Origin: a virus
DNA length: 34,929 bases
Direction: 5' to 3' (one strand)
IMG/VR virus record: IMGVR_UViG_3300044825_000543
Coordinates: 1 to 34,929 of that record
In this document: positions 1-34,929 of the stretch, one piece after another
Position numbering within the stretch: the stretch's first letter is position 1
Layout of the letters: every line of letters starts with the position of its first letter
The notes under the pieces: generated by a model
What the model was told of the DNA's origin: nothing
Databases searched by the model: none
What the model saw: only the letters and a program-made list of their open reading frames with translations
Translations under genes and position numbers: made by a program

Positions 1-127
1 TTCCTCGGCCCTTCTCTAATTCGTGCGAGAGATTCAGAAAGGGACATCGGTGTCCTCCACGGCTACTGGCGACGCCAGCGAAACGTCCACCAGATCCTGC
101 CCGTATTGGCTCGTCCTCGTCCTGATG
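1..127. repeat. Left copy of 127-bp direct terminal repeat (circle junction)
   Basis: The first 127 bases are identical to 34803-34929. An exact repeat of 127 bp at both ends is what a k-mer assembler leaves when it closes a circular or circularly permuted genome. It contains the 3' end of the ERF gene and the first codons of the DnaA-like gene. Collapsing it makes the two genes neighbours that overlap by 14 bp. Confidence 0.9.
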
Positions 128-936
128 CGGACAGCCTCCTTGCGCTCCTTGGCGTCCGCAAACAGGTTCCCTGCGATGCGGTCAAACGTCGTGACGTACA
201 CGACCTCGCCGCCGTCCGGCCTGATCCCCACCCGCCACTTGGTGTACGGCTTCCCGGCCTTGCTAGTCCCCTCGTCAGCCTTGAGGTACGAAACCATGCC
301 GACTGTCTCCGTATCACCGTCACCGAAACCACCCGTACCGCCGTAGGAGGCGCTAGGAGCCTCTACAGGGCGCTCCGTGGCTTGGGGGGTACTCGGGGCA
401 GGGTCAGGCTTCGGAGCCGTCCTAGCGGCTTCCCGTGGCTGCGTCGCCGATCCAGCATTGCCGGACGGCTGGCGACCCGCTCCGGCATTTCCCGGACTGG
501 ACCCCTGATTCCGGGCCAGCCGCTCGTCGGTGTCCTCCTGAGCGTCTAGGTCGTCTGCGGCCAACGCGAGGGCGCTTTGCAAACTATAACGACGCATGTA
601 ACTCACTGCCCCTCCAATTGCTTGTTGGCTCATGCCATTGACCAGCGGAGTGGCGTAGGCCGGGAACGTGATCTGGTCGCCGGACTCATGGATGAACATG
701 GTCTGGACCTCCACGAAGCCTCCGACCTTGTCGGTGGACACGGGCTGGAACAGGGCCAAGCCGTGTTCCTTCAGCACTGGCTTGATGACCTCCAAGAACG
801 CATTGAGGCTGGCGTAGCGGTACGGCTTGCCGTCCTGCTTGTACGCGGCGTTCTTGCTGTCCGTGTGGGGGTTGGGAATGTTCTGCGCTGCCTTGACCAG
901 CGCAAGCACTGCTCTGTTGGGTGGCGTTTCTGCCAT
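34..936 (-). CDS. erf: ERF-family single-strand annealing recombinase
   Basis: A 300-residue protein of the ERF superfamily. These cytosolic ring-forming proteins anneal complementary single strands during phage recombination and genome circularisation. The N-terminal half (about residues 10-135) carries the family core: a KxGxPYRYASL-type segment near 35-45, the GLALFQPV strand near 60, and the SQQAIGGAVSYMRRYSLQ stretch near 105-120, followed by an acidic DDLDAQED turn. Residues about 140-205 are a Pro/Ala/Ser-rich linker, and the C-terminal part (about 205-300) is less conserved and ends in an acidic DTDVPF tail like that of single-strand binding proteins. The start is set by AGGAGAGACA upstream of ATG. 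The gene follows its own promoter candidate and overlaps the next gene by 14 bp across the circle junction, suggesting coupled translation. Confidence 0.88.
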   Translation of the reverse strand: MAETPPNRAVLALVKAAQNIPNPHTDSKNAAYKQDGKPYRYASLNAFLEVIKPVLKEHGLALFQPVSTDKVGGFVEVQTMFIHESGDQITFPAYATPLVNGMSQQAIGGAVSYMRRYSLQSALALAADDLDAQEDTDERLARNQGSSPGNAGAGRQPSGNAGSATQPREAARTAPKPDPAPSTPQATERPVEAPSASYGGTGGFGDGDTETVGMVSYLKADEGTSKAGKPYTKWRVGIRPDGGEVVYVTTFDRIAGNLFADAKERKEAVRIRTRTSQYGQDLVDVSLASPVAVEDTDVPF

Positions 937-968
937 GATTGTCTCTCCTGCCGCCTAGTTGTGAAGTG

Positions 969-994
969 CCGCAGGCATGACGGCCTGCATGCGG
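969..994. promoter_or_regulatory. Inverted repeat in the ERF leader, operator candidate
   Basis: GCAGGC (971-976) and GCCTGC (983-988) form a 6-bp inverted repeat around a 6-base loop, with extra flanking CC/GG pairing. It lies just downstream of the -10 box of the ERF promoter candidate, where a repressor operator or a leader hairpin could act. No binding protein can be assigned. Confidence 0.3.
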
Positions 995-1001
995 TACGGT
1001 G

Positions 1002-1029
1002 AGTATACCAATACTTTACTGATGCGCAA
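1002..1029 (-). promoter_or_regulatory. Sigma70-like promoter candidate for the ERF gene
   Basis: On the minus strand TTGCGC (1029-1024) and TATACT (1007-1002) are separated by 16 bp. The -10 box matches five of six consensus bases; the -35 box is weaker. Transcription would start near 995, giving a leader of about 60 bases before the ERF start codon. Confidence 0.5.
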
Positions 1030-1033
1030 GGAC

Positions 1034-1060
1034 GGGGAGCGGCCATCCGTGGCCGCCCCC
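1034..1060 (-). terminator. GC-rich hairpin after the early operon
   Basis: GCGGCCA (1039-1045) and TGGCCGC (1050-1056) pair around a TCCG loop. The stem extends by four G-C pairs past a single bulged A. It lies 15 bases after the stop codon of the 30-residue membrane peptide and just before the ERF promoter candidate. There is no T-run after it, so it may be a weak or factor-dependent terminator, or an mRNA-stabilising structure. Confidence 0.5.
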
Positions 1061-1074
1061 CTGAACCGAGATGC

Positions 1075-1167
1075 CTACTTGCGCTGCGAGTCAAACACGC
1101 TGCAAAACCAGAAGCCTACAGCAAGGCTGACCACGAGAATGATAACGGCCATTATGTCCTGCGTCAT
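1075..1167 (-). CDS. 30-residue single-span membrane peptide
   Basis: A small open frame that begins with an ATGA overlap on the preceding gene and encodes 30 residues. Residues 6-25 are an uninterrupted hydrophobic segment (MAVIILVVSLAVGFWFCSVF) flanked by MTQDI and the polar tail DSQRK, so it is predicted to span the inner membrane once. It is the last gene of the early operon, followed by a hairpin. The exact stop/start overlap with the gene before it is the main evidence that it is translated. Possible roles include modifying the host membrane early in infection or superinfection exclusion; the sequence does not decide. Confidence 0.55.
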   Translation of the reverse strand: MTQDIMAVIILVVSLAVGFWFCSVFDSQRK

Positions 1168-1427
1168 GCGCACTCCAATCTGTCTCGCAGATGCTCTACC
1201 AGCGTATTGACCTTGGCTGCCTGGTTAGCCACGCGACTGTCGTTGAAGGAGTACTGGGCCTTGTGCATGCCCAGCGTAATGGCCTCGTTGCGGATGGCAT
1301 CCACCAGTTCGCAGGCAGATGCCACATACATGGACCTGCCGTTGACCATGACCGGGATGCTGTCCGGCTGCTTGAGCATGTCCGCGATAACGCCTGCGAT
1401 CTTGGCGTATGGGTTTGGCGTTGTCAT
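1164..1427 (-). CDS. Hypothetical early protein, 87 aa
   Basis: Unrecognised, probably soluble protein. It starts with ATGA overlapping the stop of the preceding 119-residue gene, and its own stop overlaps the start of the membrane peptide, so it sits inside a translationally coupled string. The N-terminal part resembles an amphipathic helical segment (PYAKIAGVIADMLKQ), followed by a short strand-rich part (IPVMVNGRSMYV) and a helical C-terminus. No catalytic motif is visible. Confidence 0.75.
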   Translation of the reverse strand: MTTPNPYAKIAGVIADMLKQPDSIPVMVNGRSMYVASACELVDAIRNEAITLGMHKAQYSFNDSRVANQAAKVNTLVEHLRDRLECA

Positions 1428-1783
1428 AGGACAGCCACTCCGATCGTCGGGTAGTACGCGTCGATGTCCTTGTCCTTGGCATCTGCTGCCTTGTAGACGT
1501 ACAGCGCGCAGCCGCGTGGGTCGCCTTGGTGATAGGCGTGCAGTGTGGGGTACTTCTGCAATACCTTGGCAACCTGACGCAGCGCACGCGCTTCTAGATT
1601 GACCGTCTTGCCGACTTGCGACCGTGCAGTGCCGTCATCCTCAATCCAGACCTCGCCATTGCACTCACGCTCTGCCCACCTGTGCAGCGCAAACTGTGCG
1701 CGGCGTAGCGTGTTGATGTCATCGTGCGCGATGCCAAGCCGCGCCAGCGCGGCAATGCTGTATGTGGATTCTCTGACGCTCAT
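1424..1783 (-). CDS. Conserved phage hypothetical protein, 119 aa
   Basis: This looks like a small protein family common in phages and prophages of Proteobacteria. It has an N-terminal TLRRAQFALHRWAEREC segment (about residues 25-41) and a C-terminal YPTLHAYHQGDPRGCALYVYK segment in two blocks near 78-98. Both are hallmarks I recall from genes beside recombination and replication genes. Its function is unknown. The start is ATGA overlapping the previous stop, with AAAGGAG upstream. It probably belongs to the early operon that starts at 3137. Confidence 0.8.
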   Translation of the reverse strand: MSVRESTYSIAALARLGIAHDDINTLRRAQFALHRWAERECNGEVWIEDDGTARSQVGKTVNLEARALRQVAKVLQKYPTLHAYHQGDPRGCALYVYKAADAKDKDIDAYYPTIGVAVL

Positions 1784-2070
1784 TTCATCTCCTTTGGAAC
1801 TGCGCGAAGTGCCGCCTCGACCATGTACGCGATGGCGAGCAGGTACTTGTCGCTGTAGAGGATCTCTCCGTTTGGCTCCTTGCGTGCGATGACCGCCTCT
1901 TGGTCGTTGCCAAGCCGTAGCGTTACTGTGCCACTGACAAGGCTGTCTAGGTTCTTGGCTGCACTGTCCATTGCATAGCAGTGCTGCCTGGACTCTCGGC
2001 CCAGGCTGTCCGTGCCAAGGACAATCCACTGCGCTGCGGCACGGGCCTGCTGTGTTTCTGCAAGTTTCAC
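1780..2070 (-). CDS. Hypothetical early protein, 96 aa, GTG start
   Basis: Unrecognised soluble protein. I chose the GTG at 2070 because GTGA overlaps the TGA stop of the preceding gene, as elsewhere in this operon, and because the upstream part of the frame has no alternative with a ribosome binding site. The middle has a beta-rich part (SGTVTLRLGN, EAVIARKEPNGEILYS) and the end is an alpha-helical KYLLAIAYMVEAALRAV segment that could pack as a dimer helix. Confidence 0.7.
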   Translation of the reverse strand: MKLAETQQARAAAQWIVLGTDSLGRESRQHCYAMDSAAKNLDSLVSGTVTLRLGNDQEAVIARKEPNGEILYSDKYLLAIAYMVEAALRAVPKEMK

Positions 2071-2297
2071 TGATCCTCCATCCTGCGGACGGTCACCGCG
2101 TACTGCTCGCCGCTGTCCAGCAGCACGATGCATCCATGCCCGTGATCCTTGAACGGCGTGTGACGGAACGAGGAAACGTCGTTGATCGGCGCTGCGCCAA
2201 TTCTCTCTACGGCGTCGGTAGCAGTCTTGCTGCATAGCGCCACCACTATGCGATCCTCCAACACGCGCTCTATTGCGCCCGGTGCGATCATGTCCAT
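2067..2297 (-). CDS. Hypothetical early protein, 76 aa
   Basis: Unrecognised small protein preceded by AGGAGAGACAGCA and ATG, the phage's standard early ribosome binding site. It contains a DHGHGCIVLL segment near residues 51-60 that could hold a metal, but nothing confirms this. It is coupled by GTGA to the next gene. Confidence 0.7.
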   Translation of the reverse strand: MDMIAPGAIERVLEDRIVVALCSKTATDAVERIGAAPINDVSSFRHTPFKDHGHGCIVLLDSGEQYAVTVRRMEDQ

Positions 2298-2350
2298 TGC
2301 TGTCTCTCCTGTCTCGGTTGCGAATCCGCGCCACGCGGCACGGGCGGTCA

Positions 2351-2367
2351 GGCTGGGCGCGCCAGCC
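2351..2367. other. Hairpin in an 87-base early spacer
   Basis: The spacer 2298-2384 separates the 85-aa and 76-aa genes. GGCTGG (2351-2356) and CCAGCC (2362-2367) form a perfect 6-bp stem with a GCGCG loop, and further GC pairing is possible outside it. No T-run follows. It could be a processing or attenuation structure; I see no promoter in this spacer. Confidence 0.4.
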
Positions 2368-2384
2368 CTCCCGTCCGGGCCGAG

Positions 2385-2642
2385 TCAGCGCATGGCCGCA
2401 AGAAAGGTCTTCGACCAATCCGGCTCGTCCACGATGCGCTCGCGGATACGGCTGCTATACGGAATGGATCCGGCGATGGCCCTGCTGCGCGAAAAGCGCA
2501 GCGATCCGGCCTTGCCGATGAACACAAACCACGATACCTGCGGGTCTGGGTGGCTCATCACGATGTACTTGTCGCTGCGCGTCTGCACATCGACGTATCC
2601 GGCATCCTTGCAGCGTTCGTAGAAGATCTCTCGCAGTCTCAT
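2385..2642 (-). CDS. Hypothetical early protein, 85 aa
   Basis: Unrecognised basic protein with an AAGGAGAGACACCA ribosome binding site before ATG. The N-terminus is a charged helix (RLREIFYERCKDAG), followed by a beta-rich centre (DKYIVMSHPDPQVSWFVFIGKAG in separate strands) and an Arg-rich C-terminal part. It is compact enough to be a host-takeover protein, but no family is recognised. Confidence 0.7.
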   Translation of the reverse strand: MRLREIFYERCKDAGYVDVQTRSDKYIVMSHPDPQVSWFVFIGKAGSLRFSRSRAIAGSIPYSSRIRERIVDEPDWSKTFLAAMR

Positions 2643-2670
2643 TGGTGTCTCTCCTTGTAGGGTTGATGCG

Positions 2671-2862
2671 TCAGATGACGTTTGCCATGCAGTTCAGGGC
2701 ATCGGCCTGATGCCGCGTAATCATGCTGTTCTTGTATGCGTTGTTGATGTCCAGCCGGACTGTGTGCAGCAATTCGTCAACCTGCTTGACTGGGATGTCG
2801 CTGCGCCGCTCCATGATGTCAAGGATCGACTTGGCGAGCCGAATGTATGTCGTTGTTGTCAT
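2671..2862 (-). CDS. Hypothetical early protein, 63 aa
   Basis: Mostly helical small protein of unknown function. The frame is open back to an ATG at 2889 that overlaps the previous stop as ATGA. I prefer the ATG at 2862 because AAAGGAGAGATAGCA lies just before it, the same binding site and spacing used by the neighbouring genes. The C-terminal half (HTVRLDINNAYKNSMITRHQADALN) looks like a helix-turn-helix hairpin without being a recognised DNA-binding domain. Confidence 0.65.
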   Translation of the reverse strand: MTTTTYIRLAKSILDIMERRSDIPVKQVDELLHTVRLDINNAYKNSMITRHQADALNCMANVI

Positions 2863-2885
2863 TGCTATCTCTCCTTTGCTGTGCG

Positions 2886-3137
2886 TCATGAGACTGCGCT
2901 ACGCAGCGCAGCCACAATCCGCGAGTCCATCCGGTCCTGAACGGCCATTTCTAGCGCGTCCCGCATCCACTGCAACGCCACAGGATTGGCGTGCAGCGTG
3001 TCCTTGGTGGGGCAGGCCAGTACGGTCTGCAACTGGTCTGCCGCCGTGGTGCTGCCCTCTGACTGCGCAATGGCGTGCATTGCATACGCCATGTCCTGTG
3101 CCTGACGGGTGAGGGTGATATCGATGTGTCTCTCCAT
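2886..3137 (-). CDS. Hypothetical early protein, 83 aa, possibly leaderless
   Basis: First gene of the early operon, helical and unrecognised. The start codon lies only six bases downstream of a good -10 box (TATAGT), so transcription would begin at or next to the ATG and the mRNA would be leaderless. No ribosome binding site is visible upstream, and the phage's usual GGAGAGACAC lies inside the first codons instead. Either translation is leaderless or initiation is at an unusual downstream codon. Its stop overlaps the ATG at 2889, which is in frame with the next gene but is not my preferred start for it. Confidence 0.65.
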   Translation of the reverse strand: MERHIDITLTRQAQDMAYAMHAIAQSEGSTTAADQLQTVLACPTKDTLHANPVALQWMRDALEMAVQDRMDSRIVAALRSAVS

Positions 3138-3143
3138 GTAGGT

Positions 3144-3171
3144 ACTATACGGCTAATCTACCCCTTGTCTA
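3144..3171 (-). promoter_or_regulatory. Early sigma70-like promoter
   Basis: TAGACA (3171-3166) and TATAGT (3149-3144) on the minus strand each match five of six consensus bases and are 16 bp apart. The promoter lies directly behind the late terminator and ahead of the first early gene, which makes it the most likely start of the early transcript. The predicted start site (about 3137) coincides with the first codon. Confidence 0.65.
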
Positions 3172-3183
3172 CCACAAATAGCA

Positions 3184-3228
3184 GAAAAATCCTGCCGACC
3201 CCCGTGGCAGCGCCCCAGAGGGGGTCGG
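3184..3228 (-). terminator. Rho-independent terminator ending the late operon
   Basis: CCGACCCCC (3195-3203) pairs with GGGGGTCGG (3220-3228) in a 9-bp GC-rich stem. On the minus strand it is followed by GGATTTTTCT, a run of five T. It begins two bases after the stop codon of the last structural gene. It is the only hairpin in the genome with a proper T-run and separates late from early transcription. Confidence 0.85.
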
Positions 3229-3229
3229 A

Positions 3230-4627
3230 CTAGCCGATATGCGTGCTAGCGAAGGTGGGGCTGGTACTAGACGGCAACTGGATGCCCCGGCCAGCCAGGT
3301 CCAGGTAGCGGTCCAGTTCCACCTGCCACTCCGCGCTGGTCTTGCTAATGGTCGCCGCCAGCCTGTCATCCAGTTCCCAGTCGGCAGTCCCTGCGACCAC
3401 TGCCGCGTACGGGCCGCCCGGATAGACCTGCGCCGCCTCGGTCAATACGACCTCGTCCACAAGCAGCGTCTGGCTGCCGAGTTTGACCGTGAACGCCACG
3501 TTGAAGCGGACTTCGCTGGGCAGGCTCAACGGCGTGCAGAATGCGCCTTGCATCCGCGTCCAGGCTGTGTTGCTGACGTTGTTGGTGTTCATGGCGCGGC
3601 TGACGCTGCACCCACTGATCTCCACATTGCTGCCGTCGCGTAACTGAAGCGCGATGGTTCCGGTGTTCACGGTCCCGGTATCGCCGCGCAGCAGCGCCGT
3701 CACGATGTACACGGTGTTTGCCTTGATGTTGGGTCGGCTTGCCGTCCCCATGACCTGCCCGATGTTGTGTGTCACCACGTTGTCGCCGACGATCTTGAGC
3801 GAGCGCGAGCCGCGAGCCGCCGTCGTGCTGCTCTGCAGGTTCGTTCCCTCCGTGCCGCCGTACACGGTCCAGTCGAGCGCGAACGGCGTGCCGTTGACCC
3901 GCTCAAACCCGGAGTTTGACAGCATGTTCTGCCCACGGATGTTGCTGCCCTCGATCACGCCGCAGGTGCTGTTGATCGACAGGACCGCGCCGCTGCCGTA
4001 GCCGCTCGTCCCGTCCTGCCAGCGCCTGTCGAGCCTGTCCAGCCCTGCCCTGCCCTCGATCAGCCAACGCTCGTTGCCGCGCAACAGGCTGCCGTCCCTC
4101 GCGTCCTTCGTGCAGTAGGCGTTGAGCGTTTCCGCCAGGATGCTGTCGTTCGCGCCCTGCTTCGTGACATACTTCACGCCGCCGTACGAGAACCTGCCGG
4201 ACTCTGACAGGATCAGCGTCCCGTCGCCGCTGCCGGTGGATGTCACCGTGCCAATGCTGATGCCTGTCGTTGGGATTGACTGCGCCTGCGCGATCATGTC
4301 CACCGCAAGCACGCGGAGCGCGGTATCGACATCAGGAACCTCGCGCAGCCCTGTGCGGACACTCTCAAGCACCGTGCGCTCCACCGCCTCGCGCACGTTG
4401 GTCTGCAGGGGCCGCGCCATGCCATCCACCTGCATCTCCGTGTCCGTGCTGGCAAGCCTGCCAAGCCACTCGACGCGGTCGATGCTGGTCGCGGTGTACT
4501 GGGCGCGCACCTCCTCGATGTTCGTGAAGGTGCTGCCCTGCTGGCTGCGCAGATCCTTGCCTACGGAAATGATCTTGCCAAGGCGAACCTGGAGCGAACC
4601 CGTGGTGCTGGTGTAGTCAATGGGCAT
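3230..4627 (-). CDS. Structural protein with possible carbohydrate-binding domain, 465 aa
   Basis: Last gene of the structural operon, probably a tail-tip or receptor-binding protein. The N-terminal third is helical and charged, with no family recognised. From about residue 233 the segment NMLSNSGFERVNGTPFALDWTV starts a beta-sandwich-like region of about 160 residues. Its NxxFE...W opening, G-SR-SL-I strand and late LLVDEVVLTE strand are the pattern of CBM_4_9-type carbohydrate-binding modules. A coiled C-terminal part (TISKTSAEWQVELDRYLDLA) follows. Sugar binding is inferred from the fold pattern only. Start overlaps the preceding stop by 11 bp, and the late terminator follows directly. Confidence 0.7.
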   Translation of the reverse strand: MPIDYTSTTGSLQVRLGKIISVGKDLRSQQGSTFTNIEEVRAQYTATSIDRVEWLGRLASTDTEMQVDGMARPLQTNVREAVERTVLESVRTGLREVPDVDTALRVLAVDMIAQAQSIPTTGISIGTVTSTGSGDGTLILSESGRFSYGGVKYVTKQGANDSILAETLNAYCTKDARDGSLLRGNERWLIEGRAGLDRLDRRWQDGTSGYGSGAVLSINSTCGVIEGSNIRGQNMLSNSGFERVNGTPFALDWTVYGGTEGTNLQSSTTAARGSRSLKIVGDNVVTHNIGQVMGTASRPNIKANTVYIVTALLRGDTGTVNTGTIALQLRDGSNVEISGCSVSRAMNTNNVSNTAWTRMQGAFCTPLSLPSEVRFNVAFTVKLGSQTLLVDEVVLTEAAQVYPGGPYAAVVAGTADWELDDRLAATISKTSAEWQVELDRYLDLAGRGIQLPSSTSPTFASTHIG

Positions 4628-5009
4628 GGCGATTGAATGGTATGGCGCGGTTCAGTGCGTCCTTGCGCGCCTTGCAGCCGCAGCCGCCGGACTTGCCCTG
4701 CGGCGCTGGCTGCGCCTGCTGTGGCCTGCGACGCCAGATCCATGCGCCAACGCGCTCCGCGATGTCGAGCCTGCGCAGGAACACCAGGAACGCCAGCCAC
4801 GCGACAAGGTCGCCCATGCCACGCAGCCGCGCCTTGCCGACAATGGGCAGCCTGACAGGGCATTCGGCGCACTCGGCAAGCGTTGGTCCGCTCGGCCTTG
4901 CGGCGCAGGTGACCCGGCATCCGACAGCGCGCCACCTGCGGCAGTTGATGACCGTCAGCGGCCTGTCGCCGCACACATGCGCACCGATCATCAGCGGCGT
5001 GTCGCCCAT
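4617..5009 (-). CDS. Small cysteine-rich protein with hydrophobic segment, 130 aa
   Basis: Function unknown. Residues about 13-50 hold six cysteines, including a CxxCP pair (AECAECPVRL), suggesting metal binding or disulphides. Residues about 67-78 form a short hydrophobic stretch (LVAWLAFLVFL) flanked by arginines. The C-terminus carries GGCGCKARKDALNRAI, a CxC-K-x-RK-x-x-LN signature I have the impression of seeing in small proteins of other phages. It lies between a 21-cysteine protein and the last structural gene, so a virion role is possible. Confidence 0.65.
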   Translation of the reverse strand: MGDTPLMIGAHVCGDRPLTVINCRRWRAVGCRVTCAARPSGPTLAECAECPVRLPIVGKARLRGMGDLVAWLAFLVFLRRLDIAERVGAWIWRRRPQQAQPAPQGKSGGCGCKARKDALNRAIPFNRHAH

Positions 5010-5013
5010 GCCG

Positions 5014-5958
5014 TCACGTTACAAGCGCCGTGGCGGATCGCGTGGTCTGCCATGAGTACGCCGGGAACCCAGCCGTGCCGCTCGATGTCTCGGCGTGCAT
5101 CAGCCTGTACGTCCCCCGCACGCTGTCGCCAGCGTTGCAGCACGGCTTGGCGTACCAAGCGCGGAACGCCCCGTACAGGCTGCTGGATGGCGTGTTGATG
5201 AGCGCAGGTGGAGGGCATGCGCTTGGATTGGCGGCCATGATTCCGGCGCTGTAGATCGCCACGCGCACCAGCAGGTTGTATCCGTACTGCGTGGCAAAGT
5301 CCGACGCTGGGCAGTTGCACGGTCGCGCCACTTCCCAGTCCGGCAGGTGGATGCATCCGTACCGGATCGTCACCGACATGCGCGAGATCCAACTGGTCAC
5401 ATTGGTTCCGACATCCACAGGCCCATCGCCGCCGCAGCATGGCGGGCATGACACGACCTGCTGCTGCACGATCTCGTCAGGCTGGTAGGTGACGAACGAC
5501 GCAGGCAGGCGATGCGAGCGCGGAATGGCATGTGAGCCTCCGCAGCATGCGATCAGCGAGCATCCTGGCAGGTTGCCGTTGCATCCGCAGATGCTGCCGC
5601 ACAGCCTGCGCGTGATGCCGTGCTGGAGCGGCGTGACGGTCGCGCCTCCTGTGCCGCATCCGTACCAGCCGTCGCCCTGCCACTCTGCAGCGCCGCCGGA
5701 AGCGTTGGCTATGGCGATCTCCGGGTACGCCTCCTCCGGCACAAGCGTGCAGTCGGTCGGGATGCTCTGCGGCTCGTTGGTCGTGATGGCCGTAGCCACC
5801 AGGCTCAACGCCACGTTCACGGAGTCAATCGTGCTGTCGGCTGGGGTCCGTGGCTGCGTGTTCAGGATCTGCGGACAGTCCCCTGAACCTCCGCCGGTAT
5901 CGCCTCCTGCAGTGCAGCAGCAGCCTGCCGCAAGCGCAGCGGCGTGCGCTCCGCTCAC
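5014..5958 (-). CDS. Cysteine-rich structural protein, 314 aa, 21 Cys
   Basis: Not a recognised family. It has 21 cysteines in 314 residues, in clusters CCC (13-15), CGSICGC and CSLIACC near 120-138, CPPCC near 170, CNC near 217 and CC near 278. This is very unusual for a phage protein folded in the cytoplasm. The C-terminal two thirds look like a beta-rich globular domain. The position among tail-tip genes, after the tape measure, suggests a tail-tip or adsorption protein stabilised by disulphides or metal. It overlaps the preceding gene by 4 bp. Confidence 0.7.
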   Translation of the reverse strand: MSGAHAAALAAGCCCTAGGDTGGGSGDCPQILNTQPRTPADSTIDSVNVALSLVATAITTNEPQSIPTDCTLVPEEAYPEIAIANASGGAAEWQGDGWYGCGTGGATVTPLQHGITRRLCGSICGCNGNLPGCSLIACCGGSHAIPRSHRLPASFVTYQPDEIVQQQVVSCPPCCGGDGPVDVGTNVTSWISRMSVTIRYGCIHLPDWEVARPCNCPASDFATQYGYNLLVRVAIYSAGIMAANPSACPPPALINTPSSSLYGAFRAWYAKPCCNAGDSVRGTYRLMHAETSSGTAGFPAYSWQTTRSATALVT

Positions 5959-6272
5959 AGCGTGATTCCGTAGATCGCCACAGTGACGTTGTCGCCGCTG
6001 ACCCAGAACGACTCACCTGGCGACAGCGGCAGCGGATGGGTCAGGATCTCCAGCGCCGCCTTGCTGGTCACGGACAGGTTGTACGCGATGGCGTTGGACG
6101 TTGCCGCCGCAGTCTGTCCGCGCCACAGGTGATGCAGTTCCACGGACCCGTTATTGTTGGTCGGCGCGCACACGCGGATGCTGGTCAGGATGACCTTGCC
6201 GCCGTTGTTGACCTGCACCGCAGGCTGCGGCGTCGTGATTGGGCTGGCAAGGTAAAGCAGGGCGGCTTGCAT
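5955..6272 (-). CDS. Hypothetical structural protein, 105 aa
   Basis: Small beta-rich protein with no recognised family. A strand pattern runs through most of it (VQVNNGGKVILTSIRVCAP, SVELHHLW, ALEILTHPLPLSPGESFWV, VTVAIYGITL), as in small virion decoration or tail-tip domains. Its start overlaps the previous stop by one base and its stop overlaps the next start, so it is a coupled late gene. Confidence 0.7.
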   Translation of the reverse strand: MQAALLYLASPITTPQPAVQVNNGGKVILTSIRVCAPTNNNGSVELHHLWRGQTAAATSNAIAYNLSVTSKAALEILTHPLPLSPGESFWVSGDNVTVAIYGITL

Positions 6273-7081
6273 CAGTAGATCGTCCTTCCAAGGTTCAGCA
6301 TGGCGCTTGCGGCCTTGCTCTCGATGGACGCCAGGGCGCGAGCCGCGCCAGCGCCAGTCTCGTCATCGTTGCATGTGCAGGCGACGCTGAACGCGGTCGG
6401 AATGCAGGTGAACCACTCGCTGCGGTACTGGAACGCCCAGATGCGCGAACCGTCAGGGATCGGCAGCGGCGACAGCGCAGCGCACTCTGGCTGCTCGTCC
6501 ATCGCGCCGTAGTAGGCGGCTGCCTCGTATAGGTTCAGCACATCGACGCGCTCGCCTGTGCCGTCGATCTCCATGAGGTATCCGCTCGGCGATGCGCTGA
6601 TGACCTCGCCAGTCACGACGCCATCGGCCTTTCCGATGGCCGTGCCGATGTACACCATGCCCTTGTCGGATGCCGTTGCGCTGTCTGCCCTGCTTGCAAG
6701 GTGCGCCTTCACCACATCCTGCGGCTTTAGGGTCGGCTCGCTCTCCATCATCAGCAGGAACGCGCCGTTGTCGCTCGACAGGCCGCCAGCGATCAGGCTG
6801 GTTGCCACGCATGTGTCGCCATTGATCGGACCCGGCTGCTGGATCGCAAGCCCAACTTCCTCAAACGGGTAGGACACGCAGCGCACCGCGCCCTGGCACA
6901 GCGCGTATCCGGCCTTCACGCCCTCCCCGGTGATGCGAGCCAGGATCACATCCTTGTTGCGCTCCTGCTGCGTCGGCATCATCATCACGCGCTGTTCCAG
7001 CCGCACGATGGCCGCCAGCATCTCGTTCAGGCGGTTCGCGTCAAGCGCGCCGATCTGGAAGTTGGCGAAGCGCCGCAGCAT
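6272..7081 (-). CDS. Hypothetical structural protein, 269 aa
   Basis: Unrecognised late protein in the tail-tip region. The N-terminus is helical with a short Met-rich stretch (RVMMMPTQQ), and the rest is alternating short strands (DVILARITGEGVKAGYALCQ, GMVYIGTAIGKADGVVTGEVI), as in structural beta domains. A CTCNDDETG segment lies close to the C-terminus. Genes on both sides are late structural genes in the same direction with minimal spacing. Confidence 0.7.
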   Translation of the reverse strand: MLRRFANFQIGALDANRLNEMLAAIVRLEQRVMMMPTQQERNKDVILARITGEGVKAGYALCQGAVRCVSYPFEEVGLAIQQPGPINGDTCVATSLIAGGLSSDNGAFLLMMESEPTLKPQDVVKAHLASRADSATASDKGMVYIGTAIGKADGVVTGEVISASPSGYLMEIDGTGERVDVLNLYEAAAYYGAMDEQPECAALSPLPIPDGSRIWAFQYRSEWFTCIPTAFSVACTCNDDETGAGAARALASIESKAASAMLNLGRTIY

Positions 7082-7087
7082 CGCAGG

Positions 7088-7477
7088 TCACTCGCTGAAC
7101 ACCTGCCACTGCACGAACGCCGTACCTGTCGCCGGATCGACCACCTTCACGACAGGCGAGATGGTCGTGCCTGACTGCGCCGACAGCCTGATGACCGCAG
7201 GTTCCCCGGCGTTCAACTGGCCGAACGGGGCGAACGTCGAGCCGTCCCACGTTCCCACCTGCACCTTGGTTCCGGTGGTCAGGTTGATGAAGTTCGCCAT
7301 GCCTCGGGTGGTGACATCCACCAGCAGCAGCGCCTCCGTGCTTGTGCTGACGGCCTGCACGCCTCCTGCGGCTGCGCTGCCAGTCAAGTTGATCAAAGCC
7401 GATGGGGGCGCGAACTCGTAGCGCAGGCTGTCCTTGTTCACGGTCATGCTGACGTTCAGTGCGATTTCGTTTGCCAT
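7088..7477 (-). CDS. Hypothetical structural protein, 129 aa
   Basis: Beta-rich small protein without cysteines, of a type common as tail or baseplate accessory domains. The N-terminus (MANEIALNVSMTVNKDSLRYEF) and the TRGMANFINLTTGTKVQVG block near residues 57-75 are the most distinctive parts. It starts 28 bases after the preceding stop with a GGAGGAAA-type site before ATG. Function unknown. Confidence 0.7.
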   Translation of the reverse strand: MANEIALNVSMTVNKDSLRYEFAPPSALINLTGSAAAGGVQAVSTSTEALLLVDVTTRGMANFINLTTGTKVQVGTWDGSTFAPFGQLNAGEPAVIRLSAQSGTTISPVVKVVDPATGTAFVQWQVFSE

Positions 7478-7505
7478 GCTGTTTCCTCCTGTGCGCTAGT
7501 GACGA

Positions 7506-8426
7506 TCAGCGGAGCCGCCCCAGCCTGAAGTCGATCTGCTCGAAAAATGACATCATCGGGTACGGCTGCACGAACGCTACGCGCTTGGCCTGCCCGGTCG
7601 CCATCTGGTCGTTGGGATTTGACGGCAGGTCAAGCACCACATATCCGTTGGCCTGACGCTGCGGGATCTGCTTCAGGTGGTACATCTGGTCAAAGGCGAA
7701 CGTCAGGGTGTGCTGGTACATGCCTGTCGGCAGTTCGACCGTGCTGTGACCGCCGTATACAAGCGTGCCTCGGTCGTAGTTGGCGAACTTCGTCTTGTTG
7801 CGAGATCCAAGCAGCGGCGTTGACTTGGCCGGATCAATGCGCTGGCTGCTTGTCAACTCGATCAGCAGGCGACCTTCCGGGCGAAGCACCGTGGTCGGGT
7901 ATCCGGCGGTGTCGATCTTTGTGCCGCCGATGTCGCTCTCGGCCTGGTTCAGCGAATACTTGGGGACGTAGTCCGCATCGCATGTGCGCTCCAGCGCCGC
8001 CTCAAACTCGCTGAAATACTTGTACTGCCGCCACTCGTCACGATGCACCACGTTCGTGTCAAGCCGGATCGACAGGTAGCCATCATCGTTCGGCGCGATG
8101 GCACGGGTGCTGCTTATTGATGCCTCTTCGCCACGACGGCGATACGTCACCGTGACAAGCCATGCCTGCGGCACTGACGGGTCCGGGCGTATCGCGTAGT
8201 CGTACGCAAACAGCCGATAGATGTCGCGCATTCCGGCGTACAGGCCGACTTGCAGACCACCCGACAGATACTGGGACATCTTGGCCGGAAGGCCATTTGC
8301 CGCGCCGATCAGTTCCCAAACGTCACCCTCAACCTGGTACGGGTGGCAATGGAACTCGCGCACCGCAATCGGCGACCCCTCCTGAAACGTCACATTGGCG
8401 GTGGTGGTCAGTTCGCGCACTGCCAT
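7506..8426 (-). CDS. Hypothetical tail protein after tape measure, 306 aa
   Basis: Late structural protein in the place normally held by a distal tail protein. The start at MAVREL follows the previous stop by one base; the longer open frame upstream is low-complexity Arg/Ser and overlaps the tape measure. The centre reads as a mixed alpha/beta domain, and residues about 225-275 contain a strand-rich segment (GTLVYGGHSTVELPTGMYQHTLTFAF). I do not recognise a Dit family motif, so that role is inferred from position alone. Confidence 0.72.
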   Translation of the reverse strand: MAVRELTTTANVTFQEGSPIAVREFHCHPYQVEGDVWELIGAANGLPAKMSQYLSGGLQVGLYAGMRDIYRLFAYDYAIRPDPSVPQAWLVTVTYRRRGEEASISSTRAIAPNDDGYLSIRLDTNVVHRDEWRQYKYFSEFEAALERTCDADYVPKYSLNQAESDIGGTKIDTAGYPTTVLRPEGRLLIELTSSQRIDPAKSTPLLGSRNKTKFANYDRGTLVYGGHSTVELPTGMYQHTLTFAFDQMYHLKQIPQRQANGYVVLDLPSNPNDQMATGQAKRVAFVQPYPMMSFFEQIDFRLGRLR

Positions 8427-8427
8427 G

Positions 8428-9318
8428 TCAGTTGCCTCCGCTGAACTGCTGCCCGATTGTCTCGATGATCTGCTTGATGCGGTCCTGCGCCTGCAACTGC
8501 TGGCCTGCGATCTTGACCACCTCGCGTGATGCCTGCTCTGGGCCGCCGACGCCAAAGCGGAACGTACCGAACGCCGCCTGCACCTCGCCCTGCACCATCG
8601 GCAGGCGCGACTGGATCATGCGCGAACGCTCGTCCTGCCGCGCCAGCAGCGTCTGCCGCGCCATCAGTTCTGCCAACTCGTCACGCATGCCGCTAATCAT
8701 CTGCTCGTTGGGTCCGATTGGTACGCCAGGTGACGGCAACACGCTGCGTTCAATGGATGCCGCTTGCTCAAGAAAGTACGGCGCAAACGATGGGAACATC
8801 GCCATGATCGGAGCGAGCATCGCCGCTGATATCAGCGGCATGGCCTGCCCGATGCCCGTGGCCGTGCCTGGATGGAACCTCGGCGCGCTCTGCACGTTGC
8901 CGCCGTTGGACAGGAACGCCTCGGCGAACGCAATGCCTGCCTCCTCGCCGTACTTTCGGAATGTCTCGATGATGCTGTCTGCCGCCGGACCCGCTACCGG
9001 GATTTGGCGAATGGAATCGCGCATGGCGTTGTGCATCGCATCGAAGAAGTCGATCCGCGCACCGAACTCCTTGTTGAACTGGTTGGCGACATTGCCGATG
9101 ACCGTGGCGACCGTAGCCGCCGACATCGCGCCCTTGATGCCATTCACGATCCTGTCGCCAAGGCTCGGCCCCAGCGCCGCATCCATCTTGCGGCCCATGT
9201 TGGTGGCAGCCTGCCCCACCTGCGCCTCTGCCTGCGCGAGGCCGGACCCCAGTCCTGCGAGGTTGGTCAGGACGTCGATTGTGAGCGCCGCCGCTGCGCC
9301 GCCGCCTGCCGTACTCAT
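8428..9318 (-). CDS. Short tape measure protein, 296 aa
   Basis: Placed directly after the frameshifted tail chaperone pair, the invariant position of the tape measure, which sets tail length and occupies the tail lumen. The protein is Ala/Gly/Met/Gln-rich and helical, with a hydrophobic stretch near residues 165-190 (AMPLISAAMLAPIMAMF), as in tape measures that insert in the host membrane. At 296 residues it is very short. With the usual rule of about 1.5 angstrom per residue it would give a tail of roughly 45 nm. Position is the main evidence; no sequence family was recognised. Confidence 0.7.
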   Translation of the reverse strand: MSTAGGGAAAALTIDVLTNLAGLGSGLAQAEAQVGQAATNMGRKMDAALGPSLGDRIVNGIKGAMSAATVATVIGNVANQFNKEFGARIDFFDAMHNAMRDSIRQIPVAGPAADSIIETFRKYGEEAGIAFAEAFLSNGGNVQSAPRFHPGTATGIGQAMPLISAAMLAPIMAMFPSFAPYFLEQAASIERSVLPSPGVPIGPNEQMISGMRDELAELMARQTLLARQDERSRMIQSRLPMVQGEVQAAFGTFRFGVGGPEQASREVVKIAGQQLQAQDRIKQIIETIGQQFSGGN

Positions 9319-9533
9319 CCGTGGAGCCTCCGCATCTCTGCCTCAACTCTAGCGCGGTGGTCCGTAGCAGGGTCCATGCCGCTGCCCTCGTCACGAAGGA
9401 CCGCATTGAGCGCGGCGATCCAATCCGCGATCTCGGGAATGCTCATGTCCATCGGGTTGCCAAGCCCCGGCAGGTATCTGGCGATCACTGCGGCGTTTCG
9501 CCGCCAGTCCTCGTCGGACGGCGGCTCTACGGG
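9315..9533 (-). CDS. Tail chaperone T-segment, expressed by -1 frameshift
   Basis: Counterpart of lambda gpT: the part that is only made as a fusion to the upstream chaperone and recruits tail tube and tape measure. It is reached from the upstream frame by a -1 slip on GGGAAAC at 9533-9539. After the slip the frame reads PVEPPSDEDWRRNAAVIARY and runs 72 residues to the stop at 9315. No ATG with a ribosome binding site starts this frame, which supports fusion-only expression. The full fusion product (9916 to 9315) would be 200 residues. Confidence 0.78.
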   Translation of the reverse strand, partial: PVEPPSDEDWRRNAAVIARYLPGLGNPMDMSIPEIADWIAALNAVLRDEGSGMDPATDHRARVEAEMRRLHG

Positions 9534-9916
9534 TTTCCCTGCTGGGCATCCTGCGGCGGCTTGATGTCCCAGCCGCATACCCGCATGGCGAGGATGCACA
9601 CGCTGTCCGGGTCCATGCCCTCAAGCGCGGCGTCAAGCGCCTGCGCTGGCACGCCTGAACGCGTCGCCGACCGCTCAAGGATCGCCTGCGCGCCGTCGTA
9701 GGTCTTGCACATGTCGATCAGGGTGGCGTAGGCGCTGCGCTTGCTGGCGTAGTCCTGCGCAGCCAGGGCGATGTCCTGCGCGCTCGCGCCGGATCGGCGC
9801 AGCGCCGCCTCATGCTCCTGCTGGCGAGCCGCAAGCCACGTTCCGGTCAGTTCGGTCCAGTCCTTCAGGGCGATGAAACGCAGCGTGATGCTGCCGATGG
9901 TTACTGGCGCTTTCAT
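9527..9916 (-). CDS. Tail assembly chaperone G-type, 129 aa
   Basis: Counterpart of lambda gpG: a cytosolic chaperone that keeps the tape measure soluble during tail assembly. Start at MKAPVT is fixed by an ATGA overlap on the previous gene. The sequence is helical and Ala-rich after a short N-terminal strand pair (VTIGSITLRFIAL). It ends QQGNP just past the slippery heptamer. The position between the tail tube and the tape measure and the frameshift signal identify the family; sequence similarity alone would not. Confidence 0.78.
   Translation of the reverse strand: MKAPVTIGSITLRFIALKDWTELTGTWLAARQQEHEAALRRSGASAQDIALAAQDYASKRSAYATLIDMCKTYDGAQAILERSATRSGVPAQALDAALEGMDPDSVCILAMRVCGWDIKPPQDAQQGNP
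9533..9539 (-). other. Programmed -1 frameshift site GGGAAAC
   Basis: On the minus strand the heptamer G_GGA_AAC is in the correct phase (CAG GGA AAC) just before the in-frame TAG stop at 9529-9527. It differs by one base from the GGGAAAG of lambda G/T. Slipping back one base joins the two frames exactly where the downstream frame is open. Confidence 0.85.
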
Positions 9917-10200
9917 AGTGTGCGGGATCGTAACCAGTCGTTGTCGATGCGAATGCACCGCTCGACCTCCTGCCGCCTCCGTGCTGTCACCCATTCAAGG
10001 GTGGCGGGGCTGAACTGCATCGTGGCTGCGACGGCTCTAATGGCATCCTCGCGGCTCACATGGGGGCTGACGTACAGCCGGAACGGCTTGCCTGCGTTGG
10101 ACCCGGTCACCACCCAGTCCTGTTCGGTGGTATATGCCTCGACGCCGACGCAGCCGGGAACGGGAACGCCAACCACGCTGGCCTCTCCTGCCAGCCTCAT
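9913..10200 (-). CDS. Hypothetical tail-region protein, 95 aa
   Basis: Lies between the tail tube and the chaperone genes, starting one base after the tail tube stop and overlapping the chaperone start as ATGA. N-terminal half is strand-rich (DWVVTGSNAGKPFRLYVSP), C-terminal half helical and basic (EWVTARRRQEVERCIRIDNDW). Unrecognised; its position suggests a role in tail assembly. Confidence 0.7.
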   Translation of the reverse strand: MRLAGEASVVGVPVPGCVGVEAYTTEQDWVVTGSNAGKPFRLYVSPHVSREDAIRAVAATMQFSPATLEWVTARRRQEVERCIRIDNDWLRSRTL

Positions 10201-10201
10201 G

Positions 10202-10633
10202 TCAGGTTCCCCAGACGATGGTGAACGGGCTGGTGGTTCCGGTGGTGGTCGGATGCGACAGGCTGAAATTGAACGTCACGGTGGCGTCCCCGCCCTTGTT
10301 GCTTGCCATCGCCACATCGGTCACCACGCCGTTGAACACGATGCTGTTGGTCCCGCTCGCGTTGCTGCGCGCCACCAGGGTGATTGACGCGCCAGTGACT
10401 GCCGTGTGGCCCTGCAGTTCGCCTGATGTCGTGTTGGCGAATCCGGCCTTGGTGTCGAGGATGCCGCCTGCGCTGCCCGTCAGGTCGTACAGGCCAAGCA
10501 GCCTCTGGCGTCCGGCCTGTCCGAACTCGGTGACATCGGACACGGCGCGGGTGATCGTCGCGCTCCATGTGTTCAGGCTGCCCACGATGCCGTTGCCGCT
10601 GACGTTGCCCGTATTGCCTGATAGTGCTGCCAT
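10202..10633 (-). CDS. Major tail (tube) protein, 143 aa
   Basis: Likely forms the stacked hexameric rings of the tail tube. The start at MAALSG shares its A with the preceding stop (TAATG). The N-terminal half has the tube pattern of a W-S/T strand followed by DVTEFGQAGRQRLLGLYDLTGS (about residues 32-53), which I associate with short tail tube proteins of this phage type. The C-terminal half is beta-rich and ends in a FNFSLSH strand. Placement after the tail completion gene and before the chaperones fits. Confidence 0.78.
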   Translation of the reverse strand: MAALSGNTGNVSGNGIVGSLNTWSATITRAVSDVTEFGQAGRQRLLGLYDLTGSAGGILDTKAGFANTTSGELQGHTAVTGASITLVARSNASGTNSIVFNGVVTDVAMASNKGGDATVTFNFSLSHPTTTGTTSPFTIVWGT

Positions 10634-11046
10634 TATGACCTCGTAGTGAAGATCGTGTAGGTGGTGCTGATGACGATGAATTCGTCGGTGGCTGATGGTA
10701 CGCCGCGTGTGGCGCACTGGAGAGCCACCCGCCCGTAGTCGCTCGTTCCGGGGTTCAGTTCCTGCTGGTCCAGCAGGGTGAACAGGGCTTCCTCGATGTC
10801 CATCGCTGCGGCAGCGCCAAGGCGCGCCACGCAGTAGATGTCGAACGTGATTGACCCGTTCAGGATGTGCGTCCCGTCGTACTGGTTCGCGTTGTCCATC
10901 GGGTCGAGGCTGTAGACGCAGTGCGGAAAGGCCACATTCTGCGGACCCTCCATGTGGTAGTACCGTCCGTCCAGCAGGGCATGAAACGACCCCGTGGAAG
11001 TGGTGCTTCCTAGCCTGTCGTAGATGGCGTCAACGATGTCCTTCAT
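10633..11046 (-). CDS. Tail completion / terminator protein (DUF3168-like), 137 aa
   Basis: Probably the ring that caps the tail tube and joins it to the head. It has the typical opening of a short helix (KDIVDAIYDRL), a loop with GRYYHMEGPQNVAFPHCVYSL, an amphipathic helix (MDIEEALFTLLDQQEL) and late strands (EFIVISTTYTIFTT), as in DUF3168-type proteins. It overlaps both neighbours by a few bases and sits between the gp10-like and tail tube genes, the standard place. Confidence 0.75.
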   Translation of the reverse strand: MKDIVDAIYDRLGSTTSTGSFHALLDGRYYHMEGPQNVAFPHCVYSLDPMDNANQYDGTHILNGSITFDIYCVARLGAAAAMDIEEALFTLLDQQELNPGTSDYGRVALQCATRGVPSATDEFIVISTTYTIFTTRS

Positions 11047-11753
11047 GCCGTCATGAACCCAGCCAAGCGTAGGCGGTTGGCGATGATCTTCGGGGCGATT
11101 GGCTTCATGGCCTCCAGCGACGGATCGACATAGGGGCGCTTTGCCATGCGAGTCGTGCCTTCCTCAAGCCACTTGGCGTACTTCAGCCGGATGCCAATGC
11201 CCCAGCCCAGCAGCGTCCCCTTGTTGATCCGGCGCGGCCTTGCCATCTGGACTGATCGGCGCAGGCGTCCCGTGCGGACGGCTGGCGGCTGTCCAGGCGC
11301 GCTGGCCCGATGCAGTCCGGCCTCGCCCAGGTTGGCGAAGTTACCCCGCTTGCCACGGCGGTTTAGAAGCGACGCGATCTGGGCGTCGGTCAGGTCCACG
11401 CCACGCCGCATGGCGAACATGGTCCGCGACCTGCGCTGGCGCGCCACAGCCTCTGCCCCGACCACATCGGCAGCCTTGAACTTGCCGCGACCCCTGAACG
11501 CCGTATGCAGGTGTCGCGCTGTCGCCACGCGCTCGCGGTCCTCCTTCTTCAGGCCGTAGTCCTCGCCAATGAACTGGTCGAGCCTCCGTGCGCCGCCTGC
11601 TGTCTTGGCGTAGATCCTGCCGCTACCGGGCTGCGACAGCATCCGCTGAATCATGCCCTGCGTTTCCACAAGCGCCTCCAGAGCGCCTTGGCTGGCCGCA
11701 GCGGCCACCTGACGCTGCATACGGGCCGCGCTAAACGTGTGGCGCGCAGGCAT
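11043..11753 (-). CDS. HK97 gp10-like head-tail joining protein, 236 aa
   Basis: Connects head completion and tail assembly. The C-terminal part has the family hallmark: APGQPPAVRTGRLRRSV (about 151-167) and YAKWLEEGTTRMAKRPYVDPSL (two blocks, about 192-213). The N-terminal 140 residues are longer and more basic than in short gp10 proteins and hold many RR pairs. They could contact nucleic acid, but this is only an inference from charge. Confidence 0.82.
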   Translation of the reverse strand: MPARHTFSAARMQRQVAAAASQGALEALVETQGMIQRMLSQPGSGRIYAKTAGGARRLDQFIGEDYGLKKEDRERVATARHLHTAFRGRGKFKAADVVGAEAVARQRRSRTMFAMRRGVDLTDAQIASLLNRRGKRGNFANLGEAGLHRASAPGQPPAVRTGRLRRSVQMARPRRINKGTLLGWGIGIRLKYAKWLEEGTTRMAKRPYVDPSLEAMKPIAPKIIANRLRLAGFMTA

Positions 11754-11755
11754 GG

Positions 11756-12109
11756 CTACAGCGGCAGCACTCTGGTCATGGCAAGGCGCATGTGCGCCAG
11801 ACCGTCCGCGTAGGTGCGCTCGTCCGGCGTGCGGACCTCCTGGATGTCCCAGAAATTCGTGCCGACAAACAGCCGATCTTGCGGCAGTATGTTCGTGCCA
11901 AGCGCGCAGTACCCGGTTGCGGACAGCGTGTTGCGCTGCGCGCCAAGGGTGTCACCTTCGGACCCGCCGCCCTGCTGGATGTACACCGTGACTGCCGACA
12001 GCGCCGTGGTGTAGGTGTTGATGATGCTGCCTGTGGCGTCCCGCGTCGTGGTCGGTCGCTGCGTGCTGCAGGTCACGCCCCACTGCTGGATCATGCTGTC
12101 TACGCTCAA
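11756..12109 (-). CDS. Head closure / head-tail joining protein, 117 aa, TTG start
   Basis: Small beta-barrel-type head closure protein of the gp7/SPP1 gp16 kind, placed between the gp6-like connector and the gp10-like protein. I chose TTG at 12109, which overlaps the preceding TGA as TTGA and has GAAGGAG five bases upstream; the ATG at 12094 has no binding site. The strand order GSIINTYTTALSAVTVYIQQG, then GYCALGT and DRLFVGTNFWDIQEVRTP, fits the fold. The family assignment rests partly on position. Confidence 0.72.
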   Translation of the reverse strand: MSVDSMIQQWGVTCSTQRPTTTRDATGSIINTYTTALSAVTVYIQQGGGSEGDTLGAQRNTLSATGYCALGTNILPQDRLFVGTNFWDIQEVRTPDERTYADGLAHMRLAMTRVLPL

Positions 12110-12969
12110 TTGATCTCCTTCCAGCGAGCCAGCAGCGTGTCCAGCCGTGCGTTCATCTCCTGCGCGGTGGCGCGGGTGTACGAGTAGTCGCCCAGACCCT
12201 CGGACACCAGGTTGCCGTCGCGCCTGCGGTCGCGGTACAGCATGGACGCCACCTCGATGCACGCCTGCTCGACATCGTCAGGCACGGTGGCGTACCCGGC
12301 GGTGTACTCGATCAGCACGGACTTCATGGCGTTGGGCATCACGCCCTTGTCCAGCGGCCAGTACGCGAACCAGGAGCGGTCGATGGACAGGCGTCCGGTC
12401 GGGTAGTCGTAGGTGTACTCGCTGGCGATGTCAGCGCCGTACAGAGTCACGGTCGCCAGCCGCGTGTCCGCGCCTGCGCGTGGTCGCAACTGCACCGAGC
12501 GGATGTCCTTGCCGATGCTGCAGTCGAAGCCGTCCGTCCGGCTGATCTCCGCGCCCAGCAGGGCCGTGGTCGGGTAGGTTGCGAGCGACAGCGTTGTGGC
12601 GGTGGTCACGCCTGCCTGCGTGGTGCGGGTCAGCACGACGCTTGGCGTGTCGATCTCCTGATTGACCGCGACCGAAGCGCGAAGGTCGGTGGCGTCCGCG
12701 CTCGTCACGACAAGCGACGCGACCGCTCCGCTGAACACGTTGGTGACCTGCGACACGGGCCACTGGTACAGCCGAATGGTGTCCACGCCTGCGCCGTTGC
12801 GCCACTCGGCGTAGGACCGCTGCTTGATGTTGCGCTCCAGGTACGACTCGATGCGGCTGGTGGCGCGGTCGATTGCCGCCTCCAGCACGGCATCATCGGT
12901 GGATGTCGTGATGCCCAGCCAGGACTTCAGGTTGGCGAGCGACGTAAGCGCGTAGGTTCCGACTGCCAT
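12106..12969 (-). CDS. gp6-like head-tail connector protein, 287 aa
   Basis: Forms the ring below the portal. The N-terminus has the connector signature: LANLKSWLGITTSTDDAVLE in the first 30 residues, then AIDRATSRIESYLERN near 33-48. The C-terminus returns to the helical bundle (PDDVEQACIEVASMLYRDRR). A beta-rich insertion occupies about 60-215, making it much longer than HK97 gp6 (about 100 residues) and closer to the longer connectors of podovirus-like and large siphophage relatives. Confidence 0.85.
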   Translation of the reverse strand: MAVGTYALTSLANLKSWLGITTSTDDAVLEAAIDRATSRIESYLERNIKQRSYAEWRNGAGVDTIRLYQWPVSQVTNVFSGAVASLVVTSADATDLRASVAVNQEIDTPSVVLTRTTQAGVTTATTLSLATYPTTALLGAEISRTDGFDCSIGKDIRSVQLRPRAGADTRLATVTLYGADIASEYTYDYPTGRLSIDRSWFAYWPLDKGVMPNAMKSVLIEYTAGYATVPDDVEQACIEVASMLYRDRRRDGNLVSEGLGDYSYTRATAQEMNARLDTLLARWKEIN

Positions 12970-12985
12970 GAACGAATCGTATGCC

Positions 12986-14161
12986 CTACCGGGCGTACCA
13001 CGGCTTGCCCATCGAGTAGTAGTGGCTGGTCGATTGCCACTGCCTGCGCAAGTCCTTGTCCACCCACGCCACGACCAGTTCAGCGTGGCCTACGCACACC
13101 TTGGATGTCAGCCATGCCTTCAGTCCGGCCTTCTCCCACTGCCGCCAGAACCAGATGTCATCGTCGGTGCGTCCCTCGCCCCATGTGCCATCATCGGCAG
13201 GCACGCCGACGAACCACGGCCTCGGCAACTTGTGCAGCGCCTCGCGCCGGATCAGCGTAAGCCCGAAATGGGCGGTAGCCACCTGCATGGCGTCCTGGTG
13301 CAGTTCGGTGGACAGGATGCCTGCCTTGGGCTTGCCGGCTTTGTCCTTGACCGTCAGCAGCGGTGCGGTGCGCTCGCGTCCGGCTTGCATCGGCGCGAGG
13401 ATGTCAAGGTCATTGCGCTCGGCGATGTCGCGCAGCATGATGATGTCCGTGGCGTCGTACACCGTGTCGTAGTCGGCGGTGATGATCCACTTCACCTTCT
13501 CGTTGCGCATGACATCCGACAGCACGCGGTCCATGCCCTGCGTCCAGAACACGCCCGAATAGCGCGTCAGGTTGATTCCCAGCGCCTTGGTCGCCACGGC
13601 GGTGCAGTACATGTGATCGCTAAACATCAGGCGCGGACAGGTCTGCACCAGCCACATGTCGCTGAAGTCCGGGTACTTGGCGGGGACGCTCGCGTGCGGC
13701 TTGCGCGCCTTGAGGTTGAGCGTGACGGGATGGCGCGAACAGTCATCGGCGTCGCCTTCCCATTCGCAGACATCGGTCAGCCCTGCGCCCTCAAGCAGCA
13801 TCTTCAGTTTCTGCGGCTGGTAGATCGAGCGGTGGACATCAAGTGCGTCCGTGTTGCCGCCCATCAGGTAGCCCTCCAGCGGCAGTTCGCCGCCGCGACC
13901 CTCCCTGTACCACTCCACGATCTTGTCGAAGTTCGGGACGGCGACCTTGAGCCAGCATCCGGGCTTCAGCACGTTCGCCCAGTGCTGCAGGACCGCAGGC
14001 ACTTCCGGGTATCCGATGTGTTCCAGCACATGGCTGGCGCGGATCTCGTCGGCTGTGCAGTCGGCGAACGGAAGTGCGCGTACGTCGTGTCCAAGCGATG
14101 CGTCAACCTGAACGTATCCAGGCAGCCGCACGTTTCCAGATCCCAGGTCGAGTTTGAGCAT
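12986..14161 (-). CDS. Methyltransferase-glycosyltransferase fusion, 391 aa
   Basis: Two enzymes in one chain. Residues 1-155 form a Rossmann SAM-dependent methyltransferase: motif I LDLGSGN (4-10), acidic D20, and HVLEH (44-48), typical of Methyltransf_11-like O/N-methyltransferases. Residues about 170-391 look like a GT-A glycosyltransferase with a metal-binding D-Y-D (230-232) in KWIITADYDTVYDATD, a loop rich in acids (DDGTWGEGRTDDD) and a late GHAELV. It lies inside the structural operon, next to capsid and connector genes, so the likely target is a sugar on the virion. The start codon directly follows a 6-bp hairpin that could mask initiation. The substrate is unknown. Confidence 0.82.
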   Translation of the reverse strand: MLKLDLGSGNVRLPGYVQVDASLGHDVRALPFADCTADEIRASHVLEHIGYPEVPAVLQHWANVLKPGCWLKVAVPNFDKIVEWYREGRGGELPLEGYLMGGNTDALDVHRSIYQPQKLKMLLEGAGLTDVCEWEGDADDCSRHPVTLNLKARKPHASVPAKYPDFSDMWLVQTCPRLMFSDHMYCTAVATKALGINLTRYSGVFWTQGMDRVLSDVMRNEKVKWIITADYDTVYDATDIIMLRDIAERNDLDILAPMQAGRERTAPLLTVKDKAGKPKAGILSTELHQDAMQVATAHFGLTLIRREALHKLPRPWFVGVPADDGTWGEGRTDDDIWFWRQWEKAGLKAWLTSKVCVGHAELVVAWVDKDLRRQWQSTSHYYSMGKPWYAR

Positions 14162-14179
14162 GGGTGGACGATACCACCC
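14162..14179 (-). promoter_or_regulatory. Hairpin at the start codon of the fusion gene
   Basis: GGGTGG and CCACCC (both arms visible at 14162-14167 and 14174-14179) pair around a 6-base loop, and the right arm on the minus strand abuts the ATG. The only purine-rich sequence that could bind the ribosome is inside the stem. This suggests low or conditional translation of the methyltransferase-glycosyltransferase. Confidence 0.45.
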
Positions 14180-14187
14180 AAATGAAC

Positions 14188-14211
14188 AGGGGCGGCCCGT
14201 AGGCCGCCCCT
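14188..14211 (-). terminator. Stable 10-bp hairpin, terminator candidate
   Basis: AGGGGCGGCC (14188-14197) and GGCCGCCCCT (14202-14211) form a perfect stem with a CGTA loop. On the minus strand it is followed by GTTCATTT, only partly T-rich. With the hairpin at 14240-14257 it could reduce read-through from the abundant capsid transcript into the connector genes. Confidence 0.6.
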
Positions 14212-14239
14212 GCTCTGGGGTGTGCGTCGTGCGCACTGT

Positions 14240-14257
14240 GCCTGACCGAAGTCAGGC
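14240..14257 (-). terminator. UUCG-tetraloop hairpin after the capsid transcript
   Basis: GCCTGAC and GTCAGGC form a 7-bp stem. On the minus-strand RNA the loop is C(UUCG)G, the exceptionally stable tetraloop. It starts seven bases after the stop of the 167-residue gene. It probably ends or protects the 3' end of the major capsid transcript. Confidence 0.6.
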
Positions 14258-14264
14258 GGTTGGA

Positions 14265-14768
14265 TCAGGAGATCCGGCCATCGGGGCCGACCACGATACC
14301 AGTGCTGGTCGTGACCGTGCCGTGCGCGCCGTTCGTTCCCTGCGTTGCGATGATCTCGTTCGCGCTGTCCGGCCCGGTGGCAGGACGGCCCAGCACCGCC
14401 ACAGCGCCAAGAACCTGGGTGGTTCCGGGGCTGATCTGGAGTCGGAGGTAGCGAGCCTTGCCGCCGCAATCCACGTTGAGGATCATGGGTGGGCATGCGG
14501 TCGCGTCCGTGGGCGCGTTCGGGATGATGAACGAGTTGGTGGTGGCAGTGCCGCCGTTGTAGCCGCTGATCGTCGTGAAGGCCGACGTAGTGTCGCCCTG
14601 CGCGATGGTCAGGACCGTGGGCTGGGTCGTAGCGCCGCCTGCGGCCTGAAGGACGCAGAACGTCGCCTCATTGAAGCCTCGGCGGTCCACGATCAGCGTG
14701 GCGGTCGCGCCAGCGGTGAAAGACGCTGGAGCGAGCGGGATGAACTTCTGGTTGAGTCCGGTGAACAT
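14265..14768 (-). CDS. Possible capsid decoration protein, 167 aa
   Basis: Directly downstream of the major capsid gene (21-base gap) and upstream of a hairpin pair, so it probably shares the abundant capsid transcript. The protein is beta-rich, Thr/Ala/Gly-rich and acidic to neutral (PASFTAGATATLIVDRRGF, KARYLRLQISPGT), consistent with a small virion surface protein. No recognised cement-protein family. The start has GAAAGGAACC upstream. The role is inferred from position and composition. Confidence 0.65.
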   Translation of the reverse strand: MFTGLNQKFIPLAPASFTAGATATLIVDRRGFNEATFCVLQAAGGATTQPTVLTIAQGDTTSAFTTISGYNGGTATTNSFIIPNAPTDATACPPMILNVDCGGKARYLRLQISPGTTQVLGAVAVLGRPATGPDSANEIIATQGTNGAHGTVTTSTGIVVGPDGRIS

Positions 14769-14789
14769 GGGTGTGGGTTCCTTTCGGTA

Positions 14790-16142
14790 TCAGATGGTGA
14801 ACTTGATCAGAGCGCCAGCCACCGAAGCGTCACCCACGTTGGCCACGTTGATGTCGAACCGCTGCGTACCGCGCACCACCAGTTCGTCCTGCTCAAAGGC
14901 GTTCAGGGCGGCGTTGCTGAACTCGACGGTGGTCGAGCGGCGGTCGCCCATGTACGCGGCCAGAGACAGGTCACCGAAGTACGCGAGAACGTCGCCGTTC
15001 GTGGTGGCCGCAGTGATCGCCTGCGACAGCACGACCGGGTAGCCGAAGAACCGCAGACCCTCCTGGCTGTCGCGGATCTCGTTCGCCGTCACGCCGCCAG
15101 CGGCCTCGGCCAGACGCAGGAACGTGTTGTTCCAGATCGTCCTGTTGATGAACCACTTGGCGTTCGGGGTGTCAGCCCACTGCGCGAGCGTTCCGACCAC
15201 GTTGCGGCAGTCGGTCAGCGTCACGCCAGCGAGGGTGTCAGCAGCGGTGTCAACCGTGCCGCCCACGCCGATGGCTGCGGTGCATCCGACGATGCCGCCA
15301 AAGGTCGAGGTTCCGTCGCCGTTGAAACCGCACTCGTCCTCCTTCTTGGCGAAGGCGTATGCGATCTCGGACGCCAGTTCGTCACCCAGGCTCACCACGT
15401 TGTCCTCGTTCAGTTCGCTGCCGATCTTGGAAAGGACCATCAACTTCTTGGCGACGAGGTTGACCTGGTCGAAGTTCTGCTGGGATTGCGTTCCGGCGGC
15501 GACCTCGCCCACGAAGTAGGCGGTAACCGTTCCCTGACGGCGCGGCATCCGCTTGACATCGCTGGACATAGGCACGATACGGGCGTTCTGGCGGAACACG
15601 CCGAAGGTGTCACGGAGCGTAATCAGGCTGTTCTCAAACTCGTCGGGGACGAGGTAGCCGCCTGCCGTGTTGACGTTCTCCGTGTGACCCTTGGTCACCA
15701 GGATGTCGTGGTCAGCGCACCACTGCGCGGACTTCTGGCTGCCCATGCAGGCCATCGCCCAGCGGCCGAAGCGGTACGCCTCGTCCACGGACTTGAGGCC
15801 ACGGAGCCGTCCGTAGACCTTGGGGGACTCAACCTTGACCGCAGCCTTGGACGCAGGCTTGGCGGCCTTGCGCTCGGACTGGATCGCGGCGCGGACCTCC
15901 GCTGCGATGCTCTTGCCCATGTCCTCCTTGGGCTTGTCCTCGCCGTCCATCGCGTCAGTCTCGACCTCGGCGGCTGGCAGGCTGATGGTGACATCGACAT
16001 CCTCGACGGGGTTCCCGTCCATGTCAACGACCATGACGCCATCCATGTACAGCGCCTTGGCCTTTGCGTAGCCAGCAGCGCCCTTCTGATTTGCGAGTGC
16101 CTGCAGGTGCTTCTGCAGTTCCTCAACGGTGACCTTCTTCAT
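14790..16142 (-). CDS. HK97-fold major capsid protein, 450 aa
   Basis: Builds the icosahedral shell. Residues 1 to about 140 are charged and partly helical (EELQKHLQAL, KSIAAEVRAAIQSERKAAK), the delta/scaffold domain removed by the protease. The mature part starts near GGYLVPDEFENSLI (about 160-173), the standard opening of HK97-type coat proteins, followed by RIVPMSSDVKRMPRR and later WFINRTIWNNTFLRL and FFGYPVVLSQ in the P and A domains. It starts with AGGGAG eight bases before ATG, after a long spacer with a terminator candidate, which suggests its own transcription or processing. Confidence 0.92.
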   Translation of the reverse strand: MKKVTVEELQKHLQALANQKGAAGYAKAKALYMDGVMVVDMDGNPVEDVDVTISLPAAEVETDAMDGEDKPKEDMGKSIAAEVRAAIQSERKAAKPASKAAVKVESPKVYGRLRGLKSVDEAYRFGRWAMACMGSQKSAQWCADHDILVTKGHTENVNTAGGYLVPDEFENSLITLRDTFGVFRQNARIVPMSSDVKRMPRRQGTVTAYFVGEVAAGTQSQQNFDQVNLVAKKLMVLSKIGSELNEDNVVSLGDELASEIAYAFAKKEDECGFNGDGTSTFGGIVGCTAAIGVGGTVDTAADTLAGVTLTDCRNVVGTLAQWADTPNAKWFINRTIWNNTFLRLAEAAGGVTANEIRDSQEGLRFFGYPVVLSQAITAATTNGDVLAYFGDLSLAAYMGDRRSTTVEFSNAALNAFEQDELVVRGTQRFDINVANVGDASVAGALIKFTI

Positions 16143-16262
16143 TTGAAATGCTCCCTAAATGGGGGTGTTGGTGTCTGGGATGAAACGTGCGGCGCAGGTC
16201 ATACGCTCGGGCTTGTGGCCCATCGTCCCGACCAACCGATGCACTAACACTAGGCAGGCAGG

Positions 16263-16296
16263 AAACAGCGCGAGCCGCCCAATAGGACGGCTGCGC
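16263..16296 (-). terminator. Terminator-like hairpin before the capsid gene
   Basis: On the minus strand GCGCAGCCGUCC and its partner (16268-16296) pair with one wobble and one bulge around a UAUU loop, and UGUUUCC follows. It lies in the 176-base spacer (16143-16318) between protease and capsid genes. It may limit protease expression relative to capsid. I see no convincing sigma70 promoter in the rest of the spacer. Confidence 0.5.
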
Positions 16297-16318
16297 CGAA
16301 AGGAGAGATTCCGTATGG

Positions 16319-16996
16319 TCAGTCGGCGTAGATCTTGCCGCGTGCGCGCAGGATCTCGTCCTTGACGATGGTCTTGGCCTGCAGCGTGCCGATGGCTGGC
16401 ACGACCACGTTGATGCTGACCCTGTTCGCCTTGCGCGCAGGCGCAGGCGCAGGCGCGGCTGGCACTGTCACGCCAAACCCCTTGACCGCAGCAGCCGTCA
16501 CCAGCCCCTTGCGTACTGCCGTCACGATGGCGTCCTGGTTGGCAGGCACGGACACCACGCTGACCTCCAGCAGTTTCCACTTGCCGTACACGCGCTTGCA
16601 GCCAGCGCCGTACTTCTCGGTATCGGCCTTGGTCGCCGGACGCGCCTCGGTCCCCATGAACCCGATGGACATGGTGTTGAGCGCGCCGAACTCCATGAGG
16701 CTGGCGACGGTGTCCGGCAGCCACTCGCCCTCATGGTTCGCAGGGCGCGGGGCTAGGGCAAACTCGGCCTCGATTGACCGCTCCTTGCGCTTCATGCCCA
16801 GCATCTTGCCGATGGGCTGCTTTGGGTCATGCTCGTACAGCAGCACGGGGTTGCGCTCGTAGTCGCGGCTGTACATGCCACCAGGCACGACCACCTCGCC
16901 GTCGCGATCCACGCTGTCGGTCGTGATGGTCGCCACGAAGGTGGACGCCTTGCCTGCGGCCTTGACGATGGATGCCTGTAGGTGCTTGCTGTTCAT
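16319..16996 (-). CDS. HK97-family prohead protease, 225 aa
   Basis: Serine protease that cleaves the capsid scaffold domain during head maturation. The N-terminal core holds the family motifs: DRDGEVVVPGG (30-40), the catalytic histidine in LLYEHDP (H56), and EVSVVSVPANQDA with the catalytic serine (S146 or S149). The C-terminal 65 residues are an Ala/Pro linker and a basic helix that may target the protease into the prohead. It lies between the MuF-like and capsid genes, as usual, and overlaps the previous stop by 4 bp. Confidence 0.9.
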   Translation of the reverse strand: MNSKHLQASIVKAAGKASTFVATITTDSVDRDGEVVVPGGMYSRDYERNPVLLYEHDPKQPIGKMLGMKRKERSIEAEFALAPRPANHEGEWLPDTVASLMEFGALNTMSIGFMGTEARPATKADTEKYGAGCKRVYGKWKLLEVSVVSVPANQDAIVTAVRKGLVTAAAVKGFGVTVPAAPAPAPARKANRVSINVVVPAIGTLQAKTIVKDEILRARGKIYAD

Positions 16997-17931
16997 GGTG
17001 TCTGCTCCGTAACGGCGATGACATCGCAGCGGCAGTTTGGGTGCAGCGGCGCGCCTTGCACATCACGATAGGTCAGCCGCATCTTGCCACCCCGCGTGCC
17101 TGTCAGCGTCGTGCCGACCGTGTAGAACGGCGTGTCGAGGGGGATCGTCTTTGCCCCGTACTGGCGCGCAGCAGCCTCGCAGAACTCGCAGGCGTCCGGC
17201 GACAGCAGCCACCGCTTGCCGATGACCACGCCGGATTCCTTGGCAGCCTCCAGGCGGCCCTCCGTGTAGGCGTAGGCGCTCTCGGTCCTTGCGATCATGG
17301 TGGCGCGCTCGCGGCTGATGCCACGGCTCTCCGCGATGGCGTCCGCCATCTCGTCTATGGTCGCGCCCTCCTCGATGCCCTGCGCCACCGTGTCCGCGAT
17401 GTACCTGGCTGCGGCGTCGGACACGGACAGGCTCATGCGGTCGGCTGCGTTCTGCGCCGCCCTGACTGCCAGTGGGTTCGCCTCTGCCTCGTCGCTGTCC
17501 TTGAGGATATCGGCGACCTGCGGAAACCCGGACAGGCTATCCAGCATGGCCCGTGCGCCTGCGTCGGCCATCACCGTGGCGTAGGGACGCGCTATCTCCC
17601 TGATCTGCTTGGCAAGGTCTGCACGCATGGACAGCGCCTCGCGCTGGATGCGCTCCGCGAGCGCCTGCGGACTGCCGCGCCACTCGCGCACCAGTTCCTC
17701 CAGGGGCGCGACGGCTTCGCCCATGACCTTCTCCAGTTCCCGTATGTACCTGTTTAGTTCCCGCGCCTCGATGTCCTGTAGCGGCTCGTCCGCCGCCTTC
17801 GTCCGGATGCGCTGCGCGTCAGCAGTGAACGGGAGCCACGGCATCGCGGCGTCCGGGTCGATGCACCGCGCCGTAGGCGAACGCGCCAGCGCCTTCGCCG
17901 CACGGAGGATGATGCGCTCGCGGCTGCACAT
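16993..17931 (-). CDS. MuF-like minor head protein, 312 aa
   Basis: Minor capsid protein of the Mu gpF / SPP1 gp7 group, which binds the portal and enters the head. The C-terminal domain shows the diagnostic Cys/His pattern: DACEFCEAAARQYGAKTIPLD and then APLHPNCRCDVI near the end. The N-terminal 170 residues are helical and charged. Start at MCSRER shares its A with the previous stop (TGATG); the upstream open frame is an Arg-rich shadow of the neighbouring gene. Confidence 0.87.
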   Translation of the reverse strand: MCSRERIILRAAKALARSPTARCIDPDAAMPWLPFTADAQRIRTKAADEPLQDIEARELNRYIRELEKVMGEAVAPLEELVREWRGSPQALAERIQREALSMRADLAKQIREIARPYATVMADAGARAMLDSLSGFPQVADILKDSDEAEANPLAVRAAQNAADRMSLSVSDAAARYIADTVAQGIEEGATIDEMADAIAESRGISRERATMIARTESAYAYTEGRLEAAKESGVVIGKRWLLSPDACEFCEAAARQYGAKTIPLDTPFYTVGTTLTGTRGGKMRLTYRDVQGAPLHPNCRCDVIAVTEQTP

Positions 17932-18188
17932 CAGGCGAGCCACGCCGCGCCACGATGCGCCGCGTCGGTGTACGGCGTCAGGTCCGCGCCGCATTCCTGC
18001 AGGTGCGACATGGCGCACATGATGCCGATATGCCGCACGTTGCGGTCCATCGTGTCGCGTGTCTCCGCGTCCTTGACGCCTGCCGCGATGAGCGCGTCGA
18101 TCAGGTCGGCGGATGCCTGCAGACCGCGCAGATGCTCGGCGGTGTCTTCCGGCGTGAATGTGTGGTCGGTCATGTCTCCTCCGGTCAT
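17931..18188 (-). CDS. Hypothetical head-region protein, 85 aa
   Basis: Small helical protein between fibre and MuF-like genes. Two starts are possible: ATG at 18188, overlapping the previous stop as ATGA, or ATG at 18173 (80 residues) with GGAGGAG just upstream. His and Met are frequent (NVRHIGIMCAMSHLQEC). No family recognised; the head module context suggests a virion or assembly role. Confidence 0.65.
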   Translation of the reverse strand: MTGGDMTDHTFTPEDTAEHLRGLQASADLIDALIAAGVKDAETRDTMDRNVRHIGIMCAMSHLQECGADLTPYTDAAHRGAAWLA

Positions 18189-20227
18189 GGCCATGTGGCG
18201 ATGGCTACGCGCTTCCAAGTGTTCGCGGCGACACAGACGTAGATGTAGTTGGCGTCCCAGCAGATGTCGCCTGCGTTGCCTGCCGCGCCTGCGGTCGCCG
18301 GGGTGCGTGCGTTGGCAATCCGAACCGTGTCTCCATCAACGCGCAGGACGCTGGTAGCCGTGCCTGCCATGCGCGTGCTTGTCGTGCTGCTGTTGCCAAG
18401 CACGGTCGTGTTGGATCCGTCACCGACAGAATTGCGACCTATCACAATTTGATTGCTTTGGCTATTTCCATTGGCTCTCGCCTGCTCTCCAATGAAAATA
18501 GACTCGTTTGCGATAGTTAGCGTATCTGTCGATGATCCCCTATAGCGTCCCGCATCACGACCTATTACACAGTTATTGCTTGAACTACTTGCGTTGTATA
18601 GCGCATTGACTCCAAGAATTACATTTCCGGCAAGCGATGTTCCAAGGGATCCAGCAAATCGCCCGACTGCAGTGTTCTCGTTTCCAGACAACAATGCCGC
18701 TAGCGCATCAACACCTACTGCGGTAGACAATGCTTCTGTTGTTGCAGATCGCATTGCTCCTTGTCCTATTGCTGTATTGTTTGATCCGGTTGTAAGAGCG
18801 CCAAGAGCATTTTGGCCTAATGCCGTGTTCGCTGATGCCGTCGTGATCGCATCGCCCGCGTTCGCGCCTACAAGCGTGTTGTTGCTCGCCGTGGTCTGCA
18901 ATAGCCCCGCCTGATGACCTACCGCCGTGTTGCTCGCAGCCGTGGCGACCGTCGCCAACGTGCAGGTAAAGCCCGTCGTGTTGCCGATGCTCGCGCTCGC
19001 GGCGGTCATCACCGTACCGCTCGTCGCCGTGAACCCCGTGCCTCCGGTGACGATGGTGACCGCGCTGACCGCGCCGCTCGTCACGGTGATGTCTGCGGTC
19101 GGGTAGGTCGCGGCTGTCGAGCCGCTGACGTACGTCAACTGCACGCCCGTGTAGGTGGTCGGACCTGCGGGACCGCCGCTGCCTGCCGTGGTGATGCTGA
19201 CGGTCGCCGCTGCGGTGGTGGCTGCGCCGAGCGCGGAGCGACCTACGGCGACGTTCGCGGTGCCAAGCGTGTTAGTGGCGAGCGCACCAGAACCAATTGC
19301 GGTTACTTCATTCGCAAGATTCCTAGTCAGTGCTTGCGTTCCAACTGCCGTCACCTGCGTAGCCCCGTTTACACGCTGTGCCGCTTCAAAACCGATAGCA
19401 ACACATGAACCAGATGCACCAGCCTGCTGCATTGCAAACTTACCGATTGCAATATTATTTGACGCTGTTCCGTTGAATAGAGCAGAAGACCCTATAGCGA
19501 CATTATTTGAACCAGTGGCATTGGCAGTCAAAGCGTCAATGCCGACAGATACGTTCTCATCACCGGTAGTCAATGCATCGCCAGATCGAGTTCCGATTGT
19601 GACGTTGCCGATGCTTCCACTAGCGAGCGCCGCGCCTGCGCCGACACCTAGCACCGTGTTGTCCGTGCCTCCCGGCCCAGCGCCCACCCTCGCGCCGTTG
19701 ACGAACGCATCCGCGCCCGTGTAGAGCGCGCCGCCCACACCGACGCCGCCCGTGACCGTCAGCGCGCCCGTCGTGGTGCTTGTGCTGGCTGTCGCGTTCG
19801 TGATGCTGACTGCGCCTGCTCCCGTGACAGCGCCCGTGATCGTCACGCCGTCCTTGAGCGTCGTGCGACCGCGCACCGCGAGCGTTTCAAACTCGGGGTT
19901 TACGAGGACAGGCGAGCCGCCTGCGGGTCCGCGAGGACCGCGAGGACCGGGCTTGCCGGGTTCCCCGGGTTCCCCGGGTTCGCCTTTTTCACCTTGAATA
20001 CCCGGTGCGCCGTCCTTGCCGTCCTTCCCGTCGCGTCCGTCCTTGCCGTCGATGCCGTCGCGTCCGTTGCGCCCCGGTGCGCCGTCCTTGCCATCGACGC
20101 CATCGCGTCCGGGCAAGCCCTGCGGCCCAATCTTCACAGTCTCAAGCGCCTTAAGCGCGCCTTCAGCCTTGTCCGCAGCCTTCTTGGCGAGCGCGGCGAG
20201 GACGATGTTCGGCGGCAGTTCAGGCAT
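18185..20227 (-). CDS. Collagen-like fibre with YadA-like head repeats, 680 aa
   Basis: A trimeric fibre. Residues 1-32 form a helical anchor (AALAKKAADKAEGALKALE), 33-103 a collagen triple helix of about 24 Gly-X-Y repeats, 106-120 the segment [15 protein letters not shown] shared with the 452-residue fibre, and about 190-610 repeats such as GSNNVAIG and NTAIGQGAM, the left-handed beta-roll of YadA-type adhesin heads. Residues about 320-440 interrupt the repeats with a different Thr/Gly-rich domain (TVSITTAGSGGPAG, VTIVTGGTGF). This insertion is GC-rich while the flanking repeats are AT-richer. The gene lies in the head module, so a head fibre is as likely as a tail fibre. Start shares a base with the previous stop (TGATG). 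Confidence 0.88.
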   Translation of the reverse strand: MPELPPNIVLAALAKKAADKAEGALKALETVKIGPQGLPGRDGVDGKDGAPGRNGRDGIDGKDGRDGKDGKDGAPGIQGEKGEPGEPGEPGKPGPRGPRGPAGGSPVLVNPEFETLAVRGRTTLKDGVTITGAVTGAGAVSITNATASTSTTTGALTVTGGVGVGGALYTGADAFVNGARVGAGPGGTDNTVLGVGAGAALASGSIGNVTIGTRSGDALTTGDENVSVGIDALTANATGSNNVAIGSSALFNGTASNNIAIGKFAMQQAGASGSCVAIGFEAAQRVNGATQVTAVGTQALTRNLANEVTAIGSGALATNTLGTANVAVGRSALGAATTAAATVSITTAGSGGPAGPTTYTGVQLTYVSGSTAATYPTADITVTSGAVSAVTIVTGGTGFTATSGTVMTAASASIGNTTGFTCTLATVATAASNTAVGHQAGLLQTTASNNTLVGANAGDAITTASANTALGQNALGALTTGSNNTAIGQGAMRSATTEALSTAVGVDALAALLSGNENTAVGRFAGSLGTSLAGNVILGVNALYNASSSSNNCVIGRDAGRYRGSSTDTLTIANESIFIGEQARANGNSQSNQIVIGRNSVGDGSNTTVLGNSSTTSTRMAGTATSVLRVDGDTVRIANARTPATAGAAGNAGDICWDANYIYVCVAANTWKRVAIATWP

Positions 20228-20544
20228 CAGTTGGCTTCCTCTCCGTCCCAGATCCAAAGGCAGGTCGCCTCGTCAAGCACCGCATCCGCGTGGGGCTTGG
20301 GCGGGATGAACGCATCGCGCTGCGCGTCGTAGGTGTAGCCGATCCCCGCGTAGTTGTAGCGCAGCGCCTTGGACTGATCGACGCTCGGCTCGCCCGTCTG
20401 CGGGTCGTAGTGGACGCCGCCGCGTGTGTTGTACGAGGTCTGCACCCACAGCGCGGAATCGGGCATCGTGTCGATGAACTCGCGCTCGGCGACGATGACC
20501 CTATCGACCTTGCCTGTGACGTTGATGCGTGCGAAGTGTCCCAT
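20227..20544 (-). CDS. Conserved phage structural hypothetical, 105 aa
   Basis: Belongs, by pattern, to a small protein group common in aquatic phages: an N-terminal GHFARINVTGKVDRVIVAE strand pair, WVQTSYNTRGGVHY, a YNYAGIGYTYD core near 63-73 and a late DEATCLWIWDG. These genes usually lie near structural genes and their function is unknown. Here it lies between the two collagen-like fibre genes, so it may assist their assembly or bind their tips. Confidence 0.75.
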   Translation of the reverse strand: MGHFARINVTGKVDRVIVAEREFIDTMPDSALWVQTSYNTRGGVHYDPQTGEPSVDQSKALRYNYAGIGYTYDAQRDAFIPPKPHADAVLDEATCLWIWDGEEAN

Positions 20545-20552
20545 ACTGATCC

Positions 20553-21911
20553 TTATGCAACGAACGCGAACGTGCCGGATGTCGTGAATGTGTGAATCGT
20601 GTAACCGAGTGATGATGTCACAGTGCCGCCAGTTGCCCTTTGCGATCCGGCATACCGAACGATCACGATTCCTGATCCGCCATTTCCTCCGGTGTTTACA
20701 CCACCTCCACCGGAATATCCCGATCCACCACCACCGCCACCTGTGTTGGCCGTACCTGCAGTCCCGTTAACGCCGCTATATCCGCCAGCGCCACCGCCAC
20801 CAGTGCCGCCAGTCCCGAAAGATGCGGTAGTGCTGAAGTTACCGCCGCCGCCTCCACCAGCGTAAGTGACGCTAGATCCACTGATGCTGTTTGCACTTCC
20901 GTTTGCGCCGTTCTGATTTGTTGCAGCCGCAGACGCTCCACCACCTCCACGACCAATCGTTTGATTCGTGTGACCTGCGCCGTTATTGCCTTGCGATGGT
21001 GTTGTAGCCGGGGTATTTCCTGCACCACCCGCTTCGGTTCCGCCGCCGTTTGAACCTGCGCCACCACCGCTTCCGCCTGCTGCGCCAGTTCTAGTGCCTG
21101 TCGTGCCTGTACCGGGACCGCCGCCACCGCCGCCTGCGGATGTAATCGTGTTGAAGGTCGATGGGTCGCCATTGCTTGCTGGTACTCCGCTTGAATTGGA
21201 TACAAGACCAGCGCCACCGGCTCCAACTGCGACTGTGTACGACTGCCCGGAAAGGAGAATCATCGGAGCGCCGCCGACGTTTGTCCTGAATCCGCCTGCG
21301 CCGCCACCGCCACTGCATCCACCACCGCCACCAGCCACGACCAGATACTCGACTTCAAGGCGATCCGGTGCTATGCGCAGCCATTCGGCTCCTGTGTAAT
21401 ACTCCACTTGCGACGTGTCCGTGTTGAATCGCGTCATTCCCGCCGTCGCGCTCGCAGGTCGCTGCGCCGTCGTTCCGCTCGGGATCTGAACCGCGCCGCT
21501 GCCGCGCATCGTCACAGCGCCGCGCACGGCCAGAGTCTCAAACTCGGGGTTTACCAGCACGGGCGCGCCGCCTGCAGGTCCACGCGCTCCACGGGGTCCG
21601 GCAGGTCCACGCTCGCCGGGTTCGCCCTTCTCGCCGGGTTCGCCTTGGGGTCCGGGCGGTCCTTGCTCGCCGCGCTGACCGTCGCGTCCGTCCACGCCGT
21701 CGCGTCCCGCAGGTCCGGCAGGACCGACAGGACCGGGTACGCCTTGCGGACCCTGCGGACCCTGCTTTGTCTCCAAAGCCTTGTGCGCCGCTTCCGCTTC
21801 GCGCTGGGCATCGTCGGCGCGCTTCATCGCGTTCTCGGCACGGTCGGCGGCTCGCTTGGCGAGCGCGGCGGCTAGGACTGCGTGCGGCAGGCTCAGATCG
21901 TCACTTGGCAT
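20553..21911 (-). CDS. Collagen-like fibre with glycine-rich tip, 452 aa
   Basis: Paralogue of the 680-residue fibre in its N-terminal third: helical anchor (1-48, [19 protein letters not shown]), collagen repeats (about 50-115) and the shared [14 protein letters not shown] motif (118-131). The C-terminal part starts [14 protein letters not shown] and is a glycine-rich domain with over a third Gly, ending GIVIVRYAG and [16 protein letters not shown]. This is the glycine-rich tip domain of many aquatic phage fibres, used in phage T4-like relatives for receptor contact. The start overlaps the portal stop by 11 bp. Confidence 0.87.
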
Positions 21912-24045
21912 TCGTGTCCCTCGTATCGGGCTGCAACACCTGCAGCGCGTACATCATCATTTCGTCATCGGTCAGGCTCTTGATGTAGCCCTTCTCGACA
22001 GCCTCCATGAGCCGCTGCATCTGCACCGCATCGGCATCGTGCAGGCTGCGGTCGATCTCGGCAGCGTAGTCCGTGGCTGCCTTGGCGATGCGGCGCTCGG
22101 CGCGCTTCTCGCTCGCGGCGTCCAGTTCGTCGACCTTGCGAGCCGCCCACCCTGCGCCTGCGCCGTCCGGGTTTGACGGGTCGCCGCCCCACAACATCCA
22201 CGCGATGGCGCCTGCGGACGGGTATCCGTCCTGTCCCGGCTTCGCGCCCTCGGCGTCGAGGTCCACGCGGTGGCGGCTGAAGTAGGCGTGCATCCGGCGC
22301 ACAGTCTCGGGCGACAGGTTCGCCCGGTTGCCGATGTCCCGTGCGCGTGCCACGCCGACTGCCGTCCCGCCTCGCCCGTACTCCTCGCGGAGCGCCAGAC
22401 CCCGGTTGGCGAGGTCGGCCATCTCTTCGGTCGGCTTGGTGTCCACATCCGCGAGCGCCTTCGCGGGGTCAGCCTCGGACCACGCCTTGCCCTCGCAGAC
22501 GCTGATAGCGATGGCGATGGCCTGCTCGCGTCGGTAGCCCTCGCCCATGAGTGTGCGGATGTTGTTGGACACGCAATCCTCGCCGCCTTGGTCAAGCGGC
22601 TTGGACTCGTAGCCCTTGGACGCCTGCACAGGCTCCGTGGCGGGTTCCTCATCCTGCGGCTCTACGGACGGCGCTGGCAGGCTCGGACGGCTCTGCGCGC
22701 CTCCCTGCGCCCCGAACAGACCGCCGAACGGCGACGGCGGCTGCGCGCTCGCGCCAAGTGGCTGGCCGCCCAGGTACAGGCGATCCGCCGCCGGGTCGGG
22801 CATGGGGTCGTAGCCAGCCTCCAGCCTCGCCTCGTTCGGCGTCATCCAGCCGCCTGCCACGGAGGTCTGCCGCTCGACCAGATCCTGCTGCCTGTCCGCT
22901 GGCACAGGGTTGTCATAAGCCAAGTAGCAGTCATCTTCCAGGTTGAACAGCGGCAGCAACTTGGCGTTCAGCGTTTCCTCGTCCAGGCGGCAGATCGGCG
23001 CGATGGTTGTCTCCCGCCACTGCGCGTAGCCAGACTTGGCCGCAGCCAGGTTCGGATCGTTTGCCTTGAGCATGGAGACAGGCACGCCGAAGATGGCCGC
23101 GATTTCCTCCACGACATCCTCGCGCCCCATCAAGTCCTTGGGCGGGAACGACAGTGGCTGCATCTCGACATCGCCGCTGATCGCCATGAACTTGCCGGAC
23201 TTGCGCGTGCCTTGCAGCGCCTCGCGGACCTTGGTTTCAAAGCGGTCCAACTGCTCGCGCCCTGCGCCACCCTTCACAATGATGGCGTAATCTGGCCGCG
23301 CCATGTTCTCGTAAAAGGAGTAGTCCATCTCATGCATCGCCTCGGACTGCTGGATGACGCTCCACGCAGCCTCGACCTTGCCCAAGCCGTACAGCAGCGA
23401 GCGCGGGTTGGGGCGCTTGAAGTGGATCACCTCGTCAGGAGCAAAGTCCACCTCTGCCTGCGTGTCGATGCCGTAGCGGTAGCCGCCGACCAGACCCTCG
23501 ACGGTCGGCAGGATCTTGACGCGATGGCTGGGCATGGTCCACAGTTCCACCGGGATATCCAGGGCGCTGTCGAACACGGGATGCAGGTAGGCGTTGCCCG
23601 TCAACTCAAGGAACAGGATGCGGGTCGTAGCCAGTCCGAACCCATCGTCAATGGAGTTGGCCTTGCGCAGCACCTCCAGCACCGGGTGGTCCGTGGCGAC
23701 CTCCTCAAAGTCGCCTGCCATCGCCTTGCGCATGACCCGGTGCGATGGCTTGTGCGTGGTGTCGCCGCACAGGTACGCCTTGCGGCTGCGCGGCACGGGG
23801 CGAGTCTCGTACAACTTGCGACCCGGTCGGCTGCGGACGTAGAGGCGCAGCGGATTGGCCGCGACGGCCTGCGCGTTCAGGGTGGCAGCCGCGTACACCC
23901 AACTGCAGTACATGCGCACCGCCGCGCTGTAGTTGAACGGCGGCTGCTTGGGGCGTCCGCTCTTGTCCAATACGGACAGGCTGGCGTCCATGTACTGCGC
24001 TGGTGTGTCCTGCCGCTTGAGCCGAAGGAAGTCGAGGATGCCCAT
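21901..24045 (-). CDS. HK97-type portal protein with C-terminal extension, 714 aa
   Basis: Forms the dodecameric DNA entry ring. Residues 1 to about 420 match the portal family: [63 protein letters not shown]. After a Pro/Ser linker (about 425-480) comes [28 protein letters not shown], a short motif of phage head proteins, then a domain with [22 protein letters not shown] and [18 protein letters not shown] (about 555-655), normally found in head protease or capsid-linked proteins. The C-terminus is a charged helix. The fusion is unusual and could place a maturation function on the portal. Confidence 0.87.
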
Positions 24046-24048
24046 GCG

Positions 24049-25257
24049 CTAGAAGATCCTGATATCGAGGGTGTTAATGCTCGCGTACGACAGGTGACGA
24101 ACCGCCAGCGCCAGGGCGCACACACCGTCATCATGCAAGCCTGGTGGCGCTTCATAGCGTACGCCTGTGCGCGTGTGTTCGTAGCCAAAGGCTTCCAACT
24201 CCGCTCGTAGCCAGCCATCCGGCACACGGATCCGCTGCTGCTGGATGGCGGCGGCCAAGCCTTCCATCAACTGCTGCTTGCTGCCTGCCGTGAACTTGAA
24301 TCCCTCCACGCAGGGCAGCGTCCGTTGCAGATCCTCCACGATGGGATCGCCCACGCCTGTGCTGTCGATCAGGGCTGGCAACTCTCCAATCATCCTGGTC
24401 AGTTTGGCCTTTGTGTCCGACCACTGCCCCTGCCACCGCTCTAGTGCCACTACTGACCCATTAGCGTCCAATCCGACCGCAACTGTCCAGTCTTGGCTCT
24501 TTGCGAGGTCTACGCCCCAAACGGCTACCGCCCCCTCCTGCATGGGCGCGATGCACTTGGCGATAGCGTCAATGCCGAATGGGTTGCCACCATCGTCGGA
24601 TGGCTCGGCCAAGTACAACTCCCTGAACACGGATCGCGGCAAGTCGCGCTCGGCGGCCTCCACTTCCTCCCGCGTAATAACCTTGCCCTCTACGGCGTCC
24701 CATGCCGTCAGGCGGTGGTAGGCCACATCCCCGTCCGGGTTCTGCAAGGCGCGCTGCGCCATGTGATGCACCCAGTTGCGCCTGCCGCGCACGTTGCCGA
24801 TTATCCGCACCGGGCCGCTGGTAGCAGTCAGTGTCGAGCGGACGGCGTGCCAGACATCCTCGCGCATGCGAGTGGCCTCGTCCAGCACTGCCGACCACAC
24901 ATCCTCGCCGTACAGGTTGTCGGCATCGTCGCCAGACTTAAACCACACCTTTGCGCCGTTAGCGAGCCGTACCCATCGCTGGCTGTCGTGCGCCTCCCAG
25001 AAACGCTTGGTAGGGTCAGCCTGCCGCATCCAGCCCTTCATGCGCTCAAACGCAATGCCGGACTGGGAGTAGACCGGGGCTACCCACCAGTGCATCGCGT
25101 CCGGCTTGCCGTTCCAAGCCTTCTCCAGTTGCCACGCCATGCAACCTACGGTCTTGCCGCACTTCGTGGCGGCTTCGATCACACAGATGCGCTTGGGATC
25201 GTCTATGGCTTCCTTCTGCCGCTGGTACAGGAGCGGGAGCGCCAGCCGTGCCTTCAT
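24049..25257 (-). CDS. terL: Terminase large subunit, 402 aa
   Basis: Packaging motor ATPase and nuclease. Walker A lies in AATKCGKT (29-36), Walker B in AVLDEA (123-128), coupling motif in SGPVRIIGN (147-155). The nuclease domain shows WGVDLAKSQDW with D250, LIDSTGVGD with D298 and D304, and the final acidic pair in LHDDGVC (376-377). Length is short but all motifs are present. The gene follows the small subunit by three bases and precedes the portal. The packaging strategy cannot be read from the sequence alone. Confidence 0.9.
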   Translation of the reverse strand: MKARLALPLLYQRQKEAIDDPKRICVIEAATKCGKTVGCMAWQLEKAWNGKPDAMHWWVAPVYSQSGIAFERMKGWMRQADPTKRFWEAHDSQRWVRLANGAKVWFKSGDDADNLYGEDVWSAVLDEATRMREDVWHAVRSTLTATSGPVRIIGNVRGRRNWVHHMAQRALQNPDGDVAYHRLTAWDAVEGKVITREEVEAAERDLPRSVFRELYLAEPSDDGGNPFGIDAIAKCIAPMQEGAVAVWGVDLAKSQDWTVAVGLDANGSVVALERWQGQWSDTKAKLTRMIGELPALIDSTGVGDPIVEDLQRTLPCVEGFKFTAGSKQQLMEGLAAAIQQQRIRVPDGWLRAELEAFGYEHTRTGVRYEAPPGLHDDGVCALALAVRHLSYASINTLDIRIF

Positions 25258-25260
25258 GCG

Positions 25261-25629
25261 TCAGTCCCGCGCTTGCAGGCGGATCGGCAGCAGTTCCACG
25301 ATCTCGGTGGCCTGCCCCTCGTCCAGGCGTTCGGTGCGGTCTGCCACGCTGTAGGTGTCCACATTGTCCTTGTGCATGGTGGTCAGCAACTTGATCGCGG
25401 CCAACTTCTCGCGTGCGGTGGTGGCATTGGTCAGGATGTTGACCACGACCTTGGGCAGCGTGACGTATATCTCTTCGGGGATCTGCCAGCCGCGCAGGAT
25501 GGCACGCCGCAGCAGGCGCAGGTCGCCGCGTGGCTTCTCTGGGCGCACCAGTTCAGAGGCTCCCCTACCCTCGGCATCAGCCGGGTTTGCGTTGTCGCTT
25601 TCCGTGTCCATCCCGGAACGATACGGCAT
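25261..25629 (-). CDS. Putative terminase small subunit, 122 aa
   Basis: Located directly before terL, the usual place of the DNA-recognition subunit. The N-terminal 30 residues are polar and flexible. The middle, RGDLRLLRRAILRGWQIPEEIYVTLPKVVVNIL, appears as a helix-turn-helix-like bundle (in separate helices about 34-66), and TTAREKLAAIKLLTTM follows as a long helix. No diagnostic motif exists, so the call rests on position, size and helical pattern. Start shares its A with the TGA of the glycosyltransferase gene. Confidence 0.65.
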   Translation of the reverse strand: MPYRSGMDTESDNANPADAEGRGASELVRPEKPRGDLRLLRRAILRGWQIPEEIYVTLPKVVVNILTNATTAREKLAAIKLLTTMHKDNVDTYSVADRTERLDEGQATEIVELLPIRLQARD

Positions 25630-26519
25630 CAGTCAGGCTTGCGAATGCTGTCGCGCACAATCCTTGGCGCAGCAGCATTCCAGTTAACCATGTGGTGGAA
25701 TCGCGGAGCCACATGCTCTGCCCTGTAGTCCGCGAGCGTGCTGACCTTGACGCACGATGGCGCGTACATGACCGAGTAGAACGACTTGACGTAAGTGCCG
25801 AACTTTCGGTAGATGTCGGTTGCGCCCCCAGCATTTGCCTGGGTCTGTATCTGCGTCAGCATGAGTTGCATGACCGTAAGGAACAGCGCGCCTCTCCTGC
25901 CATGCGTAAGGACTGTATTGACGTCCTCGTTCATAAGCCCGACAAACTGAAACGGCCTGTCGGTGCAGCAGATCCACGAGTTCATCACCTTACGCCTGAA
26001 CATGATGCTGTTGCCGTTGGACCTGCTGCCGAGCATCTGCGATCCACCGCCAATCCAATCTCCACCCTGGCTTGTCGCGACTGAATGCAGCGGAACATGC
26101 CTCATCAGGTCGACAAGGTGCTTCAGTGCCTCGTTGAATGTCTTGCGTACTGACACGCTTTCTCGCAAATACATTCCGTCTGAACCCAGGCGATAGCAGA
26201 ATCCTGTGTAGTCATCATCCAGTTGCATGAAGTAGCGAACACCCACTTGCCTCGCTAGTTCCCAGCATGCGTTACGCGCAAAGAGAATTGACCTGCGATC
26301 CCCGAAGTTGTTGCCCTCATCGATCCGTGAGGCCATATCTCGCTTGCAGAACATCAGAACCTTGTCGCCAAATCTCTTTCGGTATTCGTCGCCCTGCTTG
26401 TCCTCGTCATCAATGACGATGTAGAGCCTGCCGTCATAGCCAAATCGCTGAAGAAGGTCAAACGTGACAACGCGATCTGACCTGCCGTGAGTCAGAATAA
26501 AGATCGCAAAGTCATTCAT
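25629..26519 (-). CDS. TET-associated-type glycosyltransferase (TAGT-like), 296 aa
   Basis: GT-A enzyme resembling the TAGT family described beside TET/JBP dioxygenases in phages that hypermodify DNA bases. Visible marks: N-terminal IFILTHGRSDR (6-16), nucleotide-sugar strand LYIVIDDED (32-40), metal-binding DDD (101-103) in FMQLDDDYTGF, and the acid motif LMNEDVNTVLTHGRRG (195-210). The start at MNDF has GAAGGAG six bases upstream and overlaps the ParB-like stop. Base composition is clearly lower in GC than its neighbours (about 48% in one 60-base sample), suggesting recent transfer. No TET/JBP or cytosine methyltransferase is present, so the acceptor may be another base or a protein. Confidence 0.75.
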   Translation of the reverse strand: MNDFAIFILTHGRSDRVVTFDLLQRFGYDGRLYIVIDDEDKQGDEYRKRFGDKVLMFCKRDMASRIDEGNNFGDRRSILFARNACWELARQVGVRYFMQLDDDYTGFCYRLGSDGMYLRESVSVRKTFNEALKHLVDLMRHVPLHSVATSQGGDWIGGGSQMLGSRSNGNSIMFRRKVMNSWICCTDRPFQFVGLMNEDVNTVLTHGRRGALFLTVMQLMLTQIQTQANAGGATDIYRKFGTYVKSFYSVMYAPSCVKVSTLADYRAEHVAPRFHHMVNWNAAAPRIVRDSIRKPD

Positions 26520-27279
26520 CTTCATCTCCTTCGATCTTGGCAAGCATTCCCATCTCCTTCGTGATGTGTATCAGGCCGTTCTCCAGCGCCTTGTCGAAGT
26601 CGATAATTACAAGCGCGCTGTCTTCCATAAGGCGCTGCATGTCGGCGCTGGCGTGCGCGTAGTACTCCGCGATGGCGCTGAAGTTGAACACGGTGTGCCG
26701 CTCTGCCGCAGATGCCAGGAAGTCGCGCACCTCGTCAGGCATGTCCGCATTGGCGATCTCCTCAAGCAGTTTGAGCGTCTTGGCGCGATCCATGAGCGCA
26801 GACACTGGCGGACAGTCCCCGGTGGGCTGGTATATGGGCAACTCCATCTTGGCCGTGTACGGGTTGTCTGCCTGCGTGGTTACGTCCTGCGCCATTGCCT
26901 CCAGTTCCTTGGCGTCGTAGCCAGCCGCATCGCGCAGTGTCTCGTCCTCTGCGGCAATGGCCTTGAGTTGCTGCATAAGTGCGGCATCGTCCCAGGTAGC
27001 AAGTTCTGCTGTGCGATTGTCCGCAATAGCAAACGCCGTGGCTTCAGCACCTTTCAGATGCGTTCGCACAATGTCGACATGCTTCCAGCCCAGTGCCTTC
27101 ATTGCCTGATAGCGCCCATTGCCTGCGCGAATGACGTTGTCCTGATCCACGATCAGCGGATGCTGCTGCCCAAACCTTGCAAGCGATGCCTTGATTGCGT
27201 CGATGTTGCGCTCGTCGTGCAAGCGCACGTTGGCTGGATCAGGAACGATGCTTCCGATGTCTACTCGCTGGATGTCCAT
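26512..27279 (-). CDS. ParB/Srx-fold protein with extra C-terminal domain, 255 aa
   Basis: Residues 1-100 carry the ParB N-terminal fold: IGSIVPDPANVRLHDE, AIKASLARFGQQHPLIVD and the AGNGRYQA motif (52-59) that binds nucleotide in this superfamily. The C-terminal 110 residues (PIYQPTG, then AAERHTVFNFSAIAEYYAHAS and ALVIIDFDKALENG) form a domain I recognise from other phage ParB-like proteins of unknown role. It is not a plasmid-type ParB, as there is no parA or parS. It is adjacent to the TAGT-like gene and terminase, a known pairing in base-modification operons. Start follows a short spacer with a hairpin. Confidence 0.8.
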   Translation of the reverse strand: MDIQRVDIGSIVPDPANVRLHDERNIDAIKASLARFGQQHPLIVDQDNVIRAGNGRYQAMKALGWKHVDIVRTHLKGAEATAFAIADNRTAELATWDDAALMQQLKAIAAEDETLRDAAGYDAKELEAMAQDVTTQADNPYTAKMELPIYQPTGDCPPVSALMDRAKTLKLLEEIANADMPDEVRDFLASAAERHTVFNFSAIAEYYAHASADMQRLMEDSALVIIDFDKALENGLIHITKEMGMLAKIEGDEDE

Positions 27280-27301
27280 GCTGCGCACGATACATACGAC
27301 A

Positions 27302-27328
27302 GCGCCCACACCATCAAGGCGTGGGCGC
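27302..27328 (-). terminator. Hairpin between membrane peptide and ParB-like gene
   Basis: GCGCCCAC (27302-27309) and GTGGGCGC (27321-27328) form a perfect 8-bp stem with an 11-base loop. No T-run follows on the minus strand. It marks the end of the lysis-type cassette. A weak promoter-like pair (TTGATG and TATGTA, 15 bp apart) overlaps its right side and could serve the ParB-like gene. Confidence 0.45.
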
Positions 27329-27355
27329 GTGTCGCTTCCGGGGGGGTTGTCTAGG

Positions 27356-27478
27356 TCAGTTCTTCTTGAACAGGCTGTTGATCGGCACGACGTTGCCGAC
27401 CACATAGCCGATCACGCCGCACAGCAGCGCGAACCAGATGGATCCAAGGAACGACGAGAAGTCAGCGAGAAGGTGCAT
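27356..27478 (-). CDS. 40-residue membrane peptide, holin-like
   Basis: Encodes a 40-residue peptide with one predicted membrane span: FLGSIWFALLCGVIGYVVG (10-28), preceded by MHLLADFSS and followed by NVVPINSLFKKN with a positively charged end. ATG lies inside the end of the preceding gene, a typical coupled arrangement, with the stop followed by a hairpin. Its size, topology and place after a lipoprotein and an XhlA-like protein suggest a role in lysis (holin, antiholin or single-gene lysis peptide). Function is inferred only. Confidence 0.6.
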   Translation of the reverse strand: MHLLADFSSFLGSIWFALLCGVIGYVVGNVVPINSLFKKN

Positions 27479-27758
27479 TGGGTAGTGTCTCCAGCGTTGC
27501 GCGTGCGATCCGTAGCGCACGCTCCAGATCGACTAGGGCGATGGTAGCGGAAAGCGCCTGGTCCGGCACGCCCTCCATGATGATCGTGACCGACGTTCCC
27601 ATGTAGGGGTCGATCTGCATGGACAGGCTGCGCGTGCCTGTGCCGCATGGGTCGAACCCAAATACGGGCCAGTTCACCTCTGCCCATGCGCTGCCGTCAG
27701 CCGACAGTTCAGGCTGGATGCGCGCCTTGGCTGCCTTGACTCTGTCGCTTTCGCTCAT
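27462..27758 (-). CDS. Hypothetical protein, 98 aa
   Basis: Soluble protein with no recognised family. Start at MSESDR has AAAGG upstream and overlaps the lipoprotein gene by 50 bp in another frame. The N-terminus is a basic helix; the centre is beta-rich (FGFDPCGTGTRSLSMQ, TSVTIIMEGVPDQAL); the end is a helical ALVDLERALRIARATLETL. It shares the cassette with membrane proteins but itself has no signal peptide. Confidence 0.65.
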   Translation of the reverse strand: MSESDRVKAAKARIQPELSADGSAWAEVNWPVFGFDPCGTGTRSLSMQIDPYMGTSVTIIMEGVPDQALSATIALVDLERALRIARATLETLPNAPSR

Positions 27759-28299
27759 CCTGCGCCTTTCGGTACGCGATGTCAAACATGGGGTCTGCAG
27801 CGCGCCGTGCCGCAATGTACTCGCGGATGCCCTCGGCGCTTGCCTCGTCCATGACCTTGGCGGCCAGGTCCGCGTCCCGCATCTGCCTGCGGGGGACTAG
27901 CCCCGTGACGCCTGCCAGCAGCGTCCGAAGGAACTGCCCGATGCCCGTCATCCACAGCAGCGCCACGATGCCGACGATGGCAAGCGCCACCGCGCCGTAG
28001 GTCAGCATGGTGGCCCACCACGGGACAACGTCCTTGACCCCTGGCAGCGCCTGCACGATGGCCTCGGTCGCCCCGATGATGGCGCGCTGTTCGCCCGCCC
28101 CCCCCTGCGCCTCCGTGACAATTCGTCGATCACCAGCCGTAACCCCATACGTTTCGACACGGGCGAACCTGTCCAGGCTGCTTTCGGCGTTGGATCGGAT
28201 CACGCCCGATGCATCGGCGATCCGGGCTGCCGGACTGCACCCGACCGCAAAAAGGGTAGCGGCGAGGTACAGGCAGCGTATGACAGACAGGCTACGCAC
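27709..28299 (-). CDS. Lipoprotein with transmembrane helix, 196 aa
   Basis: N-terminal signal with lipobox FAVGC (cysteine 21), so it is predicted to be lipidated. Residues about 93-118 are a strong membrane span (TYGAVALAIVGIVALLWM), and the C-terminal 70 residues are charged and helical. A lipoprotein with a second span is unlike a classical outer-membrane spanin subunit but could link membranes during lysis. GTG at 28299 is the only start consistent with the signal peptide; it overlaps the previous stop by 8 bp. Gram-negative host implied, not proven. Confidence 0.65.
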   Translation of the reverse strand: MRSLSVIRCLYLAATLFAVGCSPAARIADASGVIRSNAESSLDRFARVETYGVTAGDRRIVTEAQGGAGEQRAIIGATEAIVQALPGVKDVVPWWATMLTYGAVALAIVGIVALLWMTGIGQFLRTLLAGVTGLVPRRQMRDADLAAKVMDEASAEGIREYIAARRAADPMFDIAYRKAQDERKRQSQGSQGAHPA

Positions 28300-28522
28300 C
28301 GAACTTCACGAACCGGGTCAAGATCGCCACGATGCCGCCGACCACGGCAGCAGCCCCCAGCATCCGATGCTTGTACCCCTCGACATCATGCACGCGAGCC
28401 TCCAGCCGCTGGATGGCCCCGGCCAGTTCGTCCTGCCGCGCAAGCAGCGAGTCCACCTTGCCCTCCAAGCGCCCGATGGCAAGCATGATGGACGCGAGTT
28501 CGGATTCCGTGGTCTGGGTCAT
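28292..28522 (-). CDS. XhlA/holin-accessory-like membrane protein, 76 aa
   Basis: N-terminal two thirds form an amphipathic coiled coil (SIMLAIGRLEGKVDSLLAR, IQRLEARVHDVEGYKHR), followed by one C-terminal membrane span (MLGAAAVVGGIVAILTRFV). This is the plan of XhlA/BhlA-type haemolysin-like proteins that accompany holins. Start at MTQTTE; the longer frame upstream overlaps the phosphoesterase. A role in membrane disruption at lysis is likely but unproven. Confidence 0.65.
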   Translation of the reverse strand: MTQTTESELASIMLAIGRLEGKVDSLLARQDELAGAIQRLEARVHDVEGYKHRMLGAAAVVGGIVAILTRFVKFGA

Positions 28523-28538
28523 GTCTGGTGGCACTCCG

Positions 28539-29450
28539 TCAGGCTGGGATGAGTTCGATGCGGGGGCGGGATGTCTCAACCTTATTCCGCCGATGCCGCT
28601 CGACGCTCAACCGCATCCAGTAGCCGCCGTCCGGCTTGGGCGGCCCTCCGCGCTCGATGTGCCAGCCGCCCTTGCCCTCGCCATACTCGTCCTTGTATGT
28701 CCCGACCCGAACGTGGTGCTGGATCTTGCGCTCCACCTTGAACGAGCCGTTGGTGTGCAGGATCTCCTGCGCGATCTCCAGCGACCACCGCTCATGGACA
28801 TGGCCGCACACCACGACATCCGCGCCGGGGATGAACGACGCTTGCCGCCGGACGCGCAGCGTGTCAAACGACATCAGGCCGCCGCCGCCTGACCCGTGGA
28901 AATACTTGAGCGCCAGCGTGGTGTTGCGGTTCTGGACGTTGAGCGTGAAGTGGACCCATCCGCCGTAGCCGCCTGCCACGATGCTGGTCCCGGCCTTGGT
29001 GTTGATGCGCTCAACCAGCCGCGTGGTAAGGCACGTTTCATTTTTTTTGCGCACCGCTGTCTCGTGATTGCCCTCGCCGATCACCACGATGTTGCTGGCG
29101 TACGGCAGCAGGAAGTCGGCGTTGTGCCGCACCAGGCTGTCGAAGTAGTCGGAGGCCATCGCGTGTTCCGGTCGCGTCACGCCATGCTTGACCATGCGCG
29201 GATCGGCCTTTCCGCCCATCGCGCAGAACAGGTCGCCGACATCGACCACTAGCGCGTCGCGCTCAAGCGCCTCGTCAAGGTGCTTGCGCTGCAGGTCGTG
29301 GTCGCTGTGCGGGTTGTCGTGGTGCGCGTCGCCGCGCAGCAGCACCCACAGGCAGTCGTTCACGGTCGGCAGGTCAGCCCATACACGGGTGATGGTCGGC
29401 GCGACCTGCTTGTGCCGCCATGTGCGTGGCTTGCCCGTGCGCGTCATCAT
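28539..29450 (-). CDS. Calcineurin-like metallophosphoesterase, 303 aa
   Basis: Two-metal phosphoesterase. All motifs are present in order: GDAHHDN (D41, H43), VGDLF (D73), GEGNHE (N128, H129), the FHGSGG histidine (H185) and CGHVHE (H217, H219). The substrate may be a nucleotide, nucleic acid end or cyclic nucleotide; the sequence cannot decide. Phages carry similar enzymes near recombination genes, and this one follows rusA with an ATGA overlap. Start at the first of two consecutive ATG codons. Confidence 0.85.
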   Translation of the reverse strand: MMTRTGKPRTWRHKQVAPTITRVWADLPTVNDCLWVLLRGDAHHDNPHSDHDLQRKHLDEALERDALVVDVGDLFCAMGGKADPRMVKHGVTRPEHAMASDYFDSLVRHNADFLLPYASNIVVIGEGNHETAVRKKNETCLTTRLVERINTKAGTSIVAGGYGGWVHFTLNVQNRNTTLALKYFHGSGGGGLMSFDTLRVRRQASFIPGADVVVCGHVHERWSLEIAQEILHTNGSFKVERKIQHHVRVGTYKDEYGEGKGGWHIERGGPPKPDGGYWMRLSVERHRRNKVETSRPRIELIPA

Positions 29451-29941
29451 GCGTCCTCCCATTCAAGGCTGTCAGCCGCGCTCACGCGCAGTTCCCGCAC
29501 GGTGATGCGCGCCCCTGGCTGCTCGCTCGGATGCGCGTAGATCTTCGCCACCCACTGCTCCACGATTGTGGCATCGTCGGCCCACGCAATGCCCGTCAGC
29601 GCGTCCTCGGTGCTACGCAGATACTTGGTGAGGTCCGGGCGCGACACCGGGAACACCGGGCTGCTGCGGCGCAACTTGCCCTGCCTGTTCAGGTGGCTGG
29701 CTGGGCGCGGGACGCGGAACAGGATCGTGAGCGCCAGCGGCGGGTTTAGCGGCTCCTGCCCCTCCATCGCCTCGCGCCCTGCCGCTGCGACGGCTGCGCG
29801 CCACTCCTTGGTCCGCTTGCCCCCTGCGTCAACGATCATGATGCGTCCAGTCCTGCGGTTCGGGAACGCGGACTTGCTGCCGCCCGGTGCAGGCGTGCCG
29901 ACTACGTCAAACACGATGCGCGGCAACTTGTGCGGGGTCAT
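29447..29941 (-). CDS. rusA: RusA-family Holliday junction resolvase, 164 aa
   Basis: Endonuclease that resolves four-way junctions as a dimer. The N-terminus has VGTPAPGGSKSAFPN (14-28), the family opening that forms the basic DNA-binding loop. The catalytic acids lie in RPDLTKYLRSTEDAL (D103, D113) and AWADDATI (D122, D123). It is about 40 residues longer than E. coli RusA. It would work with the ERF protein during recombination-dependent replication and before packaging. Confidence 0.88.
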   Translation of the reverse strand: MTPHKLPRIVFDVVGTPAPGGSKSAFPNRRTGRIMIVDAGGKRTKEWRAAVAAAGREAMEGQEPLNPPLALTILFRVPRPASHLNRQGKLRRSSPVFPVSRPDLTKYLRSTEDALTGIAWADDATIVEQWVAKIYAHPSEQPGARITVRELRVSAADSLEWEDA

Positions 29942-30213
29942 TCGTCGGTGACCTGTATCGGCATGCCCCGGTCGCGCAGTTCACGGAATGTCTCGTCCGT
30001 GCAACGCTGGGCGACGATCTCCAGCGCCTCCTCGTCCAGCGCAAGGTGCGCCAGGTGCGCGTCGGTTGCCTCGCCCGCCATCCATGACACGCAGATGGCG
30101 CGGATGCGCGCAAGGCGCTGCGCGTCGAGCGCCTGCGACTGCCAGCGGTCGCGCTCGTCCTCCAGTTGCTGCACGCGCCGCGCAAGGATCGTGTGCAGTT
30201 CGGCGTGCGTCAT
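29938..30213 (-). CDS. Hypothetical protein, 91 aa
   Basis: Largely helical, with a coiled-coil N-terminal half (RRVQQLEDERDRWQSQALDA) and a C-terminal segment ALEIVAQRCTDETFRELRD. No recognised family. It is coupled to rusA through a 4-bp overlap and could be an accessory of the recombination cassette. Confidence 0.68.
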   Translation of the reverse strand: MTHAELHTILARRVQQLEDERDRWQSQALDAQRLARIRAICVSWMAGEATDAHLAHLALDEEALEIVAQRCTDETFRELRDRGMPIQVTDE

Positions 30214-30216
30214 GCG

Positions 30217-30399
30217 TCAGCCTATGCCGATGCGCGCAGCGGTATCGCGCTTGAGCCTTTCCAATGCCTCGGTGCGCCTCCGTGCGCACCGCAGCGCGGC
30301 CATGCGCTCGGCATCGGTCTGCCTGCCCATCATCGCTGCGCGGATCGTGGCGCGATGCAGCGCGGCGACGGTGCAGGGTCGTGTGTGCGGGTCATGCAC
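30217..30399 (-). CDS. Possible small basic protein, 60 aa
   Basis: Weakly supported. The frame fits the operon (its stop is three bases before the next ATG) but has no ribosome binding site. GTG at 30399 is preceded by a GC hairpin; ATG codons inside (30333, 30330) also lack a site. The C-terminal half is very basic (AALRCARRRTEALERLKRD) and would bind nucleic acid if made. Confidence 0.42.
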   Translation of the reverse strand: MHDPHTRPCTVAALHRATIRAAMMGRQTDAERMAALRCARRRTEALERLKRDTAARIGIG

Positions 30400-30432
30400 G
30401 CCGGGAATCTACCCGCGTGCCGCCCGTGGCTG

Positions 30433-30666
30433 TCAAGCGTGCGGTACGGTCATCTGCATGATCTTGGCAAGGTCGTACGGGCCGAAGCCGTTGCACAGCG
30501 CATTCCGTTCGATCAGCCTGCCGTCCGGCTCTTCCCATCCGTACCAGATTGTGGTGGTGTCCCAGGTGAACCACATCGTGCCGTAGCGATCCACGGCTAT
30601 GTAGCCACGGGGCGTCCTTGCGATTGCAAAGCCCTTTGCCTGCAGCAGTCCTGCGATCTCCTTCAT
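30433..30666 (-). CDS. Hypothetical protein, 77 aa
   Basis: AAAGGAG lies eight bases before ATG. The protein has a helical start and an aromatic beta-rich centre (YIAVDRYGTMWFTWDTTTIW), like a small barrel or WW-type fold, but no family is recognised. It sits in the string of small genes between csrA-like and rusA. Confidence 0.7.
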   Translation of the reverse strand: MKEIAGLLQAKGFAIARTPRGYIAVDRYGTMWFTWDTTTIWYGWEEPDGRLIERNALCNGFGPYDLAKIMQMTVPHA

Positions 30667-30860
30667 GGTGTCTCCTTTCGCTTGCGGTGAATGCGGTCAG
30701 CCCAGCCCAGGTTGGGCAGGATCGGGTAGTGCCGCAGCAGCCGCCGCGCCTGCTGCCGGATCGCTGCCGGAACCCTCGGCGTCAGCCTTGGGTCCAGCAA
30801 CTCAAACATGAACTGGCGCACTGCGTCAATGGCTCGCGCTTCCTCGTCGGGTAGGGTCAT
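30663..30860 (-). CDS. BPSL0761-family protein, 65 aa
   Basis: Matches, by pattern, a small uncharacterised family named after Burkholderia BPSL0761: MTLPDEEARAID near the start, FMFELLDPRLTPRVP in the middle and RQQARRLLRHYP (43-54) before a tail with basic residues. Members occur in Proteobacteria and their phages; the function is not known. Start is fixed by an ATGA overlap on the previous gene. Confidence 0.75.
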   Translation of the reverse strand: MTLPDEEARAIDAVRQFMFELLDPRLTPRVPAAIRQQARRLLRHYPILPNLGWADRIHRKRKETP

Positions 30861-31084
30861 CGTGCATCCCCAAAGCAGTCCCACCCGCGATGCTTCGCGT
30901 ACTTGTATTCATCCCCATACGCCCCCATCAGATTCCTGCACAGTTCCCGCCTTGCCTCGTCGCGCTCATTGCGTAGCCGTTCAATCTCGTAGATCGCTAG
31001 TTTCGCAGCCATTGCTATACGAAGATCGCCACACGCGGCATCGCTGCATTGGAGCCTTCGTAGCGTTTCGATGATGTCGCTCAT
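30857..31084 (-). CDS. Hypothetical protein with YAKxRGWDCF motif, 75 aa
   Basis: Helical protein ending in RNERDEARRELC followed by YKYAKHRGWDCFGD. The same ending occurs in the 103-residue gene at 31867-32178, so the two are paralogues. No catalytic function is visible. Such charged helices followed by a short Trp-Cys motif may mediate protein contacts. ATGA overlap with the csrA-like gene. Confidence 0.72.
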   Translation of the reverse strand: MSDIIETLRRLQCSDAACGDLRIAMAAKLAIYEIERLRNERDEARRELCRNLMGAYGDEYKYAKHRGWDCFGDAR

Positions 31085-31287
31085 CGCGCCTCCTGCACGC
31101 GCAGGTCGGTGGCGCGGATCTCCCTGCCGATCACGACTTCATGCGGCGCGGCAATACCCAGCCTCATACGCCCGTTGACCGTGCGCACGACGGTCAGCGA
31201 CGCCAGAAGCCTGCCTGCCTGGTCGCGCAGCACAACCCTCTCCTTGGGGCGCATTGTCAGCACCAGCATTCCCAGTTCGTCATTCAT
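31081..31287 (-). CDS. csrA-like: CsrA-like RNA-binding regulator, 68 aa
   Basis: Strong resemblance to CsrA/RsmA, the homodimeric protein that binds GGA motifs in mRNA leaders and controls translation and stability. After a six-residue extension the protein reads MLVLTMRPKERVVL, then LTVVRTVNGRMRLGIAAPHEVVIGREI, aligning with the CsrA strands. Leu4 (CsrA numbering) and the REI arginine, both RNA contacts, are kept. An insertion of about five residues lies between strands 1 and 2. ATG at 31287 overlaps the previous stop; ATG at 31269 would give the canonical 62-residue length. Targets may include the phage's own AGGAGAGA leaders or host mRNAs. Confidence 0.8.
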   Translation of the reverse strand: MNDELGMLVLTMRPKERVVLRDQAGRLLASLTVVRTVNGRMRLGIAAPHEVVIGREIRATDLRVQEAR

Positions 31288-31643
31288 GCGCCACCGCCCT
31301 GCTTCAGTCTCCAGACCTTGATGGCGCGTGCATGTGTGGACACGCGCTGCGATGTCACCACCTGGCCAGTCCACACGAACGGGCCACGGAACACGCTGCC
31401 GCTGGCGTTGCCTAGCGCCGCGTAGTCCATGCCGTTCGCTGCCATGCGTGCCGCAACGTCATCTGCCGTGACACTGCCTCGCTGCAAAGCCACTTCCATT
31501 GCAATGCGCTTGGCCTCGGCAAGTAGACCTGGCCGCGCTGCCGCAGCCCTTGCCATGCCTGCCTCGCGCTCGACAATCGCAGCAGCGGCGTCAAACAGCG
31601 GAGCCTCAATCCCAAACAGCCGACCGCCCATGTACTCCCTCAT
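31284..31643 (-). CDS. Conserved phage hypothetical protein, 119 aa
   Basis: C-terminal half has the pattern of a phage family: SVTADDVAARMAANGMDYAALGNASGSVFRG (in two helices, about 57-87), a W-TG-V strand, S-R-HAR and IKVWRL. It resembles a winged-helix or HJC-like small protein, but its function is unknown. It lies with replication and recombination genes. The start overlaps the previous stop by 4 bp. Confidence 0.72.
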   Translation of the reverse strand: MREYMGGRLFGIEAPLFDAAAAIVEREAGMARAAAARPGLLAEAKRIAMEVALQRGSVTADDVAARMAANGMDYAALGNASGSVFRGPFVWTGQVVTSQRVSTHARAIKVWRLKQGGGA

Positions 31644-31864
31644 TGCATCGCCTCCCTGTCCATGCTGACGTTCTCGCAGAACTCCGCGAGAAGCGCCAGG
31701 TTCGGCAGGATCAGGTCGCGTGCGATGGCATCGGACGAGGCGTTGTCCTCAAGCCGCATGACAGTGGACCGCAGCAGGCGGATGCGCGATGCGACATCGA
31801 CCTGCAGCGTGTCCCAGTTGGCGCGCTTGAGTTGGGCGATGCTGGTGGTGGTTTCCTTCGGCAT
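31640..31864 (-). CDS. Hypothetical protein, 74 aa
   Basis: Helical and unrecognised. GGGAGG lies shortly before ATG at the end of the previous gene. Contains IAQLKRANWDTLQVDVAS and a long amphipathic helix LILPNLALLAEFCENVS. Small size and position suggest an accessory or host-directed role. Confidence 0.7.
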   Translation of the reverse strand: MPKETTTSIAQLKRANWDTLQVDVASRIRLLRSTVMRLEDNASSDAIARDLILPNLALLAEFCENVSMDREAMQ

Positions 31865-31866
31865 GG

Positions 31867-32178
31867 TCAGTCGCCTCCCTTGTACGACTCGCGTGCAGTT
31901 TGCTCCAGCACATCAAAGCAGTCCCAGCCGCGCTGCTTGGCGTACTCGCGCTGATCCTCGGCGGTATCCGCCTCATACGCGCAGACCTCACGGCGTGCCT
32001 CGTTGCGCTCGTTCATCCACCGCTCTGCAATTTCCCACACCGTGCGCAATCGCATGTCGTTTCGCTCAATCTCATTTGCGGCCTCCAGCAATTCTTCAAA
32101 CGACAGAAACTTTCCAGATTCCGGATGCCTGTTCACATCGGCGAATTCACGCAGTCGCTCAACAATTCGATTCTTCAC
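31867..32178 (-). CDS. Hypothetical protein with YAKxRGWDCF motif, 103 aa
   Basis: Paralogue of the 75-residue gene at 30857-31084: both end with NER-EARRE-C, a short spacer, then EYAKQRGWDCFD. This copy has a longer helical N-terminus (IVERLREFADVNRH, FEELLEAANEIERND). The pair suggests an old tandem duplication with the csrA-like and two other genes between. Function unknown. Confidence 0.74.
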   Translation of the reverse strand: MKNRIVERLREFADVNRHPESGKFLSFEELLEAANEIERNDMRLRTVWEIAERWMNERNEARREVCAYEADTAEDQREYAKQRGWDCFDVLEQTARESYKGGD

Positions 32179-32639
32179 GCGCCACCCCCAAACTGCGGAT
32201 CGAACGCCTTGACGATGCGCTTGGCGGAACCCGTCTTCACGTCCTTCGCCTCGGCTGTCTCAAACAGTGTGTCAAAGCGCTGCCCTAGCGTGGTCCGGCA
32301 CGCACCGGGCTTCCATGCACCACTCGCCAGGTGTTCAGCCATCAGCGTCTCGTCGCCGCCTGTCGCCTCAAGGATCGCGCCAAGCGTCGCGACGTTATCC
32401 AAGCACTTGTATGAACGGTCCACGCCCACATACAGCCTTTTTCCGTTCCCCATGTCGATGTCGCCGAACAGGTCGATGTTCTCGACCAGCGCGGCCTCGA
32501 CCTCTGCGCGGAACTCGCGCACCTTCGTTGCCAGTTCGGACAGGGCGCTGCGGATGTCCAGCAGCCCCTCACGGCTGGACAGTTCACGGCTGTCCAGCGC
32601 CACATATGCGTCAGTCAACTGCTCAAGGCTTCTTGCCAT
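32175..32639 (-). CDS. Hypothetical protein, 154 aa
   Basis: AGGAGAGATCCA lies before ATG, and the start overlaps the previous gene by 17 bp. Helical N-terminal half (residues 1-60) and a mixed C-terminal part (GNGKRLYVGVDRSYKCLDN, MAEHLASGAWKPG). The end has a basic KTGSAKRIVKAFDP segment. No family recognised; context suggests replication or recombination. Confidence 0.72.
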   Translation of the reverse strand: MARSLEQLTDAYVALDSRELSSREGLLDIRSALSELATKVREFRAEVEAALVENIDLFGDIDMGNGKRLYVGVDRSYKCLDNVATLGAILEATGGDETLMAEHLASGAWKPGACRTTLGQRFDTLFETAEAKDVKTGSAKRIVKAFDPQFGGGA

Positions 32640-33258
32640 TGGATCTCTCCTGCTGATTCAAATACTCGGCATGAACGGTCAGCACCGCCATGCGAGGCCA
32701 CTCCCGGAATTGGGGTGGCAGTTTCTGCGTGACGAACCCGATGGACCGGAGTCGGTCCACCATGCTTGCCACACGCTCTCGGGGCAGGTCAGCCAGCACG
32801 CGGCGCGCATGCTCGACTTCCTGCCGTGTTTCCAGTTCGCTGTATGGATCGTCGCGTACGTCGATGGCGCAGCAGTTGCCGCGCATCTGGCGCGCCAGCG
32901 CCTCGGCCTCGGCACGCGACTGCACGCGGCAGCCGTACCAGGCGTTAGGGACGTTGTGCTTGCTGGTGCGCGTCCATGACACATGCCAGGTCGCCGTCGC
33001 GTTCTGCCGCGACTCGTTCGGCTCGGGATGCTGCTGCGCGGTCAGTTCGCCGCAGCGCGCCAGCACCCACTTCAACTCCGGCTCGCGGCTGGTGTACATG
33101 GCGCGCACTTCCTTCAGCGCCTGCCGCACGATGTGCTGCTTCAGCCCCTTCAGCCGCTCTATCCAGACCTCTCGCAGAGCAGGCGTCCACGCGAAGTGCG
33201 TCCACAACTGCTCGGCCAGCGCGATGTTGTCCGCGACACTCTCCTGGCGCTCGTTCAT
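32623..33258 (-). CDS. Possible replication accessory protein, 211 aa
   Basis: Follows the DUF1376 and winged-helix genes, where a helicase loader or P-type protein often lies. N-terminal part (AEQLWTHFAWTPALREVWIERLKGL, HIVRQALKEVRAMY, ELKWVLARCGEL in separate helices) resembles the N-terminal helical domain of phage replisome organisers. No ATPase motif is present, so it is not a DnaC-type loader. Start is fixed by ATGA at 33258. Confidence 0.6.
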   Translation of the reverse strand: MNERQESVADNIALAEQLWTHFAWTPALREVWIERLKGLKQHIVRQALKEVRAMYTSREPELKWVLARCGELTAQQHPEPNESRQNATATWHVSWTRTSKHNVPNAWYGCRVQSRAEAEALARQMRGNCCAIDVRDDPYSELETRQEVEHARRVLADLPRERVASMVDRLRSIGFVTQKLPPQFREWPRMAVLTVHAEYLNQQERSNGKKP

Positions 33259-33548
33259 TGTCCTAGCCTCCACCGAAACTCTGGCAGCGTGAACCCGTCC
33301 GTAGGTCCGCTGTGCGCGCAATCATACCGCTCGTATACGAAATCCGCAAGCCCCCATACGGTCACTTTGTGGGATTTCCTGCCGACACGCTCCCCGACTC
33401 CGCAGACGATGCCAAGCATGGCGAGCCGCTTCATCGCGTTGCTGGCCTGCCGCTCGGACAGCGACAGTTCCTGCGCGACCTCGCCAACGGTCAGCGGTCG
33501 CCGACGCAGGACGCCGATCACCTGCGCCTTGAGAAGCACGGCGCTCAT
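33255..33548 (-). CDS. Winged helix-turn-helix protein, 97 aa
   Basis: Contains a classical winged-helix: LTVGEVAQELSLSERQASNAMKRLAMLGIV (two blocks, about residues 19-48) with recognition helix ERQASNAMKRL, then a wing rich in basic residues (ERVGRKSHKVTVWGL). Similar to MarR/ArsR-type DNA-binding folds. It may regulate early genes or help initiate replication. Start chosen at ATG overlapping the previous stop, not the upstream GTG. Confidence 0.72.
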   Translation of the reverse strand: MSAVLLKAQVIGVLRRRPLTVGEVAQELSLSERQASNAMKRLAMLGIVCGVGERVGRKSHKVTVWGLADFVYERYDCAHSGPTDGFTLPEFRWRLGQ

Positions 33549-34372
33549 ATGCACCACTCCCCGTTTTTCTTGCGCCAGATCGCTGGCTCCCTCGGCTTGC
33601 CCTCGGGGCTGAAGAACAACTTGCGGTCATCCGGGTGGACATCCTCGGGTATGTGGGACTCGTCGCGCTGCCGTCCGGACTTGGCCTTGGCCTGCGCCTC
33701 CACTGCCCAACGCTGGCTCCTGGCGAACCATGCCACCAGCATCTTGCGCCAGTTCCGCGTCGCCTGCTTGGACGGGACCGACCGGACATGCTCGGCGCAG
33801 CGCACAATGTCCGGTTCGATGTCAACCAGCGGATACGCCTTGCGCCACCGCTCTAGGTCTTCGTCCGTATACCCAGTGAATCCATCGGACATGCTCCACC
33901 GGAGTGGGTCGGGAGCGCGGCGCTTGCGCCGCCTTGGTTCTGCCTCTGCTTCTGTTTCTGCTTCTGTTTCTGTTTCTGCTTCTGTTTCTTTATAGCAATG
34001 CTCCAGCACTGCTCCAGCACTGCTCGGGCGCTGCTCTAGCAATGCTCCAGCACTACTCCGATTGGCCTTGGCCTTGCCTCCGCGACGGGCAATCTCGGCC
34101 CGGTGGTCGGCATCAGACCGCTCGGACAGCAACCTGCGATTGACCAGCCAGCCATCCTCGACGGCAAAGTGCTGCATTAACTCGCGGTAGATGCGCTCTG
34201 TAACTGCCGGGATCATTTCAGATAACTCGGCTAGATCCGCAGGAAGCCTGCGTCCATGCCACTGCATGCACAGCATGTCCACATACACGCCCTTGGCGGC
34301 TGCGCTCATCCCGGATGTTCCGATGAACCAATCGCCTGGATAGAACTTGAACCAACGCATCGTGTCAGCCAT
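33545..34372 (-). CDS. DUF1376 (YdaU-like) replication protein with internal repeats, 275 aa
   Basis: N-terminal DUF1376 domain: MRWFKFYPGDWFIGT (5-19), LSxAAKGVYVDML pattern, and EDGWLVNRRLLSERSDA near 71-87. Such proteins lie in phage replication modules and are thought to act at the origin or to load replication factors. Residues about 105-145 are encoded by repeats: SSAGALLEQ/SSAGAVLEH and a run of ET/EA dipeptides. The C-terminal half (GFTGYTDEDLERWRKAYP) resembles the partner-binding part of phage O/DnaT-type proteins. The DNA repeats inside the gene look like an origin. Confidence 0.8.
   Translation of the reverse strand: MADTMRWFKFYPGDWFIGTSGMSAAAKGVYVDMLCMQWHGRRLPADLAELSEMIPAVTERIYRELMQHFAVEDGWLVNRRLLSERSDADHRAEIARRGGKAKANRSSAGALLEQRPSSAGAVLEHCYKETEAETETEAETEAEAEPRRRKRRAPDPLRWSMSDGFTGYTDEDLERWRKAYPLVDIEPDIVRCAEHVRSVPSKQATRNWRKMLVAWFARSQRWAVEAQAKAKSGRQRDESHIPEDVHPDDRKLFFSPEGKPREPAIWRKKNGEWCI
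33938..34054. other. Putative replication origin inside the DUF1376 gene
   Basis: Two repeat blocks lie side by side. At 34000-34054 five tandem 11-bp units with consensus GCTCCAGCACT occur (three exact, two diverged), and a partial unit precedes them at 33993-33999. The 11-bp period equals about one helical turn and is not a multiple of three. At 33938-33990 nine tandem hexamers YYTCTG make an AT-richer, strand-asymmetric pyrimidine tract. This is the plan of the lambda origin within gene O. Confidence 0.6.
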
Positions 34373-34467
34373 TGCCGACCTCCATTCGGACCGTTATGAT
34401 GTCAGTGGCGCGTAGTCCATTCCGCGCCCCTGCGCCAGCCGCTAGACACGGCGTGGCCGCCCCAAGA

Positions 34468-34511
34468 TACCCGACCCGGCAGGACTCCGCTTGCGCCTGC
34501 CGGGTCGGGTA
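34468..34511 (-). terminator. 16-bp perfect hairpin after the DnaA-like gene
   Basis: ACCCGACCCGGCAGG (34469-34483) and its exact complement (34496-34510) form a 15-bp stem, 16 with the flanking T-A pair, around a 12-base loop. It starts six bases after the stop of the DnaA-like gene, inside a 144-base spacer (34373-34516) that holds no gene. There is no T-run. It is the most stable structure in the window and could terminate, protect the mRNA end, or serve as a protein-binding site near the origin. Confidence 0.65.
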
Positions 34512-34516
34512 GTTGG

Positions 34517-34849
34517 CTAGCCAATCTTGCCCAGCGCGGCCCTTGCCGCCTTCAGAACGACATCGCGCTCCTTCAGCCGCTCAAACGCGGCGATACGAGC
34601 CTGACACGCCGCCTTGCCGCAGCGCAGCCTGCGTCCCAACTGCGCGTACGAGACTCGGCAGAGCCTGTACAGGACTCCAGCGATGATCTGCCGTGCGATC
34701 ACGGCGTCCGGCTCCCGGGTCGCCGATGCAGCGCGCTTGGGGTCGATCCCAAGCGACTGGATGGCTACCTGCGCGGCCAGTGTCGCCGCCTCCACTTGAA
34801 CATTCCTCGGCCCTTCTCTAATTCGTGCGAGAGATTCAGAAAGGGACAT
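34517..34849 (-). CDS. DnaA domain IV-like DNA-binding protein, 110 aa
   Basis: Residues about 48-95 (EPDAVIARQIIAGVLYRL, VSYAQLGRRLRCGKAACQARIAAFERL in two blocks) follow the layout of the DnaA C-terminal DNA-binding domain: a basic loop and helix, then a helix-turn-helix. The DnaA signature RDHTTV is replaced by GKAACQ, so it would not read a standard DnaA box the same way. It overlaps the ERF stop by 14 bp across the circle junction and is followed by a strong hairpin and the putative origin gene. It could recognise origin repeats. A generic helix-turn-helix protein is the alternative. Confidence 0.6.
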   Translation of the reverse strand: MSLSESLARIREGPRNVQVEAATLAAQVAIQSLGIDPKRAASATREPDAVIARQIIAGVLYRLCRVSYAQLGRRLRCGKAACQARIAAFERLKERDVVLKAARAALGKIG

Positions 34850-34929
34850 CGGTGTCCTCCACGGCTACTGGCGACGCCAGCGAAACGTCCACCAGATCCT
34901 GCCCGTATTGGCTCGTCCTCGTCCTGATG
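34803..34929. repeat. Right copy of 127-bp direct terminal repeat
   Basis: Identical to 1-127. It repeats the last codons of the ERF gene (34836-34929 on the minus strand, partial copy). The true circular sequence should keep only one copy. Confidence 0.9.

Follow-up and report, generated by a model that had tools for sequence, protein, structure and literature searches.

A TAGT glycosyltransferase and its ParB-like partner: a candidate modular, tethered DNA-glycosylation system in phages

A two-gene cassette ahead of the terminase

The viral record IMGVR_UViG_3300044825_000543 (34,929 nt; GC 63.5%) was analysed over its full length, hereafter called the window. Because the record carries a 127-bp terminal repeat, the window can be considered as a complete circle of 34.9 kb. 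All called genes are on the minus strand and, in the region of interest, they follow the order ParB-like gene, TAGT glycosyltransferase gene, terS, terL and portal gene. The ParB-like gene (26512..27279, minus strand; 255 amino acids) overlaps by 8 nt the TAGT gene (25629..26519, minus strand; 296 amino acids), and an AAGGAG sequence corresponding to the ribosome-binding site of the latter (26526..26531, minus strand) is found inside the ParB-like gene. Directly downstream of the TAGT gene lies a probable terminase small subunit gene (terS, 25261..25611, minus strand), so named from its position and size only, the product having no match in Pfam or PHROG. It is followed by the terminase large subunit gene (terL, 24049..25257, minus strand; Terminase_6C, 29.6 bits; phrog_2). 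The first-pass annotation, made from the letters of the sequence, had placed a ParB-like and a TAGT-like gene immediately before terS and terL, and this arrangement is confirmed. It had also remarked that the TAGT gene is lower in GC, which is indeed the case: the TAGT and ParB-like genes have GC contents of 53.9% and 57.8%, respectively, against 63.5% for the whole record. This low GC suggests that the cassette was acquired. Elsewhere in the window, a collagen-repeat tail protein gene (18185-20227, minus strand) has a third-position GC of 0.62, below that of its neighbours. The window shows no recognisable integrase, repressor or lysis enzyme, and no close nucleotide relative of it was found among sequenced phages.

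The TAGT glycosyltransferase

The assignment of the 25629..26519 product to the TAGT family, previously proposed by eye, is borne out by profile searches: PF20691 is matched with 120.1 bits for a cut-off of 27.5, over profile positions 1-204 of 205, and phrog_842 with an E-value of 2e-68. The AlphaFold2 model (pLDDT 89.5) has a GT-A fold. Foldseek comparisons retrieved SpsA, GnT-I and other GT-A enzymes, with modest TM-scores, as well as the protein glycosyltransferases SunS, GalNAc-T2 and glycogenin. Across 79 homologues, the residues D102, D103, K177, D199, H275 and H276 are invariant. The DxD motif (D101-D103), here a DDD site, is conserved in TAGT and intact in the GT-A model. The protein is predicted to be a GT-A enzyme with a DxD site for the nucleotide-sugar and the metal, and it may transfer a sugar to a DNA base.

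The ParB-like protein has two domains

The ParB-like character of the second protein was also upheld. phrog_620 matches it from end to end (6.7e-46), a profile search against the PDB retrieved Noc, ParB and sulfiredoxin, and the AlphaFold2 model (pLDDT 85.9) resembles the ParB-CDP and Noc structures. The Pfam ParB_N profile itself stays below threshold (21.2 bits, cut-off 26.3). Two parts can be distinguished. The N-terminal ParB_N/Srx domain (about residues 1-125; 26905..27279, minus strand) is a putative DNA tether. It strongly matches the ParB domain of phage and Type II DNA methyltransferase fusions (phrog_498, 8e-33; PADLOC MTase_II, 1.1e-18). The C-terminal domain (CTD; about residues 141-236; 26572..26859, minus strand), a putative TAGT partner with no earlier name as a domain, forms a confident helical segment of about 100 amino acids in the model and has no PDB relative by profile search. 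Seven of its residues (R194, H195, A204, Y207, E219, V224 and D227) are invariant in 67 ParB-type sequences.

In ParB and Noc, the ParB/Srx fold builds a CTP-dependent DNA clamp. Judging from the modelled fold, use of a nucleoside triphosphate by the N-terminal domain may be envisaged. A role in partition was set aside: the score with the partition family TIGR00180 is 31.2 bits for a cut-off of 58.45, no ParA was matched among the window proteins scanned, and ParB_N is followed by the CTD, at the place of the HTH domain of ParB, Spo0J and Noc.

A widespread pair

A tblastn search with TAGT identified 34 phage records, from phages of E. coli, Salmonella, Lactobacillus, Nocardia, Vibrio and Porphyromonas as well as the haloarchaeal virus HHTV-2. 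Apart from the Vibrio phages, the representatives inspected have the ParB-like gene directly upstream of the TAGT gene, mostly overlapping it, and TAGT is often followed by terS and terL. With the ParB-like protein as sole query, at least 592 loci were found in IMG/VR, and TAGT adjoins in all 80 loci kept out of this search; hundreds of metagenomic tailed viruses carry the overlapping pair. Twenty loci come from bacterial genomes, attributed to Gammaproteobacteria, Alphaproteobacteria, Bacteroidota, Bacillota, Kiritimatiellae, Bilophila, Acidimicrobiaceae, Falkowbacteria and Verrucomicrobia. No relative of the cassette was found on plasmids.

In E. coli, most of the TAGT gene is present in 867 of 5,426 complete genomes, where the product is named 'hypothetical' or 'GREB1-related'. 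The cassette adjoins trkG there, in what looks like an accessory-gene site. The ynaK gene of the Rac prophage (E. coli K-12 MG1655, 1425377-1425640) is a truncated ParB-like gene: its first 254 bp are 100% identical to the intact ParB-like gene of strain E69, after which similarity stops. The neighbouring idea that K-12 ydaY would be a TAGT remnant was dropped, no alignment to TAGT being found. Neither the frequency of TAGT in E. coli nor the ynaK remnant was found in the literature searched.

Both the TAGT family and the ParB fold are already known, including from phages. TAGTs occur without alpha-GT or beta-GT in 288 of 753 phage genomes, and such solitary TAGTs have been noted as probable new transferases (PMC13216743). 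Our literature search retrieved no function for the ParB-TAGT pair and no report of a modified base in any pair-bearing phage. The earlier suggestion of an undescribed system thus stands as far as function is concerned. However, the system is not peculiar to the window phage: a restriction to this phage was rejected, the pair being present in tailed viruses of a haloarchaeon and of bacteria from many phyla.

The CTD as the conserved partner of TAGT

The locus set, completed by a second IMG/VR search, comprises 109 ParB-type loci and 82 CTD-only loci, the latter including L003 and also L112, whose ParB-like reading frame is broken. In CTD-only loci, which include those of the Vibrio phages, the CTD stands alone, without ParB_N. 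TAGT adjoins the CTD in 109/109 ParB-type loci and in 80/82 CTD-only loci. In the ParB-type loci, the median distance from the ParB-like stop to the start of the TAGT domain is -13 nt, and it is within 60 nt in 92 of the 109; one gene intervenes in 16.

Co-variation points in the same direction. Over 75 non-redundant loci, the distance correlation is 0.55 for CTD and TAGT, 0.37 for CTD and ParB_N, which belong to the same chain, and 0.31 for ParB_N and TAGT. The bootstrap interval of the difference is 0.05-0.30 between the first and second values and 0.15-0.33 between the first and third. The CTD therefore tracks the separate TAGT better than the ParB_N of its own chain. Altogether, the sequence data indicate that the CTD is a conserved, obligate partner of TAGT, and the two would bind each other physically. 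No natural CTD-TAGT fusion was seen in the first 93 loci. The initial reading had a ParB-like protein as the companion of TAGT; the ParB fold is there, but it had missed that the conserved partner is the CTD and not ParB_N.

ParB_N and TAGT are nevertheless coupled in more than one architecture, since three genome-derived TAGTs of a divergent class (L135, L139 and L149) adjoin ParB-like proteins with a different C-terminus. The divergent pair of L139 is also located ahead of a terminase small subunit gene.

A putative, exchangeable tether

The surroundings of the two classes of loci differ. TerL is found within 6 kb in 81 of the 109 ParB-type loci, where neither polA nor clamp genes were found, a wider clamp profile matching one locus, L105. 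The terminases are of several unrelated types, and the order of the cassette ahead of terS and terL is kept in many unrelated phages. In contrast, DNA polymerase A accompanies 59/82 CTD-only loci and the beta clamp 54/82 (families confirmed by Pfam), counts which, like all those given here for CTD-only loci, do not represent independent events because these loci derive largely from one related phage group (the tails of L234-L236 are identical). The CTD-only gene mostly lies between the DNA polymerase and clamp genes, and the 191-kb Vibrio phages have the cassette among replication genes.

The CTD-only proteins begin with a short tail, such as MKQLDLFG, MKQVTLFG, MKQFSLF or MKQLF, which can be summarised as MKQxxLFG. 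The bacterial clamp-binding motif is QL[SD]LF. With starts chosen partly by ribosome-binding sites, 32 of the 68 distinct CTD-only tails contain the pattern Qx(0-2)[LMIF]F (shuffled sequences: mean 1.1, maximum 6), against only 3 of 95 ParB-type linkers. The shorter [LMI]F is near the start in 56/68 tails (shuffled: mean 6.2, maximum 15) and absent from 12/68. No clamp-like motif is present in the Vibrio CTD-only protein, nor in the window protein, which has ParB_N instead. Seven CTD-only loci adjoin a terminase, and in six of these the tail has the complete motif, QxxLF or QxxMF (MKQxx[LM]F); the peptide can therefore be seen as replacing ParB_N at the same genomic site. From these sequence comparisons, ParB_N appears to be one of two alternative attachments of the CTD, the other being a peptide resembling the beta-clamp-binding motif, whose binding to the clamp is putative. 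Neither the CTD as obligate partner nor the exchange of ParB_N for such a peptide was found in the literature searched, so that both would be new here.

Search for base-preparing enzymes

Pfam scans covered essentially all window proteins of at least 150 amino acids and several smaller ones. Besides structural and packaging proteins, they returned ERF, RusA, phosphoesterase and DUF1376 proteins, together with a single methyltransferase-like protein (12986-14161). As the first-pass annotation had proposed, this gene-by-gene scan of the complete 34.9-kb circle recognised no dioxygenase, C5-methyltransferase or hydroxymethylase. A hydroxymethylase of the thymidylate-synthase type (PF00303) is absent from the window, and no C5-methyltransferase was detected in 33 pair-bearing records, positive controls being recovered in both cases. 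The only thymidylate-synthase-family match in the 33 records is in a Vibrio phage, where it is annotated as thymidylate synthase and lies beside dihydrofolate reductase. The Tet_JBP profile PF12851 gave 0/33 matches and was silent in all control genomes too, so that it is mainly the gene-by-gene scan that speaks for an absence of TET/JBP from the window. Given these silent controls, the zero count was not taken as decisive against TET/JBP.

The methyltransferase-like protein of the window (12986-14161, minus strand) deserves a separate mention. Encoded near the capsid gene, it is predicted to fuse a SAM methyltransferase to a C-terminal region that matches phrog_1574 weakly and contains a DxD-like motif; no PDB relative was found for this C-terminal half. 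It is possibly a second glycosyltransferase, directed at virion proteins.

The donor side

Several cassettes carry additional genes. In 16 ParB-type loci, a fusion of a histidine phosphatase and a cytidylyltransferase is encoded between the ParB-like and TAGT genes (for instance L037:8314-9306), and it probably makes the activated donor. Other accessory genes encode an NAD epimerase, a UDP-galactopyranose mutase and a radical SAM enzyme, the latter directly downstream of TAGT at L097:10410-11366 and in at least four other loci. The window cassette has no donor-type accessory gene; a host nucleotide sugar would therefore serve. Two or three tandem divergent TAGTs stand beside one CTD protein in L012, L060, L072 and L111, and at least two TAGTs are present in 40 of the 82 CTD-only loci. 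In a Lachnospiraceae-associated phage contig (L155), two glycosyltransferase-like genes and one nucleotidyltransferase-like gene, identified by eye (13441-15487), adjoin a primase-like gene, upstream of a polymerase-CTD-TAGT-clamp block.

Comparison with known systems

TET/JBP-TAGT hypermodification operons, reportedly described by Iyer et al. in 2013, are said to have ParB-like and terminase neighbours. They would resemble the present cassette in these neighbours and in TAGT itself, whereas no dioxygenase was recognised in the window. With ParB, Spo0J and Noc, the ParB-like protein shares the N-terminal ParB/Srx fold but not the C-terminal organisation, and no ParA companion was found. A closer parallel is given by the phage ParB-DNA methyltransferase fusions, in which a closely similar ParB_N is coupled to a DNA-modifying enzyme; here, however, the partner is a glycosyltransferase and is encoded by a separate, overlapping gene.

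The beta-glucosyl-HMC-alpha-glucosyltransferase of T2/T6 is also phage-encoded, belongs to PF20691 and shares the predicted GT-A fold. The T6 enzyme glycosylates DNA-bound glucose (PMC13216743), adding a second sugar onto the glucosyl-hmC produced by gp42 and alpha-GT. In contrast, the window has no recognised hydroxymethylase and TAGT has here an obligate CTD partner. Finally, T4 alpha-GT binds the gp45 clamp, as observed in pull-down experiments (PMC13216743). In T4, and by prediction here, a DNA glycosyltransferase would thus reach replicating DNA through a sliding clamp. However, the T4 enzyme is an unrelated GT-B protein, and in our case the contact would be made by a separate adaptor, through ParB_N in the window.

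Possible mechanisms

We propose, with a probability of about 0.6, that the pair is a modular, tethered phage DNA-glycosylation system. In this model, TAGT would move a sugar from a nucleotide-sugar donor in a metal- and DxD-dependent manner. The CTD would bind TAGT and bridge it to the DNA tether. In the late phase and next to the terminase, the ParB/Srx domain would hold the complex on phage DNA; modification would then precede packaging and might shield the DNA from host nucleases. In the CTD-only viruses, the N-terminal peptide would let TAGT ride the replication clamp. DNA is the acceptor favoured by the context, because the genes neighbour terminase or replisome genes, because the CTD is attached either to a clamp-like tail or to a ParB domain of clamp fold, and because ParB_N is of the methyltransferase type. 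The action of T6 TAGT on DNA-linked glucose and the binding of T4 alpha-GT to gp45 further support this view. The model also draws on the obligate pairing and co-variation of CTD and TAGT, on the second coupling of ParB_N with divergent TAGTs and on the donor-type genes, whereas the Vibrio CTD-only protein and the 12 tails without [LMI]F count against it.

To our knowledge, every characterised DNA glucosyl- or arabinosyltransferase takes as acceptor either a hydroxylated base or a previously attached sugar. A two-step chemistry may thus be considered, where a host enzyme or an unrecognised phage protein would make a hydroxylated or activated base that TAGT would cap. The requirement of T6 TAGT for glucosyl-hmC (PMC13216743) goes along with this scheme, and the window encodes several small proteins with no assigned function. 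However, no third gene is common to the cassettes, the recurring neighbours beyond the terminases being donor-type enzymes in minorities of loci. The C5-methyltransferase and thymidylate-synthase searches in the 33 records described above also count against it, and a common host-made precursor would be required from E. coli to the haloarchaea. The two-step route, which overlaps with the tethered-glycosylation model since the tether may hold in both, is a serious possibility, if short of even odds. Alternatively, TAGT and its adaptor would attach the sugar straight to an ordinary, unmodified nucleobase, an exocyclic amine being one conceivable site, and would dispense with hydroxylation, reaching DNA by means of exchangeable sliding clamps (the ParB type at packaging, the beta clamp at replication). 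Such a direct reaction is a tentative and rather doubtful proposal.

The main rival to DNA glycosylation is the glycosylation of a protein, such as the terminase, the capsid, a clamp-associated or a host protein, the ParB-like partner bringing TAGT to protein complexes on DNA. Human GREB1 has a TAGT-type domain. As GREB1 has been reported to O-GlcNAcylate protein (PMC12645433), this possibility has to be kept in mind, all the more as some E. coli TAGTs bear the RefSeq label 'GREB1-related' and as protein glycosyltransferases are among the Foldseek matches. Nevertheless, the cassettes have no protein neighbour in common, their terminases being of several unrelated types, and the CTD-only loci are mostly in replication modules, DNA transactions being the recurring theme. 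A protein acceptor is therefore improbable. As for the cassette being a module for lysogenic conversion or superinfection, one that would act on host glycans or defence and would only happen to travel beside the terminase, this reading agrees with the low GC, the mobile distribution, the trkG neighbourhood and the remnant kept in K-12 Rac, but it is most unlikely given the clamp- and polymerase-adjacent forms, the position among replication genes in the Vibrio phages and the conserved order ahead of terS-terL, which fits a DNA role better.

Concluding remarks

Hundreds of phages carry a TAGT of unexplained substrate, for which a partner domain and a tethering model can now be put forward. E. 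coli offers a convenient host for their study, thanks to the frequency of the TAGT gene in its genomes and to the ynaK remnant of K-12. If the tethered-glycosylation model is correct, a widespread DNA modification pathway would have been overlooked because the base-preparing enzyme is absent or unrecognised, and phages would be seen to place an enzyme on DNA by exchanging a ParB domain for a peptide that binds the clamp. Should direct glycosylation of the base prove true, a one-step sugar modification of DNA would exist across viruses of bacteria and archaea.
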